A DNA stretch of 64,000 bases, from positions 1,151,315-1,215,314 of the forward strand of contig NZ_JBCNJT010000001.1 in assembly GCF_039596395.1 (NCBI RefSeq). Reading direction: 5' to 3'. Origin of the DNA: Fluviicola sp. GTDB taxonomy: Bacteria; Bacteroidota; Bacteroidia; Flavobacteriales_D; Crocinitomicaceae. Positions 1 to 64,000 of the stretch are shown here, one piece after another; the first letter of the stretch is position 1; every line of letters begins with the position of its first letter. Made by a program: the position numbers and the translations under genes. The notes under the pieces were generated by a model. That model was not told the origin of the DNA, did no database searches, and worked only from the letters and a program-made list of their open reading frames with translations.

Positions 1-3000
1 ATATAATTACTCGTTCCGTAGGTTGTCCAGTAATAGGAATTGGCATCGTTCGGGAAATGGAAGGTAAACACATCGTTTGCACAGAAAACCGTATCCGGTA
101 AGATGTCCAGGCTCGGAACCGGTGATAGGGGAACAAAAACCGTATCCAGGTAAACACAGCCCATGTCATCCCAGGTTCTTAGGTAGAAATTCCCGGAGTT
201 TTGCTGACTCAAAGTAAATGCAAGCGGATTGTTTGCTGAGTTTCCGAATGGAGTGATCCAAAACACACTGTCGGAAGTAGTGTTTACGCTCAGATTTCCG
301 CTTGTTCCCGGACAATAATTCGGGAAGTTGATACTGGTAGTCAGGTCGTAAACAGACGTATTTACAATCAACGTGGCACTTTGCGTCTGACAGCCAAATT
401 CATCGACAGCAGTTACGGTAATCGGCGTATAAGTCTGGTTTCCGTAAACCGTTAATTCGTCGTTCGTGATTGTTCCGAAGCTGCCCGTCCAAACTACCGA
501 AGTGAGATTGCTATTGGTCAAATGAGCAATTTCGGAGTCGAAGTAACAAACATTCAGTGTATCGTCAGCCAGGTTCAGCACTGCGGGAGAAATAATCCGG
601 ACGCTGTCTGTTTGAATGGTCGTGAAGCAGGCATTGGACAATTCCACAGAGAATACATGATTCGCATTCAGGGTGGCAAACGGAATGGTGATCGGGTTGG
701 CAGAACCTAAGGAAACGCCATTGGAAAACCATTCCACATCATCCGTTGTGTTTACGTGGAATACACCGTCTTCATTGATACACAGGTTCGAATCGCCCAA
801 AATGGCTACTGCAATCGGTGGAGTCGAAATGATTACCGATACCAGGGAATAACTGAATCCGCAAACGCTGTTCGGCGCTGTATTAGAGATGAGGAAATTC
901 GTATCCTGCTGCACATTGGTCAAATTGATCGTTGTTCCGGTGAAAACAGGTGTTGTGTCCAGTGAATACCAGATAATCGTATTGGAGTTGGTGAGTGTTG
1001 CGTTGTCTCCCGGACAAATGGTCTGTGAAGGAATCGTTGGCGGCGCACTTCCCGGAACGTTGGTTACCGTGATGGCATTTGTTTGTGCCGTACAGCCTGC
1101 GCTGTTTGTTACCAGGGCAGAGTAAGTGCCGTCTGTTACCGTGCTGTATGAATTTCCGGAAATGTCGCCGTTCATCCATTCGTAGGTTCCTCCCGGATAC
1201 GATCCGGTGAAAATAGCCGTGTCTCCGTAGCAGAGGATCGAATCACTGACAGAAATGGAGGCTGTAAACGAACCGTTTATGATGACTACGGTATCCGCAG
1301 TGGTGATTCCGCACTGGGTAATTTGTACGATGTAAGTTCCGGGCGTGCTTGTGGTAATGTGATCGCTCGTTGACCCGTTGTTCCATTGGAAAGTAGCATT
1401 CCCCGAATAGCTGATCTGGATATCTACCGGTTGGTTGTCGCAAATAGTTGCGCCCGGTGAAACAGCGATAGAAGGAGTGGAGTATTCGAATACCTCAAAC
1501 GGAGGAGTAGTTAGAACACATCCGTCGGCATCCGTTACATTACACACATAGCTTCCGATCTGGTCGGTATAACATTGGGAAGTCAAAGACAAAGTATCTC
1601 CGTTCGAACCGAACCACATGTATGAGGTAAACAGGTTGGGAACAGTCATCAACAATGAATCGGAAGGACAAATAACGGCGTCTCCGGGAGAAGTGATGTT
1701 CGGAGCTACTTTTACTCCTACATACTGATTGAAGCTCAGGAAGGAACTACAGCCCGTGAGGGAATCTGTTAGTGATCCGGAGTAGTTGTACCATCCCGGA
1801 GCATTGACCTCAATACTATCCGCATTGTTGCTCCACAAAATATTGGAACCCGACCAGTTTAAGTTGGGATTCGGGTTGGTGGCAACCAGGAAAGTAGATT
1901 CATTCGGGCAGAGCAGGCTGGATCCCGTAATAGTTGTTCCCCAGCTCGGATTCGGATTGACCTTGATGTAGAACTGGCGGGTGGCAGTATAAACAGTGGT
2001 ATCCAAACCGCACAAGTTGTCGTAACCTTTGACAACCTTGATGGTAACGGTGTACCAGCCTGTAGATACCGGTGTGAAAATAGTTGCAGCGGTATCGTAG
2101 TTGATGAACGAAGCGCCGTTAATGGTCCAGATCACCGTGTCGATCGGAGGAGAAACCATCGGGGAGAAATTTCCAAGCGGATTGACGATCAGATCGATTC
2201 CATGAAATTCTACCGGAATACCCTGACAAACAACAATGGAGTCGCCAGTAGGAACGGGTGTATTCATAGCAATGGAAAGCGATATGCTGTCGGGCTCTTC
2301 TGCAACGTCCTGTTCAAATGTAAAGCTTCCGATATTGATACAATATTGATTGACAGCCTGTACAAAATACTGGTATTCCTGGTTCAGGGTATGCGGTCCC
2401 GGGCCACTGAACGAAACTACGTTCCCGATTGTTGTGATAGTTGTTCCGGGATCGATGTTGGTGTAGTTGATAATTGCGCCTTCCGGGTAGCAAAAATGAT
2501 AGTTGTTGTATTGCGGCCCGGGGTTATTGACATTGATACCATGATCGTCCGTTAAAAAAGGAAGATCCGGAATAGTTTCCTTGATTCCGTATATGGAGTC
2601 CATATCCATGTAACAGGCGTCGTCGCGCTCGTGCTCTATCCAGTACGTGCCAGTTGCAGAAATGATGTTTGTCTGTGTATGGGTTCCGTCGTACCAGGTG
2701 CTGGTGTAGCTTGGCCCGAAATGCGGGTATGTCAATGTGCGGTAGTACAATTCCGCTTCGCTGCAAAAATGAACGGTATCTCCGTTTGCAGAGAGTGTGA
2801 CATAATTAGCAGCCTCGTATGCACTGAGATATCCTGCCAGAGAATCGGAAGTCGGTACGGAATAATAGTTGTAGTTCCCGTAATTGGCATTCACCTGGTT
2901 GCTTAAAAAAGAGTTCCGGCTTTGATCCCCCACCAAGTAAACATGATAAGGTTCCATAGCCAAATAGGGATTGAACGTAAAATTGTCGTATCCGAGGGAA

Positions 3001-4334
3001 GCTGCTACCGGAAGGAAATTCAAATCATCCGTATAACTTCCGCAAAGCAGCGGATTGTCATTTTGTTTCACCGCAACGCCTTTTCCTTCATCGTCCAGTT
3101 TACTTCCGAATTGTTTGATGTAGGTGCGGGAGCCGCTGTTGGATACTTTCAACAGGTAAGGATCTCTGAACCCGACAGAATTAAACAAAGTTTCCGTGCT
3201 GTCCTGTATTTGGGAAAGATCACATTTGAAATAACCGGTTACGTATATGCTGTTTCCGGGGTCAATGGAAAGGGTTCGTGCGGAAAGTTCATTGTCCGAT
3301 CCGAGTGTATTGTTCCAGATGTATTGACCGGGATTGCTCGTTTTCAGTACGAAAATCTGTTTGTCATAAGGATTTTGGATGCTGTTGCTGCCATTGATGT
3401 CGTAGTAAAGCATGTTTCCCAGGAAATCCCCCACAACGATCGGTTCGTTATTCTGGTTGACTTCCACATCGTAAGGCATCACGTAGCCGGCTTTCATTAA
3501 GTTCATGAATTGGACCTGTCCTGCAGGATTCAGTTTACAGAGAAACCCGACATTTATCCCGTTATTGACATAGGTATTTGATGCAAACGTGAGGGTATTG
3601 GAAAACTGCCCGGTAAAGAAAATGTTATTCGAAGCATCAACCGCTACGGAAAGTCCCCGGTCGTCCAGGTTCGCATTTCCACTCAAAGACCAAACGGGTG
3701 CTCCGGCGGAAGTATATTTGGCAATAAACAAGTCAAAAGAAGGCTGGCCGGTATTTACATCGTTTGTGCTGGTGAAAGTATTGGCACCGATAGTTGCCGT
3801 TCCCTGGAATTCACCTGTGAGGATGACATTATTGGCATTGTCGACAGTTACTTTATAAGAGTTGTCGGGTGAACTTCCTCCTTCTTTTCTTGCCCAGAGT
3901 ACGTTTCCTGCAGGATCCAGTTTTACGATGAAAATATCTTTGGAATTGGAACTGGAAACAAGCGTGGTGCTTCCAAAACTAACGCTTCCGAAAAACGAAC
4001 CGGTAACGACGATGTTCTGATCGGGCCCAACTGCCAGGTCAACAGCCCGGTCCGCTCCCAATCCTCCGAATTGCTTTATCCAGATGATTGCTCCTGAAGC
4101 CGAATATTTGGCAACGTAAGCATCGGTGTTTCCCTGTGTGCCTGAAAGGGAAGTAGACGGCCCGAAAGATGTTTGCCCGGAAAAGTAACCTGCAACGTAG
4201 GATTCATTGGCGGTATTTAGCTCGATATCTACAGCTTCGTTGGTCGTTTGGCTGAATGTACTGGCTCCCCAGGTTTGGGACCAGCTCCAGGATACCGAAA
4301 AACAAAGTGAGCAAATAATGATGATTAGCTTCAT
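1..4334 (-). CDS. Giant cell-surface adhesin, beta-propeller plus Ig-like repeats (C-terminus outside window)
   Basis: The reading frame is open from an ATG at 4334 to the left edge, so about 1,444 residues are visible and the C-terminus is missing. It opens with a signal peptide (MKLIIIICSLCFSVSWSWSQ). Residues of about 25-440 are SBBP-like beta-propeller repeats of the type 'AGNVLWARK.GG....Y.V.VD..NN...TG.F'. From about residue 480 onward come tandem Ig-like/PKD-like modules with recurring 'G.YWIE', 'G.Y.V.V' and 'C.G' motifs. Such proteins are exported by the T9SS and usually end in a gliding-type or type A sorting domain, which would lie outside the window. Its upstream neighbour in transcription is a PorP/SprF-family protein, a common partner of SprB-like adhesins. 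The adhesin role is inferred. Confidence 0.9.
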   Translation of the reverse strand, partial: MKLIIIICSLCFSVSWSWSQTWGASTFSQTTNEAVDIELNTANESYVAGYFSGQTSFGPSTSLSGTQGNTDAYVAKYSASGAIIWIKQFGGLGADRAVDLAVGPDQNIVVTGSFFGSVSFGSTTLVSSSNSKDIFIVKLDPAGNVLWARKEGGSSPDNSYKVTVDNANNVILTGEFQGTATIGANTFTSTNDVNTGQPSFDLFIAKYTSAGAPVWSLSGNANLDDRGLSVAVDASNNIFFTGQFSNTLTFASNTYVNNGINVGFLCKLNPAGQVQFMNLMKAGYVMPYDVEVNQNNEPIVVGDFLGNMLYYDINGSNSIQNPYDKQIFVLKTSNPGQYIWNNTLGSDNELSARTLSIDPGNSIYVTGYFKCDLSQIQDSTETLFNSVGFRDPYLLKVSNSGSRTYIKQFGSKLDDEGKGVAVKQNDNPLLCGSYTDDLNFLPVAASLGYDNFTFNPYLAMEPYHVYLVGDQSRNSFLSNQVNANYGNYNYYSVPTSDSLAGYLSAYEAANYVTLSANGDTVHFCSEAELYYRTLTYPHFGPSYTSTWYDGTHTQTNIISATGTYWIEHERDDACYMDMDSIYGIKETIPDLPFLTDDHGINVNNPGPQYNNYHFCYPEGAIINYTNIDPGTTITTIGNVVSFSGPGPHTLNQEYQYFVQAVNQYCINIGSFTFEQDVAEEPDSISLSIAMNTPVPTGDSIVVCQGIPVEFHGIDLIVNPLGNFSPMVSPPIDTVIWTINGASFINYDTAATIFTPVSTGWYTVTIKVVKGYDNLCGLDTTVYTATRQFYIKVNPNPSWGTTITGSSLLCPNESTFLVATNPNPNLNWSGSNILWSNNADSIEVNAPGWYNYSGSLTDSLTGCSSFLSFNQYVGVKVAPNITSPGDAVICPSDSLLMTVPNLFTSYMWFGSNGDTLSLTSQCYTDQIGSYVCNVTDADGCVLTTPPFEVFEYSTPSIAVSPGATICDNQPVDIQISYSGNATFQWNNGSTSDHITTSTPGTYIVQITQCGITTADTVVIINGSFTASISVSDSILCYGDTAIFTGSYPGGTYEWMNGDISGNSYSTVTDGTYSALVTNSAGCTAQTNAITVTNVPGSAPPTIPSQTICPGDNATLTNSNTIIWYSLDTTPVFTGTTINLTNVQQDTNFLISNTAPNSVCGFSYSLVSVIISTPPIAVAILGDSNLCINEDGVFHVNTTDDVEWFSNGVSLGSANPITIPFATLNANHVFSVELSNACFTTIQTDSVRIISPAVLNLADDTLNVCYFDSEIAHLTNSNLTSVVWTGSFGTITNDELTVYGNQTYTPITVTAVDEFGCQTQSATLIVNTSVYDLTTSINFPNYCPGTSGNLSVNTTSDSVFWITPFGNSANNPLAFTLSQQNSGNFYLRTWDDMGCVYLDTVFVPLSPVPSLDILPDTVFCANDVFTFHFPNDANSYYWTTYGTSNY

Positions 4335-4669
4335 GGTATTAGCGATTTTACAGGATAAAGACGCGGGAAACCACAAAAAGTTGGACAGGCGAAGAAGTCT
4401 TTTTTTCGCTGTAGTATTCGGGTTTAGCGTAGGGCTCAAAATAATAGTTCTCAACTTACTGTTATTAAATCCGTTAGTTTGGAAAAAAGGAAATAACGAA
4501 TGTTGAAGAGCGTGTTCTATCCGGTCAATGCTGTAGGAAAGATAATCATTCCTGACTCACTAACAGACGGTTTTTGTTCAGAAAAGGTTGCCCGAACGAA
4601 AAAATCAGACACATCTTTCCGCTTTGTTAGAAGAATCACGAAATAATTGAAATGAATTGTTTTTTGCTG
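4335..4669. other. Intergenic leader of the giant adhesin gene
   Basis: This 335-base stretch separates the PorP/SprF stop from the adhesin start, both on the minus strand. It should hold the adhesin promoter and 5' leader. I found no exact minus-strand TAnnTTTG element and no convincing hairpin or small gene. An open frame that enters this stretch on the plus strand is mostly antisense to the adhesin and shows no protein-like features. Confidence 0.5.
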
Positions 4670-5536
4670 TCAAAAGCGGTATGATACCAATAAATCCATG
4701 TTGTAGTCACTGAAAATGAGTGAGTAGTCGAAAGACGCCCCGGCCTGGAAATGCTTCCCGATATTTCCCCGGAGGGCAAAAATGTTCCGAAGCTCCAAAA
4801 TACGCATGGCGTAGGAAACGCTCACTTTCTGGAAGAGTCCCAGGTTTAAACCTGCGTCGACGTTCCAGTTCCGTTCTTTGTAAAACAGGAAGAAAGGCGC
4901 CAATTCGACTTTGCGTTTAAACAATCCGAAGTTATAGGAAAGGTTCCCGTAAATTTCCCGCTGGTCTTTGATCAGGTCTAATCCATTTACTTTGACCGAA
5001 CTTGCAAAAAGGTTTTTGGTTGCGAATCCCAACGTTAACCCTTTTACCTGGTATTGAATGCCGAGATCCAGGTCGGCATTTAGTTTGAGCCGGGCCGAAG
5101 GCGGGGAGGAAATTTGCCCCAGTTTGTCCCAATTGATCGCATTGAAGTTGAATACTGTTCGTGCACCCAGGTTCAGCCTGCTGGATTTTCCCCAGCGGAA
5201 CATGCGCGTATACCCGAGGTAAATAATATTCCGGCTGTAAAAAGAGTACCCGTCGTAGATGTATGAGGCATTGACCGAATTCTTGGCGTTCAGGTTGTAA
5301 ATGTGATTGAAGTAGAGGTTTACCGGTTTTACCCACACTTCGTCATTTTCAGCAGGAACGTATTTGTACTTCGCATAGGCTCCGAATGATGCACGGGAAG
5401 AAGTGTCTTCTATTCCGGCTGCAGTATTGTAATAATGCATGTTCCGGAAATAAATATTCGGACGCAGGGTGTTTTGAGCGAATAATCCGGCTGATGCGGA
5501 AAAGAGAATAAGTATAAACAGGCTGAATGTTCTCAT
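4670..5536 (-). CDS. PorP/SprF family type IX secretion-associated outer-membrane protein
   Basis: This 288-residue protein has a signal peptide (MRTFSLFILILFSASAGLFA) and then alternating aromatic beta-strands ending in '...LLVSYRF', the terminal Phe typical of an outer-membrane barrel. Features such as 'P.IYFRNMHYYNTAAG' near the N-terminus and 'LNLGARTVFNFNAINWDK' fit the PorP/SprF family (usual length about 300). Members act in the outer membrane and help secrete or attach particular T9SS cargo, often one encoded next door. It lies 4 bases downstream of the hydrolase lipoprotein gene and upstream of the giant adhesin, all on the minus strand. I infer that it serves that adhesin. Family confidence is high, partner assignment moderate. 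Confidence 0.85.
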   Translation of the reverse strand: MRTFSLFILILFSASAGLFAQNTLRPNIYFRNMHYYNTAAGIEDTSSRASFGAYAKYKYVPAENDEVWVKPVNLYFNHIYNLNAKNSVNASYIYDGYSFYSRNIIYLGYTRMFRWGKSSRLNLGARTVFNFNAINWDKLGQISSPPSARLKLNADLDLGIQYQVKGLTLGFATKNLFASSVKVNGLDLIKDQREIYGNLSYNFGLFKRKVELAPFFLFYKERNWNVDAGLNLGLFQKVSVSYAMRILELRNIFALRGNIGKHFQAGASFDYSLIFSDYNMDLLVSYRF

Positions 5537-5540
5537 GGGT

Positions 5541-6743
5541 TTATTTTAACGCATTAAAATCGTTGAGCGTATTTTGGGTGTAAAGCCCCACGTCGGAAAG
5601 GTGCGTGCCTCCTAAATAGGTGTACAGCGTGACATCTCCGCCGGCGTTGCCAAGTCCTTCCATAGCATCTGTAGCATTGTAATAATAAACGATCTCGTCC
5701 GCATCACCGTGGTGCAAAAAGACTTTCCCGACCGGGTTCCAGCCACTGCTGAATGTGTTGCGGTTAATGACCTGGTTCATGGCTGCATCCGAGCCGTCAA
5801 TAATGTTGGCAAGAAAATATGCTTTGAATGTCTGTGAAGGAATTTGGGAAGGAGTGAAGATGGCCGAATATTGATCATAAACCGGGTAGGAATAGAATTG
5901 ATCAGTCGGGCGTTTCAATTCCGGGCTGAATTTGTTCAGACTGTAAAGTCCCCAGGAGAAAATATTGTTGGTAATCAACTCTTCATCTTTCCTGGAAAGA
6001 ATATCGTCCATAAAACCTCTTAGATTGTAAGGCCCTGCCAATGATGAACTTGCCGTAACCGTAAATTCCGAAGCGTATTGTTCCTGGATAAATTTGTGTG
6101 CCGAAAGAGAAGCTCCGCCACCCTGCGACCAACCCGAAAGGAATAAACGATTGTCGTAGGTAATTCCTTTTTCCGCCAGGAATTGTTTTACTGCCAACAA
6201 TCCGTCAATATTGGATTTGAACAATTCATCGTAAGCCAGGTAAGGATGTTCTTTGTTTTCGGTAGCTCCGAAACCGATGTAATCCGGGAGAAAGACAATG
6301 TATCCCGCCGAAGCCCATGCCAGGCCAATGTTGCGCGTTTCGATGAAATTATTGCCCTGGCCTTCGTAATTGGAAGGGGTTTCGTATTTGGATTCGTAGA
6401 AAGCACTTAAGTTGATGGGGATTTGCGTTCCGTGAAAATAGGCAATGAGGTACGCAGAATCCACATGCTCCGGAACAAGCAGCAGCCCGCGGGAATTGAT
6501 CTGTTTTCCTTCGTAGATCGTCCGGTAGGTGATGGAATAATAATTCACACCGTTCTGCACAATATCCTGGGCGTCGAATTCATTGATCCGCGGTACAATT
6601 CCACTTTCGGGAATAGTGCCTTTCAGATTATACTCGATGAGTGTTCCGCGTTCCTTGTATTCAAGTTCAGCAATTTTCTTTTTGCAGGATTGAGTTCCAA
6701 GAAGGAACAAAATTACCAGTATCCGGGTAGAAAGCGTTTTCAT
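5541..6743 (-). CDS. Alpha/beta-hydrolase lipoprotein (secretory lipase/esterase-like)
   Basis: This 400-residue protein begins with a lipoprotein signal peptide ending at Cys20 (LLGTQSC), so it is probably anchored in the outer or inner membrane. The catalytic triad of an alpha/beta hydrolase can be read: nucleophile Ser206 in GWSQGG, an acidic residue at Asp347 or Asp349 in HHGDADE, and His381 in GGTHLS. 'FLPDYIGFGAT' near residue 151 is typical of secretory lipases and related esterases. Such enzymes hydrolyse esters or peptides outside the cytoplasm; the substrate cannot be told. It is the first gene of a likely two-gene operon with the PorP/SprF gene 4 bases downstream, and is divergent from the T9SS cargo gene at 6958. 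Confidence 0.85.
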   Translation of the reverse strand: MKTLSTRILVILFLLGTQSCKKKIAELEYKERGTLIEYNLKGTIPESGIVPRINEFDAQDIVQNGVNYYSITYRTIYEGKQINSRGLLLVPEHVDSAYLIAYFHGTQIPINLSAFYESKYETPSNYEGQGNNFIETRNIGLAWASAGYIVFLPDYIGFGATENKEHPYLAYDELFKSNIDGLLAVKQFLAEKGITYDNRLFLSGWSQGGGASLSAHKFIQEQYASEFTVTASSSLAGPYNLRGFMDDILSRKDEELITNNIFSWGLYSLNKFSPELKRPTDQFYSYPVYDQYSAIFTPSQIPSQTFKAYFLANIIDGSDAAMNQVINRNTFSSGWNPVGKVFLHHGDADEIVYYYNATDAMEGLGNAGGDVTLYTYLGGTHLSDVGLYTQNTLNDFNALK

Positions 6744-6928
6744 AAGAAATATATACTTGCAACTAAATATAGGTTACAAGTAATTCATATACAAAAACAG
6801 AACTTGATTTTCAGGAATTTTAACCAAATAATTACCCGGGTCTATTTTTTTATTGGTACATCTTTTCGTTTAAACGTGAATATTAGTTTGTTGGTCGAAA
6901 TTAAAAATCCGATGCACGCATAAAGGTG

Positions 6929-6936
6929 TATTTTTG
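6929..6936 (+). promoter_or_regulatory. Bacteroidota -7 promoter element (TATTTTTG)
   Basis: TATTTTTG matches the TAnnTTTG consensus of the Bacteroidota primary sigma factor and ends 21 bases before the ATG at 6958. No TTG was found at the expected -33 distance, so this is supported by one box only. Confidence 0.5.
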
Positions 6937-6957
6937 CAGTGAATTTAATCTTCTGAA

Positions 6958-8019
6958 ATGCGTAAGAGTCTGAAACCAGCAATGCTGGGCTTCATGGTAA
7001 GCCTGTATTCCCTTTTTTTTGTAAATCAGTTACATGCACAATGTTCCGTTGTTTCTGCAAACGGATATGTAGTCAATGTATCCATTATTCCTAAAACGAT
7101 CGTGGTCAGTTCTTCGAATTGTCCGTGGGGATATAACTACAACGTGAATTTCGATTACAACATTTCGATTACAGGACCGGGAGCAGCGGCTCAGTACACG
7201 CTTCAGGCTTTGATCTATTGTGTGAACAACCAAATAAACGGAGCTTATTCATTGCCTTTGGGAGGAGGTTCAGGTTCTGCCGTAACGACTACCAATCCTT
7301 CTATTCCGCACAACGGAACGGCTTATGGCTACAATGCTCCTTACGTAAACTGTACCAATGCAACGGTTGCAACGATGCAATGTAATTCCATTGATCTGAT
7401 TATCCAGGGACCTGGAATTCCTTACCAGCAAATTCATTGCAACAATACCATTTCGGTACTTCCGGTTGAATTCCTGTATCTGGAAGGAGAAAAGAAAGAA
7501 AACGGGAATTTGCTAACCTGGGCGGTAGAATCCGAAAGCCGGAACGATTATTTCACCCTTGAAACCAGTACAGACGGGACCAATTGGAAAGAATTTGCGA
7601 AAGTGAAAGGAGCCGGTAATTCGACTGAAGCAAAAACGTATACCTTCCTGGATACCAAGAACGGCAAGGAATCTACTTATTATAAATTGAGTCAAACGGA
7701 TTTCGACGGAACCCGTAACGAACTGGCTTTAAAATTCATCCCGCAGAGCGAAGTAGAGTTCCGTGTGTATCCGAATCCGTCTTCCGACAGCAAAGTACAT
7801 ATTGATTTCTCCAACACTTCGGATGATGAATCCTCTGTGACTGTCAAAAACGAATTGGGACAAATCGTGTTTCAGTCCGGTTTGGAAGCAGCCGAGAGAT
7901 CTGGCAAGAAGACCTATTACAGTACGGACCTGGATTTGGAACAACCTGCAGGAGTTTACCTGGTGGAAGTGTATTCGGGCAATCAAGTAGTGGAGCGGTC
8001 GAAGCTTGTTATCCGATGA
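6958..8019 (+). CDS. Secreted protein with type A T9SS C-terminal sorting domain
   Basis: This 353-residue protein has a signal peptide (cleavage after about MLGFMVSLYSLFFVNQLHAQ). Residues of about 30-165 form a Cys-containing beta-rich domain I do not recognise. Next, from about 165 to 255, comes the module 'LPVEFLYLEGEKKENGNLLTW...DYFTLETSTDG..W', common just before sorting domains. The end is a T9SS type A sorting domain: 'RVYPNPSSDSKVHIDF' through 'GVYLVEVYSGNQVVERSKLVIR'. It should be exported through the T9SS and cleaved or anchored at the surface. It is divergent from the hydrolase lipoprotein gene and is followed by a large palindrome. The function of the N-terminal part is unknown. 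Confidence 0.85.
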   Translation: MRKSLKPAMLGFMVSLYSLFFVNQLHAQCSVVSANGYVVNVSIIPKTIVVSSSNCPWGYNYNVNFDYNISITGPGAAAQYTLQALIYCVNNQINGAYSLPLGGGSGSAVTTTNPSIPHNGTAYGYNAPYVNCTNATVATMQCNSIDLIIQGPGIPYQQIHCNNTISVLPVEFLYLEGEKKENGNLLTWAVESESRNDYFTLETSTDGTNWKEFAKVKGAGNSTEAKTYTFLDTKNGKESTYYKLSQTDFDGTRNELALKFIPQSEVEFRVYPNPSSDSKVHIDFSNTSDDESSVTVKNELGQIVFQSGLEAAERSGKKTYYSTDLDLEQPAGVYLVEVYSGNQVVERSKLVIR

Positions 8020-8020
8020 T

Positions 8021-8091
8021 AAATTATCAATGATGAATGATTCAATTATCAAGAAGGTTTAATTTCTTGATAATTCATAATTGATAATTCA
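8021..8091. repeat. TTATCAA-type intergenic palindrome, copy A
   Basis: Directly after the stop of the T9SS cargo gene are imperfect inverted arms: AATTATCAAG on the left and CTTGATAATT on the right, with further outer pairing of AAATTATCAATGA against ATTGATAATT. Similar palindromes follow other genes here (12216, 14094, 14582). It could form a hairpin at the transcript end. Confidence 0.6.
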
Positions 8092-8124
8092 GAGTCCTGA
8101 CTCAATATTCCTAACTTCGGATCA

Positions 8125-8985
8125 ATGAAAGAAAAAGCGATTGTTCTTTGGTCGGGAGGAAAAGACTGCAACCTGGCTTTGCATTTGGCTAAGGAGGAAG
8201 GTTATGAGATTACGGCATTGGTCACGTTCTATTCCAAATCGACGGAATTCAGGGCGCATCCGAAAACGTGGATGGATCTGCAATCCAGATCTTTGGGAAT
8301 TCCACACCTTCTGCTGGAAATCGAAGAACCGTTTGCGGCCAATTACGAGATCCAATTGCGCAAACTGAAAAATCAACTGGGAATTTCAAGGGTTGTTTCG
8401 GGAGATATTTCAGAAGTACACGGAAACACCAATTGGGTCAGTGATCGCGCGGCAGCTGCCGGGCTGAATGTTTTTCTCCCGTTATGGCACAGGAAACGGG
8501 AAGAGGTGATGGATCTTTTGTTGAAATCACACTTCGAAGTAGTTCTGACACTCGTAAAATCTCCCTGGCTGAACGAATCAGTTGTGGGCAGAACGATCAA
8601 TCCGGAATTAATAGAAACATTCAAACTTCTTGGAAAAGAAAACGGATTGGATTTGTGCGGAGAAAAAGGGGAATACCATACGATGGCAGTAAACGGTCCG
8701 GGATATCGCTCACGTGTTTCCCTGAATAAGTACGAAGTTGTTCAACACGAAGAAATGTCTCATATGACGAAAATTGAACTTTCCCTGGACGGCGATTACG
8801 AAGTTCCTGCGCTTGAAAAGCATAAAATCTGCGTGACCTGCGGAATCCCTTTTTCCTGTTATACACAGGGCTGCTGGTGTGCCGAATTGCCCATGATCAT
8901 GCCGATGGAAAATATCACGGATTGTATGTGTCCGGTTTGTTTGAAAGCTGCGATTGATAAGAGATTAGGGCAAATACATAAATAG
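8125..8985 (+). CDS. Dph6/DUF71-like ATP pyrophosphatase fused to a Cys-rich CWC domain
   Basis: This 286-residue protein has an N-terminal PP-loop, SGGKD at residues 10-14, which binds ATP and activates substrates by adenylation. The segment LCGEKGEYHTMAVNGPG near residue 178 matches the DUF71/COG2102 family. Eukaryotic and archaeal members make the final amide of diphthamide; bacteria lack diphthamide, and bacterial members have been proposed to act in other amidations such as B12 salvage. The last 55 residues carry a separate cysteine-rich module (CVTCGIPFSCYTQGCWCAEL, then CMCPVC) of the CWC type, a likely metal site. A weak -7 box, TAACTTCG, lies just upstream. The stop codon TAG overlaps the terminal repeat of the palindromic element starting at 8984. 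The reaction in this organism is unknown. Confidence 0.85.
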   Translation: MKEKAIVLWSGGKDCNLALHLAKEEGYEITALVTFYSKSTEFRAHPKTWMDLQSRSLGIPHLLLEIEEPFAANYEIQLRKLKNQLGISRVVSGDISEVHGNTNWVSDRAAAAGLNVFLPLWHRKREEVMDLLLKSHFEVVLTLVKSPWLNESVVGRTINPELIETFKLLGKENGLDLCGEKGEYHTMAVNGPGYRSRVSLNKYEVVQHEEMSHMTKIELSLDGDYEVPALEKHKICVTCGIPFSCYTQGCWCAELPMIMPMENITDCMCPVCLKAAIDKRLGQIHK

Positions 8986-9243
8986 TAGGTGCGCGATTAA
9001 TCGGGAATTAATCACAATACGCACCCAGACTTAATGTCTCCCACAAATGCGCAAATTTTTAGCTCGGCTACCGCACTCGCGTTGAACTGTATAAATACAA
9101 AATTTTACAGTGTTTACAGGGTAAGAGGCGACCGGTAAGCGCCTCCAACATTTGTGCATTTATGGGAAAATATAATAAAGTTTTTATTGTAAAATGGTTT
9201 GGGTGCGAATAATACATATATCCTGATTAATCGCGCACCTACT
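8984..9243. mobile_element. MITE-like 260-bp palindromic element with 19-bp perfect terminal inverted repeats
   Basis: The left end AGTAGGTGCGCGATTAATC (8984-9002) is the exact reverse complement of the right end (9225-9243). The symmetry continues inward: CGCACCCA pairs with TGGGTGCG exactly 25 bases in on both sides, and TCCCACAAATGCGCAAAT resembles the reverse complement of the segment around 9149-9167. A separate hairpin, GAGGCG...CGCCTC, lies near the middle. No coding frame of note and no clear target-site duplication are present. A short remnant carrying the same terminus lies at 10148. Features fit a non-autonomous mobile element (MITE), though a structured RNA is also possible. Confidence 0.7.
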
Positions 9244-9290
9244 GGGTTTTATTCTATTTTTGTACTAATAAATTATTAGACTATTCTCAA

Positions 9291-10127
9291 ATGACAATTC
9301 TTTTCGGCTGGAACCGTTTCCGACTTAAATCATTCACTTTCCAGGAGTTAAACCTTCCGGAACTCGAACAATTTCCAAATGCAACCTTCCAGGTAGCGCA
9401 ATCTTACTTTCACCTGTTTTACATCCCGGTTTTTCCCATGGGGAAACGTTATGACCTGGTGATGGACAAACAGTTGTACCATGTTCCACCGAGTTTAATG
9501 AAAATGGTAAATCCGGAACAAATTAAGACGCGCGGAAAGTGGTACGCGTGGAGTTTACCGATCCTGGTATTGGCGATATTTCTCGGTATTAAGGTGAGTA
9601 GTTACCTAAAGGAGAGTCAAGCTCATGCAGATGCGATTGAATTGGCTCAGGCGGACCTGAAGTTCTTCGATGACCCGGAGGAGGGAGACCATATCTGGTT
9701 TACAAATGATGTCGATTTGAAATTTGATGCGGAAATATTCATCGTTGGAAAGAAAAAAATAACCTTGTTCGTAAACCTGATGCAACAATTGGATGAATTG
9801 GCACTGGAAAATGCGCGAAACGGAAAAGCATCTGTTGATGCAGATTCCATGCAGGTCCTGATCGACCAGCGAGAGGAATTACTGGATATTTCACCATTCT
9901 ATGATTCTCTTATTCAGGAACATCCTTTTCAACCGGTTTATCGAAGAGTACTTCTTTTTGAATTACACCATTATCCGATTGATTATAAGTTTGTTGAAAT
10001 GACCTACAAGGAGTACGAAGCTTTGAAAAAATCACTGGGAGACGGAGATACGAAAAAAGCGAAGAAAATCAAGATCCCTGCTTTTCATGAAATTACCGGT
10101 CAGGCACTTTTTGTACAGCCTGATTAA
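9291..10127 (+). CDS. Hypothetical single-pass membrane protein
   Basis: This 278-residue protein has no family I can name with confidence. The N-terminal 60 residues (MTILFGWNRFRLK...SYFHLFYIPVFPMGK) resemble the start of small zinc-ribbon membrane proteins, but the zinc-binding cysteines are missing. One transmembrane helix lies at about residues 85-104 (WYAWSLPILVLAIFLGIKV). The rest is a charged soluble domain with a Lys-rich stretch near residue 250. It sits between the palindromic element at 8984-9243 and a remnant of the same element at 10148-10178, so it could be a passenger or simply flanked by chance. No partner gene is evident. Confidence 0.75.
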   Translation: MTILFGWNRFRLKSFTFQELNLPELEQFPNATFQVAQSYFHLFYIPVFPMGKRYDLVMDKQLYHVPPSLMKMVNPEQIKTRGKWYAWSLPILVLAIFLGIKVSSYLKESQAHADAIELAQADLKFFDDPEEGDHIWFTNDVDLKFDAEIFIVGKKKITLFVNLMQQLDELALENARNGKASVDADSMQVLIDQREELLDISPFYDSLIQEHPFQPVYRRVLLFELHHYPIDYKFVEMTYKEYEALKKSLGDGDTKKAKKIKIPAFHEITGQALFVQPD

Positions 10128-10143
10128 TGTCGATTTGCCGCTA

Positions 10144-10182
10144 AAACAGTAGGCGCGCGATTAATCCGCATACCTACTGTTT
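10144..10182. repeat. Short remnant of the AGTAGG palindromic element
   Basis: AAACAGTAGG (10144-10153) pairs with CCTACTGTTT (10173-10182). The core AGTAGGCGCGCGATTAATC matches the 19-bp end of the 260-bp element at 8984 in 18 of 19 positions, followed almost at once by the opposite end. It looks like a deletion derivative of that element. Confidence 0.65.
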
Positions 10183-10248
10183 ACAGCTGTTATTCAATTA
10201 ATTAACAATAACTTGCATTTTTATTAACAACGATCGAAAAAAAGGTCG

Positions 10249-10256
10249 TACCTTTG
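10249..10256 (+). promoter_or_regulatory. -7 promoter element (TACCTTTG) of the RNA helicase gene
   Basis: TACCTTTG is an exact TAnnTTTG match ending 22 bases before the helicase ATG. A TTG at the expected -33 distance is not seen. The long AT-rich leader upstream (10180-10245) is consistent with a promoter region. Confidence 0.5.
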
Positions 10257-10278
10257 CGCCAAATTTTAGATTTATTTT

Positions 10279-12210
10279 ATGACCTTTAAAGAACTCGGGT
10301 TAAGAGTTGAGGTTCTGCAGTCGATAGAAGCAATGGGTTTTGCAGAACCAACTCCGATCCAACAAAGTGCGATCCCGCACTTGTTACAATTAGAAAGCGA
10401 TTTTGTCGGACTCGCTCAAACTGGGACAGGAAAAACAGCAGCATTCGGTTTGCCGTTAATTCACAAAGTAACAGACCGCCCCACTGAAACACAAGGTTTA
10501 ATCATCGCTCCAACGCGTGAATTGTGTTTACAAATCTCCAAAGACTTAGAAGCATTTGCTCAATTCGATCGTCAGATTAAAGTAGTTGCCGTTTACGGTG
10601 GTACCGATATCCGTCGTCAGATGAGTGATATCAAGCGCGGAGCAACGATTATTGTTGCAACTCCGGGTCGTTTGGTGGATTTAATTAATCGTCGTGCCGT
10701 AAACCTGCAAACTGTTGAGACAGTAGTATTGGATGAGGCTGACGAAATGCTGAACATGGGTTTCAAAGAAGACATCGATGAAATTCTGGACGCAACACCT
10801 GATACAAAAAGTGTGTGGTTATTCTCTGCAACAATGCCGAAAGAAGTGGCTGAAATTGCTAAGAACTACATGACAGATCCTTTGGAAGTTTCCATCGGAC
10901 ACAAAAACCAAAGTAACGAGAACATCGAGCACATTTACTACTCGGTGAAAGAAAAAGACCGTTACGATGCATTGAAACGTTTGATCGATGCCAGCCCCGA
11001 GATTTTCGGATTGGTATTCTGTCGTACACGTAATGAAACTGCAACTGTTGCCGAGAAATTGGCTAAAGACGGATATAGTGCAGAACCGCTTCACGGAGAT
11101 TTATCGCAGGCAATGCGTGACCGTGTAATGGAGCGTTTCCGTGAGCGTTCAATCCAGTTGTTGGTGGCAACAGACGTTGCAGCCCGTGGTATTGACGTAG
11201 ATAATATTACTCACGTAATCAACTACAACCTGCCGGATGATATCGAGAACTACACGCACCGTTCAGGTCGTACAGCTCGTGCAGGCCGCCAGGGGAAATC
11301 GTTGGTATTGATCAACACACGTGAAGCTTACAAGATTAAAGCAATCGAGCGCCAGATCCGTATGGATTTCACTGCTGCTTTGATTCCTTCCGCTCAGGAA
11401 ATTTGCGGAATCCAGTTGAATAAACTGATCGCAAAAGTAAAAGACACAGAAGTGAAGGAAAAAGACATCGAGCCTTTCTTAGAAGGAATGATGGCAGACT
11501 TTGCTGATTTGTCGAAAGAAGAAGTGATCAAAAAATTCGTTTCTGCGGAGTTTAACCGTTTCATCGAGTACTATGACCGTGCAGGAGATCTGAACGTGTC
11601 TTCAGGAAGAGGTGAGCGCGGAGACCGCAAGGAAAGAGGAGATCGCAATGATCGTTTTGACCGCAAGGACCGTTTCGAAAGAAGCGACAGGGGAGAACGC
11701 GGAGACCGCGGGCCAAGAGATTCAGGAAACAGAACACGTTTCTTTGTAAGTCTTGGAAAGCGCGACGGATTGAACCCGGGAGGTTTATTGCGTGTGATCT
11801 GTGACTCTACAGGTTTGAAATCAGCATCTATCGGAAGAATCGATGTGATGCCGAACTTCTCCTTCTTTGAAGCAGACAAAACAGACGAAGGAGCAATCCT
11901 TTCCAAAGTAAACGGTGCTGATTACGAAGGACACACGGTGAATGTGGAAATCACGCAGAAGAAAGACGGTGGTGAACGCAGAAGCGGTGGAGAACGCAAA
12001 GGCGGATTCTCAGGAGGAAAATCCGGAGGTTTCGGTGAGCGCAAATCTTTCGGAGGAAGTGAGCGTCGTTCATCCGGTGGTTTCAGAGGAAATTCCAGCT
12101 ATGGGAAATCCGAAGGCCGTTCAGGTGGAAGTGACCGCAGAAGCAGCGGAAGCTCAGATCGCCGTTCTTCAGGAGGCGGACGTAAATTCAGTTCAAACAG
12201 CTACAAGTAA
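10279..12210 (+). CDS. deaD: DEAD-box RNA helicase with DbpA-type RNA-binding domain and Arg/Gly-rich tail
   Basis: This 643-residue protein shows all helicase motifs: Q motif GFAEPTPIQ near residue 21, Walker A AQTGTGKT near 46, PTREL, DEAD near 154, SAT, and HRSGRTAR near 325. A DbpA-type RNA-binding domain lies at about 490-565 (FFVSLGKRDGLNPGGLL... to VNVEITQKK). Two low-complexity segments flank it: an Arg/Asp/Gly repeat (about 438-485) and a Ser/Gly/Arg tail (570-643). The family unwinds RNA during ribosome assembly and cold adaptation using ATP. Length and domains fit the Bacteroidota DeaD/CsdA group. It is probably monocistronic, with its own -7 box and a palindrome directly after the stop. 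Confidence 0.93.
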   Translation: MTFKELGLRVEVLQSIEAMGFAEPTPIQQSAIPHLLQLESDFVGLAQTGTGKTAAFGLPLIHKVTDRPTETQGLIIAPTRELCLQISKDLEAFAQFDRQIKVVAVYGGTDIRRQMSDIKRGATIIVATPGRLVDLINRRAVNLQTVETVVLDEADEMLNMGFKEDIDEILDATPDTKSVWLFSATMPKEVAEIAKNYMTDPLEVSIGHKNQSNENIEHIYYSVKEKDRYDALKRLIDASPEIFGLVFCRTRNETATVAEKLAKDGYSAEPLHGDLSQAMRDRVMERFRERSIQLLVATDVAARGIDVDNITHVINYNLPDDIENYTHRSGRTARAGRQGKSLVLINTREAYKIKAIERQIRMDFTAALIPSAQEICGIQLNKLIAKVKDTEVKEKDIEPFLEGMMADFADLSKEEVIKKFVSAEFNRFIEYYDRAGDLNVSSGRGERGDRKERGDRNDRFDRKDRFERSDRGERGDRGPRDSGNRTRFFVSLGKRDGLNPGGLLRVICDSTGLKSASIGRIDVMPNFSFFEADKTDEGAILSKVNGADYEGHTVNVEITQKKDGGERRSGGERKGGFSGGKSGGFGERKSFGGSERRSSGGFRGNSSYGKSEGRSGGSDRRSSGSSDRRSSGGGRKFSSNSYK

Positions 12211-12215
12211 TTAAC

Positions 12216-12269
12216 AATTATCAATTATCAAGTGAGTGACTTCGGAATCTCGCTTGATAATTGATAATT
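12216..12269. repeat. TTATCAA-type palindrome, copy B (perfect 17-bp arms)
   Basis: AATTATCAATTATCAAG at 12216-12232 is perfectly complementary to 12253-12269. The interior extends the pairing as TGAG against CTCG with one mismatch around a short loop. It lies 5 bases after the helicase stop and ends 21 bases before the typA ATG, so it may act as a hairpin between the two transcripts. Confidence 0.75.
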
Positions 12270-12290
12270 AAAGAATTTATAATTCAAAAA

Positions 12291-14087
12291 ATGGAAATTA
12301 GAAACATCGCAATTATTGCACACGTTGACCACGGAAAAACAACATTGGTTGACAAAATGATTGAGGCAGGAATGGTAATCAATGAGCGTGACCGTCCGAC
12401 AGGAGAATTGATCATGGATAACAATGACCTGGAGCGCGAACGCGGAATTACTATCGTGTCTAAAAACGTTTCCGTTTCTTACAAAGGAACAAAGATCAAT
12501 ATCATCGACACTCCCGGACACGCCGACTTCGGTGGGGAGGTAGAGCGTGTATTGAACATGGCAGACGGAGTTTGTTTGTTGGTGGATGCTTTTGAAGGTC
12601 CGATGCCGCAAACACGTTTCGTATTAGGAAAAGCACTTTCAATGGGAATCAAACCATTGCTGGTTATCAATAAAGTAGATAAAGACAACTGTACTCCTGA
12701 CGAGGTTCATGAGAAAGTATTCGATTTGATGTTCGAATTGGACGCAAACGAAGAGCAGTTGGAATTCCCTACCATTTATGGTTCTGCTAAAAACGGATGG
12801 ATGTCAACAGACTGGAAACAGCCTACCGATTCCATTACTCCGTTATTGGACGAAATTTTGAACTATTTCCCTCCGCGTAAAATCGAAGAAGGAAATACAC
12901 AAATGCTGATCACATCTTTGGATTTCTCTACATACGTAGGTCGTATCGCTATCGGTCGTTTGAACCGTGGTACATTGAAGGAAAACCAACAGATCGTATT
13001 GGCAAAACGCGATGGTTCTCAAGAAAAACACCGTGTGAAAGAAGCATTCGTATTCGAAGGATTGGAGCGTAAGAAAGTAACGGAAGTTCAGGCCGGAGAT
13101 ATTTGTGCGATCACAGGAATCGAAGGATTCGAGATCGGTGACGTAATCTGTGATTTCGAAAATCCGGAACCGCTTCCAACTATCGAATTGGATGAGCCGA
13201 CAATGTCTATGACATTCTCGATCAATGATTCCCCATTCTTCGGAAAAGAAGGAAAATTCGTAACATCCCGTCACATCCAGGAGCGTTTGACCAAGGAATT
13301 GGAGAAAAACCTGGCAATGCGTGTGCACGATACAGATAAAGCAGATAAGTGGTTGGTTTACGGTCGCGGAGTATTGCATTTGTCTGTTTTGATCGAAACT
13401 ATGCGTCGTGAAGGATATGAATTGCAAGTAGGGCAGCCTCAGGTAATTATCAAGGAAATCGACGGGCAGAAATGTGAGCCGATTGAAGAATTGACCATCG
13501 ACTTACCGGAAGAACACTCCGGAACAGCGGTTGAAGCAGTGACTAAGCGTAAAGGTGAAATGACGAACATGGAGCCGAAAGGTGACCGTATGGTAATCCA
13601 GTTCCTGATCCCTTCCCGTGGAATTATCGGATTACGTAACTACTTGCTGACACAAACTGCCGGTGAAGCAATCATGACACACCGTTTCTTAGAATACCAA
13701 CCATACAAGGGTGAAATTCCGGGACGTCAGAACGGTTCTTTGATCTCATTGGAATTGGGAACTTCGATTCCTTTCTCCATGAACAACCTGCAGGATCGTG
13801 GTAAATTCTTCATTTTCCCGAACGAAAATATCTACGAAGGACAGGTAATCGGTGAGAACTCCCGCGCAGGTGACTTGTGTGTGAACGTTACGAAAACGAA
13901 AAAGTTGACGAACATGCGTTCATCCGGAGCAGACGACAAAGTGCGTTTGGCACCACCGAAAGTATTCTCATTGGAAGAATGTCTGGAGTACATCCAGGGT
14001 GATGAGTACGTAGAAGTAACACCGCAAAACCTGCGTATCCGTAAAATCTTGTTGAAAGAAACAGATCGTAAGCGCGCTGGTAAGTAA
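12291..14087 (+). CDS. typA: GTPase TypA/BipA
   Basis: This 598-residue translational GTPase starts with [20 protein letters not shown], containing the P-loop HVDHGKT. Then come the switch [16 protein letters not shown] and the NKVD specificity motif. The C-terminal domains include [20 protein letters not shown] and RGIIGLR, diagnostic for TypA/BipA. The protein binds ribosomes and supports assembly and stress adaptation, especially in the cold. An upstream in-frame TTG at 12261 lies inside the palindromic repeat, so the ATG at 12291 is preferred; it matches the usual family start. Its position next to the DEAD-box helicase is functionally coherent, as both act in ribosome biogenesis. Confidence 0.97.
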
Positions 14088-14093
14088 TTAGCA

Positions 14094-14140
14094 ATGATCA
14101 ATTACTAACTGATCAAGTGAATACCCTTGATTATTGATAA
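14094..14140. repeat. Degenerate TTATCAA-type palindrome, copy C
   Basis: GCAATGATCAATTACTAAC...TGATCAAG is loosely complementary to CTTGATTATTGATAATTAG, around a GTGAATACC loop. It is the same type of post-stop palindrome as copies A, B and D but has diverged. Confidence 0.45.
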
Positions 14141-14158
14141 TTAGATAATTAATAATTG

Positions 14159-14190
14159 AAAGCGTCCCGTATTTACGGGACGCTTTTTTT
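14159..14190 (+). terminator. Rho-independent terminator after typA
   Basis: AGCGTCCCGT pairs perfectly with ACGGGACGCT around a four-base loop (ATTT) and is followed by a run of seven T. It is about 70 bases after the typA stop. Confidence 0.9.
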
Positions 14191-14202
14191 AATACACGAA
14201 AC

Positions 14203-14580
14203 ATGATCGAATCAAAACTCACATTGGACATTATTACCGAAACACTGAAAGGTGAAAAGTACGAAGAGCAGATTACCAAACAACTGGAGCATTTGGAAGA
14301 AGTGGAATACGAGCACACCGATACCGGGTTGTTGATTTTCATCGAATACAGGAAGGCTGCAAAAGAATTTTGGTTAACAGACAAACAGTTGTATGAAACT
14401 TTCGGTGAAGCAGAACATGAGTTATCGAAAGTTGCCTTGATTAATTCAGATCAAAATATTCATGCGGAAACATCGGTTCATTTCAAAAACGGGCTCATAG
14501 AGCGTGTGGAGATTTGGAATACTTTGGGAGATTATCCGGAAGAGGATTTGAAAACCTGGGAAGTGAAACGGATTGATTAA
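14203..14580 (+). CDS. Hypothetical protein
   Basis: This 125-residue acidic soluble protein has no signal peptide or membrane segment. I do not recognise a family. Alternating strands with 'GLLIFIEYRKAAKEFWLTD' in the middle and 'HFKNGLIERVEIWNTLGDYPEED' near the end suggest a small alpha/beta fold. It lies between the typA terminator and a bidirectional terminator, so it is probably a single-gene transcript. Only 12 bases separate the typA terminator T-run from its ATG, and no promoter box is visible there, so it may depend on readthrough. Confidence 0.7.
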   Translation: MIESKLTLDIITETLKGEKYEEQITKQLEHLEEVEYEHTDTGLLIFIEYRKAAKEFWLTDKQLYETFGEAEHELSKVALINSDQNIHAETSVHFKNGLIERVEIWNTLGDYPEEDLKTWEVKRID

Positions 14581-14581
14581 C

Positions 14582-14610
14582 AATGATCAATTGCTTAATA
14601 ATTGATCATT
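14582..14610. repeat. TTATCAA/TGATCAA-type palindrome, copy D
   Basis: AATGATCAATT (14582-14592) and AATTGATCATT (14600-14610) form a perfect 11-bp stem with a 7-base loop, one base after the stop of the preceding gene. Confidence 0.65.
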
Positions 14611-14626
14611 AAGACATTTATAATTG

Positions 14627-14652
14627 AAAAGCGAAGCCTAAGCTTCGCTTTT
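14627..14652. terminator. Bidirectional rho-independent terminator
   Basis: AAAAGCGAAGC and GCTTCGCTTTT form a perfect 11-bp stem with a four-base loop (CTAA). T-runs on both strands let it serve both the plus-strand gene ending at 14580 and the minus-strand gene ending at 14664. Confidence 0.88.
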
Positions 14653-14663
14653 GTTTTATTCGT

Positions 14664-17600
14664 TTAATGACCTACAAAGCTCACTTGCTTGCGGGAAATT
14701 GCATTTCCGGTACTGATTTCAATCAGATAACTTCCGGATGGAAGATTCGTATTTACCTGAACTGAAGTTTGATTCGAAACCTTTAATGCTTTTTGTACTT
14801 TCTTCCCGGTCATATCATATAATTCGATGGAATAATTGAATTCCGGCTGTAAGCCCGAAATAGAGAAAGCTCCATTCGATGGATTCGGATAAACCGTCCA
14901 ATTCAATGTTTCAGTCAAATCGGACACCGAAAGCATGGGATCAATAGTTACCATATAATCTTCTGCAACCAAATCTGACTGAATACCGGCAGAATCGATC
15001 GAAACGGCATTCGTAACGGTTAAATTCACAGCTCCATTCAGGTTAGATGTCAGAAAACTAACTCGTCCGATAATTCCGTATCCCGTAACATTGGAATGAT
15101 CTGTTCTGCTGAAAGCCAAACTGAAGTGACTGTCATCATTCGAAGGAACTCCCAACCGAATAGCATTGCTGTTGACAGTTCCCAACCAATTCGCATCATT
15201 CATGCGTATTTGGAGACTTCCCGAAACAATACCTGTTGCAGTATAACCGACTTTAAAACCAAGCCCGTAAATATCTTCGAGCGGCAGAGCGGCCGTTCCC
15301 GCTAAAATATCAATGGTTACCAGCTGATTCGCGCCGTATGCTGTTGCAGACGAATTGAAATAAATACTTGCTTCTTCATCCAGGTTTTGTTCTTCCTGCT
15401 GCACAGGTTTTGCATGCAACTGACCGAAATTGTCGTAAACCGCAACGGTATCACTAACATCCACAGTTCCGTCTCCATTGCAATCCGCATAAGCCATGTT
15501 CAAACCGGCTCCTGTTCCTGTGCTCATGATAGAATCCCAGATTGGTGCAGGAAGTGCTTCCCATAAAGTTGAAATGGTATTTCTAGGCAGACCGGTCTGA
15601 CCATAATTCAACCCGATGTTGAAGAAGTCATTTAAGTCAACTTCGGCGTTGTTATCACTATCTCCGGGCCATACAATCTGGCAGGTATCCATGAAAACCG
15701 TCAATGTATCTGTGTAAGAACACCCGGCTGCATTAAAACCTCTTACAACAACTTGTTGCGTAGCGTCAATGATGATTGATCCACCGTCATTGATGGTATC
15801 GTTCCAAACATAACTCACAGCATCTCCCGAACCGTAAAATGTTGCAGGTGTCAGGTAACAGACAGTAGTGTCAGATCCTGCGTGGACAACCGGGGTAATT
15901 GCAACGGTAACAGTATCGGTATTTGTACATCCCAATGAATCCGTTCCCGTAACAACATAGGTGGCATTCTCTGTGACTGAGAAAGCGGTTCCATCTGTAA
16001 TTCCTCCTGACCAGGCATAAGAAACCCCGGTTCCGCTAGCTGTTAGAGTCGTCAATGAATCATTACAAATGTGCTGATCCGTACCTGCGTTGATAACTGG
16101 TTGTGGTAAAATGGTCAGGTACAAGGAATCGCTGATCACTTCGCGACAACCATTGGAAACAATACAGTAATAAGCTCCCGTATCAGACGGAGAGAAATTC
16201 GCAAGCGATAAGGTGATTCCGGTTTGACCGCTAAGAAGCGTCGTATCTTTTACCCATTGGAAAGCCAGGGAATCTCCTGTTGCTGTAGAGGTGTAATTAA
16301 ACGTTGAAAACGGGCAAACATCGATTGAATCTACCGTAGAGGTCACAAAAATATCGTGGCAAACGGAAGTATATCCATAAAAATTACCGCAGTTCAGTTC
16401 CGTATTTATATTGAAATTGTAAACTAGTTCATGTTGTGTTGTCAGCGGATCTACCGCGAAAAATCGCAGGGAGTAACTATCCGAGAATCCGTAAAGTTTT
16501 CCGTTTGTTCCCATGAATACTGCTTTGGGATAGAATCCTGTGACATTTTCTTCGAAACTGAAGGCAGTCTGAATCGCATTATTAACCGGGTTCAAAGAAA
16601 TGATAGCTCCGTCATAGTTTTGTCCACCGTATCGGAAGCTGGCATATAAATTTCCACCAGGGCCTTCAACGAACGATCCCATAGCATAACTGAAGGCGTT
16701 AAGGGTATAGATCTCCTCGAAAGTATTGGTAGCCGGGTCAAAAGAATAAATATATCCATCAGCACCGTTTACATCACCGGGAGTGATTCCGTATAGTTTT
16801 CCGTTGGAAGCCTGGACCACGGCATGTTTGTAAGGGAATCCATCGTAACTGCTGAAGCTATGTAAAAGGGTGTATGTTCCGGTTGTAACATCGAAACTGA
16901 ATAATGTTCCGTACGTATTAGCACCTCCAAAATCGGAAACTCCATAAATCAGTCCGTCATCTCCTACGATTAGTTCGGCAGTGGTAGACACCATGGTATT
17001 GGTATTAACCGGGAAATTGTACACATTCGTATAGGTCGTTGCGCCCGGAACGTACTCCAGCAGGAATAATTCCAAAGAATTCCCGTTGTTATAAGTGGTA
17101 TATAATTTCCCGTTAGGATGCAATACAAAGCTCTTTTCGATAGAATTCATTCCCGAATTCATATTCCAGATATCCATGTCTACCATCACTTCGATGCTAT
17201 CCGTATCAATATCGTAGCGGTAAATGGTCCCATCGTTATATTTTCCTCCGCTTCCGATTCCGTATAGTTTGCGGTCTACCTGAACCAGGTTGGATGTAGA
17301 GCTTCCTACCAATGATTGGACGCTGAACCTGATTTCGGGCCTGATTTGAGTTCCATATCCCTGGTAAGAGAATAACGCGCCGCCATGATAATCGGAATCC
17401 TGACCTGTAATCCCATATAAACGATTATTGGATGCTAATAATAACCCGTTGCAAGGCATTGTTCCGCAGCCATCATTTGTTTGCCCGATCCCGCTGGCAA
17501 AATAAGCCACTGCCTGAATGTTGGTGCTATATTTAGCGATTGCTCCGTTTACGTACATATTTCCGGTGGTCGCAGTTCTGGAATAAAACATAATTTCTCC

Positions 17601-18551
17601 GTAGGCATTTTGAACCGGTGTTCCGTCAAGGGTAAAAGAAGAAGTAATGGTTTCAATAGCCGAAGTCGCAAGGGTGTATTTGATCAGACGGTTTTTGGTA
17701 AGTCCATAGAGTTTCCCGTCTGTGCTTGACTGAATAAATGATCCGATAGGAGTTCTGCTTGCGTAAACCAAGTCCAGGATTTTAGAGTAAGTAGAGGACA
17801 CAGGATCAAAAGAAAACATAACTCCGTAATTCGAAGCACCGCCATACATCGTAAAAGCATACATTAACCCATTAGAAGCCTGGAACAAATCTGCCTGAGG
17901 AGTTGCACCGTTATTGGTACCGTCAAAATCCATCAGTTTGGTAAAAATACCTGTTGAAAGGTCGTAGTTAAAAATAACACCCTTGGCGTTAGCACCACCT
18001 GAACTGGTCATTCCGTATAATTTTCCGTCAGTTGCCTGGATCAGGCTTCCTTTTGGTTCTTCACCGTTTGCGGAACCGAAATCGAAGAGTTTCTGAACAT
18101 TTTGGGTAGCAAGGTCATATTCGAAAATGACTCCCTTATCATAAACTCCCCCGTTTTTCGTCATTCCGTAAAGTTTCCCGTTAGAAGCTAAAACCAAAGA
18201 ACCGTTCGGATTTTTCCCGTTCACACTATCGAAAGAATGTTTGATCCGGTAAGCCTCGGTGCTGATGTTGTATTCCCAAATCACTCCGTGGTCGTTATCT
18301 CCTCCTAAAGAAGTCATCCCGTAAAGGATACCGGTTACCGGTTCAATCGGGTTGGCATACACAGAAGCGCGCTCCTTGTACTTCGTAAAAGGTTTTATCT
18401 GGTGATTATTCCCCTGTCCGTCGGTTTTAACAATCGCTCCGAGGTTATACTGCGAACCAGTTCCGGTGGTGATATAAAAATCAACAGGAGCCTGAGCACG
18501 TGCGATTAAAAAGGAAAAGAATAAAATTGGAAGTAAGCTGATTTTTTTCAT
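14664..18551 (-). CDS. Large T9SS-exported protein with GloVer repeats, Ig-like modules and a dockerin-like Ca-binding region
   Basis: This 1,295-residue protein has a signal peptide (MKKISLLPILFFSFLIARAQ). Residues of about 30-740 are GloVer-type tandem repeats, seen as 'GKLYGMTS.GG....GVIF.YD..T'. From about 750 to 985 come Ig-like domains ('DTGAYYCIVSNGC', then two 'AGTD..IC' units). At about 990-1080 are two Ca-binding loops of dockerin/EF-hand style (DSDNNAEVDLND and DCNGDGTVDVSD), separated by an unusual insert. The end is a T9SS type A sorting domain ('WTVYPNPSNGAFSISG' to 'LPSGSYLIEI'). It is probably a surface or secreted structural or binding protein; ligand unknown. It is divergent from the next large T9SS gene across 292 bases. 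Confidence 0.88.
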   Translation of the reverse strand: MKKISLLPILFFSFLIARAQAPVDFYITTGTGSQYNLGAIVKTDGQGNNHQIKPFTKYKERASVYANPIEPVTGILYGMTSLGGDNDHGVIWEYNISTEAYRIKHSFDSVNGKNPNGSLVLASNGKLYGMTKNGGVYDKGVIFEYDLATQNVQKLFDFGSANGEEPKGSLIQATDGKLYGMTSSGGANAKGVIFNYDLSTGIFTKLMDFDGTNNGATPQADLFQASNGLMYAFTMYGGASNYGVMFSFDPVSSTYSKILDLVYASRTPIGSFIQSSTDGKLYGLTKNRLIKYTLATSAIETITSSFTLDGTPVQNAYGEIMFYSRTATTGNMYVNGAIAKYSTNIQAVAYFASGIGQTNDGCGTMPCNGLLLASNNRLYGITGQDSDYHGGALFSYQGYGTQIRPEIRFSVQSLVGSSTSNLVQVDRKLYGIGSGGKYNDGTIYRYDIDTDSIEVMVDMDIWNMNSGMNSIEKSFVLHPNGKLYTTYNNGNSLELFLLEYVPGATTYTNVYNFPVNTNTMVSTTAELIVGDDGLIYGVSDFGGANTYGTLFSFDVTTGTYTLLHSFSSYDGFPYKHAVVQASNGKLYGITPGDVNGADGYIYSFDPATNTFEEIYTLNAFSYAMGSFVEGPGGNLYASFRYGGQNYDGAIISLNPVNNAIQTAFSFEENVTGFYPKAVFMGTNGKLYGFSDSYSLRFFAVDPLTTQHELVYNFNINTELNCGNFYGYTSVCHDIFVTSTVDSIDVCPFSTFNYTSTATGDSLAFQWVKDTTLLSGQTGITLSLANFSPSDTGAYYCIVSNGCREVISDSLYLTILPQPVINAGTDQHICNDSLTTLTASGTGVSYAWSGGITDGTAFSVTENATYVVTGTDSLGCTNTDTVTVAITPVVHAGSDTTVCYLTPATFYGSGDAVSYVWNDTINDGGSIIIDATQQVVVRGFNAAGCSYTDTLTVFMDTCQIVWPGDSDNNAEVDLNDFFNIGLNYGQTGLPRNTISTLWEALPAPIWDSIMSTGTGAGLNMAYADCNGDGTVDVSDTVAVYDNFGQLHAKPVQQEEQNLDEEASIYFNSSATAYGANQLVTIDILAGTAALPLEDIYGLGFKVGYTATGIVSGSLQIRMNDANWLGTVNSNAIRLGVPSNDDSHFSLAFSRTDHSNVTGYGIIGRVSFLTSNLNGAVNLTVTNAVSIDSAGIQSDLVAEDYMVTIDPMLSVSDLTETLNWTVYPNPSNGAFSISGLQPEFNYSIELYDMTGKKVQKALKVSNQTSVQVNTNLPSGSYLIEISTGNAISRKQVSFVGH

Positions 18552-18843
18552 TATTCAGGTTTGATCAGAAGTTTAATTTAAGTGCTTCATTGTTAGCGGG
18601 AATAAAATTAATTAATTTATTGAATCTATCTGTTATTAATACCTGATTTTAACCTGATCATCCGCTTTCATTCAAGAGGAATGTTCTGTTCTGAATCAGG
18701 GAATTTTAACCGTTTGTAAAGGGATTATATTCGCCGGAAAAAGATTTACCAACTATATAAATGAATTCATACTGATGGATTTAACCCATTTTTAGGTTAA
18801 TTTAGCCGGAAACAACCACGTTTGTACTCTTTAATCTAAATCA

Positions 18844-21800
18844 ATGAAAACAAGCTTACTACTGATTACCTGTTTGTTAGCAACAACGTTAAAGGCCCAG
18901 ACCTTTCATTGGGCGAAGCCTTTGGGCGGAACTTCCGATGACCAGGGACGTTCTGTTACAACAGATGCTTCCGGAAATGTATATACTACGGGAATTTTTA
19001 AAGGAACCGGTGATTTTAATCCGGGAACAGGAGTTGCCACTCTCACTTCGAATGGCGGTCAGGATGTGTTTGTGCAGAAAATGGATGCTGCCGGAAATTT
19101 CCTGTGGGCTAAGTCCTTCGGGGGATCCAGTGATGAATACTGCCACTCCATCGCTATTGATGCTGCCGGAAATGTTTACACAACCGGAAGTTTCGGAATG
19201 ACGGTGGATTTTGATCCGGGGCCGGGAACTGCCAATTTCACCTCGGTAAATGGGAACCGGGTTTTTATACAAAAAATGGATGCCTCCGGGAATTTCGTAT
19301 GGGCAAAAGCCTGCGGAGGCATTGAAGCGTTATCCATTTTTGCCGATGCTTCCGGAAATATTTACACAACCGGAGATTTCAGTTTTGCAGCAGATTTTGA
19401 TCCGGGACCGGGAACAACTACGCTTACTCCGGCAGGTGACTACGACATTTTTGTACAGAAAATGGATGTTTCGGGGAATCTTCTCTGGGCAAAAGCCCTG
19501 GGTGGTTCGGGAAACGACTTTAGCCAGTCTGTGAAGACCGATGCCTCCGGAAACGTATATATCACAGGCTACTTTACAGGTACAGCTGATTTCGACCCGG
19601 GAGCAGGGGTTGCAAATCGTACTTCTGCCGGAGGTGACGATATCTTTGTACAAAAAATGGATGCTTCGGGAAATTTCATTTGGGCAAAATCCTTTGGTGG
19701 AACTTCGAATGACCATGCTTATTGCATTACCGTGGATGCTTCCGGAAATGCATGTACCACCGGAAACTATGGAGGAGTAGCGGATTTTGATCCGGGTACG
19801 GGAACAGCCAACCTTACTTCAAGTGGTAGTTTTTCGAATGCTTTTATACAGAAAATGGACGATTCCGGAAATTACCTGTGGGCAAAATCCTTCGGTGGAA
19901 CAAATGATGAACGGGGATACTCGATTACGCAGGATGCTTCCGGGAACGTTTATGCGATCGGGTATTACTCCGGAACCGTGGATTTCGATCCGGGACCGGG
20001 AACGCTGAATCTTTCTTCAAACGCCAGCTTAGATCTTTTCATTGTGAAACTGAGTATTTCCGGAGGGCTGGTATGGGCGAAATCTTTCGGAGGGACCAGT
20101 TCTGAAATTGGTTACGGGATTGCTGTAGATACGCATGAAAATGTCTATACCACCGGATGGTTTGCTGCTACAGCAGATTTTGACCCGGGAACCGGAACTG
20201 CTAATCTTACTTCTGCCGGAGGAGGCGATGTGTTTGTACAAAAGTTGAGGCAATGTCTTTCAACATACGGAACAGACGTTGTTGCAACCTGCGGTCCGTA
20301 TACCTGGATCAATGGAATTACCTACACGGCATCCAACAATACTGCGACGCATATTTTAACGAACGCTGCCACTTGCGATTCGATAATCACCCTGAATCTG
20401 ACCATCCTTTCCAATACCGGCACGGATGTTCAAACAGCTTGCAATTCCTACACCTGGATCGACGGAAATACGTATACATCTTCCAACAATACGGCTACAC
20501 ATACACTAACCAATACTGCAGGCTGCGACAGTGTGGTAACACTGAATCTGACCATTCTTTCCAATACCGGCACAGATGTTCAAACGGCTTGCGATTCCTA
20601 CACCTGGATCGACGGAAATACCTATACAGCTTCCAACAATACGGCTACGCATACACTCACCAACGCAGCAGGATGTGATTCCGTGGTAACACTGAATTTA
20701 ACGATCAACCATTCCAATACCGGCACGGATGTCATCACTGCTTGTAATTCTTACACGTGGATAGATGGAAATACCTATACGGCTTCCAACAACACCGCCA
20801 CGCATACACTCACGAATGCTGCAGGTTGTGACAGCGTGGTAACCCTGAATTTAACGATTCTCCATTCGAGTACCGGTACGGATGTTCAAACCACGTGTGA
20901 TTCCTATACCTGGATTGACGGGAATACGTATACCGCTTCTAACAGCACTGCTACACATACATTGACGAATGCAGCCGGTTGCGATTCTGTTGTTACTTTG
21001 CAGTTAACAATCACTCACTCCAATACAGGCACAGATCTTGTCAATGCCTGTGATTCGTATACCTGGATTGACGGCAATACTTATACAACATCCAACAACA
21101 CTGCAACGCATACATTGACCAATGCAGCAGGATGTGATTCGGTAGTTACCTTGCAGTTAACAATCCATCACTTCAACACCGGTACGGATATTCAAAACGC
21201 CTGCAACTCCTATACGTGGATTGACGGCAATACTTATACAGCCTCCAACAACACTGCGACACATACGTTGACCAATGCGGCAGGATGTGATTCGGTAGTT
21301 ACCTTGCAGTTAACAATCCATCATTCCAACACCGGCACGGATATTCAAAATGTCTGCAACTCCTATACGTGGATTGACGGAATCACCTACACAGCATCCA
21401 ATAACACTGCAACATATACTTTGACCAATGCTGCCGGGTGTGACAGTGTGATCACGCTGAATCTGACCATTCAGGGTGTTTCTGATACGACAACCGTTTT
21501 AAATGGGATTACCATTCATGCCAACAACGATAACGCGACTTACCAGTGGCTGAATTGTGATATTGACTACGCTGTCATTAGCGGAGCAACCAACCAGAAC
21601 TTTACGGCTACGGCGAATGGAAACTATGCGGTTCAATTAACTGAAAACGGATGTACAGACACTTCTGCTTGCGTGGAAATTAAAACGGTGGGCATTCCGG
21701 AGAATGATTTCGGCAATGCGGTAACTATTTATCCCAATCCGACAGAGGGGAAATTCTTTGTGGACTTCGGGACGGTGCGTGAACAAGCTGAAATCTCAAT

Positions 21801-21948
21801 CATGGATATAACCGGTAAAATAATTGAAACAAAATCTGTAACTCAATCCCAGATAGTAAAACTCACCATCAATGAGCCGGCAGGATTTTATTTGGTGAGC
21901 ATTCGTTCCGGTGAAAGAGAGGCTGTTTTTAAAGTGATAAAAGAATAA
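18844..21948 (+). CDS. T9SS-exported protein with SBBP beta-propeller repeats and eight near-identical tandem repeats
   Basis: This 1,034-residue protein has a signal peptide (MKTSLLLITCLLATTLKAQ). Residues of about 20-470 contain eight SBBP-type repeats of about 57 residues built on 'WAKSFGGTS.D', 'DASGNVYTTG.F', 'DFDPG.G' and 'FVQKMD'. Residues of about 473-876 are eight copies of a 50-residue unit around 'SYTWIDGNTYTASNN' and 'GCDSVVTLNLTI', with two conserved cysteines each. A Cys-containing Ig-like module follows, and then a T9SS type A sorting domain (VTIYPNPTEGKFFVDF... to GFYLVSIRSGE). The architecture suggests an extended surface adhesin. The DNA repeats are similar enough to allow copy-number change by recombination. 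Confidence 0.9.
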   Translation: MKTSLLLITCLLATTLKAQTFHWAKPLGGTSDDQGRSVTTDASGNVYTTGIFKGTGDFNPGTGVATLTSNGGQDVFVQKMDAAGNFLWAKSFGGSSDEYCHSIAIDAAGNVYTTGSFGMTVDFDPGPGTANFTSVNGNRVFIQKMDASGNFVWAKACGGIEALSIFADASGNIYTTGDFSFAADFDPGPGTTTLTPAGDYDIFVQKMDVSGNLLWAKALGGSGNDFSQSVKTDASGNVYITGYFTGTADFDPGAGVANRTSAGGDDIFVQKMDASGNFIWAKSFGGTSNDHAYCITVDASGNACTTGNYGGVADFDPGTGTANLTSSGSFSNAFIQKMDDSGNYLWAKSFGGTNDERGYSITQDASGNVYAIGYYSGTVDFDPGPGTLNLSSNASLDLFIVKLSISGGLVWAKSFGGTSSEIGYGIAVDTHENVYTTGWFAATADFDPGTGTANLTSAGGGDVFVQKLRQCLSTYGTDVVATCGPYTWINGITYTASNNTATHILTNAATCDSIITLNLTILSNTGTDVQTACNSYTWIDGNTYTSSNNTATHTLTNTAGCDSVVTLNLTILSNTGTDVQTACDSYTWIDGNTYTASNNTATHTLTNAAGCDSVVTLNLTINHSNTGTDVITACNSYTWIDGNTYTASNNTATHTLTNAAGCDSVVTLNLTILHSSTGTDVQTTCDSYTWIDGNTYTASNSTATHTLTNAAGCDSVVTLQLTITHSNTGTDLVNACDSYTWIDGNTYTTSNNTATHTLTNAAGCDSVVTLQLTIHHFNTGTDIQNACNSYTWIDGNTYTASNNTATHTLTNAAGCDSVVTLQLTIHHSNTGTDIQNVCNSYTWIDGITYTASNNTATYTLTNAAGCDSVITLNLTIQGVSDTTTVLNGITIHANNDNATYQWLNCDIDYAVISGATNQNFTATANGNYAVQLTENGCTDTSACVEIKTVGIPENDFGNAVTIYPNPTEGKFFVDFGTVREQAEISIMDITGKIIETKSVTQSQIVKLTINEPAGFYLVSIRSGEREAVFKVIKE
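20260..21471 (+). repeat. Eight tandem ~150-bp coding repeats
   Basis: Each unit encodes 'TGTDvqtaCdSYTWIDGNTYTaSNNTATHTLTNAAGCDSV' followed by a short beta-strand linker. Units 2-7 are the most alike; the first and last are diverged, as expected for arrays that expand from the middle. Linkers alternate between LTIL, LTINH, LTILH, LTITH and LTIHH, which marks the unit boundaries. Confidence 0.9.
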
Positions 21949-22034
21949 AAATTTACTATACTTGTTAGGCTCATGCCTGGAGAACGTTATGAATAATACA
22001 GAGATAAAACCGAAAGAGATTTTATAGTCGGTCA

Positions 22035-22532
22035 ATGAACAAGAAACAAGCTGGATCTAATAAGATGTATTCAAAAGACAAAATTATACTTGAGCAACTT
22101 ACTGAAAATGACGCCGAATTCTTTTACGATATCACTTCACGTTTAAATTACGGAGATAACCCTTTTTTACCGTTCGAATCCCAGAAAGAATTTACAAAAA
22201 GAATAATTTCTTTCTGCGAATTCACATTTACTATAAGGATGAAAGATAATCCTGATATAATTATCGGGGAATGTGCTTTACATAGCTGGGATAAAGAAAT
22301 GAAGGAAATAGAAATTGGAGGCTCTTTATATCCTGATTATTGGGGGAAAGGTTTGATGCGATCTGCATTTGACCTGTTGGCAGCAATTGCCAAACAAAAT
22401 CTGGGTATAGAAATTTTGAGAGGACAAACTAAAATTAATAATGTAGCGGCAATAAGGCTTGTTGAAAAAATGGGGTTTGAAAAATACCGCATTGACGGCG
22501 ATAATGTAATAATGCGAAAAATGATGTCCTAA
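22035..22532 (+). CDS. GNAT-family N-acetyltransferase (RimJ/RimL-like)
   Basis: This 165-residue protein shows an acetyl-CoA-binding pattern typical of GNAT enzymes: 'EIGGSLYPDYWGKGLMRSAF' followed by 'GQTKINNVAAIRLVEKMGF', the RimJ/RimL-type signature. The substrate could be a protein N-terminus or a small amine. The start at 22035 is uncertain; Met at 22065 (MYSKDKI) is equally possible and gives the more usual family length. The gene is more AT-rich than its neighbours, which hints at separate acquisition. The next gene starts 5 bases after its stop, suggesting co-transcription. Confidence 0.8.
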   Translation: MNKKQAGSNKMYSKDKIILEQLTENDAEFFYDITSRLNYGDNPFLPFESQKEFTKRIISFCEFTFTIRMKDNPDIIIGECALHSWDKEMKEIEIGGSLYPDYWGKGLMRSAFDLLAAIAKQNLGIEILRGQTKINNVAAIRLVEKMGFEKYRIDGDNVIMRKMMS

Positions 22533-22537
22533 CTGCT

Positions 22538-23161
22538 ATGACCGAAACAAAAGTTTATAGAGACAAACAGGATCGAACCAGTAAGGAATGGCAGCTTCTT
22601 TTGGACTATATTGACAAAGTTGCCGAAACCGGGCAGGAAGAATTTCATCCGCGCAGGGATTTGGGATTGGAAGTATGGGAACGGATCACCGTTTTACCCA
22701 ACGAAATCGGGAAATTGACAGATGTGAAACATTTAATGCTTTACAATAGCCATTTAGAGCGGATTCCACCGGTTATTGCGAACATGCGATCGCTGGAAGT
22801 TTTCACACCTTATACTTCGCCAAGGCTGCGCTGGTTTCCCTATGAAATCACGAAATGCAGTAATCTGAAAGAAAGCACTATCAGTACGCGTAAATTATAC
22901 GGTAATTATAAAATCAAGCTGCCTTTTCCTGATCTGACCCAGGCAAGAGTTGAATTCGAAGGATTAAAAACCACTTGTGGAATCTGTGAAAAAGTCCAGC
23001 AGGAAAATGAGTTGTATGAACAATATTGGGTTTCACTGAGAGTTGCTACAGACGTTGTTCCGTTGTTAATCAGTGTTTGCTCGGAAGCCTGTTTTTCACT
23101 CATTCCGAAAGGCGCGGATGGATATATCCCGGAACCGCACAAAGGTGGTCGGTACAAATAA
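22538..23161 (+). CDS. Leucine-rich-repeat-like protein with C-terminal Cys motif
   Basis: This 207-residue soluble protein carries LRR-like segments at about 45-110: 'ITVLPNEIGKLTDVKHLMLY', then 'LERIPPVIANMRSLEVF' and 'LRWFPYEITKCSNLKE', the leucine-rich pattern of cytoplasmic plant-like LRRs. The C-terminal third has paired cysteines (TTCGICEKV, then CSEACFSL) that could bind metal. No signal peptide is present. Probably a protein-interaction module; the partner is unknown. It is close to the acetyltransferase gene upstream (5-base gap) and the small gene downstream (15-base gap), so they may be one transcript. Confidence 0.7.
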   Translation: MTETKVYRDKQDRTSKEWQLLLDYIDKVAETGQEEFHPRRDLGLEVWERITVLPNEIGKLTDVKHLMLYNSHLERIPPVIANMRSLEVFTPYTSPRLRWFPYEITKCSNLKESTISTRKLYGNYKIKLPFPDLTQARVEFEGLKTTCGICEKVQQENELYEQYWVSLRVATDVVPLLISVCSEACFSLIPKGADGYIPEPHKGGRYK

Positions 23162-23176
23162 ACTTGTAATACAGGA

Positions 23177-23494
23177 ATGTCACAAATCGCATTAATAATA
23201 AAACAACGTACGATTGATAACAGCACGCTTTTGGCTGTAAAGAATTTTTCCGGGCAAAGCTTGTCGCAGGTGAATGAGCGTATCCGGAGTGGAAGTCCCG
23301 TTTTTCAGGCGCTCCTGTTTGGTAATGATCACGACGAAATAGCTGATGTATTGTTGAAGATTGTAAACGTTCTTCAGATAGGGAAAGTAAAATTTGATCT
23401 CTATGAATTGGAGGAGAATGAAGTACTTGACAAAGGAAAACATCAGCACTACATCCTGTCTGTTGAAACCTTGAAGAATATCCTGGCGCGTTGA
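23177..23494 (+). CDS. Hypothetical protein
   Basis: This 105-residue soluble protein has no recognised domain. 'IIKQRTIDNSTLLAVKNFSGQSLSQVNERIRSGSPVF' at the N-terminus and 'VLQIGKVKFDLYELEENEV' later suggest a compact alpha/beta fold; the first part loosely recalls the C-terminal fold of ribosomal L7/L12, but this is weak. It follows the LRR-like gene by 15 bases and is probably co-transcribed with it. Confidence 0.6.
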   Translation: MSQIALIIKQRTIDNSTLLAVKNFSGQSLSQVNERIRSGSPVFQALLFGNDHDEIADVLLKIVNVLQIGKVKFDLYELEENEVLDKGKHQHYILSVETLKNILAR

Positions 23495-23567
23495 TCGGTG
23501 TTTTAATCCCTGAAATGATGCGGAAATGATTCATCGGATGAGTTTGTAAAAGCCTTATTTTTGACTC

Positions 23568-24377
23568 ATGAAAAATGGGAAAAGATTCAGCCGGTTACAT
23601 CTTTTTGAATTCGAAGATTTCTCCTGGTTTCCCGATGTGATAAGAACAGGCGGCACGGACTATTTGCGTTATTTCCTTATCCGTACAGAACTTTATCAGC
23701 CCGTCATTCCATTGATCTATGAAACACTGAAAACTACGGGAGAAACCAAAATCATTGACTTGTGTTCCGGCGGAGGCGGCTACATGGAACAAGTGTGCGA
23801 AGGATTGAATAAACTTGAAAAAGACAACCCTTTTACCATCACGTTGACAGATAAATACCCGAATATTCCAACCTATCAGTTCATTCGAGAAAGAACCAAC
23901 CATCAAATTGATTACAGCGATCTGAGTGTGGATGTTTTTCACGTTCCGGAAGACCTGCGTGGATTCAGGGTGTTGTTTTCAGCGATACACCATTTCAAGC
24001 CCGACCAGGTAACCAAAATCCTGGAAGATGCCGTTAAATCAAATGCACCTGTTGCCTTCTTTGACGGAGGTGAAAAAGGTGTTTTGGCCATTCTTGGCCT
24101 GTTGATCATACACCCGGTTGCGTTTTTAATTTTTACTCCTTTTTTCAAGCCTTTCAAATTGTCCAGGCTGCTTTTCACCTATATCATTCCGTTGATACCC
24201 TTATACACCATTTGGGATGGAGTTGTATCTGTTTTGAGAATGTATAAACCCGGAGAATTGCAGGAAATAGCAGAGGCTTTAAATGCTGGTAACTACGTTT
24301 GGAAAAGCGGGAAAACAAAAAACCGTTTTGGTATCCGTGCGGCTTATCTGGTTGGTTATCCTCTGAATAAGGAATAA
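23568..24377 (+). CDS. Class I SAM-dependent methyltransferase-like protein, membrane-associated
   Basis: This 269-residue protein has a glycine-rich SAM-binding motif IIDLCSGGGGYMEQ near residue 65 and an acidic residue in 'TLTDKYPNIP' after strand 2, as in class I methyltransferases. 'VLFSAIHHFKPDQVTKILEDA' corresponds to the motif IV region. Residues of about 185-220 are strongly hydrophobic (GVLAILGLLIIHPVAFLIF and LLFTYIIPLIPLYTIW), so the C-terminal half is likely membrane-attached. That is unusual for the fold but is seen in some lipid-modifying homologues. The substrate is unknown. Confidence 0.7.
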   Translation: MKNGKRFSRLHLFEFEDFSWFPDVIRTGGTDYLRYFLIRTELYQPVIPLIYETLKTTGETKIIDLCSGGGGYMEQVCEGLNKLEKDNPFTITLTDKYPNIPTYQFIRERTNHQIDYSDLSVDVFHVPEDLRGFRVLFSAIHHFKPDQVTKILEDAVKSNAPVAFFDGGEKGVLAILGLLIIHPVAFLIFTPFFKPFKLSRLLFTYIIPLIPLYTIWDGVVSVLRMYKPGELQEIAEALNAGNYVWKSGKTKNRFGIRAAYLVGYPLNKE

Positions 24378-24419
24378 GCGAATAGGTACTGCTGCCAATC
24401 CAATTCCATTGCTTTTTCT

Positions 24420-24427
24420 TATATTTG
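24420..24427 (+). promoter_or_regulatory. -7 promoter element (TATATTTG)
   Basis: This exact TAnnTTTG match lies 46 bases upstream of the ATG at 24474. No -33 TTG at the right spacing was found. Confidence 0.4.
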
Positions 24428-24473
24428 AAGGAAACCTTTGTCTTGTTGCAAAGCCACATTCAACAAAAAACCT

Positions 24474-25496
24474 ATGGGATTACTCGATTTGTTTAAGAAA
24501 AAGAAAAACCGTTCTTCGTTTCCTGAAAACGAATTGGAACAATGCCTCATGCAGGCTTCGTCAGATGTTGCTGCTCAAAAAGAGTTCTACCAGAAATTGT
24601 TGTGGTCCCAATTGGTTGTGTTGACAGATAAAAATCCGGATATGGAGGACGGAATTCATACACTGGAAAAGAATACGCAATTACGGCTTGTGACTTTTGA
24701 GAACGGATATATTCCGGTATTTACTTCTCCGAACAGGATTTTCGACAATGGAATTGTGAAGGAAGAAGTACCAGTGATGGGAATCAAGGGACAGGATTTA
24801 TTCGGAGTTGCAAAAGGAGCTACATTTGTTTTGAACCCGTATTCGGATTATGTAAAAGAATTGCTCCCGGAAGAAATCGAAAACCTGATGAATGGTACGA
24901 TCTATGACAAAATTGATGCTTACGAAGCGGAAAAGGACCTCTTCGAAAGATTCAATCAATTGTTCAAAGAAGCCGGGAAAAAGCAGGAAGGCTTGATTGC
25001 CCTGGACGGGTATCACCTGAAGAAACTAAGCGCTGCCGAAAAATCGAGGCTGGAAGATTCGGTGAATGGTTTCCGGAAATGCCTCGAACTGGTTCCTGAT
25101 AACTGGCAAAGCATGTTCCTGATGGGAAAAGCATTGCAGCGTTTGGAACGGCATGCCGATGCCCTGGAACAGATGGAAGCAGCCTTTAAACTGGAGCCTT
25201 CGAATCCTGCCCTTCCGATGGAGGCTTCCCTGGAAGCAATGCATCTCAAAAACCTCGATAAAGCCTTGTTCTATTCGGAAGAATCGTTGAGAATAAGGCC
25301 CAACGATTATGCCTTGATGGGAAATCATGCCATGAACCTGCTTCTTGCCCAAAGAGATGCGGAAGCTCAAAATATGATTCAGGAAGCACTTAGCATGCAG
25401 CCCGATGATACCATCAACCAAAACATCGATGCCACGATCAAAGATGTGATTTCCGGCAAACGGCCACGACCTGCTTTTGAGGATACGATAAAATAG
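24474..25496 (+). CDS. SseB-like N-terminal domain protein with TPR repeats
   Basis: This 340-residue protein starts MGLLDLFKKKKN. An upstream TTG at 24438 is open in frame but adds only a non-conserved extension, so the ATG is preferred. Residues of about 20-160 resemble the SseB domain ('QLVVLTDKNP', 'LVTFENGYIPVFTSPNRIFD', 'ATFVLNPYSDYVKEL'). Residues of about 200-315 form TPR-like helices ('SMFLMGKALQRLERHADALEQMEAAFKLEPSNP', then 'DKALFYSEESLRIRPNDY'). SseB was named for an effect on serine sensitivity; the molecular role is unknown. The combination suggests a scaffold. The next gene starts 7 bases after its stop. Confidence 0.75.
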   Translation: MGLLDLFKKKKNRSSFPENELEQCLMQASSDVAAQKEFYQKLLWSQLVVLTDKNPDMEDGIHTLEKNTQLRLVTFENGYIPVFTSPNRIFDNGIVKEEVPVMGIKGQDLFGVAKGATFVLNPYSDYVKELLPEEIENLMNGTIYDKIDAYEAEKDLFERFNQLFKEAGKKQEGLIALDGYHLKKLSAAEKSRLEDSVNGFRKCLELVPDNWQSMFLMGKALQRLERHADALEQMEAAFKLEPSNPALPMEASLEAMHLKNLDKALFYSEESLRIRPNDYALMGNHAMNLLLAQRDAEAQNMIQEALSMQPDDTINQNIDATIKDVISGKRPRPAFEDTIK

Positions 25497-25503
25497 AATC
25501 CCA

Positions 25504-26220
25504 ATGATCCCTCATTTACCAATATACATTCCCGTAATTTTTGGGTTGACAACCATTGCTACTTTATGGATGTTCACCGTGGCAATGAAAAAATCAAGTT
25601 CTGAAGTCACTAAAAAAAGAGCGATACCGGTTTTAATTGGTTTGCTGATTTGGCTGGTCATCCAGGCAGCTTTGACTTTGACTAATAGTTATAACACAGA
25701 TCCCGATTCTTTTCCGCCCAGGATTATGCTTCTTGGAATTTTTCCGGCAATCCTGGCCATTGTCCTATTGTTTTCCACACGAGGAGGGCGCCGGTTTATA
25801 GATAGTTTACCTTTAAGAAACCTCACATACCTGCACACTATAAGAATCCCCGTGGAAATCGTATTGTACTGGCTGTCTATTCAAAAGGCAATCCCTGAAC
25901 TGATGACTTTCGAAGGGCGGAACCTGGATATATTTGCAGGAATTACAGCACCATTCATTGCTTATTTTGGAGTGGTAAAATCAAAGTTGAACAAACAACT
26001 ATTACTGGCCTGGAACATCATCTGTTTAGGCTTGTTGCTGAACATTGTCATGAATGCATTGTTATCAGCACCGTCTCCGATCCAAAAATTTGCTTTCGAC
26101 CAACCCAACATTGCAATCCTGAATTTTCCATTCAGCTGGTTACCAACTGTTATCGTTCCAATCGTGTTGTTCAGTCATTTGTCGGCAATCCGGCAATTGC
26201 TTCAAAGAAGCAGCAAATAA
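25504..26220 (+). CDS. Hypothetical integral membrane protein (about seven TM helices)
   Basis: This 238-residue protein has hydrophobic helices at about residues 5-25, 42-62, 73-92, 113-130, 143-160, 167-187 and 205-228, with polar loops between them ('KKSSSEVTKKRA', 'TRGGRRFIDSLP'). No catalytic motif is seen. Such proteins are common and uncharacterised in Bacteroidota. It is likely co-transcribed with the SseB/TPR gene 7 bases upstream. Confidence 0.7.
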   Translation: MIPHLPIYIPVIFGLTTIATLWMFTVAMKKSSSEVTKKRAIPVLIGLLIWLVIQAALTLTNSYNTDPDSFPPRIMLLGIFPAILAIVLLFSTRGGRRFIDSLPLRNLTYLHTIRIPVEIVLYWLSIQKAIPELMTFEGRNLDIFAGITAPFIAYFGVVKSKLNKQLLLAWNIICLGLLLNIVMNALLSAPSPIQKFAFDQPNIAILNFPFSWLPTVIVPIVLFSHLSAIRQLLQRSSK

Positions 26221-26327
26221 TGAAACAACTTAAAATAAATTTTGGTTTTTGTTCACGCTGACATTGGGATTATGTGTGAAATCGCGGAAGTTGCATGGAT
26301 AATTAAGTATGAATCAAGTTAAACGGC

Positions 26328-26900
26328 ATGAAAGAACAGCATTCTATTGACAATTACAGCAGGAGTTTATTATACTCTCAAGAGATCGAAAAAGCCATAG
26401 CTAATCAACTTGGTCTTCCGGAGCTTAAAAGTGGCGGGGTAACTATCCGAAATGAAAAAGGCTGGCGGGAAAACGAAAAAGTAATAGACTACGTTTGGAT
26501 TGTTCAAGTGTCCCGCTCTTTCGTTGGTTTTGGAGGCGTTTTTGCAATCAAATTTAAACAAAATGAATTCCGGGATTATTCCAATAAAGAGGAACTCATT
26601 CATGGGATTTTTGACTTGTCAGAAAAAGGCCTTGATCACTTTTATACAGAAAGTATGACAGGTACATTCGACGAGAAAACGAACCTTTTTCGTCTGAATT
26701 TATTGGCTGCCAATGAAGGAATTACGCTGGATGGTGTTAGTTATCAAATACGGATCATCGCCTGGAATATAGACTCGTTCATTCGGGTAAGCAATCCCAA
26801 AACGGATGATTGGAAAAAGTGGGAAGCTGAAATATGGGAGATGGGAAAACAATTGGCGAAAAAATCAGGTTATCAGGAATTAATAACTTTGTTTGAATAA
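26328..26900 (+). CDS. Hypothetical protein
   Basis: This 190-residue soluble protein has no family I recognise. It contains beta-rich segments ('VIDYVWIVQVSRSFVGFGGVFAIKF') and a Trp-rich C-terminal part ('TDDWKKWEAEIWEMGKQLAKK'). No signal peptide. It lies 61 bases upstream of the tRNA-linked gene on the same strand, so it may belong to that transcript, but no sequence feature ties the two together. Confidence 0.6.
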   Translation: MKEQHSIDNYSRSLLYSQEIEKAIANQLGLPELKSGGVTIRNEKGWRENEKVIDYVWIVQVSRSFVGFGGVFAIKFKQNEFRDYSNKEELIHGIFDLSEKGLDHFYTESMTGTFDEKTNLFRLNLLAANEGITLDGVSYQIRIIAWNIDSFIRVSNPKTDDWKKWEAEIWEMGKQLAKKSGYQELITLFE

Positions 26901-26961
26901 TTATAAAACACGGGAAGATATTGATGAAAATTCCAACTAATTTGTTAAACTAGCAATCTGA

Positions 26962-28341
26962 ATGGCTACAATTGAACAACTATACCAAACCTTAGACGAG
27001 CGCAGAAGACCAGAAGATGTTGCGGAATTAGTGCAGAAACTTTTGGACGGCTCTTTGACACCTAAAGAAACAGCAATTCTTGAAAAAGCTGCTAAAGGTT
27101 CATTATCCAGGAATGCCTACGGCTATACTTCTATGCTGCAAACTTTTGCTGCGGCACAGGGTGCAGAATCCCAAATTGCCAAGGCTGTTGAGTTGTTTAA
27201 ATTGAATAAAAACGATCAGGCGGATTACAACAACCCGAGAGATATCGAGGATTTTATCCGGGCCGTTTCACCGGTTCTTCACAAAACAGTTGGTGCCAAC
27301 AACTTTATCGGAGATCGATTAAATAAAGAAAAGCGTAAAGAAGCAGGTCTGGATCTGTCGAAACGCAGTTATAATAAAAGATGGCGTTTATTGAAACGCA
27401 TAGAACAAAAATTACAACGGTTTATTGGTGAAACGAAGAAGTCGGAAATCCAAAAAATCGCGAAACACGGCCTGGCACATACGTTAGATTTTGAAAACTT
27501 TTCATCGGACCTGAATACGGCTTGTTTTATTGCTTATTACAATGCCAGATGTAACCTGAGAAGTGTTTTTACAAATCAGAGCCAGGATCGGCCGTTTGAT
27601 GAGATCAGCGAAATGCTTTTGAACAGATGCAGGACTACAGAAACCAAATTCGGGGGACTGTTCCGAAAAACGAAACCGGAAGTTGTTAATACCAATTGGT
27701 GGGCAATCGCTCAGATTTATACTAGCCAGGAAGTATTGTCGTATTTAACGGACGAACAAAAAGGAATGCTCCTGGGAAAATGGACAGGGATTTTACAGGA
27801 AATTGCCGGATTACTCGCAAAAGTCTGGGAAGAAAACGATATAAACAGGCAAACGATGATTGTGAAGAGAGGAAATGATTCTTCGACTTGGAACAATACT
27901 GCCGGAGCATGGAATAAAGCGCGGGACAACTGGATGAACCTGATTTATTCCATGGGACTTGATTTTGTTTTAGAAACAGTTTGTTTTGGAAAAGTTCTGA
28001 GATTGATGGCTGCAGATGTGGTTGCCTGGCATGCCTCAAGTGGTGGCAAACTCGACCCCAATACTCATGTTTGGAATCAATTACCTTTACCATGGGAAGT
28101 TTTTCAGAATAAAGCAGATTGCAATAAAGAACGGGTGATGAAGTGCTGTAAAGAAGCGGGTATTGATGCAGAAAAATCGGGGTGGGTGGCACCAAGAATT
28201 CATGGAATAGCAGCCTTTAAACCGACGCCGGAATTGGTGCATGGAGTTGTTGTTTCCAATCCTTTTTTGGCAACGGTACTTAAAAAGCACAGGTATTTTT
28301 CAGGAAAAAACGGAACGTGGTTTTTCCCAGGAAATAATTAG
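26962..28341 (+). CDS. Protein of unknown function encoded directly upstream of two unusual tRNAs
   Basis: This 459-residue soluble protein matches no family I can name. The N-terminal region is helical (RRPEDVAELVQKLLDGSLTP). A basic helical segment follows at about 115-160, with 'SKRSYNKRWRLLKRIEQKL'. Conserved-looking blocks further on are 'TACFIAYYNARCNLRSVF' near 190, 'KRGNDSSTWNNTAGAWNKA' near 300, 'MAADVVAWHASSGGKLDP' near 350 and 'PTPELVHGVVVSNPFLATVL' near 425. The stop codon TAG (28339-28341) shares its last G with the first base of the first tRNA, so protein and tRNAs must lie on one transcript unless an internal promoter exists. Basic patches would suit RNA binding. I infer a functional link to the tRNAs, with the biochemical role open. 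Confidence 0.8.
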   Translation: MATIEQLYQTLDERRRPEDVAELVQKLLDGSLTPKETAILEKAAKGSLSRNAYGYTSMLQTFAAAQGAESQIAKAVELFKLNKNDQADYNNPRDIEDFIRAVSPVLHKTVGANNFIGDRLNKEKRKEAGLDLSKRSYNKRWRLLKRIEQKLQRFIGETKKSEIQKIAKHGLAHTLDFENFSSDLNTACFIAYYNARCNLRSVFTNQSQDRPFDEISEMLLNRCRTTETKFGGLFRKTKPEVVNTNWWAIAQIYTSQEVLSYLTDEQKGMLLGKWTGILQEIAGLLAKVWEENDINRQTMIVKRGNDSSTWNNTAGAWNKARDNWMNLIYSMGLDFVLETVCFGKVLRLMAADVVAWHASSGGKLDPNTHVWNQLPLPWEVFQNKADCNKERVMKCCKEAGIDAEKSGWVAPRIHGIAAFKPTPELVHGVVVSNPFLATVLKKHRYFSGKNGTWFFPGNN

Positions 28342-28415
28342 GATGAGTTAGCTCAGTGGCAGAGCATCCGGCTCTCGGTCCGGATGGACGCAGGTTCGAG
28401 CCCTGCACTTATCCT
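28341..28415 (+). tRNA. Unusual tRNA: 8-bp acceptor stem, 8-nt anticodon loop (possible Glu-CTC)
   Basis: Stems read by eye. Acceptor: GGATGAGT with ACTTATCC, 8 bp including one G-U. D arm: GCTC/GAGC. Anticodon arm: TCCGG/CCGGA, enclosing an eight-base loop CTCTCGGT. Variable region TGGAC. T arm: GCAGG/CCTGC with loop TTCGAGC. Ten bases precede the D stem instead of nine, and eight follow the T stem instead of seven, so the extra pair is real and not a slip. By alignment with its sister tRNA the anticodon would be CTC (Glu), but the long loop makes this uncertain. No CCA is encoded and the discriminator is T. Confidence 0.75.
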
Positions 28416-28416
28416 G

Positions 28417-28492
28417 GTTCTGATATAGCTCAGTGGTAGAGCACCCGGCTCTTAACCGGGTGGACGCAGGTTCGAGCCCTGTTATCGGAACA
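28417..28492 (+). tRNA. Unusual tRNA: 9-bp acceptor stem, anticodon CTT (Lys-like)
   Basis: Acceptor: GTTCTGATA pairs with TATCGGAAC over 9 bp (one G-U). D arm: GCTC/GAGC. Anticodon arm: CCCGG/CCGGG with the standard seven-base loop CTCTTAA, giving anticodon CTT after T33. Variable region TGGAC. T arm: GCAGG/CCTGT with loop TTCGAGC. The stacked acceptor plus T helix would be 14 bp against the canonical 12. No CCA is encoded and the discriminator is A. The body from the D arm to the T arm is nearly identical to the tRNA one base upstream, so the pair arose by duplication. Confidence 0.75.
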
Positions 28493-28498
28493 ACAAAT

Positions 28499-28529
28499 AA
28501 AGCGATTTGTCTTCGGATGAATCGCTTTT
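28499..28529 (+). terminator. Rho-independent terminator after the tRNA pair
   Basis: AAAGCGATT pairs with AATCGCTTT around a 12-base loop containing TTCGG, and is followed by T residues. It closes the protein-tRNA-tRNA transcript seven bases after the second tRNA. Confidence 0.8.
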
Positions 28530-28702
28530 GCTTTTAATGGGTGAAATCGCTGCATGGATAAACATTTATCCTATGAGTGCCAGGTTCATCCTTGCTAAAA
28601 ATGAACCAGATAGGTTTTTTACACTTTTAAAACACAAATTTCTTCCTGATTGGCATGCTGATTGTTAGTTTAGTCCCGAAGAAAAATTTAAAACACACAA
28701 AC

Positions 28703-29416
28703 ATGAAAAAGCTTCTTTTGATACTCGCTCTTGCATCAGGAACGGTATACGGTCAAACAGATCAACAACCTTCAAAATCTACTATTTCGGTAAACGGAAC
28801 TTCCAAAGTTTCTATCATTCCGGATATGACGGAGCTGAATATTCATGTGTCTTCCCTGAAAATGAATATGGCAGACGCCACCAAAACATTGGGTGATCAG
28901 ACTCAGAAGTACTTGAAGATACTCAAAGATTTAGGCTTCAAGGAAACAGATGTGAAGACTACTCACTTTTCAGCATCGAAGAACCGGATTTACCGCGAAA
29001 ACGGGCCGGTTGACAGCGGATATGTGGTTTCACAAAACCTGACGGTCAAATTTGCCTACAACCAGGTTACTCTGCAGAAGATCGCAGCGCGTTTTTCAGA
29101 AGTGAAAGATCCGGTAGATTTCAATATCGGTTTCTACATTTCCGATCAATTGCGTGATAATACAGCAGCCGAGCTTCAGGCAAAAGCAGTTGCAGATGCA
29201 CGTATGAAAGCAAATAACCTGTCAAAAGCTGCGGGAGTAAAAATGACCACGGTAAAAGCAATCGTTTATGGAAACGATGTTTCAAACCCGGTTTACTACA
29301 AGGACGTGCGCATGTTTGCCAACACGGAAATGGCTGCTGATGGAGCGAACCTGAGCTTTGCTCCGCAGGAAATGGAATTACAGGAAAACGTAACAGTAGT
29401 TTGGGTGATTGAATAA
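28703..29416 (+). CDS. SIMPL-domain (DUF541) periplasmic protein
   Basis: This 237-residue protein has a signal peptide (MKKLLLILALASGTVYGQ); this ATG is preferred over an upstream in-frame Met at 28655 because it starts the signal peptide. The mature part shows the SIMPL pattern: 'ISVNGTSKVSIIPDMTELNIHV', 'LGFKETDVKTTHFSASKN', 'YVVSQNLTVKF', and 'AAELQAKAVADARMKANNLSKAAGVKM' near residue 165. SIMPL proteins form periplasmic oligomers; in some bacteria they relate to oxidative stress or outer-membrane antigens. It is likely monocistronic, between the tRNA terminator and its own terminator at 29441. Confidence 0.87.
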   Translation: MKKLLLILALASGTVYGQTDQQPSKSTISVNGTSKVSIIPDMTELNIHVSSLKMNMADATKTLGDQTQKYLKILKDLGFKETDVKTTHFSASKNRIYRENGPVDSGYVVSQNLTVKFAYNQVTLQKIAARFSEVKDPVDFNIGFYISDQLRDNTAAELQAKAVADARMKANNLSKAAGVKMTTVKAIVYGNDVSNPVYYKDVRMFANTEMAADGANLSFAPQEMELQENVTVVWVIE

Positions 29417-29440
29417 CTACCTGATCATTGATAATTAAGC

Positions 29441-29478
29441 AACGACTTGTCTGCTCCGGCGGATGAGTCGTTTTTTTT
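29441..29478 (+). terminator. Rho-independent terminator after the SIMPL gene
   Basis: AACGACT pairs with AGTCGTT around an 18-base loop, followed by eight T. It lies 24 bases after the stop; a partial TGATCATTGATAATT element of the intergenic repeat type sits between. Confidence 0.78.
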
Positions 29479-29586
29479 GTTGGATACTGATGGGCTCTTA
29501 TAAAGAAAGAATAAATTAAAAAACGATTGCTCCAATCCGGTTTTTACAACGATATTTAACCGTTCCAAAAATCTAAATAAAAAACC

Positions 29587-29997
29587 ATGAAAACCAACTT
29601 TGAAAAACTGGAAGAGACCAAACACATGCTGGAATGGTTTTCCGGCAACCCGTATGAAGAAATTACCGGTACGCTGGAAAATATGTTTAAAAAGCAATCT
29701 GCCGGTACACAGATGCTTTCTTTTGAAGTGACCAGTGAGCCGCAATGGTTGACGGGAGGAAGAAAAACCGATGACGAAACGAAGGTCATTTTAGTCAGAT
29801 GCGGAATGGCTGTTGCCTGCGATTTTACATTGAAGGATGACAACGGAGTGTATGATCTGAACGGCATTTTTACCTGGGTTGGGGTAAATTTGGATAATGA
29901 GCCGGCAACAAGGATTTGGATGGACCTGGACGGAACACTGGATGAATTCGGTTCGGAAGGAGCATTGAGGGAACGGGTATTTGAAATGGACAGGTAG
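29587..29997 (+). CDS. Hypothetical protein
   Basis: This 136-residue acidic soluble protein starts MKTNFEKLEETKHMLEWF. No domain is recognised. It contains 'QWLTGGRKTDDETKVILVRCG' and a Trp-containing C-terminal part 'GIFTWVGVNLDNEPATRIWMDLDG'. No signal peptide or membrane segment. It stands between the SIMPL terminator and the glycine-rich membrane protein, with no visible promoter. Confidence 0.6.
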   Translation: MKTNFEKLEETKHMLEWFSGNPYEEITGTLENMFKKQSAGTQMLSFEVTSEPQWLTGGRKTDDETKVILVRCGMAVACDFTLKDDNGVYDLNGIFTWVGVNLDNEPATRIWMDLDGTLDEFGSEGALRERVFEMDR

Positions 29998-30064
29998 AAA
30001 AGCGCAGTATCGTCTCAAAAAATCCTAACTTCGTCCCGAATAAAAACAACCAACTACATCGATC

Positions 30065-31456
30065 ATGACAGCCGATCAGCGAATACTCTGGGATAAAGCG
30101 AAACAGTTCGATTTGGATCATCCGCCGAGTGAGTACGGTTTTTCAATCCGACTTGCGAAAGAGAATTATTGGACCAAAAGTTTCACCGAACGGGCAATCC
30201 TAGAATACAAGAAATTCATGTTTCTGGCTGCAACTTCCGACATGATGGTTTCGCCTTCCGCTATTGTGGATACAGTTTGGCACCAGCATTTGATTTTTAC
30301 GCAGTCTTACCAGGAATTTTGCACCTTGCTCGGAAAACAGATCCAGCACATTCCTTCTACACACAACCGGGAAGATTTTCAAAAGTTCCGGCAGGCAAAA
30401 GAAAGAACAACTGTTCTCTATGAATCTGTTTTTGGCAAGCAGCCGCATGCGATCTGGCATTACAACGACATGTACGAGAGTTTAAACCTGCAAAAAGCAA
30501 AACTCAAGTTACGAAGCTTCATTATTATCGGAATAGGTGCTTTCATCGTCTTAACAGCTCCGTTTTATTTTTTGCTGAGACCGCTTTACATCACGATTGG
30601 AAATCCTGCCTTTATGCTCGGATTCATCTTTCTCGCAGGCATTACTTTCCTGGTATTGGAACTGTACAACCGGTCGCGGCTTAACCGAATAACCCGTCAG
30701 TTTGATCCGGAATCGTTTGTTTACGAACTACAACCTTATGAATTGATTTACCTCAAAACACAGAAACTTTCAAATGTCATTCATGGCGTAGTGAATGAAC
30801 TGGTTAAAAACAAAACAATCGCCGTTCTCTCAAACAACACGATGGAGCTTTCAAAAAATGGACAGGCAGAATCGATAGAACAGCTTCACGTGACTTCCAT
30901 GTTGAGCCTGCTTGGTCGCACGGTTTACCCGAAACTCATGTACCAGTTGGTCCGGAAACCGCTTTTTGGAAACATTGTTAACAGCATGGAAGCATTTAAG
31001 AAGTATTTCAATAAATCACTGAAATTCGGGAAGTTATTTTACTTCAATTTCAGTGTTCTCGCGGTTCTTTTATTACTGGCTTTCACGCGTTTGACAACCG
31101 GGATTTTGAGAGATAAACCCGTTGTGTTTATTGCAATTACGATCGTTGTTTTAGCCGCACTGATTTACCTTTATCTGAACCGGCTTACGCGGCTTGTTTG
31201 TACTAAGACCATTCCCGGCAGGTACCGGGAAGAGATTGTACCGACGCTGCATGATAAGAATAGTCCGGCATGGAGGTATTTCCTGTTGGGATCGGCCGTT
31301 TTAACAGCATCACTGGCAACCCTGATTGATTACTTCAACAATTCAAACTCAATTGGTGGCAGCGGAACTTCCGATATGGGAGGTGGCTGCGGAAGCAGTT
31401 GCGGTAGTTCTTGCAGCAGTTGCGGCGGCTGCGGCGGTTCTGGGGGAGGAGATTAA
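30065..31456 (+). CDS. TIGR04222/glycine-rich-domain-like membrane protein with Cys/Gly-rich tail
   Basis: This 463-residue protein has an N-terminal soluble part (1-145) containing 'PSAIVDTVWHQHLIFTQSYQEFC', the H-x3-H / Y-x3-C pattern of glycine-rich-domain-like proteins. Four TM helices follow at about 155-175, 180-200, 325-345 and 355-375, plus a last one near 410-425. It ends in a low-complexity tail of Gly, Ser and Cys (GGCGSSCGSSCSSCGGCGG). These features fit the TIGR04222 membrane group; the function is unknown. The tail might bind metal or be secreted and cross-linked. The next membrane protein gene starts 47 bases downstream. A weak -7 box, TAACTTCG, lies upstream. Confidence 0.75.
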   Translation: MTADQRILWDKAKQFDLDHPPSEYGFSIRLAKENYWTKSFTERAILEYKKFMFLAATSDMMVSPSAIVDTVWHQHLIFTQSYQEFCTLLGKQIQHIPSTHNREDFQKFRQAKERTTVLYESVFGKQPHAIWHYNDMYESLNLQKAKLKLRSFIIIGIGAFIVLTAPFYFLLRPLYITIGNPAFMLGFIFLAGITFLVLELYNRSRLNRITRQFDPESFVYELQPYELIYLKTQKLSNVIHGVVNELVKNKTIAVLSNNTMELSKNGQAESIEQLHVTSMLSLLGRTVYPKLMYQLVRKPLFGNIVNSMEAFKKYFNKSLKFGKLFYFNFSVLAVLLLLAFTRLTTGILRDKPVVFIAITIVVLAALIYLYLNRLTRLVCTKTIPGRYREEIVPTLHDKNSPAWRYFLLGSAVLTASLATLIDYFNNSNSIGGSGTSDMGGGCGSSCGSSCSSCGGCGGSGGGD

Positions 31457-31503
31457 ACCCGGAAGAATGATCACAATACTATTTTTAACTAGCTAAATAC
31501 ATC

Positions 31504-32493
31504 ATGGTTGCAAGGAGAAAACCATCAAATGGACCGGTTGAACCGGGTTTGAAATTATACATAACGATTGCAGGGATAATCGGAGCTTTACTAACGGTTT
31601 ATATTGCATACCGGGCTTCAATCAGTGAGCGAAACTTTTTTAGCATAGGCATGCTTGCCATGTTGGCGGGACTTTTGTTTGAAAGTTTTCGTGTATTGGA
31701 AAACAAGCGCTCGATTTTCGGGACTTTTATTTTTGCTTACCTGTTTAGCTTAATTGCTTTTATTCCGGGTAAACGCGAGCACAATTACAATTTTGAGCAA
31801 CATCTGGAAGGATGGCCTTATTTCTTCCTGGTTATTTACGCCTTGTTTTTTGTAATCATTCATAAAGATCGCTTCACTGCTAAATTGAATGAGGGAATTA
31901 CATTGGTGCTTTCACTTTCACTCATTTATTGGGCACTTGATTTCGGTGTTACCAGGTATCACAACTGGTTTTCAATCTCGGTGATGACTATTGGAATACT
32001 ACTGTGCATGTTTTCCATCGCGCATGCAGTAACTTATATGCCTTTAACGAGAACCGTTCGTTTGACCTTAAGTATTTGGAGCAGCATCATTTTAAGTGCT
32101 TTTGCCATTGATAATATGGCTCACGTGTTCAGCAATCCGGAAATTGAAAATTCAAAATACCTGTCGGAAGCTGTGTTTACAGGGATTCAGTATTTTTTAG
32201 TGGGCGTTGCAGCGATTTATATCATGAGAAATTTCTTATTGCTGGTGTCCTTTTTGCCGAGTAAAAACGGAAACTACAAAAGAGAGATCAGAGAAGGTAA
32301 ACAGGAACACATGGAGCGTTATTCGGATAAACAGGCGAGGATTGTTTATTCGGTTGTGTGTATTGTTTTTGTTGGGCTTGCTTATTGGTTAAATCACCGG
32401 TATCAGATATTGCCAGGGCATACGGCAATTTTGCTGGTATTCTTTGCAGGTACCATCATCTGGAGATTCCTGGATAAGCCCAGCGAGTATTGA
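31504..32493 (+). CDS. Hypothetical polytopic membrane protein (about nine TM helices)
   Basis: This 329-residue protein has helices spread over the whole length (for example LYITIAGIIGALLTVYIAY near 18, FFSIGMLAMLAGLLF near 45, WPYFFLVIYALFFVII near 103, LTLSIWSSIILSAFAI near 187) and a charged loop near 258-280 (KNGNYKREIREGKQEHMERYSDK). No catalytic motif is seen. It is on the same strand as, and 47 bases after, the glycine-rich membrane protein, so the two may be co-transcribed. Confidence 0.7.
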   Translation: MVARRKPSNGPVEPGLKLYITIAGIIGALLTVYIAYRASISERNFFSIGMLAMLAGLLFESFRVLENKRSIFGTFIFAYLFSLIAFIPGKREHNYNFEQHLEGWPYFFLVIYALFFVIIHKDRFTAKLNEGITLVLSLSLIYWALDFGVTRYHNWFSISVMTIGILLCMFSIAHAVTYMPLTRTVRLTLSIWSSIILSAFAIDNMAHVFSNPEIENSKYLSEAVFTGIQYFLVGVAAIYIMRNFLLLVSFLPSKNGNYKREIREGKQEHMERYSDKQARIVYSVVCIVFVGLAYWLNHRYQILPGHTAILLVFFAGTIIWRFLDKPSEY

Positions 32494-32626
32494 TACAGTC
32501 GGGAAAGATCCGGATATTTTCCCGTTTTTGAATTAATCATTTTTAACGGAGCAGTTTCGAAATCCAAAAATTATGTAAGTGTTTTCCGAGTGGATTCCCG
32601 CATATTCAACTATCAATTTGTTGGAT

Positions 32627-33505
32627 ATGAAAAAGTCTCTTATCGCTTTAAATCTGCTTGCAATTTTTTTAGTTGGATGTCAACCCAATAAAGAAGCTCC
32701 GAAGGATGAAAAAAACATGCTTCCGAAAAGAAAGCAACCGAAAACAATCGCTTACGAACTAAAGGATGCCAAACAATGGCTCCTGGATTCTACGCTCACA
32801 GATACCGAAAAAGAACTGGTTTTTGCTGTAAACCGCACAGATGCTTCCAATTTCAAACGGATGGATACGGTCATTGTGCCCAAAGACCGAAGCGGGGATG
32901 TGGCCTATTACTTCCCGTTTCCGTTGAGTGTTCCTTATTTGAAGGATGTCGACAAGATCATTTATTTTTCGTATCCCACACAAACGTTCGCAGCTTATGA
33001 ATGCGGGGAATTGGTACGTACCGGTCCCACGAATATGGGCAGGGAAGATGCGCAAACACCAAACGGTCTGTTTTTCACCAACTGGAAAGCTAAAAAGACT
33101 ATCAGTACGGTAAATGACGAGTGGGAGTTAAAGTGGAACTTTAATATCCTGAACAAAGGCGGAATCGGTTGGCACCAATACACCATGCCTGGATATCCGG
33201 CGTCTCATTCCTGTTTGAGGCTTGTAACAAAAGATGCAAAATACCTCTACAATTGGGCCGATCAGTGGGTATTGGCGGATAAATCAACGGTCCTGGTAAA
33301 GGGAACTCCTGTCATTGTCTTTGGAAGCTATGATTTTAAGGCGGAAAAACCCTGGCTGAAGCTGGTAAATGATCCCCATGCATTGGATATTTCGGAAAAT
33401 GAGATCCGGCAGATCACGGAGCCGTTCTTAAATGAAATCCTGGCCGAACAGGAAAACCGGGTGAATTCAAAATTAAAAGTGCAAAATATAAAAGCAGATA
33501 CTTAG
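32627..33505 (+). CDS. L,D-transpeptidase (YkuD-type) lipoprotein
   Basis: This 292-residue protein starts at the ATG of a lipoprotein signal (MKKSLIALNLLAIFLVGC, lipid Cys18); an upstream start at 32579 is open but would bury the signal. The catalytic motif is 'SHSCLRL' with Cys196, preceded by 'GGIGWHQYTMPGYPA' supplying the conserved His. 'TNMGREDAQTPNGLF' near residue 135 is also typical. Such enzymes cross-link peptidoglycan 3-3 or attach proteins to it. SHSC in place of the common SHGC is a small variation seen in Bacteroidota members. The C-terminal 45 residues look like a flexible tail. Confidence 0.88.
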   Translation: MKKSLIALNLLAIFLVGCQPNKEAPKDEKNMLPKRKQPKTIAYELKDAKQWLLDSTLTDTEKELVFAVNRTDASNFKRMDTVIVPKDRSGDVAYYFPFPLSVPYLKDVDKIIYFSYPTQTFAAYECGELVRTGPTNMGREDAQTPNGLFFTNWKAKKTISTVNDEWELKWNFNILNKGGIGWHQYTMPGYPASHSCLRLVTKDAKYLYNWADQWVLADKSTVLVKGTPVIVFGSYDFKAEKPWLKLVNDPHALDISENEIRQITEPFLNEILAEQENRVNSKLKVQNIKADT

Positions 33506-33583
33506 TTTTGTTATCAATAAAAGAATAGTGATCGAAACATATAATTGATTGACTACCTTTTACCTTTTTCCATTTGAATTCAT

Positions 33584-34267
33584 ATGGGTTTTGCAGAAAA
33601 AGTAATCGCTTTCAATCGTCAATTGCACTTTCCGGGGAAATTACCGGAGGGCTTCGGTGTCCTGAATCCTTATTTGGATAACCCGGAAACGATGGAGGTG
33701 ATGCAGCAATTCTATCAGAAATACTACAACGACGATCTGCAGCGGAAATTTATTGTCGGGATTAATCCGAGCAGGCACGGTGCTGGTGTAACCGGAGTTC
33801 CGTTTACCGATACCAAACGCCTGGAATCTGTTTGCGGAATTACCATGCATTCAGCGCATACGCACGAGCTTTCTTCTGTTTTTATCTACGATCTGATTGC
33901 AGAATATGGCGGTCCGGAAGCGTTCTACAAACACTTTTACATCAATTCGCCGTTTCCGTTGGCAATTGTAAAGCAGGCAAAGAACGGACAATGGCTGAAT
34001 GCAAACTATTACGATGATCCGGCTCTTTTCGAGGCTGTGAAAGATTTTATGATTTTCTCCCTGGAAAAGCACATCGGTATGGGCTTAGATACTTCTAAAG
34101 TCTTTGTATTAGGGAAGAAAAATGCCGGTTTCATTCAAAAGCTGAATAAACAGGCTCGTCTGTTCGGCGAAATAGAAATCCTCGAGCATCCGCGCTTCAT
34201 CCAGCAATACAAGCTGAAAGAAAAACAGGCGTATATTGATAAGTATCTGTTAGCTTTTGAGGGATAA
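33584..34267 (+). CDS. SMUG2-like (DUF4918) uracil-DNA glycosylase family protein
   Basis: This 227-residue soluble protein carries the UDG-fold water-activating motif GINPSRHGAGVTGVPFTD near residue 64 and the C-terminal His motif LEHPRFIQQY near residue 202. These are characteristic of the DUF4918 group described as SMUG2. Family members remove uracil or related damaged bases from DNA to start base-excision repair. 'KVFVLGKKN' near residue 178 supplies the core strand before the catalytic loop. It is a single gene with no clear operon partner; a near-match -7 box (TACCTTTT) lies upstream. Confidence 0.82.
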   Translation: MGFAEKVIAFNRQLHFPGKLPEGFGVLNPYLDNPETMEVMQQFYQKYYNDDLQRKFIVGINPSRHGAGVTGVPFTDTKRLESVCGITMHSAHTHELSSVFIYDLIAEYGGPEAFYKHFYINSPFPLAIVKQAKNGQWLNANYYDDPALFEAVKDFMIFSLEKHIGMGLDTSKVFVLGKKNAGFIQKLNKQARLFGEIEILEHPRFIQQYKLKEKQAYIDKYLLAFEG

Positions 34268-34293
34268 TTTCAACCTGCCAATCCAATCTCCTC

Positions 34294-34325
34294 AAATTCA
34301 AAAGTATTTACGTCTTTTTCATAAC
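34294..34325. repeat. AAATTCAAAAG...ACGTCTTTTTCATAA direct repeat, copy 1
   Basis: The sequence AAATTCAAAAG, four or five variable bases, then ACGTCTTTTTCATAA recurs in the same orientation at 37341-37371. The two copies bracket the Omp28-like gene and the following AraC gene. Confidence 0.55.
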
Positions 34326-34345
34326 AGGAATTCCAACCTGCCGGA

Positions 34346-34353
34346 TATTTTTG
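34346..34353 (+). promoter_or_regulatory. -7 promoter element (TATTTTTG)
   Basis: This exact TAnnTTTG match lies 13 bases before the ATG at 34367 and 28 bases before the alternative ATG at 34382. No -33 TTG was identified. Confidence 0.45.
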
Positions 34354-34366
34354 CTTCATAACTTAA

Positions 34367-36361
34367 ATGAAAAACTACGTTATGCTCTCCAAAAAAACAC
34401 GTCTTTTAAGTGCAGCCTTTTTCTCCTTGCTAATAAATGGTGTAAATGCACAATTGTTCCTGTCGGAAGACTTCAATGCCGTAAGCAATCCGGGATTACC
34501 GGCCGGCTGGACTTCTGAACCCGCAACTCAATGGGTTACGGGAGTTCCCAATACCATTGCTCCCAATGCCGTAAATGCGTTGTTTCATTCACTCAATGAT
34601 GCCGCACACATGAAAGCGGTAGGTATTGACGGAATGCAGGCTACGGCCGATAATGCACTATTGTCTTCTCCGCTTGTTTCTCTTCCTTCTTCCGCGGGTA
34701 ATGCCGTATTGAATTTCGATGTCGCCTACTTTTATTATGTCTCCAATAACAATCCTCCTGAGATTGAGTCTTTGGACCTGGTGGTATCAACGGATGGCGG
34801 TTCGTCCTGGTCGTCCATTTCGCTTGTTGGCCCTGTAAACGCATCTACCGGTGTATGGGAAACCAGGTCGGTACCTGTAGGAGCTTATGCGGGGCAAAAC
34901 AACCTCAAATTCGGTTTCCGTTATAACAATCAGGGAGCGGCCCTGGTAGGCGCTGTGTTCGACAATATCCGGTTGGTGAACGGCACGGACGGTTCTGTTA
35001 TCAGTGCGTTTGCCGGAGATCACCCGGATCCTTCTACCGGAACTGGTTATCAGCTTTCCGGATCAAATGCCACACTTACCGGGAAGGTTAAAAACACCGG
35101 TGCACTTACCATCAACAGTTATTACATCAAATACAAAGCAGGAAACGGCGCGGTGCAGTCATCTCCCTTAATTTCCACTCCGCTCGCGTCTATGGCAACT
35201 GCAGATTTCCCCTCAGGACTCACGGTTGCCATCCCTGCGAATGTCAGTTATTCTATTAAAGCATGGATAGAAACTTCCAACGATACGGACCATAGTAATG
35301 ATACTGCCACAGCTATAACTGTAGGTGTTCCTGTTATTCCTTTAAAAAGGCCGGTGTTTGAAGAAGGAACGGGGACCTGGTGCGGATGGTGTCCGAGAGG
35401 CGCTGTGTATATGGACCATTTTGCGGCCACACATCCCAATGGAGTTGCGGCACAGATTACCGTTCATAATGAGGATCCCATGACACTTCCGGCCTACGAC
35501 AATTACATGTTTAATTATGTGAGCGGTTTTCCCAATCTGGTGGTTGACCGCACGATTGTAAAAGACCCGATGACTATTGATACGGCTTTTAATACAGCAC
35601 AAAACAATTTCGGGTTTGCAGATTTCACACTTGGTACACCGGTGATTACTGGAAATTCAGTTTCCGTAACGGTAACTATAAAACCGGTGGTGGACATTCC
35701 TAATCCCAAACTGGCGTTGGTGATCACCGAAAGTAATGTGAAAGGCTCAGGAACCGATTGGCCGCAAAACAACTATTATTCCGGCGGTGGAAGCGGCGTG
35801 ATGGCAGGCTGGGAAAATGAAGCGGGCCACGTAGATGATGTGAATTTTCATTTTGTAGCACGAAGCATTACACCCGCTCCCGGGGGTGGGACTTTTAATT
35901 TACCGGCGACACTCATTGCCGGTACGGTATATACCAGTACATTGACCGCAACTTTGGACAATAACTGGAAAATGAATGACCTGCAGTACAACGCGCTGTT
36001 GATCAACGGGAACAATACTTCTATCATGAACAGTGCATTTACCGCGTTGCCTCACTTATCACCAACATTGGCAAATACCGCAGGTGTATCAAGTCTTGAA
36101 AATACGATCGAACAAATGGTGCTATATCCGAACCCGGCATCCGGTAAAAGCTTCCTTGCCGTTCAATTGAAAGAAGGCGGAAATGCCGTGTTGACCATCA
36201 CTGATGCAGCGGGTAAACAAGTTCTGAGAACTACACAGCAAACCCAGGCAGGAAATAATATCCTTGAGATTGATAGCAGTGATTTTGCTTCGGGATACTA
36301 CCTGGTACATTTGGCAACTGAAAAAGCAACCAGGTCTATCAAATTACAGGTGATTAAATAG
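34367..36361 (+). CDS. T9SS-exported Omp28-like thioredoxin-fold protein with choice-of-anchor J domain
   Basis: This 664-residue protein has a signal peptide; translation may start at Met6 (34382), as the -7 box is close. Residues of about 28-205 form a cleaved-adhesin/choice-of-anchor J domain ('EDFNAVSNPGLPAGWTSE', 'LDLVVSTDGGSSW', 'NNLKFGFRYNN'). Residues of about 215-310 are a CARDB-like beta domain. From about 325 comes an Omp28-like thioredoxin fold with a redox motif TWCGWCPRG (Cys339 and Cys342). The end is a T9SS type A sorting domain (MVLYPNPASGKS... to GYYLVHLATEKA). It may act as a surface disulfide oxidoreductase or adhesin. A neighbouring AraC gene lies 157 bases downstream. 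Confidence 0.88.
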   Translation: MKNYVMLSKKTRLLSAAFFSLLINGVNAQLFLSEDFNAVSNPGLPAGWTSEPATQWVTGVPNTIAPNAVNALFHSLNDAAHMKAVGIDGMQATADNALLSSPLVSLPSSAGNAVLNFDVAYFYYVSNNNPPEIESLDLVVSTDGGSSWSSISLVGPVNASTGVWETRSVPVGAYAGQNNLKFGFRYNNQGAALVGAVFDNIRLVNGTDGSVISAFAGDHPDPSTGTGYQLSGSNATLTGKVKNTGALTINSYYIKYKAGNGAVQSSPLISTPLASMATADFPSGLTVAIPANVSYSIKAWIETSNDTDHSNDTATAITVGVPVIPLKRPVFEEGTGTWCGWCPRGAVYMDHFAATHPNGVAAQITVHNEDPMTLPAYDNYMFNYVSGFPNLVVDRTIVKDPMTIDTAFNTAQNNFGFADFTLGTPVITGNSVSVTVTIKPVVDIPNPKLALVITESNVKGSGTDWPQNNYYSGGGSGVMAGWENEAGHVDDVNFHFVARSITPAPGGGTFNLPATLIAGTVYTSTLTATLDNNWKMNDLQYNALLINGNNTSIMNSAFTALPHLSPTLANTAGVSSLENTIEQMVLYPNPASGKSFLAVQLKEGGNAVLTITDAAGKQVLRTTQQTQAGNNILEIDSSDFASGYYLVHLATEKATRSIKLQVIK

Positions 36362-36429
36362 CCTGTTTAAAGTTGGCAGCTGAATGTTCTGTAGAAAGCT
36401 GCTTGCCAATTAGTGCAGATAAGCTCGAA

Positions 36430-36464
36430 AACCCCGTCTTTCAATTGAGATTAATGGCGGGGTT
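36430..36464 (+). terminator. Possible terminator hairpin after the Omp28-like gene
   Basis: AACCCCG and CGGGGTT form a 7-bp GC-rich stem with a 21-base loop, followed by an AT-rich but not T-run sequence. It is weak as an intrinsic terminator because of the loop and tail. Confidence 0.45.
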
Positions 36465-36489
36465 ATTACCATTTTATCCGTGAATGAAA

Positions 36490-36497
36490 TATATTTG
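36490..36497 (+). promoter_or_regulatory. -7 promoter element (TATATTTG)
   Basis: This exact TAnnTTTG match ends 20 bases before the AraC-family ATG at 36518, the spacing seen for other genes in this window. Confidence 0.5.
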
Positions 36498-36517
36498 CCT
36501 CAACCGTCTTTGACCGT

Positions 36518-37342
36518 ATGAATATTGTAAGTCTTCCGCATCCGAATAATTTCCTGGTAGTTGAACCTTTGAACTATCCAAATCCTTACGATTTCAGTAT
36601 TCCGCACCGGCACGATTATTTTGAAATTATTCTCGTTCGCGAAGGAGGAGGGGAACAGCAGATCGATTTTACACAAACCGGTTTGCGGTCAAACAATGTT
36701 TATACTGTTTATCCCGGACAAATCCATCACCTGAAACGGGAAACAGCAGAAGGACTCATCCTGCAATTCCGAAAAGATATTTTCGATTTTATCTTTCCCA
36801 TCAAATACCATTACCTGTATTTCCCGAATGCAGGCGTGCAATTGGAAGCAGGTACTTTTGAGCATTTGTATGAGATCACTCAAAGTATTTTAAATCTCAC
36901 CAAAGAACCGCAATTGTCACCACTTTCCATCCATAAGTCATACAGTTACCTGCAAATCGTGCTGATAACACTTATCGAACAGCACCAGTTGCATGCTAAG
37001 AATAATGCAGGAAGTTTCGGTGGAGAATTCCTGCAACTGCTGGGGCAGCATATCCAGGAGAAAAGAAAAGTAGCCGATTATGCGGAATTCATGAACCTGA
37101 GTACCGACCGCCTGACCGCTTTGTGTAAGGAAACCTTCGGAACAACGCCTTTGAGGTTGATACACGAGTCATTGATACTGGAAATAAAACGCCTGATGGT
37201 TTCCGGGGATCTGACTTTAAAGGAAATTGCCTTCGAACTGAATTTCGACAGCACGGCCAATTTTAGTTCGTTTGTCAAAACAGCCACCACTTTTACACCT
37301 TCGGAACTGCAGGAACAATTAAAAAAGAGCCTGATTCCCTAA
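36518..37342 (+). CDS. AraC-family transcriptional regulator with N-terminal cupin sensor
   Basis: This 274-residue protein has an N-terminal AraC-type cupin domain ('IPHRHDYFEIILVREGGG', 'YTVYPGQIHHLKR'). The C-terminal two-helix-turn-helix domain covers about residues 185-270: 'KVADYAEFMNLSTDRLTALCKETFGTTPLRLIHE' and 'LTLKEIAFELNFDSTANFSSFVKTATTFTPSEL'. It binds DNA and senses a small molecule through the cupin. It differs from the three SDR-linked AraC genes further right, which share another N-terminal domain. Target genes are unknown; the next gene is ArsR-type, 230 bases away. Confidence 0.88.
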   Translation: MNIVSLPHPNNFLVVEPLNYPNPYDFSIPHRHDYFEIILVREGGGEQQIDFTQTGLRSNNVYTVYPGQIHHLKRETAEGLILQFRKDIFDFIFPIKYHYLYFPNAGVQLEAGTFEHLYEITQSILNLTKEPQLSPLSIHKSYSYLQIVLITLIEQHQLHAKNNAGSFGGEFLQLLGQHIQEKRKVADYAEFMNLSTDRLTALCKETFGTTPLRLIHESLILEIKRLMVSGDLTLKEIAFELNFDSTANFSSFVKTATTFTPSELQEQLKKSLIP

Positions 37343-37371
37343 ATTCAAAAGCTTTCACGTCTTTTTCATAA
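37341..37371. repeat. AAATTCAAAAG...ACGTCTTTTTCATAA direct repeat, copy 2
   Basis: This is the second copy of the repeat at 34294, in the same orientation. It starts within the stop codon of the AraC gene. About 26 of 29 core positions match copy 1. Confidence 0.55.
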
Positions 37372-37524
37372 TAAGAAAGGTGCTTTGATGACTTAACTTT
37401 GAATCTGTAATTCTTCATAAGTAAATACAACAGGTTTAGTACAGTTATTTACGTTGGTTAGTGGATAAGGACGGATAGTTAATCTGTCCTTTTTTTAATT
37501 GTATTGAAAAAAGAAACCAAATAG

Positions 37525-37554
37525 TTGCAGGAAATCAAATTTGTTTTATATTTG
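37525..37554 (+). promoter_or_regulatory. Full Bacteroidota promoter (TTG - 19 bp - TATATTTG) of the ArsR-family gene
   Basis: TTG at 37525-37527 and TATATTTG at 37547-37554 are separated by 19 bases, matching the phylum consensus closely. The ATG follows 18 bases after the -7 box. The GCAATTAAATGGTTGC inverted repeat right after the -7 box could be the ArsR operator for autoregulation. Confidence 0.7.
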
Positions 37555-37572
37555 CAATTAAATGGTTGCGTA

Positions 37573-37905
37573 ATGGAAACACGAAGAGATATCTTTCAGG
37601 CAATAGCGGATCCCACCAGACGGGCAATTATTGCACTGATTGCACTGCAGGCAATGACCCCGAATGCACTAGCAGAACATTTTGACTCTACGCGCCAGGC
37701 TGTGTCCAAACACCTGCGCATTTTGTCGGAATGTGACCTGATCGCTCAAAAACAACAAGGCCGGGAAATTTATTATTCACTGGAGGTGAACAAGATGAAA
37801 GAGATCGATCAGTGGCTGGAGCAATTTCGTGCTATTTGGGAAACTCAGTTCAATCAATTGGATGAGGTATTGGAAAAAATGAAAAAGCAAAGAGATGAAA
37901 AATGA
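37573..37905 (+). CDS. ArsR/SmtB-family transcriptional regulator
   Basis: This 110-residue winged-helix protein starts METRRDIFQAIADPTRRAII, the classic N-terminus of this group. 'MTPNALAEHFDSTRQAVSKHLRIL' near residue 37 is the DNA-recognition helix-turn-helix, followed by 'QGREIYYSL' of the wing. No metal-binding Cys pair is visible, so it belongs to the group paired with SRPBCC effectors. It overlaps the SRPBCC gene downstream by 11 bases. An earlier in-frame start at 37525 would lie inside the promoter, so the ATG at 37573 is chosen. Confidence 0.92.
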   Translation: METRRDIFQAIADPTRRAIIALIALQAMTPNALAEHFDSTRQAVSKHLRILSECDLIAQKQQGREIYYSLEVNKMKEIDQWLEQFRAIWETQFNQLDEVLEKMKKQRDEK

Positions 37906-38398
37906 ACTGATATTTGACTTTGCAGTCGACAAGGAGAACCAAACAATTACCGTAAAACGCGAGTTTGACGCAGACCTGGAATTGGTTTGGGAAGCCTGGA
38001 CAACTCCGGAATTCCTGGAGAAATGGATTGCTCCCAAACCGTGGAAGGCGGAAACCAAAACCATGGATTTCCGGGAAGGTGGTCATTGGCATTACGCGAT
38101 GGTGAGCCCGCAGGGAGAAAAACACTGGACGCGTTACGATTACCAAATCATAGAATCTCGGAAAAGGATTGTGGAACTGAGAGGTTTCAGCAATGAAGCA
38201 GGAACAATTAATCCGGATTTTCCACGAACCGAGTGCACGAATCTTTTCAGGGAGTCTGATGGCCGTACATATGTTGAAATCAAAGCAGTCTATGGAAACC
38301 TTGAAGTACTGGAATACCTGGTGAAAAACGGTTTCAAAGAAGGCATGTCGGCAAGTCTCGCTAACCTGGACGAATTATTGGAAACATTCAAGCAATGA
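37895..38398 (+). CDS. SRPBCC/AHSA1-family ligand-binding protein
   Basis: This 167-residue protein has the AHSA1-type START-like fold: 'ITVKREFDADLELVWEAWTTPEFLEKWIAP' at residues 18-47, 'DFREGGHWHYAMVSPQGE', and a C-terminal helix 'GFKEGMSASLANLDELLETF'. Such proteins bind hydrophobic ligands or assist Hsp90-like partners; the ligand here is unknown. Its start codon overlaps the end of the ArsR gene (11 bases), an arrangement seen in many bacteria where the ArsR protein controls the pair. Confidence 0.92.
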   Translation: MKNELIFDFAVDKENQTITVKREFDADLELVWEAWTTPEFLEKWIAPKPWKAETKTMDFREGGHWHYAMVSPQGEKHWTRYDYQIIESRKRIVELRGFSNEAGTINPDFPRTECTNLFRESDGRTYVEIKAVYGNLEVLEYLVKNGFKEGMSASLANLDELLETFKQ

Positions 38399-38563
38399 GA
38401 CTGATCTTCAGATGTCTGGCAAAATTGCTGAAGTTGTTCTCAATAAGTATTACTTCCGTATTTTAAGAATATTGGCTGCCACTCGATAAAAGTTTGGGTA
38501 CATTTATGGAATACCGGCTAAAGATTCATCTTGTTGAGGAGTAACCGGTATAACAACAGGAAC

Positions 38564-39241
38564 ATGGCATCAATTCCAAGACCGAAACATTGCGGACAAA
38601 ACTGGCTCGATATGGCTCCGGTTCCCGGTGGCCGTATTTGCGCACAATGTGAGAAAAAAATCGTAGACTTTTCAAAATCCAGCTGGGCTGAAATTGAAAA
38701 ACAGCAAAAAGAGCACAACAACAGCCTGTGCGGCATGTACCATCCCAAACAGTTGGAGAATTGGGGGAGGGAAATCCCTAAATCCGGGAATTCATTGTTA
38801 AAAGCGGCGGCAATTACCGGAATAACTGTTTCTATTGCCACAACTTCCTATGGACAAAACCATTCAGATAGTTTAGTCATTGAAGGAAGAGTGATCGATA
38901 AGGAAACCGGCGAAGAATTGCCGTTTGCGATTGTCCGGTTAAAAAGCAATTCCTTGAAAACAGCGACTGATATGGATGGGAATTTCAGGTTGGTTTTAAA
39001 AAATGTTCCGTCAACTTCGATGCCCGATACCCTGGAAATTGATTGTGTCGGTTATCCGAAAGAGGAACTTGTATTTAGGGATTTAAAAAAACTGGAGGAT
39101 CCTCAAAATGACGTTCCGCTGAAAAATGGAAAATTGGATATAATGCTCCATTCAGAAAGTGAAATCACCACATTTTATGTACATATGCCCTCCCGTAAGG
39201 AACGCATGAAACGGAAAATCAGAAGCTGGTTCGGAAAATAG
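38564..39241 (+). CDS. Membrane protein with carboxypeptidase-regulatory-like domain
   Basis: This 225-residue protein starts MASIPRPKHCGQNW; an upstream in-frame start is possible at 38531 but less likely. The N-terminal 60 residues contain spaced cysteines (CGQNW, then RICAQCEKKIVDF, then NNSLCGMYHP), perhaps a metal site facing the cytoplasm. A TM helix at about 73-92 (LLKAAAITGITVSIATTSYG) leads to a CarboxypepD_reg-like beta domain ('IEGRVIDKETGEELPFAIVRL', 'TATDMDGNFRLVL'). The C-terminus is basic (RKERMKRKIRSWFGK). The domain order suggests a sensor or anchor protein; no function is known. Confidence 0.72.
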   Translation: MASIPRPKHCGQNWLDMAPVPGGRICAQCEKKIVDFSKSSWAEIEKQQKEHNNSLCGMYHPKQLENWGREIPKSGNSLLKAAAITGITVSIATTSYGQNHSDSLVIEGRVIDKETGEELPFAIVRLKSNSLKTATDMDGNFRLVLKNVPSTSMPDTLEIDCVGYPKEELVFRDLKKLEDPQNDVPLKNGKLDIMLHSESEITTFYVHMPSRKERMKRKIRSWFGK

Positions 39242-39256
39242 GAACGACTTATGCAA

Positions 39257-39610
39257 CTATTCTTCCAGGATCTTTTTCCGGTGAGCAATTCCCCAGGAGG
39301 TCAGATGATTTATAATTGTTTTTAACGTAAGACCGTGTTCGGTCAATTCATATTGAACCGTAATCGGCTGCGTATCCAGGATGGTTCTGCTAATGAGTTT
39401 ATTGACCTCCAATTCTTTCAGTTCCTTGCTCAGCATTTTGTTTGAAATACCTTCCACATCGTTGAGGATATCCGAAAATCTTCGCTTGTTGTAATAGCAA
39501 ATGGAAGAGATAATGGCAATTTTCCACTTTCCGTTCAATACATCCATGGAGTCCTGAACGGCTCGCATTTCCTTTTTGTGTTCTTCTGTTCGTATCGGTT
39601 TACATTCCAT
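39257..39610 (-). CDS. HxlR-family transcriptional regulator
   Basis: This 117-residue winged-helix protein has the HxlR signature 'VLNGKWKIAIISSI' near residue 23, 'RFSDILNDVEGISNKMLSKELKELE' as the recognition region, and 'PITVQYELTEHGLTL'. Cys3 lies in the position used for redox sensing in some relatives. It is divergent from the SDR gene at 39722. The 111 bases between them contain repeated GTTAC elements and a long palindrome, presumably its operator. Regulation of the SDR and itself is inferred. Confidence 0.9.
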   Translation of the reverse strand: MECKPIRTEEHKKEMRAVQDSMDVLNGKWKIAIISSICYYNKRRFSDILNDVEGISNKMLSKELKELEVNKLISRTILDTQPITVQYELTEHGLTLKTIINHLTSWGIAHRKKILEE

Positions 39611-39615
39611 AAAAG

Positions 39616-39671
39616 GTTACTCTGTTACTTCGGGGTTACTGTTACTTTTTGTAACAAAGTTACGAAAGTAA
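39616..39671. promoter_or_regulatory. GTTAC-repeat operator and palindrome between hxlR-type gene and SDR gene
   Basis: GTTAC occurs at 39616, 39624, 39635, 39641 and 39659, with GTAAC at 39651. The last ones make a palindrome: TTACTTT..GTAAC, three A, GTTAC.AAAGTAA (39642-39671). It overlaps a minus-strand -7 box, TAACTTTG (39655-39662), of the regulator gene. Confidence 0.65.
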
Positions 39672-39683
39672 ATAATTGCTGCC

Positions 39684-39691
39684 TAACTTTG
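39684..39691 (+). promoter_or_regulatory. -7 promoter element (TAACTTTG) of the SDR gene
   Basis: This exact TAnnTTTG match lies 13 bases right of the palindrome and 30 bases before the ATG at 39722. No -33 TTG is seen at 17-23 bases, which would suit a regulated promoter. Confidence 0.55.
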
Positions 39692-39721
39692 TGGCATAAA
39701 CACATACAAAGTAATATTAAA

Positions 39722-40465
39722 ATGAACTTTACAAACAAAAACGTAGTTATTACCGGTGGAAGTACCGGGATCGGACTGGCAAGCGCAAAAGCATTCATCA
39801 ACGCAGGAGCAAGTGTTTGGATCACCAGCCGGAGTGCTGACAACCTGAAAAAAGCAGCAGAAGAAATCAATAGCCCGAAATTGCATACGGTTGTATCTGA
39901 TACCGCTAATCTGGCTGGTATTTCGGCTTTGGAAAAGGCTGTTTCGGAAAGCGGACAGAAAATAGATGTGCTTTTCCTGAATGCAGGAATTGCCCTGTTT
40001 GCACCCATTGAAACTGCCAGTGAAGCAGATTTTGATGCACAGTTCAATACCAATGTCAAAGGACCGTATTTCACGCTTCAAAAAATGATTCCGTTTCTAG
40101 CGGAAGGATCAGCCGTGCTGTTTACTTCTTCAACAGTTGCAACAGCAACCAATATCGGTACCAGCGGATATTCTGCTACCAAAGGAGCATTGAATAAAAT
40201 TGCTCAAATTGCGGCGAACGAATTGGCAGAAAGAAAGATCCGTGTAAATATTGTAAGTCCGGGACCTACCGAAACTCCGGGCTTCGATAAAGCAACGCAG
40301 GGAACTTCCAGGGATTTGTTTGCAGGAGCTACAGCTATGCAGCGAATGGGTAGAGCAGAGGAGATCGCTAAAACCGTCTTATTCCTCGCTTCGGATGATG
40401 CAAGCTTTATCACAGGAACCGAACTGTTAGTGGATGGCGGATACATCAATTACGCGCTGAAATAA
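39722..40465 (+). CDS. Short-chain dehydrogenase/reductase (SDR)
   Basis: This 247-residue classical SDR begins MNFTNKNVVITGGSTGIGLA with the cofactor motif TGGSTGIG at residues 11-18. NAG lies near residue 85, the catalytic Ser in 'LFTSSTVATATN', and YSATK near residue 146 provides the Tyr and Lys. 'RVNIVSPGPTETPG' near 175 and the end 'FITGTELLVDGGYINYAL' complete the fold. It oxidises or reduces an alcohol or carbonyl using NAD(P). An upstream in-frame start at 39578 is discarded because it would include the operator region. It is divergent from an HxlR regulator, which probably controls it. Confidence 0.93.
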   Translation: MNFTNKNVVITGGSTGIGLASAKAFINAGASVWITSRSADNLKKAAEEINSPKLHTVVSDTANLAGISALEKAVSESGQKIDVLFLNAGIALFAPIETASEADFDAQFNTNVKGPYFTLQKMIPFLAEGSAVLFTSSTVATATNIGTSGYSATKGALNKIAQIAANELAERKIRVNIVSPGPTETPGFDKATQGTSRDLFAGATAMQRMGRAEEIAKTVLFLASDDASFITGTELLVDGGYINYALK

Positions 40466-40486
40466 ATTCTCAATCACCTGTGTTAG

Positions 40487-40518
40487 AATGCCGCAGAATT
40501 AATCTGCGGCATTTTTTT
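40487..40518 (+). terminator. Rho-independent terminator after the SDR gene
   Basis: AATGCCGCAGA and TCTGCGGCATT form a perfect 11-bp stem with a five-base loop, followed by seven T. It is 21 bases after the stop. Confidence 0.92.
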
Positions 40519-40551
40519 ATGGAGTAAAATGGAAAAGTATGTTAATTTACT

Positions 40552-40580
40552 TTGTAATTCAAAGTACTTTAATAAATTTG
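40552..40580 (+). promoter_or_regulatory. Full promoter (TTG - 18 bp - TAAATTTG) of the radical SAM gene
   Basis: TTG at 40552-40554 and TAAATTTG at 40573-40580 match the Bacteroidota consensus with an 18-base spacer. The ATG at 40609 follows 28 bases after the -7 box. Confidence 0.65.
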
Positions 40581-40608
40581 GATTCTAGAATCATTTAAAT
40601 CCATTCCA

Positions 40609-42069
40609 ATGAAAATTTTAATAATCAACCCGCCCCATTTATCCATAGGAAGCAGAATGGCTAACGAACATTTACCGCCATTGGGCCTGTTGTCCATCGG
40701 AGGGCCGTTACTAGATGCCGGGCACGAGGTCACGCTGCTGGATGCCGATTACTACAATTATAAAATCCAAAAAGTAGTTGCTTTGATCCTGGAACAAAAC
40801 CCGGATTCAATCTTGCTGGGACATTCCGGTTCTACTTCGGCGCAGCCAATCATTGACGAGATTACCAAACGCGTCAGACTGCAAAACGGACGTGTCAAGA
40901 TCATTATCGGAGGCGTTTTTCCTACCTATCACTGGAAAGAAATCCTGGAAGACAATCCGCAAATCGACTACATTGTTTGTGGAGAAGGCGAGGAGATTGT
41001 CTTAAACTTGGTGGCGGCTTTGGAAAACGATTCAGATCCGGAAACTGTGAAAGGATTAGCATTCAACCGACATGGTGTACCGATTAAAACTGCGGCAGCA
41101 GATCTCATACAAAACCTGGACGATTACCACATCGGTTGGGAATTGATGAAAGGCTACAATTACACCTATTGGGGAAAACGGAAAGCCGTCGTGATCCAAT
41201 TTTCAAGAGGTTGTCCGTATCCGTGCACTTATTGCGGACAGAGCTTGTTCTGGAAGAAGTGGCGGCACCGGAGTGCACAATCTTTGGCAGATGAAATGGA
41301 AATGCTGCACAAAGAATACGGGGTACTGGTCTTTAATTTCGCAGATGAGAATCCTTCTTCCAACCCGAAAGCCTGGCGGGAATTCCTGGAAGCCCTGGTG
41401 GCAAAGAACCTGAAACTGATCCTGGTGGGTTCCATTCGTGCGGATAATATTGTCCGGGATGCCGCCTTTCTTCACTTATACAAACAAGCGGGGTTCGAGC
41501 GCTTCCTGCTGGGAATCGAAAATTACGATGAAGTAGTGCTTGAACGGATTAAAAAAGCGGGAACGGTTTCCAAAGACAAAGAAGCCATTCAACTGCTGCG
41601 AAAATACAACATCCTTTCCATGGCGACATACGTAGTTGGTTTCGGGGAAGAAAAAACGCGCGATTTTTACAACAGCTGGAAGCAATTGGTTTCGTATGAT
41701 CCCGACCAGATACAATTACTCTATGCAACTCCGCACAAATGGACACCCTATTTTGAAGAAGTGAAAGAAAAGGAAATCATCCTGACCGATCAGCGAAAAT
41801 GGGATTACAAGCACCAGGTACTCAAAACGCAATACCTGAAACCCTGGAAAGTGATTTTGTATGTGAAGCTCATCGAGATCACCGTTCAATTGCGGCCTAA
41901 AGCGTTGAAACGGCTGTTTTTTCACAAAGAAGCAAGGTTGCGGAGTGCCATGCGCTGGTACACCAATATCGGCAGACGCGTTTGGTTCTGGGAATTATAC
42001 CAGTTCTTTTTCGTCACGAAATTGCTGCGTCACAACGAAAAGGTAAAAATGAAGGACTTTTGGAAGTGA
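40609..42069 (+). CDS. B12-binding-domain radical SAM protein, BchE-like
   Basis: This 486-residue protein has an N-terminal cobalamin-binding-like Rossmann domain ('HLPPLGLLSIGGPLLDAGHEV', then 'LLGHSGSTSAQP' and 'IIIGGVFPTY'). The radical SAM domain carries the [4Fe-4S] cluster motif GCPYPCTYC (Cys202, Cys206, Cys209). Its overall form resembles the anaerobic Mg-protoporphyrin ester cyclase BchE and related B12-type radical SAM enzymes that modify lipids or methylate carbon. No other chlorophyll gene is visible, so a pigment role is doubtful and the substrate is unknown. It has its own promoter and follows a strong terminator. Confidence 0.85.
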   Translation: MKILIINPPHLSIGSRMANEHLPPLGLLSIGGPLLDAGHEVTLLDADYYNYKIQKVVALILEQNPDSILLGHSGSTSAQPIIDEITKRVRLQNGRVKIIIGGVFPTYHWKEILEDNPQIDYIVCGEGEEIVLNLVAALENDSDPETVKGLAFNRHGVPIKTAAADLIQNLDDYHIGWELMKGYNYTYWGKRKAVVIQFSRGCPYPCTYCGQSLFWKKWRHRSAQSLADEMEMLHKEYGVLVFNFADENPSSNPKAWREFLEALVAKNLKLILVGSIRADNIVRDAAFLHLYKQAGFERFLLGIENYDEVVLERIKKAGTVSKDKEAIQLLRKYNILSMATYVVGFGEEKTRDFYNSWKQLVSYDPDQIQLLYATPHKWTPYFEEVKEKEIILTDQRKWDYKHQVLKTQYLKPWKVILYVKLIEITVQLRPKALKRLFFHKEARLRSAMRWYTNIGRRVWFWELYQFFFVTKLLRHNEKVKMKDFWK

Positions 42070-42135
42070 TTCAGGGATTGCTTTAAAAAGTGTCGTACAT
42101 TTATCGTATACTTTCGTATATCTCACCATAAATCA

Positions 42136-42636
42136 ATGAAAGAACATACGTACCAACTGGAATTTAGTAAGGCTATTAAGGAGTCTTTACTTGTTTGGGT
42201 CACTTTAATTTTACAGGTAAGTCTTTCTTTTTTTCTTATCTGTAATGAAGGTGAAATGGTAGCTTTGATTATTTCAAATTTAGTCCTGTCTCTTTTCTCT
42301 ATTCCAGGGCTGATCATTCATTTAAATCATTTGAACTATTCAAGAAATGCTAAATTGATACTAAGACGTGACACGATTACCTTCATTAATCGGGCAGAAG
42401 AGATCACTCTAAAAACTTTCGAAGTAATTAAAGTAGTCCTTCATCAAAGTCCGTCAGGTTCCAGGCTTCCCTGGTGGAATTTCAGTTGGTTCGAACTGAT
42501 TGACAAGGAAGGTCAAAGCATTAAAGTGAGTTGTTACTTTTTGGAAATAGGTGAATTTTGGCAAGATACACTTAGTCACCGTGTTGATTCTAACAATTTT
42601 GTCCGGAAAGAAGTATTTTTTCCGTTGATGAAATAG
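42136..42636 (+). CDS. Hypothetical membrane protein with two TM helices
   Basis: This 166-residue protein has two close helices at about 17-37 (SLLVWVTLILQVSLSFFLIC) and 42-62 (MVALIISNLVLSLFSIPGLII). A soluble beta-rich domain follows ('KLILRRDTITFINRAEEITLKTFEVIKVVLH') that resembles a PH-like fold. No catalytic residue is recognised. It is AT-rich relative to neighbours. Single gene, no clear partner. Confidence 0.65.
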   Translation: MKEHTYQLEFSKAIKESLLVWVTLILQVSLSFFLICNEGEMVALIISNLVLSLFSIPGLIIHLNHLNYSRNAKLILRRDTITFINRAEEITLKTFEVIKVVLHQSPSGSRLPWWNFSWFELIDKEGQSIKVSCYFLEIGEFWQDTLSHRVDSNNFVRKEVFFPLMK

Positions 42637-42764
42637 ACCGATTTGTTTTTCGACCTTTCCTTTTAAGATCTCCCGGGATTCTGTTACGAAATACCGGAAT
42701 ACGGTTAGGAAGAGCTGTACCTCCTTGTCGACTTTTGTATTTCAAATAAGAAATATAATAAGCA

Positions 42765-43523
42765 ATGAAAAAAGTATTGATTACAGGAGCAAACAAGGGA
42801 ATTGGTTTCGAAATGGCCCGGCAATTGGCTCGAAAAGGGTATTACATTTATATGGGAACCCGGGATCTCAAAAATGGATCGGAAGCCGTGAAAAAACTTC
42901 AGGAAGAAGGAATAAACAGTGTGGAGGCTATACAACTGGATGTCACTGATGCCGGTTCCGTAATGAGCGCGCGTGAACAAATCGGGCGAAAAACAGACGT
43001 ACTGGATATCCTGATCAACAACGCGGGTATTAACGGAATTGAGTTTGAAGGCGATAAACCGTTGATGCACACCGCTCTTGGTACCGGCATAGCGAAATAC
43101 AAAGAAGTCTATGAAGTAAATGTTTTTGGTGTTATCCGTACCACGCAAGCCTTTATAGACTTGTTGCAGAAATCCCCGGAACCCCGTATCGTGAATGTAA
43201 GTTCCAGCCAGGGATCTCTCACTTTGCACAGCGATCCTTCCTACAAATACTACCACGCAAAAGGAGCCGTTTATCAATCTTCCAAGTCGGCCCTCAATAT
43301 GTATACGATTGCGCTGGCTTTTGAATTACGCGATACGAATTTTAAAGTAAATGCAGTAAGCCCGCCATCAACCGCTACCGATTTCAATCACCACCTGGGA
43401 ACCAGCAGTGTGGAAGTTGGGGCCGAACACATTCTTCGATACGCAATCATGGATAACGATGGCCCGACAGGACGGTTTTTCTGCCTGGATAACAATCCGG
43501 AAAGTGGCGAAATTCCATGGTAA
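42765..43523 (+). CDS. Short-chain dehydrogenase/reductase (SDR), first of three SDR-AraC pairs
   Basis: This 252-residue SDR shows TGANKGIG at residues 7-14, 'ILINNAGINGI' near 86, 'NVSSSQGSL' as the Ser site and 'YQSSKSALNMY' with the Tyr-x3-Lys pair near residue 170. 'KVNAVSPPSTATDF' follows. The Tyr motif is preceded by an unusual insert ('HSDPSYKYYHAKGAV'). It reduces or oxidises a carbonyl using NAD(P); substrate unknown. An AraC-family gene starts 28 bases downstream in the same direction. A -7-like box, GACTTTTG, lies upstream. Confidence 0.92.
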   Translation: MKKVLITGANKGIGFEMARQLARKGYYIYMGTRDLKNGSEAVKKLQEEGINSVEAIQLDVTDAGSVMSAREQIGRKTDVLDILINNAGINGIEFEGDKPLMHTALGTGIAKYKEVYEVNVFGVIRTTQAFIDLLQKSPEPRIVNVSSSQGSLTLHSDPSYKYYHAKGAVYQSSKSALNMYTIALAFELRDTNFKVNAVSPPSTATDFNHHLGTSSVEVGAEHILRYAIMDNDGPTGRFFCLDNNPESGEIPW

Positions 43524-43551
43524 AACAAGCGGAATTTTATACATTCATGCA

Positions 43552-44469
43552 ATGAAAAAGGACGCACATATTCCTTACAATTACGATTCATTGTCAGACT
43601 TACATCGGTTGCTGGGGTTGCCAAAACCCTTGCACCCTTTGATCAGTTTGATAAAAAATACCGGCAACCGGTTGGCTATAACCAATCTGCCTGATACGCA
43701 TACCTCTGTTTTTTACAAACTATCGTTCAAGCAAGCCTTAAAAGGAAAATTGAAATATGGCCGGCAATACTACGATTTCGATGAGGGCGGATTGTTTTTT
43801 GTTTCACCGAACCAGGTAACGGCCAGGGCAGAAAATAACGGAGATTATTCGGGATATACGTTGATTGTTCATCCCGATTTCTTTTTAAACTACCCACTTG
43901 CAGCGAAGATCAAACAATACGGTTTTTTCGCTTATACGGCCAATGAAGCATTGCACCTGTCTGCTAAAGAAAAAGATACCATCATTTCCATTTTTGAAAA
44001 TATCGAAGAGGAATTGCAAAGCCGGCTGGACGATTTTACGCAGGATGTGATCATTTCACAGATCGAATCGCTGTTGAATTACAGCAATCGTTTTTACAAA
44101 CGGCAATTCCTGACCCGGAAATCGGTCCATATCGACCTGCTGCAAAAGATGGAACAATTGCTGGATAATTACTTCAACAACGAAAAAGGATTGGATCAGG
44201 GAATTCCGACCGTTCAGTATATAGCCGACCAATTGAATTTATCGCCCAATTATCTGAGCGATATGCTCCGCAGCCTGACCGGACAAAATGCCCAGCAGCA
44301 TATTCAGAACAGGCTCATTGAAAAAGCCAAGGAAGTGCTTTCCACCACTCAATTATCCATCGGTGAAATCGCCTTTGGTCTGGGATTTGAACACGCACAA
44401 TCATTCAGCCGCCTGTTTAAAAGCAAAACCAAACAAACTCCGCTGGAATTCAGGCAATCGTTTAACTGA
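43552..44469 (+). CDS. AraC-family regulator, SDR-linked paralogue 1
   Basis: This 305-residue protein starts MKKDAHIPYNYDSLSDLHRL; the in-frame extension upstream overlaps the SDR gene and is discarded. The N-terminal sensor domain includes 'LGLPKPLHPLISLI', 'YGRQYYDFDEGGLFFVSPNQV' and 'VHPDFFLNYPLAAKIKQYGFF'. The C-terminal AraC domain is at about 205-300 ('TVQYIADQLNLSPNYLSDMLRSLTGQNAQQHI', 'LSIGEIAFGLGFEHAQSFSRLF'). The same architecture recurs at 55926 and 63159. It probably controls the SDR upstream or the hydrolase downstream, in response to a small molecule. Confidence 0.92.
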   Translation: MKKDAHIPYNYDSLSDLHRLLGLPKPLHPLISLIKNTGNRLAITNLPDTHTSVFYKLSFKQALKGKLKYGRQYYDFDEGGLFFVSPNQVTARAENNGDYSGYTLIVHPDFFLNYPLAAKIKQYGFFAYTANEALHLSAKEKDTIISIFENIEEELQSRLDDFTQDVIISQIESLLNYSNRFYKRQFLTRKSVHIDLLQKMEQLLDNYFNNEKGLDQGIPTVQYIADQLNLSPNYLSDMLRSLTGQNAQQHIQNRLIEKAKEVLSTTQLSIGEIAFGLGFEHAQSFSRLFKSKTKQTPLEFRQSFN

Positions 44470-44609
44470 AAAGTGGGTTTTTGAATCTGATCGGGGGAAA
44501 TCAATCAACGGTTTCAAAAAAATACCGAATTTTACGCGCGCAATGATAAACGGAATTTTGAATCGTTTTTCAGCGTAACCTCATTCATAACATTCAATAA
44601 TAACCCATT

Positions 44610-45545
44610 ATGGTAATCAGAAAATCATACTTCAAAAATGAAAAACAGGACCGCGATTATTTTGAAAATTGGGTCAGTCAACTGGAAAAAGAGAATAACA
44701 GGAAGTATGAGCGTTACGAAATCGAAACATCATTGGGAAAAACGCATGTTTGGGGACTTCACACCAAAGAGGAACAGTTAGATACGCTGGTTATTTTTCC
44801 GGGTGCAAGAACCACATCCTTAATCTGGGATTTTGATAAGGGATTGGATAATCTCCACCATAAAATGCGCGTATTTATGGTTGAAACAAACGGACTGCCG
44901 AATTTAAGTAAAGGAGATACGCCCGATATTAAAGGCCTGGATTATGGAGTTTGGGCTTCGGAAGTCTTTGAAAAACTCCACATTGAAAAAGCATTTATAG
45001 CAGGAGCATCATTCGGCGGATTGGTTTGTATGAAACTGGGAATTGTTCATCCGGAGAAGGTGCATGCTGCGTTTTTGTTGAATCCGGGTTGCTTACAGCC
45101 TTTTTCTCTGACACTGAAAAATCTTTATTTCAACCTGCTGCCCATTATTAAACCCAGTAAAAAGAATGTGGCCAGATTCCTGGATAAAGCAGTCTTTTCA
45201 AAACCGAATCACCAATTATCGGAATTCTCAGAAAATATGCTGATCGATTATGAAGTTTTTGCGATAAGCCGTTACAAGGATAAAACGCAAAAACCGTATT
45301 ACATGAACGAGCAGCTGGAGGAAGTGAAAGTGGACACTTACCTGCTTTTGGGAGATAAAGACTTGTTGTTTCCGTATCAGAAATCGGGAGATAATGCTAA
45401 AAGACAGCTGAAAAAACTGAAAGAGACAAAAGTGTATGAAAACGTGGGGCATGGAATTGAAACTTACGATAAAGCGCTCCGGTACATCGGAGAAAAAATC
45501 AAACACCTTCGTTCCTTTCAAAAAGCTGATAACGGGAATAACTAA
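44610..45545 (+). CDS. Alpha/beta-hydrolase family protein
   Basis: This 311-residue soluble protein shows 'LVIFPGARTTSLIWDF' (oxyanion region) near residue 60, the nucleophile elbow GASFGG with Ser134, 'LLGDKDLLFP' with the acidic residue near 250, and 'VGHGIETYDK' with the catalytic His near 285. It hydrolyses an ester or related bond; substrate unknown. No signal peptide. It follows the AraC gene by 140 bases and precedes a small unknown gene by 8 bases, so they may form a short operon. Confidence 0.85.
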   Translation: MVIRKSYFKNEKQDRDYFENWVSQLEKENNRKYERYEIETSLGKTHVWGLHTKEEQLDTLVIFPGARTTSLIWDFDKGLDNLHHKMRVFMVETNGLPNLSKGDTPDIKGLDYGVWASEVFEKLHIEKAFIAGASFGGLVCMKLGIVHPEKVHAAFLLNPGCLQPFSLTLKNLYFNLLPIIKPSKKNVARFLDKAVFSKPNHQLSEFSENMLIDYEVFAISRYKDKTQKPYYMNEQLEEVKVDTYLLLGDKDLLFPYQKSGDNAKRQLKKLKETKVYENVGHGIETYDKALRYIGEKIKHLRSFQKADNGNN

Positions 45546-45553
45546 GAGTTGTC

Positions 45554-45976
45554 ATGTGTGAAAACGCTGCGAATATTACGTTTTGTACCTGCGAAGTGGA
45601 GCCGGAAACGATCCACAACAAAAACTCCCGCAGAAACAGGGGAAATAATGCCACTGAGCAGAGAAGTTACCGCTGGACTTTAAACAAAATCACCGGCTTG
45701 TCTGAGCAAACCATGGACGGCTTGCTGATGGAACCGGATCAGGCATTTAACCGGGAACTCACGGATGAAACTATTTTGACGGAACTGAACGATCGGAATT
45801 GCTTCGATTTTGAATACGAACCGAATGAAGGGGATAGCCTGACGCTTTCCGAAAAGCATTCAGGCAGGTTCATGTCGTTTTTGTTTGAGAACGGTAAATG
45901 GCGAATCGGCAGCCCGAACCCGTTTACGCATCGGATTACAACGGTTAATTCAGGAAGCGTTCGGTTTGAAAAATAA
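45554..45976 (+). CDS. Hypothetical protein
   Basis: This 140-residue soluble protein is not recognised. Three cysteines lie at the N-terminus (MCENAANITFCTCEVE); the rest is mostly polar ('DETILTELNDRNCFDFEYEPNEGDSL'). It is 8 bases downstream of the hydrolase gene. Its stop codon TAA shares one base with the ATG of the acetyltransferase gene (TAATG), showing translational coupling. Confidence 0.65.
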   Translation: MCENAANITFCTCEVEPETIHNKNSRRNRGNNATEQRSYRWTLNKITGLSEQTMDGLLMEPDQAFNRELTDETILTELNDRNCFDFEYEPNEGDSLTLSEKHSGRFMSFLFENGKWRIGSPNPFTHRITTVNSGSVRFEK

Positions 45977-46452
45977 TGAGAATGGATACAATCAGAGATA
46001 TCACGATCAAAAGAACCGATTCAGACAATCCCGATTTCCGGCTGCTGGTTTCGGAACTGGACCGTTATTTGGCAATCCGCAACGGAGAAATGAATGATTT
46101 CTTTGCATCCTTCAACAAAGTGGATCAGATCAAACACGTGGTGCTCGCTTATGAAAACAATACCGTTGTGGGATGCGGGGCCATGAAAGAGTATGCTCCG
46201 GATTCGATGGAAATAAAACGCATGTTTGTGCCCCTGGAACAACGCGGAAAAGGAATTGCTTCGGCAGTTCTGAAGGAATTGGAAAGTTGGGCAAAAGAAT
46301 TGGAATACCGAAAATGTATCCTCGAAACGGGCAATGATATGAAAGAAGCAATAGCTTTGTATCAGAAATGCAAATACAGCGTTATTCCCAACTACGGACA
46401 ATATGCATCTGTGGCCGATAGTGTCTGTTTTGAAAAAAGAATAGAAAGATGA
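45976..46452 (+). CDS. GNAT-family N-acetyltransferase
   Basis: This 158-residue protein has the acetyl-CoA-binding motif 'MFVPLEQRGKGIASAVLKELE' near residue 78, preceded by 'VVGCGAMKEYAPDSMEIKR' and followed by 'CILETGNDMKEAIALYQKCKY', all typical GNAT elements. The acceptor substrate is unknown. The start overlaps the upstream gene by one base and the downstream AraC gene starts 4 bases before its stop (ATGA), so the hypothetical gene, this gene and the AraC gene form a tightly coupled operon. Confidence 0.88.
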   Translation: MRMDTIRDITIKRTDSDNPDFRLLVSELDRYLAIRNGEMNDFFASFNKVDQIKHVVLAYENNTVVGCGAMKEYAPDSMEIKRMFVPLEQRGKGIASAVLKELESWAKELEYRKCILETGNDMKEAIALYQKCKYSVIPNYGQYASVADSVCFEKRIER

Positions 46453-47306
46453 TGTTGCTGGAACACCATACGCATGAATTGTTCGGGAAAATGCTCTTTC
46501 AGAAGGTAGTGGTAAAACCTCCTTTTGAATTCCCGTTTCCTGTTACTGATAATGCCTGCTTTCTGTACATGCAGCAAGGGAATATGCAGTATTCGTTTGA
46601 CAATGAAGCGAAAGAATTTCCTGCAAAACATTCCCTGTTGTTAAATTGCGTCACTACCGACAAACAAATAAGCAACTCCGAAACAACCGATCCGGTAGAA
46701 ATTGTGATTATCCATTTTCATCCTTCCATCCTGAAGAAAATCTACGATAAAGAATTACCGGAATTGCTCCTGAAACCCCAAAATATCATTTCCAATCAAT
46801 CCATTGAACAGATAAACAATGATTTCCTGATCCAAAAATACATCGAGGGATTGATGTTCTATTTTGAGAATCCGTCCATATTCCAGGAAGATATCCTCAT
46901 CCTGAAACTGAAGGAAATCATATTGCTGCTATCTCTCACACCGAATGCAGAAAAAATCCGCATCATTCTTTCCCAGCTTTTCTCCCGGGCTGCATATTCC
47001 TTCAAACAGGTCGTTGAAGCGCATTTGTTTTCACAATTAACCATCGAGGAACTGGCGCAGCATACGAACCTGAGTGTCTCGTCCTTCAAACGCGAGTTTG
47101 CAAAGTGGTATAACGACACTCCGGCCAGTTATATCAAAACCAAAAAACTGGAAAGGGCTGCCGAATTGCTTTTAAAATCTGATCTGCGTATAACAGAGAT
47201 CGCTTTTGACTGTGGATTCAACGATGTGGCTAATTTCTCCAAAAGCTTCACGGACCAATTCGGATACTCACCGAGCAACTTCCGCCTGACGCAAAAAAAC
47301 GCTTAA
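46449..47306 (+). CDS. AraC-family transcriptional regulator
   Basis: This 285-residue protein has an N-terminal cupin-like sensor ('NACFLYMQQGNMQYSFDNE', 'HSLLLNCVTTDK') and a C-terminal AraC domain at about 185-280: 'LTIEELAQHTNLSVSSFKREFAKWYNDTPASYI' and 'LRITEIAFDCGFNDVANFSKSFTDQFGYSPSNF'. It is distinct from the SDR-linked AraC paralogues. Its start overlaps the acetyltransferase stop by four bases (ATGA). It may control this operon or the redoxin gene that follows 175 bases downstream. Confidence 0.9.
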   Translation: MMLLEHHTHELFGKMLFQKVVVKPPFEFPFPVTDNACFLYMQQGNMQYSFDNEAKEFPAKHSLLLNCVTTDKQISNSETTDPVEIVIIHFHPSILKKIYDKELPELLLKPQNIISNQSIEQINNDFLIQKYIEGLMFYFENPSIFQEDILILKLKEIILLLSLTPNAEKIRIILSQLFSRAAYSFKQVVEAHLFSQLTIEELAQHTNLSVSSFKREFAKWYNDTPASYIKTKKLERAAELLLKSDLRITEIAFDCGFNDVANFSKSFTDQFGYSPSNFRLTQKNA

Positions 47307-47481
47307 GCGATTAGTTGGTTCCCGTTTTTTAGCTTTTCTTCCTCTTTTTGACCGCCAATTCATCCCATATGGCTGTTTGAACCGAATTGCCAATTTTTTG
47401 AACGAATTCACAAAATAGATTGTGTTTTTCCGCGACACCTTTGCCGAGTCAATAATGGCAAAGTATCATTAAATCTTAAAC

Positions 47482-48105
47482 ATGGCGGGATTAAAAAAAG
47501 TGTTCGCAGGATCACTATTCGTGATGGGAATAATGTCGCTAACAAATCAATCAGTTATTATGAGACAGGCAAAAGTAAAAGAACAACAGGCGGCTCCGGT
47601 TTTTACAACAACCGATGTGAACGGCAAAACCATGAGTCTTGCAGATTTGAAAGGGAAGAAAGTGCTGCTGACATTCTACCGGAACGTAGGATGTCCGATT
47701 TGTAACCTGCGTTTTCATGAAATTCAGGAACAAGCGGCCTACTTCAAATCGAGAAACCTGGTAGTGCTGGCTGTTTACGAAAGTTCGGCAGAGAATATGA
47801 AAACCTATCTGGACGGAGAAAATCCGTATGCAGTGCTGATCCCGAATCCGGATCAAAGCCTGTATAAATTGTATGACATTGAAAGAAGTACCGGGAAAGT
47901 GTTCAAATCGTTGTTTCACGGAGCAATCGGCAAGGCAAAAGAAGGAAAGAAGTTATACAAAACCCCGATGAAACAGGATGGAAATGCGAATACGATCGGT
48001 GGAGATTTCCTGATCGATGAGAACGGAACGGTCAAAAAAGCTTATTACGGAAAGTACATCGGTGATCATTTACCGCTTGAACAAATCAAAGCATTCTTAA
48101 ATTAA
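47482..48105 (+). CDS. AhpC/TSA-family thiol peroxidase-like protein
   Basis: This 207-residue protein has a hydrophobic N-terminus (MAGLKKVFAGSLFVMGIMSL) that may anchor or export it. The thioredoxin-fold core reads 'APVFTTTDVNGKTMSLADLKGKKVLLTFYRNVGCPICNLR', here with Cys71 and Cys74 in CPIC, a redox pair. The C-terminal 'IGGDFLIDENGTVKKAYYGKYIGDHLP' is typical of AhpC/TSA redoxins. Such proteins reduce peroxides with thiols. Its placement after an AraC regulator suggests stress control. Family confident, substrate not. Confidence 0.85.
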   Translation: MAGLKKVFAGSLFVMGIMSLTNQSVIMRQAKVKEQQAAPVFTTTDVNGKTMSLADLKGKKVLLTFYRNVGCPICNLRFHEIQEQAAYFKSRNLVVLAVYESSAENMKTYLDGENPYAVLIPNPDQSLYKLYDIERSTGKVFKSLFHGAIGKAKEGKKLYKTPMKQDGNANTIGGDFLIDENGTVKKAYYGKYIGDHLPLEQIKAFLN

Positions 48106-48188
48106 TTGTTTCCGGATTCAGTTGTTTTTCAGATGCATAAACGCGCTCCGATCCGCATGTACGTGAGAGAAAAAGATGAGTCGCATGT

Positions 48189-48220
48189 CATCTGCGCAAT
48201 CAGCGCCATCTGCGTGAAAA
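48189..48220. repeat. Dispersed ATCTGCG/ATCAGCG intergenic repeat
   Basis: The phrase CATCTGCG-CAATCAGCG-CCATCTGCGTGA repeats a 7-8-base core three times. The same arrangement appears in the tandem block at 62811-63050. No gene is in this stretch. Confidence 0.55.
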
Positions 48221-48285
48221 ATTAATTGATCAATACCCGGAAGTACTTTAAACTAATTCATACATCAATCAAAAATCATAAAAAA

Positions 48286-48771
48286 ATGGGATTAACAGGT
48301 TTAGGCATTTTTCATACCGTTATCGGTGTTATTGCCATCGTTGCAGCGATCGTGTCTTTCATCCGGTTCGGTAAAATCGATCTGAAACACCTCACCGGCA
48401 AAATCTATTTCTACTTCACAGCAATTACTTCTTTAACAGCATTGGGAATTTCCAAAATGGGTGGCTTCAATCCGGGACACATCCTTTCATTGGTCATCCT
48501 GCTTTTGATAGGTACTGCTTATTTATTGTCACTCAAGAAACCGGGAAAAAACGGTTCCAGGTACGTGGAGAATTTCCTGCTTTCGTTTAGCTTTTTCCTG
48601 TCCATGCTTCCTACCGTGAACGAAACCCTGACACGAATTCCGGTTGGACATCCCCTGGCCAAAGACATCACAGATCCGTTGATCGGTAAAACGCTGTTTG
48701 TGATTTTACTGCTCTTTATCGGTGGTTCCGTTTACCAGGTTTTCAAACAAAGGTCGGTCAACAGAAGTTAA
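48286..48771 (+). CDS. Hypothetical membrane protein (four TM helices)
   Basis: This 161-residue protein starts at MGLTGLGIFHTVIG; an earlier TTG at 48226 is in frame but unlikely. Helices lie at about 4-25, 38-56, 66-83 and 136-155, with a fifth hydrophobic stretch near 96-110 (NFLLSFSFFLSMLP). 'NETLTRIPVGHPLAKD' is the main polar loop. No catalytic motif. Its function is unknown. It precedes a terminator. Confidence 0.7.
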   Translation: MGLTGLGIFHTVIGVIAIVAAIVSFIRFGKIDLKHLTGKIYFYFTAITSLTALGISKMGGFNPGHILSLVILLLIGTAYLLSLKKPGKNGSRYVENFLLSFSFFLSMLPTVNETLTRIPVGHPLAKDITDPLIGKTLFVILLLFIGGSVYQVFKQRSVNRS

Positions 48772-48796
48772 AGACTAGTAAAAAACGGTATTTTGG

Positions 48797-48828
48797 AAAG
48801 CCATGCGCAAATCATTGTGCATGGCTTT
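48797..48828 (+). terminator. Rho-independent terminator
   Basis: AAAGCCATGC and GCATGGCTTT form a perfect 10-bp stem with a 12-base loop, then ATTTG. It lies 26 bases after the membrane protein stop. Confidence 0.8.
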
Positions 48829-48851
48829 ATTTGATTAAATTAGTTGGTCAT

Positions 48852-49178
48852 ATGCTGGACGGGATTTACTATAACGGGGTGAAATTTTTTCGGTTCTATA
48901 AAGACGGAACATTACTGGACTGCCTGATAAAAGGAGAAGGAGACAGGAAACAGGTTGCCGGTTGGCTGAAGAAAGAAAACGTGATAAGCGGAGTCATCAA
49001 GGGACGATACACCAGTCGTAACGGGATTATCAGTTTTAGCACACCGGACCGTTTCGGCGACGGAAGAATGATTAATTATACCGGTAAGGCAAACGGTGGA
49101 AAGGAAATTCTCTTGACCAGTCTCAATCACAATACCGGGAGGAAAATAGTCAACGAACGATTTGTTCGATTGCTATAA
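48852..49178 (+). CDS. Hypothetical protein
   Basis: This 108-residue soluble protein starts MLDGIYYNGVKFFRFYKDG. A TTG at 48831 is in frame but falls right after the terminator, so the ATG is chosen. The sequence suggests a small beta barrel ('LIKGEGDRKQVAGWLKKENVISGVIKGRY', then 'GIISFSTPDRFGDGRMINYTGKA'). No family is recognised. Confidence 0.6.
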   Translation: MLDGIYYNGVKFFRFYKDGTLLDCLIKGEGDRKQVAGWLKKENVISGVIKGRYTSRNGIISFSTPDRFGDGRMINYTGKANGGKEILLTSLNHNTGRKIVNERFVRLL

Positions 49179-49269
49179 ACCGAAGACTTTGCTTCCTGCG
49201 CTATTTTATAGCTTTTTAGAAGCATGGTTAACATTCAATCACTAACTTAATGGTCTAAAAACAAAACGC

Positions 49270-49671
49270 ATGGAAGTAAGATTGATTTGGGGAAATTATG
49301 TCTCCGCTGATTTGAAGAAAACAGCCGCTTTTTATACGGCACTGGGTTTTAAACGGAATGACAACCAACAGAATGATGAATTCGTGAGCTTCATTTTCGG
49401 GGAAACGAGTCATTTTATCATCAATTTCTTCACGGAAGAGCGTTTATCCAAACCGGTAAACGGCGGACTTTCCATCCCGGTATCTTCCAATGAGGTCATT
49501 TTCTCATTATCTGCCGAAAGCAGGGAAGAAGTAGACCAATGGGCGGAAAAAGTGATGCAGGCCGGCGGAACCATCTTTTCAGAACCGCAGCCTTACGAAC
49601 AGGGATATACCTTCGGGTTCGCCGATCCCGACGGACATAAATTCAATTTCCTCTATTGGCCCGGAATGTAA
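49270..49671 (+). CDS. VOC-superfamily (glyoxalase/bleomycin-resistance-like) protein
   Basis: This 133-residue protein has the paired beta-alpha-beta-beta-beta layout of VOC domains: 'VSADLKKTAAFYTALGFKRND' near the start, 'FVSFIFGETSHFIINFF', 'SREEVDQWAEKVMQAGGTIFSEP' and the C-terminal 'GYTFGFADPDGHKFNFLYW'. The metal ligands of true glyoxalases are not clearly in place, so it may bind or modify an unknown compound. The next gene starts 23 bases downstream. Confidence 0.85.
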   Translation: MEVRLIWGNYVSADLKKTAAFYTALGFKRNDNQQNDEFVSFIFGETSHFIINFFTEERLSKPVNGGLSIPVSSNEVIFSLSAESREEVDQWAEKVMQAGGTIFSEPQPYEQGYTFGFADPDGHKFNFLYWPGM

Positions 49672-49694
49672 ACACTAAATTCAACCTATATACT

Positions 49695-50210
49695 ATGAAA
49701 ATTCTTGTCAATAAAAAACGATACACCCAAAGAGTGTTCTTCCTGGTTCTTTCCACACTTGCACTCGGAACCGGAACTGTTTTGATCCTGGTACTGAATG
49801 ACGGGCTTTCCATCGGGCGTATTTTATTAGCCTCCTTTTTGGGATTGCTCTTTTCATTTGCGATCGTAAATGCGATCTTCTACATCTCGAATCGAAAGCT
49901 CGAAATTGCCTTTACCTATGAAAATGGAGAATTCTACGATTATTCAAAGCCTTTCAGCAAAGCTCGCGGCATAAAAGTAGCGGACATGAAGTCCATTACA
50001 AATTGGTCCGATAGAATGGGGATAAACCAGTATATCCTGATCAAAAAGAATTTCGGATTAGGCGGCAATTCAACTGTTCACCGGCTGAAAGGAAATCACA
50101 TTTATTTCAGTGATTACATTGTAGACCCGGAGGAATTGAAGCAACTCATTCAACTCATGCAATCAGAACAAACACCGGAAGAAATCAATCACGACGAATT
50201 AGCCCGTTAA
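49695..50210 (+). CDS. Hypothetical membrane protein with two TM helices
   Basis: This 171-residue protein starts MKILVNKKRYTQRVFF; an upstream TTG at 49656 overlaps the VOC gene and is rejected. Two helices lie at about 14-34 (VFFLVLSTLALGTGTVLILVL) and 40-60. The soluble part contains 'LEIAFTYENGEFYDYSKPF' and 'GGNSTVHRLKGNHIYFSDYIVDPEELKQLI'. The build is like small PH-domain membrane proteins. Function unknown. Confidence 0.65.
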   Translation: MKILVNKKRYTQRVFFLVLSTLALGTGTVLILVLNDGLSIGRILLASFLGLLFSFAIVNAIFYISNRKLEIAFTYENGEFYDYSKPFSKARGIKVADMKSITNWSDRMGINQYILIKKNFGLGGNSTVHRLKGNHIYFSDYIVDPEELKQLIQLMQSEQTPEEINHDELAR

Positions 50211-50312
50211 CTTTGTTACAAGATCGGGAAAACAATCGGGAAATGCAATAGCAGAAAAAAGAAGGTTACGGCTTAATTTTAAAGCCTGTTTAATCATTAT
50301 TTTTAATACAAT

Positions 50313-50750
50313 ATGGAATCCGGAAACAAGGCAGCTACTCAAACAAATGTGCTCGATTCAGGCCCGTTTTATCATGGAACAAAAGCAGATCTGAAAGTGG
50401 GGGATTTGCTGACGGCAGGTTTTAAATCGAATTACAAACCCGAAATCATCATGAACCACATTTACTTCACAGCTTTACCGAACGGAGCAGGATTGGCTGC
50501 TGAACTAGCGGCCGGAGAAGGAGAGGGACGGGTTTACATCGTGGAACCCACAGGAGAATTTGAGAATGACCCGAATGTAACGGATAAGAAATTTCCCGGG
50601 AACCCGACACGCTCTTACCGCAGTCAGCATCCGTTGAAAGTGGTGGGAGAATTAACAGACTGGATTCGTTTAACACCGGAAGAGTTGCAGCAGTGGCGCG
50701 AGCGGATTGCTAAAATAAACGAAGATCCGAATGCGGAAATTATCAATTAA
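50313..50750 (+). CDS. arr: Rifampin ADP-ribosyltransferase (Arr family)
   Basis: This 145-residue protein has nearly all Arr landmarks: 'FYHGTKADLKVGDLLTAGF' at residues 19-37, 'NHIYFTALPNGAGLAAELA' near 48, 'GRVYIVEPTGEFENDPNVTD' near 72, and 'FPGNPTRSYRSQHPLKVVGE' near 93. Arr enzymes inactivate rifamycins by ADP-ribosylating a hydroxyl with NAD. Length and motifs match the family (about 140). The chromosomal setting, without integron or transposase, suggests an intrinsic gene. The SMI1/KNR4 gene starts at the base right after its stop, so both are on one transcript. Confidence 0.93.
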   Translation: MESGNKAATQTNVLDSGPFYHGTKADLKVGDLLTAGFKSNYKPEIIMNHIYFTALPNGAGLAAELAAGEGEGRVYIVEPTGEFENDPNVTDKKFPGNPTRSYRSQHPLKVVGELTDWIRLTPEELQQWRERIAKINEDPNAEIIN

Positions 50751-51317
50751 ATGGAAACCATTATGAAAGAAACCATTCAACAACTCGACGTTCTTTTGGC
50801 GACTTTGAGATCTGAATTTTACCAGTACCTGAAAGATCCTCTGAACGATCAGCAAATAACGTCATTGGAAGAGCACTATCAAGTGAAATTGCCGGCTGAT
50901 CTCCGGGCGCTTTATGCCTGGAAAAACGGTCAGCAGGACGATTGCTACGAAGCTTTTGTAAACAATGCGACCTTTCTTCCGTTGGAAGAAGCCCTGGAAA
51001 TAGCGAAGGAAAATACTTCCATGATCGGGCTGGATTTTGAAATCAACAATTGGTGGAATGAGCAATGGATTCCCATCTTCCACAATGGCGGCGGAGATTA
51101 TATTTGTTACGACCTCGGAGGAATTTTCACCGGGCAGGAAGGACAGCTGATCGAATTCTGGCATGCCGATAACGACCGGAATGTCATTGCTCCGTCCCTG
51201 GAATCCTTTCTGGGAAAACTGAAGGAATATTATGAGAACACACCTCCGGAAGATTTTGACGAATACTTTCAGATCGCTGACGTGGAGAATTATCCGAAAC
51301 GATTTAGGGTGGAATAA
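50751..51317 (+). CDS. SMI1/KNR4 (SUKH) family protein
   Basis: This 188-residue soluble protein shows 'QITSLEEHYQVKLPADLRALYAWKNGQ' near residue 33 and 'WIPIFHNGGGDYICYDLGG' near 103, followed by 'EFWHADNDRNVIAPSLESFLGKL', all typical of the SMI1/KNR4 fold. In bacteria this superfamily includes many immunity proteins against polymorphic toxins, but also stand-alone regulators. No toxin gene is seen nearby. It begins directly after the arr stop codon and precedes a small unknown gene by 12 bases. Confidence 0.85.
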   Translation: METIMKETIQQLDVLLATLRSEFYQYLKDPLNDQQITSLEEHYQVKLPADLRALYAWKNGQQDDCYEAFVNNATFLPLEEALEIAKENTSMIGLDFEINNWWNEQWIPIFHNGGGDYICYDLGGIFTGQEGQLIEFWHADNDRNVIAPSLESFLGKLKEYYENTPPEDFDEYFQIADVENYPKRFRVE

Positions 51318-51329
51318 TTGAGTGAATCA

Positions 51330-51671
51330 ATGAAACTGGACATCAGGCAGGTTTTGGATATGACGGATGAATGCGGATTTGTTTTGCTTGAAAAAGGAAA
51401 ACCGCAGTCAAAAAACCATTGGAACGTAGATTCGGTTTACGAATTGGAGAATGAATTTAAAAAAGTGACGCTGAGTTTTACGATTGATCCGACACCTGGT
51501 TATTTGTCTTCTGTAAATGCGAGGCGCAGCAAAAAACCTGTAAACACACTGGATGAAGTGCTGGTTCACATAGTGGATAAAACCACCGGAGAAGTGCATG
51601 AAGAAGCATTCGATTTGAGAAATTCTGACTCACAGGAAGTAGCGCGGTTAAAACGGCTCCTTATTTTTTAG
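51330..51671 (+). CDS. Hypothetical protein
   Basis: This 113-residue soluble protein starts MKLDIRQVLDMTDECGF; an in-frame TTG at 51318 is possible. No family is recognised; the sequence reads as alternating strands and a helix ('VTLSFTIDPTPGYLSSVNARRSKKPVNTLDEVLVHIVDK'). It follows the SMI1 gene by 12 bases and precedes the lipoprotein gene by 7 bases, so it is part of the arr operon-like run. Confidence 0.6.
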   Translation: MKLDIRQVLDMTDECGFVLLEKGKPQSKNHWNVDSVYELENEFKKVTLSFTIDPTPGYLSSVNARRSKKPVNTLDEVLVHIVDKTTGEVHEEAFDLRNSDSQEVARLKRLLIF

Positions 51672-51678
51672 AAAAACA

Positions 51679-52449
51679 ATGATAAATAGAAACAAACAGT
51701 TGCTTTTCGGAATTACTTTGATTGCCCTGTTCAATACTGCCTGCGGTGAATCAAAAACAAGCAGGAGCAAAGATTCCGGAGAAAAAGACAATTCGAGAGT
51801 ACAAGTCGAAAAAACTTCTGAAAAGGAAGTTCCGGTCATTGCACTGAAAAAAGATCCTTTAGATTACATCCCGAAAGGAATGGTGCTGTTTGATAAAGTG
51901 AGCGGAGATTTGAACAAGGACGGAATCCCTGATTTGGTTCTGATGATCAAGGGAACAGACAAAAATAATTTTGTTCAGGACGAATACCGCGGCGAATTGG
52001 ACCGCAACCGCAGGGGAATCCTGGTGCTTTTTAAGCATAAGGACGGTTACGAACTGGTCTCAAAGAATGCAGATTGTTTCTCTTCCGAAAACGAAGATGG
52101 TGGTGTGTATTATCCGCCGGAATTGTCCCTGGATATCCGGAAAGGAAACCTGTACGTGGAATACCGGCACGGCAGATATGGGTACTGGACGTATACATTC
52201 CGCTATCAAAACGGGGAGTTGGAATTGATTGGTTACGATAGTACGAGTGCCCACGGACCGGTAATTGAACATATTACAAGTATCAATTTCGTTACCAAAA
52301 GAAAACAGGACAAAGTCAATACTAATGAATTGGCTGAACCGGAGGAAGAAGTATACAAAGAAACCTGGAAGGATATCAAACAGGATAAACGGATGAAATT
52401 ATCTGAAATCAAAGACTTTGACGAGCTTTATTTCCCGGAATACGACTAA
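51679..52449 (+). CDS. Lipoprotein of unknown function
   Basis: This 256-residue protein has a lipoprotein signal (MINRNKQLLFGITLIALFNTAC, lipid Cys22) followed by a Ser/Lys/Glu-rich linker. 'SGDLNKDGIPDLVLMIKG' near residue 74 has the D-x-N-x-D-G pattern of FG-GAP/VCBS-type Ca loops. The rest resembles single-domain secreted proteins ('YPPELSLDIRKGNLYVEYRHGRYGYWTYTFRYQNGELELIGYD', positions about 148-190). The role is unknown. Confidence 0.7.
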   Translation: MINRNKQLLFGITLIALFNTACGESKTSRSKDSGEKDNSRVQVEKTSEKEVPVIALKKDPLDYIPKGMVLFDKVSGDLNKDGIPDLVLMIKGTDKNNFVQDEYRGELDRNRRGILVLFKHKDGYELVSKNADCFSSENEDGGVYYPPELSLDIRKGNLYVEYRHGRYGYWTYTFRYQNGELELIGYDSTSAHGPVIEHITSINFVTKRKQDKVNTNELAEPEEEVYKETWKDIKQDKRMKLSEIKDFDELYFPEYD

Positions 52450-52462
52450 AAGAATAATCGGA

Positions 52463-52849
52463 ATGAACAACAATGACGCACAAATAACAAAAACGGACAT
52501 ACAAGAGTTGGAACAACTGCTCCTGGAGGCAATCAAAAAAAGTGATACGGTCTTTTTAGACAAAGTACTCCACGATGATTTATTGTTCATAGTTCCCGGT
52601 GGAAACGTGATTACCAAAGAAATGGATCTGGCTTCGCACCGGGCCGGCGAAATGGTCGTAGAAGAAATCATCCCCGAAATCGAACAGGTTACTATTATCG
52701 GCGACACAGGGGTTGTTACAATTGTCTATGATTCGAAAGGAAGCATGCTCGGTAATCCCATCCGGGGAAAGTTTCGCTACATCCGGTTCTGGAAACAATT
52801 TCCCGATGGCTTGAAAGTAATTGGAGGCAGCTGCACACAACTGCAATAA
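52463..52849 (+). CDS. SnoaL/DUF4440-like (NTF2-fold) protein
   Basis: This 128-residue protein starts MNNNDAQITKTDIQELEQLL; an in-frame extension upstream to 52418 overlaps the lipoprotein gene and is rejected. The NTF2-like pattern is 'LLEAIKKSDTVFLDKVLHDDLLFIVPGG', 'TIIGDTGVVTIVYDSKG' and 'RFWKQFPDGLKVIGGSCTQL'. Such domains bind small molecules or act as isomerases; no catalytic residue is clear. The ATG lies 13 bases after the lipoprotein stop. Confidence 0.8.
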   Translation: MNNNDAQITKTDIQELEQLLLEAIKKSDTVFLDKVLHDDLLFIVPGGNVITKEMDLASHRAGEMVVEEIIPEIEQVTIIGDTGVVTIVYDSKGSMLGNPIRGKFRYIRFWKQFPDGLKVIGGSCTQLQ

Positions 52850-52901
52850 GCTTTAGAGTAACGCCTCGATTGTGACGAATAAGTGAAAAGAAGAATGACA
52901 G

Positions 52902-53435
52902 ATGAAGACGTCAACGGAAGATTTCTACAGCGAACTGGGATCCGGTCTTCCGGCAAGTACCGAAGCTCAGCGTCAAAGCTGGGCGCTAACAATTGTTGAC
53001 CGCGATATTGATCTGGAAGAACTTTCCGGGTTGCTGCAAGCCGAAAAGAAAGTGGCAACACGTTTTCTATGGATGTTGAGTGGAATTGGAATCATCAGCC
53101 CGGAAAAGTTACACCGGTCACTTCCGTTCTTGCTGGAAAAAATGTCAGAAATCAATCCGGCTTACCTCACCGCTTTTGCGAATTACTGGCTCATTGCCGG
53201 TATTCCCGTTGAAAACGAAGGAAAAGCAATCGATTTGTCGTTTGAATGGCTGTTGTCGGCAGAAACAAATGTTACGATCAAATCACGGGCAGCTTTCGTG
53301 CTGTTCAAATTGTGCAAAAAGTATCCTGAAATCAAAAACGAATTGAGGCTTTGCCTGCTGGATCAAAAGGATAAGTACAGCAAAGATTTCCGGAAAAGGG
53401 CCGATAAGATCTTACAGCAATTGGATCAGGAGTGA
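52902..53435 (+). CDS. Hypothetical HEAT-like helical protein
   Basis: This 177-residue soluble protein is almost all alpha-helix, with repeats of about 35 residues ('DIDLEELSGLLQAEKKVATRFLWMLSGIG', 'PEKLHRSLPFLLEKMSEINPAYLTAFANYW', 'VTIKSRAAFVLFKLCKKYPEIKNELRLCL'). The pattern is like HEAT or adenosine-specific DNA-repair repeats, suggesting protein interaction. It sits just before the map promoter. Function unknown. Confidence 0.62.
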   Translation: MKTSTEDFYSELGSGLPASTEAQRQSWALTIVDRDIDLEELSGLLQAEKKVATRFLWMLSGIGIISPEKLHRSLPFLLEKMSEINPAYLTAFANYWLIAGIPVENEGKAIDLSFEWLLSAETNVTIKSRAAFVLFKLCKKYPEIKNELRLCLLDQKDKYSKDFRKRADKILQQLDQE

Positions 53436-53452
53436 ATCACAGGAATTAACCT

Positions 53453-53460
53453 ACCTTTGC
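53453..53460 (+). promoter_or_regulatory. -7 promoter element (TACCTTTG) of the methionine aminopeptidase gene
   Basis: This exact TAnnTTTG match is followed by a 57-base leader containing three GCATACA direct repeats (53460, 53472, 53495). No -33 TTG at proper spacing. Confidence 0.5.
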
Positions 53461-53517
53461 ATACAAAACAGCATACACCGTTTTGATAAAAACGCATACA
53501 CATTAAAAAAGAACAAC

Positions 53518-54282
53518 ATGTCAATCACACGAGAAGAAGAATTAACCGGTATGCAGCAGGCCAGCGAAGCAGTTGCGGTCACTTTGCGGGAAATGAGCAA
53601 ATATGCCAAACCGGGAATCAGCACCAAAGAACTGGACGAATATGGAGCACAGATCCTGGCCGGTTTCGGTGCGAAGTCAGCGCCGTATTTAACTTACGGA
53701 TTTCCGGGGTTTACGTGCATCAGCGTCAATAAGGAGTTTTGTCACGGCATTCCATCCGCTAAACGCATCCTGCAGGAAGGCGATTTGATCAACATAGATG
53801 TTTCGGCAGAACTGAACGGGTTTTGGTCGGATAACGGGAACTCATTCGTTATCGGCGAAGACATTCACGGACACCAGAAATTGATCGATGCTTCCAAAGA
53901 TATTCTGCATAAAGCAATCCACGCCATTCGGGGCGGAGTAAAAATTGCAGACATCGGATTTTTGATGGAAACCGAAGCCAAAAAGCAAGGCTACAAGGTC
54001 ATTAAGAACCTGGGCGGACACGGAATCGGCAGAAGTCTGCATGAGCAACCCGACGAATTACTGAACTATAAAAATCGCCTGGACCACCGACGCTTTAAGA
54101 AGAATTCTGTCGTAGCCATCGAAACCTTTATTTCAACGACTTCCACATACGCAGATACACTCAACGACGGCTGGACCATGGTCGGCAACAAAGGCGGTTT
54201 CATGGCTCAGCATGAACACACCATCGTCATCACCGACGGAAAACCGATGATCCTGACCGAAATGAATGGTCTTTGGAATTAG
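53518..54282 (+). CDS. map: Type I methionine aminopeptidase
   Basis: This 254-residue protein carries the five metal ligands of the family: Asp94 and Asp105 ('INIDVSAELNGFWSDNGNSF'), His168 (GGHGIG), Glu202 (VAIETFI) and Glu233 (QHEHT). His76 in FCHGIP is the conserved substrate-contacting residue. The enzyme removes the initiator methionine from new proteins in the cytoplasm. The essential copy in Bacteroidota usually lies in the ribosomal-protein operon near secY, so this isolated gene is probably a second, diverged paralogue. 'NGFWSDNGNSF' in place of the usual 'GDTSRMF' supports that. Confidence 0.9.
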   Translation: MSITREEELTGMQQASEAVAVTLREMSKYAKPGISTKELDEYGAQILAGFGAKSAPYLTYGFPGFTCISVNKEFCHGIPSAKRILQEGDLINIDVSAELNGFWSDNGNSFVIGEDIHGHQKLIDASKDILHKAIHAIRGGVKIADIGFLMETEAKKQGYKVIKNLGGHGIGRSLHEQPDELLNYKNRLDHRRFKKNSVVAIETFISTTSTYADTLNDGWTMVGNKGGFMAQHEHTIVITDGKPMILTEMNGLWN

Positions 54283-54303
54283 AAGTGATGAACGATTCGG
54301 ACA

Positions 54304-54759
54304 ATGAGTATGAATGAAGTTGAAATTATCCCCTACAGGTATAAATACCGGGAGCAGCTGTTGAACGTATGGGAAAAGTCTGTGCTGGCTACCCATCATT
54401 TTTTAAGTCCTGCGGATTTTGAAGCAATTAAGTTACTGGTGAAGACAATAGACTTTAATGAGTTAAACGTATTCTGTCTTTTAAGAGAAGAAGAGGTGCT
54501 TGGTTTTATCGGAATTTCCGGTCGCAAAATAGAAATGCTCTTCATCTCACCTGAATATTTTGGTCAGGGACTTGGATGGAAGCTGATGAATTTTGCAATC
54601 AAAGAGCAAAAAGCAGACAAGGTAGATGTGAATGAGCAAAATAGTCAGGCAGTCGCATTCTATCAAAAATGTGGTTTTGAAGTAGTTGAGCGGACAGAAA
54701 AAGACGATCAGGGAATGAATTATCCTATTTTAAGAATGAAACTCCGGGAAAGCTTATAA
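54304..54759 (+). CDS. GNAT-family N-acetyltransferase
   Basis: This 151-residue protein reads 'EIIPYRYKYREQLLNVWEKSVLATHHFLSPADF' at the start and has the CoA motif 'MLFISPEYFGQGLGWKLMNFAIKEQ' near residue 80, followed by 'VDVNEQNSQAVAFYQKCGFEVVER'. Such small acetyltransferases are typical of resistance or peptide acetylation; substrate unknown. Met3 (54310) is an alternative start. It lies 21 bases after map on the same strand. Confidence 0.87.
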   Translation: MSMNEVEIIPYRYKYREQLLNVWEKSVLATHHFLSPADFEAIKLLVKTIDFNELNVFCLLREEEVLGFIGISGRKIEMLFISPEYFGQGLGWKLMNFAIKEQKADKVDVNEQNSQAVAFYQKCGFEVVERTEKDDQGMNYPILRMKLRESL

Positions 54760-54890
54760 AGCCTGACTTTGCAGTTTGCCTTTACTTTTACCATTTTAGT
54801 TAATTCAGTTACAACACCCGTTGAAACGGTTACATCCGCCGAAAGGATTCGTCCCAACTTTGCAGTGTACAAATCTTTAAACATAAAATC

Positions 54891-55727
54891 ATGGACACAA
54901 ACAAAGTATGGCTCGTAACAGGAGCATCCAAAGGATTGGGATTAGCACTTGTAAAACAATTGATCGCACAGGGATACCGCGTAGCAGGAACTTCCCGTTC
55001 GTTGGGAAGCCTGGAAAAAGTGATCGAAAAATCAGATCGTTTCCTTCCGCTTGAAATGGATATTCTCAACGAAACCGATGTACGCAAAGGCGTTGAAGCC
55101 ACTGTAAAGGCATTCGGGAAAATCGACGTATTGGTAAACAACGCCGGTTACGGACAATTGGGGACATTGGAAGAACTTTCAGACAAAGAAGCACGGGAGA
55201 ATTTCGACGCGAATGTGTTCGGTTCTTTGAACGTAATCCGCCAGGTAATGCCATTGATGCGCACTCAGAAATCAGGTCACATCATGAACGTTGCTTCGAT
55301 CGGAGGATTATTGGGAGCTTTCCCGGGCTGGGGAGTGTATTGTGCTACGAAATTCGCGGTAGCCGGATTCACAGAAGCGCTGGCAGCCGAAGTAAGCGAA
55401 TTCGGAATCGCTGCAACCGTGGTTTACCCGGGTTACTTCAGAACCAACTTCCTGGAATCAGGGTCATTGAACTTGCCTCAGAATTCCATTCAGGAATACA
55501 CCACAGCACGCGCCCTGGAAGTGAAACACAAAGAAGAAATTGCCGGAAACCAACCAGGCAACCCGGAATTGGCCGCAGAAGCATTCATTGCTTTGGGAAA
55601 TATGCAAAATCCACCGGTTCATTTCGTCATGGGTTCCGATGCATTCGGATTGGCAGAGGCTAAGATAAATATGCTGAGAACAGATATGGCAACTCATGAA
55701 GCCTTGAGTAAGTCGACTGATTATTAA
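54891..55727 (+). CDS. Short-chain dehydrogenase/reductase (SDR), second SDR-AraC pair
   Basis: This 278-residue SDR starts MDTNKVWLVTGASKGLGLALVK with cofactor motif TGASKGLG. Further on are NNAGYG near residue 83, 'MNVASIGGLLGAFPG' with the catalytic Ser near 135, and YCATKFAVAGF with Tyr-x3-Lys near residue 150. 'VVYPGYFRTNF' follows. It is related to the SDR at 61896 (both share the 'NNAGY', 'YC..K.A', 'NPPVHF/NPPLRF' run). A CCGTT-GA-AACGG palindrome at 54818 and a near-consensus -7 box CAACTTTG lie upstream. The paralogous AraC gene follows 198 bases downstream. Confidence 0.93.
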   Translation: MDTNKVWLVTGASKGLGLALVKQLIAQGYRVAGTSRSLGSLEKVIEKSDRFLPLEMDILNETDVRKGVEATVKAFGKIDVLVNNAGYGQLGTLEELSDKEARENFDANVFGSLNVIRQVMPLMRTQKSGHIMNVASIGGLLGAFPGWGVYCATKFAVAGFTEALAAEVSEFGIAATVVYPGYFRTNFLESGSLNLPQNSIQEYTTARALEVKHKEEIAGNQPGNPELAAEAFIALGNMQNPPVHFVMGSDAFGLAEAKINMLRTDMATHEALSKSTDY

Positions 55728-55804
55728 TAAGCGGAAATGTCAAAGATCATACAATCTCTGATACTTCTCTTCAAAAATACGGATAGATATCTGTCTATTT
55801 GACC

Positions 55805-55859
55805 AGTGTGGGTAAGGGTTTGAGTTATAAAGTTTACCTGAAACACTACCCACACTTTT
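55805..55859 (+). terminator. Hairpin between the second SDR and its AraC gene
   Basis: AGTGTGGGTA (55805-55814) pairs perfectly with TACCCACACT (55847-55856) and is followed by TTTT. The loop of 32 bases is long for an intrinsic terminator, so it could be a terminator or a regulatory hairpin. Confidence 0.55.
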
Positions 55860-55882
55860 AATCAACCTATATTGTTATGGGA

Positions 55883-55913
55883 TTGACAAATTATTTTATT
55901 CGTCCTATCTTTA
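55883..55913 (+). promoter_or_regulatory. Probable promoter of AraC paralogue 2 (TTG - 20 bp - TATCTTTA)
   Basis: TTG at 55883-55885 and TATCTTTA at 55906-55913 (one mismatch to TAnnTTTG) with a 20-base spacer; the ATG follows 12 bases later. This indicates that the AraC gene is transcribed on its own. Confidence 0.45.
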
Positions 55914-55925
55914 TTCTTAGAACTT

Positions 55926-56840
55926 ATGAAAAACAAACAAGTCCTCGTATTGAATTCCATTAGTGAGTTCCACGAAATTGCCGGATTACCAGCGCCCGAG
56001 CACCCGCTGGTGAGTGTGATCGATTATGGGTTGGTGGATTATCAAACAGATGAAAAAGACATCAGCTGGTTGCAGCATTTCTACTGTATCGGTTTGAAAC
56101 ACGATATGAACGGCAGGTTCCGATACGGACATCAGCAATACGATTTTAACGGTGGTATCGTTTCAATGGTTTCTCCCGGACAAGTGGTGCAGATTACCGT
56201 TGATAAAAGCCTTCCCAAACCAAGCGGAATTATTCTTTGCCTGCACCCGGATTTCCTTTGGAACAACCCGATGGCTAAGAAAATCAAGCAATACGATTTC
56301 TTCGGTTATTCCGTGAATGAAGCCCTGTTCGTTTCTGAAAAGGAAGAAGAAGTGGTGGTAGACATTCTTCAAAAAATGAAGACCGAATACCACAGCAACA
56401 TTGACGCGTTCACCCAGGGAATCATCATCGCGCATCTGGAAGTATTGTTGAATTACTTCGACCGCTTTTACCAGCGCCAGTTTATTACCCGCCAGAAAAC
56501 CAACCATCAAATCCTGGAAAAACTCGAAGATCTGCTGGAAACCTGGTTCAGGTCCGGGAACCTGATCGAAAAAGGATTGCCCCAGGCACAGGATATCGCG
56601 TCGGAATTGAATATTTCACCCAATTACCTGGGAAGTTTATTGAAATCCCTGACAGGTCAGACCACTCAGCAGCACATCCACGGAAAACTCATCGAAGCGG
56701 CCAAGGAAAAATTAAGCACTACACAGCTTTCAGTCAGTGAAATAGCTTTCGAACTGGGATTTGAACATTCTCAATCCTTCAACCGGTTATTTAAATCCAA
56801 AACAGGCATCACACCATTGGAATACCGTTCGTGGAATTAA
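55926..56840 (+). CDS. AraC-family regulator, SDR-linked paralogue 2
   Basis: This 304-residue protein has the same architecture as those at 43552 and 63159. The N-terminal sensor shows 'AGLPAPEHPLVSVIDY', 'YGHQQYDFNGGIVSMVSPGQ' and 'HPDFLWNNPMAKKIKQYDFF'. The C-terminal HTH region shows 'AQDIASELNISPNYLGSLLKSLTGQTTQQHI' and 'LSVSEIAFELGFEHSQSFNRLFKSKTG'. The sensor is less similar to the other two than the HTH part, suggesting different ligands. It probably regulates the SDR gene upstream. Confidence 0.92.
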   Translation: MKNKQVLVLNSISEFHEIAGLPAPEHPLVSVIDYGLVDYQTDEKDISWLQHFYCIGLKHDMNGRFRYGHQQYDFNGGIVSMVSPGQVVQITVDKSLPKPSGIILCLHPDFLWNNPMAKKIKQYDFFGYSVNEALFVSEKEEEVVVDILQKMKTEYHSNIDAFTQGIIIAHLEVLLNYFDRFYQRQFITRQKTNHQILEKLEDLLETWFRSGNLIEKGLPQAQDIASELNISPNYLGSLLKSLTGQTTQQHIHGKLIEAAKEKLSTTQLSVSEIAFELGFEHSQSFNRLFKSKTGITPLEYRSWN

Positions 56841-57223
56841 GGATGTGATTAAAGATTACGTTTTCTTAAACGAATTTCTTTCCCAAATCGAATATTGCGA
56901 ACAATCCCAATTACACGACGGGAAAATTGAGATTATTTATTTCAATCAGTACCCGTCCATAAATTGATTTTTTGAAAATAAAAGTCTTTTATTTCGGTTG
57001 CTTATGCCGGAAAGTGCTAAATCACAGCGTTTGTAAAACAGATGTGATTTGCATTTCGGATCCTGATCCCTTCTTTTCGTGCATAAGCCCGAAAGAGAAG
57101 ACTGCTTGAAAGCCGTAATTGGGATAAAGGGCATTTTTGCTTACTTTTTTTGCCCTGGAAAAAAGTAAGAACAGTAATAGTGTGGAGTGACCGGGTTTAA
57201 AGCAAGAGACTACTAAATGTAAA
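56841..57223. other. Gene-poor interval between AraC paralogue 2 and the second HxlR gene
   Basis: This stretch holds no convincing gene; two weak open frames enter it but read as non-coding. It contains two hairpins: AAATCACA/TGTGATTT (57019-57050), and a perfect 11-bp palindrome annotated separately at 57140. It is the convergent zone between a plus-strand and a minus-strand gene. Confidence 0.6.
57140..57169. repeat. CTTACTTTTTT palindrome (likely dispersed repeat and bidirectional terminator)
   Basis: CTTACTTTTTT (57140-57150) pairs perfectly with AAAAAAGTAAG (57159-57169) around the eight-base loop TGCCCTGG. Similar 'TTACTTTTT...AAAAAGTAA' palindromes are, to my knowledge, common between genes in Bacteroidota. 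It sits between convergent genes. Confidence 0.6.
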
Positions 57224-57535
57224 TCATCCCAAACTCTCCAATTGTTCAAATACCGGTAGCAGTGATCTTCCGGTTTCGGTGAGATTGTACTCAATATGCA
57301 AGGGCTTTTCCCGGATGACAACTTTCTGAAGCAAACCTACTTCTTCCAGTTCCTTTAGTGCCACAGCCAAAGATTGTTTATTCGATCCGCTGATCTGCCG
57401 CAATAAACCGCTGAAACGCAAAGGACCGTCAAATGCCAGGCGGAAAATCTCCGGCTTCCATTTTCCCGAAAGCATTTTTAAAAGTGCCTGCGCCGGACAG
57501 GTTTCATTCGTTACTGCATTTTTTTTCATAGTCAT
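57224..57535 (-). CDS. HxlR-family transcriptional regulator
   Basis: This 103-residue winged-helix protein has the conserved 'CPAQALLKMLSGKWKPEIFRL' region (Cys13), 'LRFSGLLRQISGSNKQSLAVALKELEEVGLL' as the recognition part and 'PLHIEYNLTETGRSLLPV'. The N-terminal Cys is the redox-sensing residue in many relatives. Met3 (57529) is an alternative start. It is divergent from the DsbA-like lipoprotein gene; a perfect 16-bp palindrome lies over its promoter. A thiol-based switch controlling a thiol oxidoreductase is an attractive inference. Confidence 0.9.
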   Translation of the reverse strand: MTMKKNAVTNETCPAQALLKMLSGKWKPEIFRLAFDGPLRFSGLLRQISGSNKQSLAVALKELEEVGLLQKVVIREKPLHIEYNLTETGRSLLPVFEQLESLG

Positions 57536-57573
57536 AAAAAACTGACTTATTGTGAGGTGATTTTATTATGCTG

Positions 57574-57589
57574 ACCTTTGTACAAAGGT
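57574..57589. promoter_or_regulatory. Perfect 16-bp palindrome (ACCTTTGTACAAAGGT), likely HxlR operator
   Basis: The palindrome overlaps the minus-strand -7 box TACCTTTG (57590 down to 57583). A TTG (plus-strand 57608-57610) sits 17 bases upstream of that box, giving a full consensus promoter for the regulator gene. In the plus direction GACCTTTG forms a near-consensus -7 box for the DsbA-like gene. A bound regulator would block both. Confidence 0.75.
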
Positions 57590-57619
57590 AAAATAAATTG
57601 CACCGGACAACAGACATTC

Positions 57620-58612
57620 ATGAAATTGACGCATCACATTTTACTCGCAGTACTCACATTTTGTACTGCCAATTGTAACTCACAAAACAACAGGAAAATG
57701 CAGGAACAAAACAATCCGTTATTGTGCGATATCGAAAGCGGTATGTGCGAAATGCCCGGAAACGAAACCGATTCGTTGGGGGCCAATCAGTTTAAATCGA
57801 TCGTAAAACCCATCAAAGTAATCTACTACACCGATCCGATCTGTTCTTCCTGCTGGGGAATAGAACCGCAATTGCGCAAACTGAAACTGGAATACGGGAA
57901 CAGCATTGAAATCGAATACCGGATGGGCGGCCTGCTTCCCGATTGGAGCTACAACAGCGGCGGTATCAGTAAACCATCCGATGTGGCGCATCACTGGGAC
58001 GAAGTAAGCGCTTATTACGACATGCCGATCGACGGCGACCTATGGCTGGAAGATCCGCTGGCGTCTTCTTACCCGCCTTCCATTGCTTTCAAAGCCGCAC
58101 AAATGCAGGATAAGGAGAAAGCCATTGTGTTCCTGCGTGAGATCCGCGAATTGGTTTTCCTGCAGAAAAAGAACATCACCAAATGGGAATACCTGGAAGC
58201 AGCAGCAAAAAAAGCTGGACTGGATATCGGGCAATTCAAAGCGGATTACGAAGGGAAAGCCAAAGAACTGTTCAACGAAGACCTGAAGCTGGGAAGAGAA
58301 TTGGGTGTGAGAGGATTTCCAACCCTGTTCTTTACCGGTACATCGGGAAAAACGGAAAAAGTATACGGTTCAAAACCTTATGAAGCCTACGAAAATGCTG
58401 TTTTAGCCCTGGAACCAAAAGCTGAAAAGAAAAATTACTCCAAAGACTTCACAGCAATTTTTGATAAATATCCTTCCCTAACAGCCAGGGAATTCTCCGA
58501 ATTAACGGGTACTCCAAGAAACGAAACGGAGAAAGTACTGAACGAATGGGTTGCCAAAGGCGAATTGAAAAAAGTAACGACTAAGAATGGTTCGATCTGG
58601 ATGAAGAAATAA
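57620..58612 (+). CDS. DsbA/FrnE-like thiol oxidoreductase lipoprotein with C-terminal helical extension
   Basis: This 330-residue protein starts MKLTHHILLAVLTFCTANC, a lipoprotein-like signal with lipid Cys15 or Cys19. A TTG at 57578 is in frame but falls in the operator. A Cys pair follows (LLCDIESGMCEMP), then the thioredoxin-fold redox motif 'TDPICSSCWGIEPQLRKL' with Cys75 and Cys78, and the DsbA-like helical insertion (about 110-255) ending in 'GVRGFPTLFF' with cis-Pro. The last 50 residues ('SLTAREFSELTGTPRNETEKVLNEWVAKGELKKV') look like a small winged-helix domain. It probably oxidises or isomerises disulfides in the periplasm. Regulation by the divergent HxlR gene is likely. Confidence 0.87.
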   Translation: MKLTHHILLAVLTFCTANCNSQNNRKMQEQNNPLLCDIESGMCEMPGNETDSLGANQFKSIVKPIKVIYYTDPICSSCWGIEPQLRKLKLEYGNSIEIEYRMGGLLPDWSYNSGGISKPSDVAHHWDEVSAYYDMPIDGDLWLEDPLASSYPPSIAFKAAQMQDKEKAIVFLREIRELVFLQKKNITKWEYLEAAAKKAGLDIGQFKADYEGKAKELFNEDLKLGRELGVRGFPTLFFTGTSGKTEKVYGSKPYEAYENAVLALEPKAEKKNYSKDFTAIFDKYPSLTAREFSELTGTPRNETEKVLNEWVAKGELKKVTTKNGSIWMKK

Positions 58613-58687
58613 ATCATTGAGCACAACCACCCTGATAATTGGAAAAAAGGAAAAGGAAAGAAATTGTCATTTTTCAATTTTCAATCA

Positions 58688-58730
58688 AAAAAAGCGATTT
58701 GTCCTGCCTAAGAGGACGGGTCGCTTTTTT
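58688..58730 (+). terminator. Rho-independent terminator after the DsbA-like gene
   Basis: AAAAAAGCGA pairs with TCGCTTTTTT, with an inner GTCCT/AGGAC stem and a short loop. Strong T-run on both strands. Confidence 0.88.
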
Positions 58731-58774
58731 GTTGGAATATATTGTAATTTAGATAACAGAATAATTCCATCGAA

Positions 58775-59134
58775 ATGAACAATTCCTACGAAGAAGTAAT
58801 TAAAAAGGCCTATGCTGCTTTTAACGAACGAAACATCGACAATGCCTTATCAACCATGCAATCAGATGTTCAATGGTCGAAAGCCTGGGAAGGCGGATAT
58901 ATCAGCGGACACGACGAAATTAAACAATACTGGACAAGACAATGGACCGAAATCAATCCGAAAGTAGAGCCCGTTGGTTTTACGGAAAGAGAGAACGGAA
59001 GCCTGGAAGTGAGAGTGCATCAATTGGTAAAAGACCTGGATGGCGGATTGCTGTTTGATGGAACGGTTAAACACATTTACACATTCCGGGAAGGACAGAT
59101 CCAAACGATGGACATCGAACTCGTTGAAAATTGA
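58775..59134 (+). CDS. SnoaL-like NTF2-fold protein
   Basis: This 119-residue protein shows the NTF2-like pattern 'KKAYAAFNERNIDNALSTMQSDVQW' at the start, 'GHDEIKQYWTRQW' near residue 45, and 'GTVKHIYTFREGQIQTMDI' at the end. These small barrel proteins bind or isomerise hydrophobic compounds; ligand unknown. The next gene begins 11 bases after its stop. A terminator precedes it. Confidence 0.87.
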   Translation: MNNSYEEVIKKAYAAFNERNIDNALSTMQSDVQWSKAWEGGYISGHDEIKQYWTRQWTEINPKVEPVGFTERENGSLEVRVHQLVKDLDGGLLFDGTVKHIYTFREGQIQTMDIELVEN

Positions 59135-59145
59135 TTGAAGGAACC

Positions 59146-59556
59146 ATGAATATCTACCTGTTTGGAAACGGAAACATTTCGTTTGAAGAGTTTAAGTTCC
59201 ACTACGAAGCAGTCATCAATCGTTACCTGGATGATCAGAGCGTTAGGTTCTCACTCTGCGATTTCCGGGGAACAGACACCCTGGCTATGGAGCTGCTGAA
59301 ATGTACGTCATCCAATGTTTCGGTGTATCACATCGCTGATAAACCACGCTACTTGCCGGATAAATTCAAAACGAAAGTCGGAAGCTGGAAAATAATAGGA
59401 GGTTTTGAAAACGACGCCCAGCGCGATATGGAAGTAATCAGCCAATGTACGCACTTCATAGCCATCGATTTTAATTCGGATGAAAAACGAACCAGTGGAA
59501 CACAGAAGAACATAGAACTGTGCGAAAAACTTGGAAAAATAAGACTGACTCCATGA
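59146..59556 (+). CDS. Possible SLOG-like Rossmann-fold nucleotide-binding protein
   Basis: This 136-residue soluble protein starts MNIYLFGNGNISFEEF; an in-frame TTG at 59131 overlaps the upstream stop. The pattern 'LCDFRGTDTLAMELL' near residue 40, 'NDAQRDMEVISQCTHFIAIDFNSDEKRTSGTQKNIELCEKLGK' further on (an 'x-x-SGT-x2-N-I' loop) and the alternating strand/helix order resemble the SLOG superfamily. Those members bind nucleotide-like ligands and often act in conflict systems. Here the resemblance is by eye only. The next frame starts at its stop (ATGA). Confidence 0.6.
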   Translation: MNIYLFGNGNISFEEFKFHYEAVINRYLDDQSVRFSLCDFRGTDTLAMELLKCTSSNVSVYHIADKPRYLPDKFKTKVGSWKIIGGFENDAQRDMEVISQCTHFIAIDFNSDEKRTSGTQKNIELCEKLGKIRLTP

Positions 59557-59621
59557 ATATAGATATTGAACATACAATATTGAACAAGATCCGGAGAATC
59601 ACAATTGGAACGATCGAAGTA

Positions 59622-60134
59622 ATGAAAAATCACATAGCCATTTTAATAATCGGGTTGTTTTTGATGAACCCTGTTTTTGCACAGGAACACAAAATGCCGG
59701 TACTTTCTCCGTATGAATTAGGAGCGAAAGGTGATGTTGCTCTTCCCTGGGAAATTAACGGAAATGAAGATGAGATACACGCCTGGAATTCCCATAAAAT
59801 GGATATAAAGGATCTCCCCGGAGATATTCCTTATCGCTCGGTAGCATTCTTTCAAAACGACCGTTTATTTTCATTGCACGTACTCTTTGGTGAAGCAGGT
59901 GATGGCTTATCTAAAGAAGATTATCAGTCCCTGAAGAATTTGTTCCACAAACTATGGAAATACCCGTCTTTAACCATGAAAGACCGGAGAGGAAAAGGAA
60001 ATACTGCGGAGGTTTGGGAAACGCCTGATTTTCGCATAGAATGGATCTATAAAAACCAGGATGGTCCGGGGCTGAATAAAATGGGGTGGCTGTTTATTTA
60101 TACAAGGGATCACTACATCGAGTCATACCAATAA
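59622..60134 (+). CDS. Exported hypothetical protein
   Basis: This 170-residue protein has a signal peptide (MKNHIAILIIGLFLMNPVFAQ). An earlier ATG at 59553 overlaps the upstream stop as ATGA and would add 23 residues; this start is possible, but the signal peptide favours 59622. The mature part is rich in Asp, Lys and Trp ('DVALPWEINGNEDEIHAWNSHKMDIKDLPGDIPYRSVAFF'). Function unknown. The next gene starts 9 bases downstream. Confidence 0.65.
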   Translation: MKNHIAILIIGLFLMNPVFAQEHKMPVLSPYELGAKGDVALPWEINGNEDEIHAWNSHKMDIKDLPGDIPYRSVAFFQNDRLFSLHVLFGEAGDGLSKEDYQSLKNLFHKLWKYPSLTMKDRRGKGNTAEVWETPDFRIEWIYKNQDGPGLNKMGWLFIYTRDHYIESYQ

Positions 60135-60143
60135 GAACGCGAA

Positions 60144-60869
60144 ATGAACAACCTGCTGGAAATAGTTAATCAGGCCACGTTTAGTCAACTGGTACTGCTC
60201 GCATTACTGGTGAATTTCGGTATTTACGGTTGTTCATTGAGTTTATATGCGTTATTGACCCGGTTCTCAACTTCCCGTCCCATGGGAGAGAAGCAGGCTG
60301 TTCTTCGATCAGACATTTTACTGAGCTTGTTAACCGTTCTTTGCAATACACTTGTTTTTATTTTGGGAGTATTGCTCTGGAAAGAAGGGTGGATTACCCT
60401 GAGTGAAAATCAGCAGGGATTCCGCGTTCTCCTCGAAGTTCTGATTCTGACACTGATCATGGATCTCCTGATGTATGTGTTTCACCGGAGCGTTCATCTT
60501 CTGCGTTATTTCCGGAAAGTTCATGAACGCCATCACGAGCATGAATCTACCAACCTGTTGAGTTTATTCGTGCTTCATCCCATAGAATCGATCGGTTTCG
60601 GGCTGATGATGTTGGGAGTCATTCTTTTAGTTCCTTTTTCCGCACCGGGTATTTCGCTCTATTTGATTCTCAATTCGCTGTGGGGAACAATCGGGCATCT
60701 CAATCATTCCGTTTTACCTGCTTCCTGGCTGAAATTGGCGAAAAGAAGCTACTTGTGCACATCCGAATTTCATTACCTGCATCACCAAAGTCCGGGTTAC
60801 AATTTCGGGTTTTACACTTCGGTATGGGACGTCCTCTTTAAAACCATACATCCTTCATCCAGGATTTAA
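60144..60869 (+). CDS. Sterol desaturase/fatty acid hydroxylase family membrane protein
   Basis: This 241-residue membrane enzyme has the histidine cluster of the family: 'DLLMYVFHRSVHLLRYFRKVHERHHEHE' (HxxxH and HxxHH) near residues 106-134, then 'GHLNHS' near 190 and 'FHYLHHQSPGYNFGFYTS' near 212, which bind two irons. Helices lie near 15-35, 55-75, 90-115 and 150-175. It hydroxylates or desaturates a lipid with oxygen; substrate unknown. It is probably co-transcribed with the exported hypothetical gene 9 bases upstream. Confidence 0.9.
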   Translation: MNNLLEIVNQATFSQLVLLALLVNFGIYGCSLSLYALLTRFSTSRPMGEKQAVLRSDILLSLLTVLCNTLVFILGVLLWKEGWITLSENQQGFRVLLEVLILTLIMDLLMYVFHRSVHLLRYFRKVHERHHEHESTNLLSLFVLHPIESIGFGLMMLGVILLVPFSAPGISLYLILNSLWGTIGHLNHSVLPASWLKLAKRSYLCTSEFHYLHHQSPGYNFGFYTSVWDVLFKTIHPSSRI

Positions 60870-60899
60870 ACCGCAAACATCGTGAAAATTACCCTCGCC

Positions 60900-61343
60900 A
60901 TGAAACTTCTGGTTCTTTCAGGATTAATCAGTTCATTTGTACTGCAGGAATATACGCTTCCGAACGAAAACTCGTGGGCCATTGGTATCGGTAAAAAACC
61001 ATTGCTGGCTTCGTGGCTGGATAATGAAATGGGCGATACCCTGGAATTGAAACGAACGCAACTGAAAGATTCGGACACTTTATTTGCGCAACGCTATTTA
61101 TGCGGACAAACAGCAGATAATGAAACAGTAGTTCTAACAGTCAAAAATGCAATAGGAGAGACAATAGCCGAATCGGCAGATCAGGATGAATCACTCATGT
61201 TTCATGCCGACTTGCCGGTTCACGAACTGCTGGTTTCCCCGAAAATAAAACCGGGCGATGTGCTCGCAGTTTACTTTACGATAAAGGAGTACGACGAAAA
61301 AGAAGACTATACGGTATTACTGGGATATTTAAAATGGAAATAA
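60900..61343 (+). CDS. Exported hypothetical protein
   Basis: This 147-residue protein starts MKLLVLSGLISSFVLQEY; an in-frame GTG at 60882 adds six residues and may also serve. The N-terminus is a possible signal peptide. The mature part looks like a single beta-sandwich domain ('DTLELKRTQLKDSDTLFAQRYLCGQ' and 'KPGDVLAVYFTIKEYDEKEDYTVLLGY'). Function unknown. It overlaps the next gene by 10 bases. Confidence 0.6.
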   Translation: MKLLVLSGLISSFVLQEYTLPNENSWAIGIGKKPLLASWLDNEMGDTLELKRTQLKDSDTLFAQRYLCGQTADNETVVLTVKNAIGETIAESADQDESLMFHADLPVHELLVSPKIKPGDVLAVYFTIKEYDEKEDYTVLLGYLKWK

Positions 61344-61750
61344 TGAAAAGAGGATTGACGGTCGTTTTTTGGATAGATGCAATCATTGCAGTCGCTTTTG
61401 GGATTTACTCCTGGATGTGTCCGCTGGAAACTTTCGGAACGATCCTTGAAATCCCGGAAGAACACGCGAATGAGTTCTTATCCCTTTTCGCTGTCTTGTC
61501 GCTGTTTTATGTCCTGATTGGGATGGTTTGTATCATTTGTGCAAGATCGAATTTCCAGGTGCATTTTTGGATCGGTTTGGTCATGCTGATCAGGCATTTG
61601 ATTGAAGGACTCCTGAAATGGAAAGATATCGGTGAAGATTGGCTGACAGGCAACCCATACCCCGACCTGGTCATTCATACTCTGTTTACTGTAGCTTACG
61701 CAATCACCCTCTACTTCGCCTATAAAAAAAGAGTACTCTGGAAACCTTGA
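61334..61750 (+). CDS. Hypothetical membrane protein (four TM helices)
   Basis: This 138-residue protein has helices at about 7-27 (LTVVFWIDAIIAVAFGIYSW), 48-70, 74-92 and 110-130. A middle loop has 'GLLKWKDIGEDWLTGNPYPD'. It starts 10 bases inside the previous gene, so the two are translationally coupled. It resembles DoxX-like or DUF4345-type small membrane proteins, without firm evidence. Confidence 0.65.
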   Translation: MEIMKRGLTVVFWIDAIIAVAFGIYSWMCPLETFGTILEIPEEHANEFLSLFAVLSLFYVLIGMVCIICARSNFQVHFWIGLVMLIRHLIEGLLKWKDIGEDWLTGNPYPDLVIHTLFTVAYAITLYFAYKKRVLWKP

Positions 61751-61895
61751 ATGGAAATTTATATCCTGAAAAGTATAGCGATCAGCCGCGGCTGATTGCT
61801 TTGGATTCTCATTTCGGATACAAACTCCCTCAAATAGGATACAATCAAAACATAGATGTTCATGACCTTTGCTGTATAATTAAACAAACAGTAAG

Positions 61896-62750
61896 ATGGA
61901 ACATCAAAATGACAACAGAAACAACACGTCAACACCAAAGATTTGGTTTATTACAGGAACATCCCGCGGTTTTGGCCGTATCTGGACAGAAGCAATCCTG
62001 AAACGCGGCGATAAAGTAGCAGCTACCGCCCGTAAACTGGAAAGCATTGCAGATTTCAAAGAAAAATACGGCGATAACGTATTGACTTTAGAACTCGATG
62101 TGACCAACCACGATCAGGTGAAAAAAGCAGTGGAACAGGCACATGCACACTTCGGACGGTTGGATATCGTTTTCAACAACGCAGGGTATTCATTGGTCGG
62201 AACAATCGAAGAAGCAACAGCAGATGAGGTCCGCGCCATGTTTGAAACAAACGTTTACGGTCCGCTGGCAGTCATACAGGCCGCTTTACCTTTACTGCGT
62301 AAACAGGGTGGGGGACATATTTTAGGAACGTCCAGCAACCTGGGGCATGTGACATTGCCGGTAATCGGCTATTATTGTTCATCCAAATGGGCTTTTGAAG
62401 CCATTCATGAAAGTTTGGCCGAAGAAGTAAAAGCATTTGGAATCAAAGTAACGATTATCGAACCGGGAGCTTACGCCACAGAATTCGGTAGCCAGGAATC
62501 ATTGAAGTTCTCACAGGGAATGGACATTTATGCAGACTACAAAGAAGCCTTTTTCGGCCAGTTAACAACCATGGAGAGAGGAAATCCCGAAGCTACTCCG
62601 GAAGCCATTTTCGCGGTAGCAGATGCAGAAAATCCACCGTTGAGATTCTTCCTGGGAAGTCACAACCTGCCTTGGGTACGCAAAGCATACGCAGAAAGAA
62701 TGGAAGAGTGGGAAAAATGGGAAGCCGTTTCAAACGCCGCACAGGATTAA
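61896..62750 (+). CDS. Short-chain dehydrogenase/reductase (SDR), third SDR-AraC pair
   Basis: This 284-residue SDR has an N-terminal polar tail (MEHQNDNRNNTSTP) and then 'IWFITGTSRGFGRIWTEAI' with cofactor motif TGTSRGFG. NNAGYS lies near residue 93, 'LGTSSNLGHVTLPVIG' gives the Ser site, and 'YYCSSKWAFEA' provides the Tyr-x3-Lys pair near residue 158. 'TIIEPGAYATEFG' follows. A near-consensus -7 box, GACCTTTG, lies upstream. It is closest in form to the SDR at 54891. The paralogous AraC gene follows at 63159 after a repeat block. Confidence 0.93.
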   Translation: MEHQNDNRNNTSTPKIWFITGTSRGFGRIWTEAILKRGDKVAATARKLESIADFKEKYGDNVLTLELDVTNHDQVKKAVEQAHAHFGRLDIVFNNAGYSLVGTIEEATADEVRAMFETNVYGPLAVIQAALPLLRKQGGGHILGTSSNLGHVTLPVIGYYCSSKWAFEAIHESLAEEVKAFGIKVTIIEPGAYATEFGSQESLKFSQGMDIYADYKEAFFGQLTTMERGNPEATPEAIFAVADAENPPLRFFLGSHNLPWVRKAYAERMEEWEKWEAVSNAAQD

Positions 62751-62810
62751 CCTTCATGCCTCTTGCCATCTGCGACATGCGCCAATGCTGAAGCTAAGGC
62801 GTAAACGTTC

Positions 62811-63050
62811 TGCGAGAACTACCACTACAGTATGTGGTATATCAAAGAAACATCTGCGTTCACCTGTGTTCCTACGTGGAAAACCTGGCAACGCAGTTGC
62901 AATCTGCGTAAATCAGCGTGATCTGCGCGAACTACCACTACAGTATGTGGTTATCAAAGAAACATCTGCGTTCACCTGTCCCGACACTTCGGGGTCTGTG
63001 TTCCTCCGTGGGAAACCTGCAACGCAGTTGCCATCTGCGTGATCTGCGCG
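62811..63050. repeat. Two tandem copies (113 and 121 bp) of an ACCACTACAGTATGTGGT / ATCTGCG repeat
   Basis: Unit 1 (62811-62923) and unit 2 (62924-63044) share 'GAACTACCACTACAGTATGTGGT', 'ATCAAAGAAACATCTGCGTTCACCTGT', 'AACGCAGTTGC' and 'ATCTGCGTGATCTGCG' in order. The second unit has an added small hairpin (CCCGA/TCGGG), and a third unit begins at 63045. The ATCTGCG phrase also occurs at 48189. No gene is present in this 408-base gap; no rho-independent terminator is clear. Confidence 0.75.
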
Positions 63051-63158
63051 AAAAAGAAAAATGGTCTGCCGCAGGCGAACAGGCCACCTGGTAATAAAAA
63101 GTGTTAATGATAACCGGTAATCGTACATTATTCGGTTATCATTGCTTAAATTTTCAGT

Positions 63159-64000
63159 ATGAAAAAAGAAGAAATCACCCATCAACGGTTCAACACCTTA
63201 TCGGAAGCATTTCAGAGTTTTGGTCTGCCGGATCCGCAGCACCCGCTGATTGGCTTTATCAATGCAGATAAGAGTCAAACCGTGAGCAGCAATTTTCCGC
63301 AATCACACGCGCTGAATTTTTACAAAATATCCCTCAAACGCCAGTTGAACGGGAAAATCCGCTACGGACAAACTTATTACGATTTCAACGGTGGCGGCTT
63401 GCTTTTTGCCTCCCCGAACCAGATTATCGGGAACGAATCCGGAACAAACCCCGGAGAGTGCTCGCAATATACACTGCTCATTCACCCCGATTTCCTGTGG
63501 AATTACCCGTTGGCAAAAAAGATCAAACAATACGGGTTTTTCTCCTATTCCATCAATGAAGCCCTGCATTTATCAGACAAGGAAAGAGAAACCATCACAT
63601 CCATCTTCAGGATCATTGAAGAAGAATTGGACAGCAGGCTCGACGATTTCAGCCAGGATGTCATCATCTCTCAAATCGAATTATTACTGAATTACGCCAA
63701 CCGGTTCTACAAACGCCAGTTCCTTACACGTAAGACAGTCAATGCCGACTTGCTCCAAAAACTCGACGATATCCTGGATACTTATTTCGAAAATGAAGTG
63801 TCCCTCAAACAAGGATTGCCGACCGTTCAATACCTTTCGGAGAAACTGAATATTTCCCCGAGCTACCTGAGCGACATGCTTCGTTCGCTGACCGGCCAGA
63901 ATGCCCAACAGCACATTCACGATAAACTCATCGAAAAGGCCAAGGAAAAATTATCGATTACGAACTTGTCCGTTACAGAAATCGCTTACGAACTAGGCTT
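63159..64000 (+). CDS. AraC-family regulator, SDR-linked paralogue 3 (cut by window edge)
   Basis: The frame is open from ATG at 63159 to the right edge, giving 280 residues. The sensor part shows 'FGLPDPQHPLIGFINAD', 'YGQTYYDFNGGGLLFASPNQ' and 'HPDFLWNYPLAKKIKQYGFFSYS'. The AraC domain is nearly complete: 'TVQYLSEKLNISPSYLSDMLRSLTGQNAQQHI' followed by 'LSVTEIAYELG', after which the window ends. It closely resembles the protein at 43552 and less so that at 55926. Only about 25 residues should be missing. Confidence 0.92.
   Translation, partial: MKKEEITHQRFNTLSEAFQSFGLPDPQHPLIGFINADKSQTVSSNFPQSHALNFYKISLKRQLNGKIRYGQTYYDFNGGGLLFASPNQIIGNESGTNPGECSQYTLLIHPDFLWNYPLAKKIKQYGFFSYSINEALHLSDKERETITSIFRIIEEELDSRLDDFSQDVIISQIELLLNYANRFYKRQFLTRKTVNADLLQKLDDILDTYFENEVSLKQGLPTVQYLSEKLNISPSYLSDMLRSLTGQNAQQHIHDKLIEKAKEKLSITNLSVTEIAYELG

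Follow-up and report, generated by a model that had tools for sequence, protein, structure and literature searches.

Cloverleaf RNAs are usually taken to be adaptors of translation, and the unusual among them are often dismissed as untyped tRNAs or pseudogenes. Type III toxin-antitoxin systems consist of a protein adjoining its own structured RNA, the known RNA antitoxins being short repeats, and enzymes are known elsewhere that have a dedicated substrate encoded beside them. An SPFH/Band-7 scaffold with a cognate 'novel tRNA-like molecule' was reportedly described by Burroughs and Aravind in 2016. Ro60/Rsr proteins have a C-terminal vWA-like alpha/beta domain. As presented in sections of PMC8394870 and PMC7824862, Rsr (bacterial Ro60, TROVE) is a protein with its own RNA, part of which is tRNA-like; this Y RNA, YrlA, consists of a large stem linked to D, T and acceptor arms (PMC8394870). 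In the account of phage T5 given in PMC11455837, tRNA-Lys resists the anticodon nuclease of PARIS, an altered anticodon stem-loop thus evading a tRNA-cutting defence.

The locus analyzed here lies in a 64,000-nucleotide stretch (the window) of a Fluviicola sp. genome of 4.64 Mb in 5 contigs, in which 39 Rfam tRNA matches were found, including the two RNAs described below. A coding sequence on the forward strand (26962-28341, ATG start, stop codon TAG at 28339-28341) encodes a 459-residue protein of an unnamed, mostly helical family. It is followed on the same strand by two tRNA-like RNAs, RNA 1 at 28341-28414 (28341-28415 by ARAGORN), identified by ARAGORN, Rfam RF00005 (56.6 bits) and covariation, and RNA 2 at 28418-28490 (28419-28491 by ARAGORN), identified by ARAGORN and RF00005 (70.3 bits). 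The stop codon shares one base with RNA 1, as the initial annotation had stated, and this overlap is correct because the shared G, lying just before the 7-bp acceptor stem, is base -1 of RNA 1 and a possible partner of base 73. Between RNA 1 and RNA 2, ARAGORN leaves 3 bases, where the annotation had given one. The terminator placed seven bases after RNA 2 corresponds to a 13-bp intrinsic-terminator-like hairpin (28499-28528, forward strand), a consensus match that closes the unit; the region holds 6 such hairpins on both strands vs. 2.4 expected from shuffles. A weak candidate promoter (TTG ... TAATTTG, 26921-26944, forward strand) was located by eye against a Bacteroidota consensus, and a sigma-70 scan of the region gave 3 sites vs. 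5.0 expected.

The bodies of the two RNAs, described initially as near-identical, are identical in 54 of the 72 columns of their alignment, with similar D, anticodon and T arms and differing acceptor stems. Atypical geometry, claimed for both, is in the anticodon loop a property of RNA 1 alone, which has a loop of 8 nt (CTCTCGGT, 28372-28379) and an acceptor stem of 8 bp if the -1:73 G:C pair is counted (otherwise 7 bp), and which ARAGORN calls as type unknown with a four-base 'anticodon' ctcg. In RNA 2 the loop (CTCTTAA, 28449-28455) has the normal length of 7 nt, and the RNA is formally Lys CTT. Both carry the signature GGCTC on the forward strand, at 28370-28374 in RNA 1 and, on the same alignment basis, at 28447-28451 in RNA 2, composed of the last two bases of the 5' strand of the anticodon stem followed by C32, U33 and C34. 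In a comparison that included 36 other distinct host tRNAs, each of the two RNAs was the closest match of the other. In the ARAGORN setting, a purine follows the anticodon in 35 of these 36 host tRNAs, the exception being a Leu TAG tRNA in an odd low-scoring cluster; one other host tRNA was called by ARAGORN with a two-base anticodon.

The protein family is distributed patchily across bacteria, plasmids and viral contigs. Homologues were found at 23 loci of the genome collection, in 1 of 148 other relatives, in 1 other genome of 394 sampled Bacteroidota and, among 199 Acidobacteriota, in the centre genome only. In Chryseobacterium, to which C. oranimense belongs, 32 of 148 genomes have them, 28 full or near full and 4 as N-terminal stubs. 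Seven of 72,556 plasmids carry a homologue (Hymenobacter 1, Streptomyces 5, Miltoncostaea 1), as do none of 50,697 named phages. Contigs labelled viral by IMG/VR yielded 16 loci, two of them the same sequence, when scanned with alignment A6 (alignments A1 and A2 gave 0 and 9, respectively), and 14 viral contigs of up to 436 kb entered the comparison. In a phylogenetic tree with 9 of 27 inner branches open and two very long rows, the acidobacterium groups with the Hymenobacter plasmid (100/97) and Sphingobacterium with a Fluviicola genome (100/97), pairings which indicate that the gene moves between lineages. Eight of 13 congeners have the SIMPL gene found downstream, and in the 1.5 kb preceding it the protein and its three upstream neighbours are absent in all eight, which points to a variable region rather than a clean insertion site.

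Linkage between gene and RNA was assessed in 44 records (the window, L003-L024, L027-L033, L163-L168 and L170-L177) spanning Bacteroidota, one acidobacterium, Streptomyces and Miltoncostaea plasmids and the 14 viral contigs. Left out of these were duplicates (L001, L002, L154-L162, L178 and part of L034-L063, the rest of which was counted in the Chryseobacterium co-occurrence outside the 44), broken or cut copies (L025, L169), Chryseobacterium stubs without RNA, which are broken copies, and L026, which also has two RNAs; three of the genes retained are incomplete, one frameshifted (L023) and two without a start (L024, L177). In 43 of the 44 the gene has between one and four intact cloverleaves beside it, each beginning no more than about 320 bases away, with protein identity down to 30%, and the adjoining RNAs number 75 in total, 66 of them distinct. 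The refuting case named in the initial annotation, homologues mostly unlinked to tRNAs, therefore did not hold. The finder behind the 43 of 44 requires GGCTC, and model R1 was trained on GGCTC rows; ARAGORN and Rfam do not require the motif. ARAGORN alone found a tRNA-like gene by the homologue at 23 of 25, 7 of 8, 26 of 30, 7 of 9 and 7 of 8 loci in overlapping sets. Its misses are broken or cut genes (L025, L061-L063, L158), a chimeric RNA that looks like recombination between two copies (L015 = L042), and loci where model R1 finds the RNA: on the Miltoncostaea plasmid, 37 bases upstream of the gene, where it was also noticed by eye in the sequence (44.8 bits), in L160 (32.1 bits) and in L171 (62.9 and 50.9 bits). 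A DNA pattern for the RNA gave no match in viral contigs; it required CCGG stems, which are mostly absent from viral RNAs.

The RNAs are downstream of the gene in most records, upstream in six (L033, L167, L170, L171, L174, L176), and on both sides in L166, where one of four has a CAT anticodon. The stop codon may lie inside the first RNA, as TAG at bases 8-10 in L163, L164 and L165, likewise as TAA in L022, and as TAG at bases 1-3 in L172. Excising the RNA would in these cases remove the stop codon, and one transcript could then serve either as message or as RNA source.

Co-occurrence was scored with the pattern GGCTCN{3,6}CCNNNNNGNCNNAGGTTCGA, which also matches tRNAs with a CAT anticodon (GGCTCAT); these were left out. 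CAT matches only were seen in 109 genomes of the Bacteroidota set and 5 of the Chryseobacterium set. Among 395 Bacteroidota genomes, the other matches fall in exactly the 2 that have the protein, and the remaining 393 have neither. In Chryseobacterium the pattern is present in 28 of 148 genomes, which are G561 and 27 of the 28 whose gene is full or near full. The exception, G567, has a gene that runs off its contig, so that the pattern accompanies all 27 genes whose 3' end is sequenced, and none of the 116 genomes without a protein match has it. The 27 include G670, with a chimeric RNA, and G608, with a frameshifted gene. Co-occurrence and linkage are far beyond chance, and they strongly support the functional unit of a protein and dedicated atypical tRNAs that was proposed from the window sequence, the linkage being kept across phyla, plasmids and viral contigs.

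Among the 44 records, a gene with its 3' end and no RNA remnant whatever was not seen, and L015, with its chimera, is the sole record without an intact RNA. Loci with two RNAs can lose one of them (L054, L058, L059). In three Chryseobacterium genomes with only an N-terminal stub (G550, G558, G592) no RNA was found, nor was one found beside the broken Prevotella copy L025, with 2 stops in the matched stretch. In G561, residues 40-427 (in the numbering of the 436-residue L012) are replaced by other genes and both RNAs are intact (95.7 and 86.7 bits); the frameshifted copies (L023 = L060, in G608) also keep both RNAs, and an RNA without a working protein is thus tolerated. Since the gene without RNA is unseen bar one chimera, one RNA can decay and no further gene is required, a two-part ribonucleoprotein module offers the simplest account: the protein would bind the one to four tRNA-shaped RNAs that adjoin it and would be active only together with them. 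We consider this account probable, its binding and function being inferred from the comparison of loci.

The strongest rival is a toxin-antitoxin pair, in which the protein would attack or sequester tRNA, or attack translation, and the tRNA-like RNAs would neutralise it as decoys. Several observations favour such a pair: the gene lacks an intact RNA in 1 of 44 records, RNAs survive an inactivated gene in G561 and G608, the stubs and L025 have neither intact gene nor RNA, and the distribution is patchy and mobile. However, any obligate ribonucleoprotein fits the same loss pattern, and the protein is large (459 residues) and strongly conserved, its columns averaging 58% identity in 14 rows drawn from different phyla, and matches no toxin family or fold. 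The RNA is moreover a full cloverleaf, unlike the short repeats of RNA antitoxins. We therefore regard a toxin-antitoxin pair as rather improbable.

The cloverleaf itself is supported by covariation. Across 33 RNAs and 21 pairs, 99.9% of cells are paired, with 150 double-change cells over 14 pairs; the observed values for pairing, double changes and covariation score were not attained in any of 500 shuffles, that for the number of pair types was attained in 21 of 500, and slid structures pair in 33-47%. With viral rows and the -1:73 pair included, 98.5% of cells are paired, with 191 double-change cells over 16 pairs, and 0 of 500 shuffles equalled four of the measures (5 of 500 for the number of pairs). 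The -1:73 pair occurs as C:G, U:A, A:U, G:C or U:G in 26 of 33 rows, and it is formed in 51 of the 66 distinct RNAs against 25.0 expected, a count, uncorrected for relatedness, that none of 10000 shuffles matched; the RNA that comes first at a locus forms it more often (35/40) than later ones do (16/26). As a unique mark of the family this pairing is weakened by ordinary tRNAs, which form it in 41 of 81 cases, mostly as U:A (84 were taken, 3 were dropped for an unclear acceptor stem, and the control still held a few family RNAs with three-base anticodons), so that the covariation alone stands. An alternative hairpin in RNA 1, between the 3' D strand and the loop GCTC, was dropped: D-stem variants with GAAC cannot form it. 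The D and T loops are canonical in most rows of alignment A4, and the L shape should accordingly form; odd D or T arms were noted in a few viral RNAs (L171, L173, L175, L177).

The anticodon arm keeps GG-CUC ... CC, and the remainder of its loop varies in sequence and length. GGCTC is unchanged in all 33 rows of A4 and all 33 of A7, an invariance produced by construction, as the rows were picked by the motif-requiring finder; most of these RNAs are also called by ARAGORN, which has no such requirement. Loops of the 66 distinct RNAs measure 8 nt in 42 cases, 7 nt in 12, 9 nt in 10, and 6 and 14 nt in one each, and the 37 register holds a pyrimidine in 35 and a purine in 31. Measured against ordinary tRNAs (a 7-nt loop and purine 37), the set as a whole does not conform, and of the window pair RNA 2 does and RNA 1 does not. 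The released part of the RNA is its decoding end.

A second alternative is that these are decoding or reprogramming tRNAs, reading four bases or shifting frame, with a dedicated enzyme that modifies or charges them. Loops of 8-9 nt on tRNA bodies, found in 52 of the 66 RNAs, the four-base anticodons that ARAGORN assigns to many of them, and the tRNA arrays adjoining some viral copies would suit such a role. Against it speak the loop itself, which keeps only CUC, ranges freely over 6, 7, 8, 9 and 14 nt and often lacks purine 37, so that ordinary decoding is unlikely; base 73, which varies and covaries with base -1; and the protein, which matches no synthetase or modifying enzyme. The host, moreover, already has tRNAs Lys TTT, Gln TTG and Glu TTC and would not need one with CTT. 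Decoding or reprogramming thus appears less likely, to judge from the variable loops, and we give it little credence.

Nothing in the sequence of the protein relates it to a described family in the libraries searched. With an E cutoff of 0.01, Pfam gave no match for the window protein; when 17 aligned relatives were searched singly at E up to 1, scattered weak matches appeared (best 0.0028, in one member). NCBIfam and PHROGs gave nothing above chance for the protein, and PADLOC-DB gave no defence or toxin-antitoxin match in the 3 members scanned (E up to 1). A match to Aster-C in a sequence search of solved structures (E 0.5) was taken as chance. A first AlphaFold model from a 17-row alignment had a pLDDT of 74.7; a second, with viral relatives added (22 rows), reached a pLDDT of 84.7 and a pTM of 0.83. 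The model is nearly all helix, with only two 3-residue strands by DSSP. The structural comparison advised in the initial annotation led to no fold match in the PDB (Foldseek, two models, best E 0.64 and 0.61). Foldseek did match two uncharacterised giant-virus proteins, one of Edafosvirus and one of Yasminevirus (E 3.7e-13 and 2.2e-11, TM 0.63, 15-17% identity); their accessions are A0A3G4ZSE3 and A0A5K0U9D9. Nothing found supports the protein being a known tRNA-modifying or repair enzyme.

Invariant or nearly invariant polar residues include R119, D306, W310, N311, K344 and R347, and these, with others, could form a site. The protein might on this basis be a tRNA-using enzyme encoded with its own substrate, as has precedent in other systems, modifying the RNAs or taking their amino acid for a product or signal. 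Such an enzyme seems very unlikely, given the lack of a match to any enzyme fold and of a conserved biosynthetic neighbour.

The neighbourhood offers no constant partner. Across 31 loci, the only clusters of flanking ORFs that recur reflect local synteny or lie antisense to the gene itself. In the window the neighbours include a GNAT protein, a weak LRR match, an SseB/TPR protein and a SIMPL protein, and Pfam scans of 20 proteins from the flanks gave matches to unrelated families, including Imm35, DUF2262 (twice), DUF6000 and a YhcG-type nuclease. Viral-contig neighbours include a Thg1-like tRNA-His guanylyltransferase in L163 (E 3.3e-23), an array of 17 other tRNAs in the stretch of L164 examined, and radical SAM proteins, a metallophosphoesterase and nucleases, none of them constant; a PHROG scan of 18 viral flanking proteins gave mixed matches for 11. 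No RtcB, RtcA or other RNA ligase of an RNA-repair operon was found among the scanned window neighbours, and no consistent defence or repair gene among neighbours in general. On a single plasmid, an RNA ligase is annotated some 4.5 kb from the gene. A chance neighbourhood, the gene having inserted by ordinary tRNA genes, which are common integration sites, can be set aside as refuted by the co-occurrence counts in the Chryseobacterium and Bacteroidota sets: the RNAs accompany the gene in several phyla and are absent without it in the two samples tested, and the window RNAs resemble each other more than other host tRNAs.

How does the module compare with the described systems? Like Ro60/Rsr, the family has an adjacent RNA with a tRNA-like part; Ro60/Rsr is also marked by physical binding of Y RNA and tethering of PNPase. 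TROVE/Ro60 was rejected as a relative: PF05731 is absent in 17 members (E up to 1), and hhalign of alignment A2 against 4 TROVE proteins gave 0.1% probability. The almost complete lack of strands in the model implies that there is no vWA domain. TROVE proteins were found in 7 of 99 genomes, 4 of them being aligned for this profile comparison, and the TROVE loci of two Bacteroidota genomes also have tRNA-like RNAs downstream. The RNA differs too, keeping a full cloverleaf with its anticodon arm, in contrast to YrlA as depicted in PMC8394870. The module may work somewhat like the Rsr-Y RNA pair, without being one.

The SPFH/Band-7 system likewise reportedly combines a scaffold protein and a cognate tRNA-like RNA; no Band-7 match was found in 17 members (E up to 1), and the model is almost all helix. 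Type III toxin-antitoxin systems share the arrangement of a protein with its own structured RNA and differ in that the RNA here is a cloverleaf, usually 3' of the gene, beside a protein without a toxin family match. The pairing of a tRNA-like RNA with a dedicated protein recalls tmRNA and SmpB, but ARAGORN detected no tmRNA in the window or the scanned homologue loci, and the protein is unrelated by Pfam. Phage nuclease-resistant tRNAs, as far as PMC11455837 portrays them, resemble the present RNAs in altered anticodon stem-loops, phage carriage and conflict over tRNA; they replace the cut host tRNA in decoding, whereas the RNAs here are tied to one protein and their loop is not kept for decoding. 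Titles and opening lines of abstracts in the literature searched, and the portions consulted of PMC7824862, PMC11090510, PMC8394870, PMC7790460 and PMC11455837, do not describe the protein-RNA pair. The protein family and RNA set fit no described kind in the libraries searched, the RNA reportedly described by Burroughs and Aravind (2016) being the main threat to their novelty.

Returning to the ribonucleoprotein module, we propose that the RNAs would be cut from the transcript by the normal tRNA enzymes and that the nearly all-helical protein would hold them as a cofactor. A free anticodon loop argues against decoding, and an intact elbow and acceptor imply that the tRNA shape itself is used; the complex may thus present the tRNA body, with its acceptor/T and D/T elbow parts, without a decoding anticodon. 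Weighing against this reading, RNA 2, with its 7-nt loop, CUU and A37, might yet decode AAG, and 7-nt loops occur in 12 of the 66 RNAs; the protein has no fold match among solved structures and no PADLOC match, and the frameshifted copies keep both RNAs.

The step of which we are least sure is that the complex might act as bait or sensor for tRNA-attacking enzymes. A role in conflicts over tRNA is suggested by distribution, namely the presence on plasmids and viral contigs and the absence from most relatives, and such a role would in turn explain occurrence on plasmids and on large viral contigs, some with tRNA arrays. In view of the phage tRNA that evades a tRNA-cutting defence, as PMC11455837 relates it, a tRNA-directed conflict is a fair guess and should be taken as such.

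These loci define an RNA lineage tied to one uncharacterised protein in bacteria, plasmids and viral contigs. There is perhaps an even chance that they represent a new class of ribonucleoprotein, with one fold shared by bacteria, plasmids, large phages and, by fold, giant viruses, and with non-decoding tRNAs as a built-in cofactor, some stop codons lying inside the first RNA; its tRNA shape would sense, shield or seize tRNA-handling enzymes and ribosomes during infection. If the complex is real, it would extend the short list of ribonucleoproteins that use the tRNA shape for a non-decoding purpose, and would offer a compact, testable way into the question of why so much tRNA machinery is carried by large phages and giant viruses.

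The stop codon of the protein coincides with bases 8-10 of the first adjoining tRNA-like RNA on three contigs labelled viral in IMG/VR (L163, L164 and L165) and at locus L022, as TAG in three of these cases and TAA in the fourth, so that at these four loci the three bases that terminate translation are also the RNA's conserved U8-A9-R10.

At the locus of genome G561 (Chryseobacterium-genus set; L141 1033-5378) most of the gene has been replaced by a cassette containing an HTH gene and further ORFs, which, when read by eye, look like a modified-peptide cluster. Both tRNA-like RNAs are intact there.

The viral contig L163 encodes a Thg1-like tRNA-His guanylyltransferase two genes upstream (4235-4927). 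Thg1 adds base -1, the base preceding the acceptor stem; in the tRNA-like RNAs, this position is often paired with base 73. On the Miltoncostaea oceani plasmid (L033 7367-11311), the annotation lists two peptidyl-tRNA hydrolases less than 5 kb from the gene, together with an RNA ligase family protein at a similarly short range, and a further weak tRNA-like match lies at 9965-10037 (38.2 bits).

Two tRNA-like RNAs also occur downstream of a TROVE (Ro60-like) gene in two Bacteroidota genomes (L136 in G186 and L137 in G200), at distances of about 150 and 320 bases. At L136 the first spans 2601-2670 and the second 2764-2850, the latter with an 87-base body and a four-base 'anticodon', tata.

Elsewhere in the Fluviicola genome, a cluster of four tRNA matches (G000:C1:215912-216592, locus L095; 37-61 bits; called Gln, Pro and Leu), one of them stretched to 123 bases, is possibly a mobile element. 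Within the window, a membrane-like protein of 463 aa (30065-31456), for which a Pfam scan gave no match, has a Gly/Cys-rich C-terminal tail, CGSSCGSSCSSCGGCGG.

The predicted model of the window protein shares its fold with two uncharacterised giant-virus proteins in BFVD, A0A3G4ZSE3 from Edafosvirus and A0A5K0U9D9 from Yasminevirus (Foldseek E 3.7e-13 and 2.2e-11, respectively), at a sequence identity of 15-17%.
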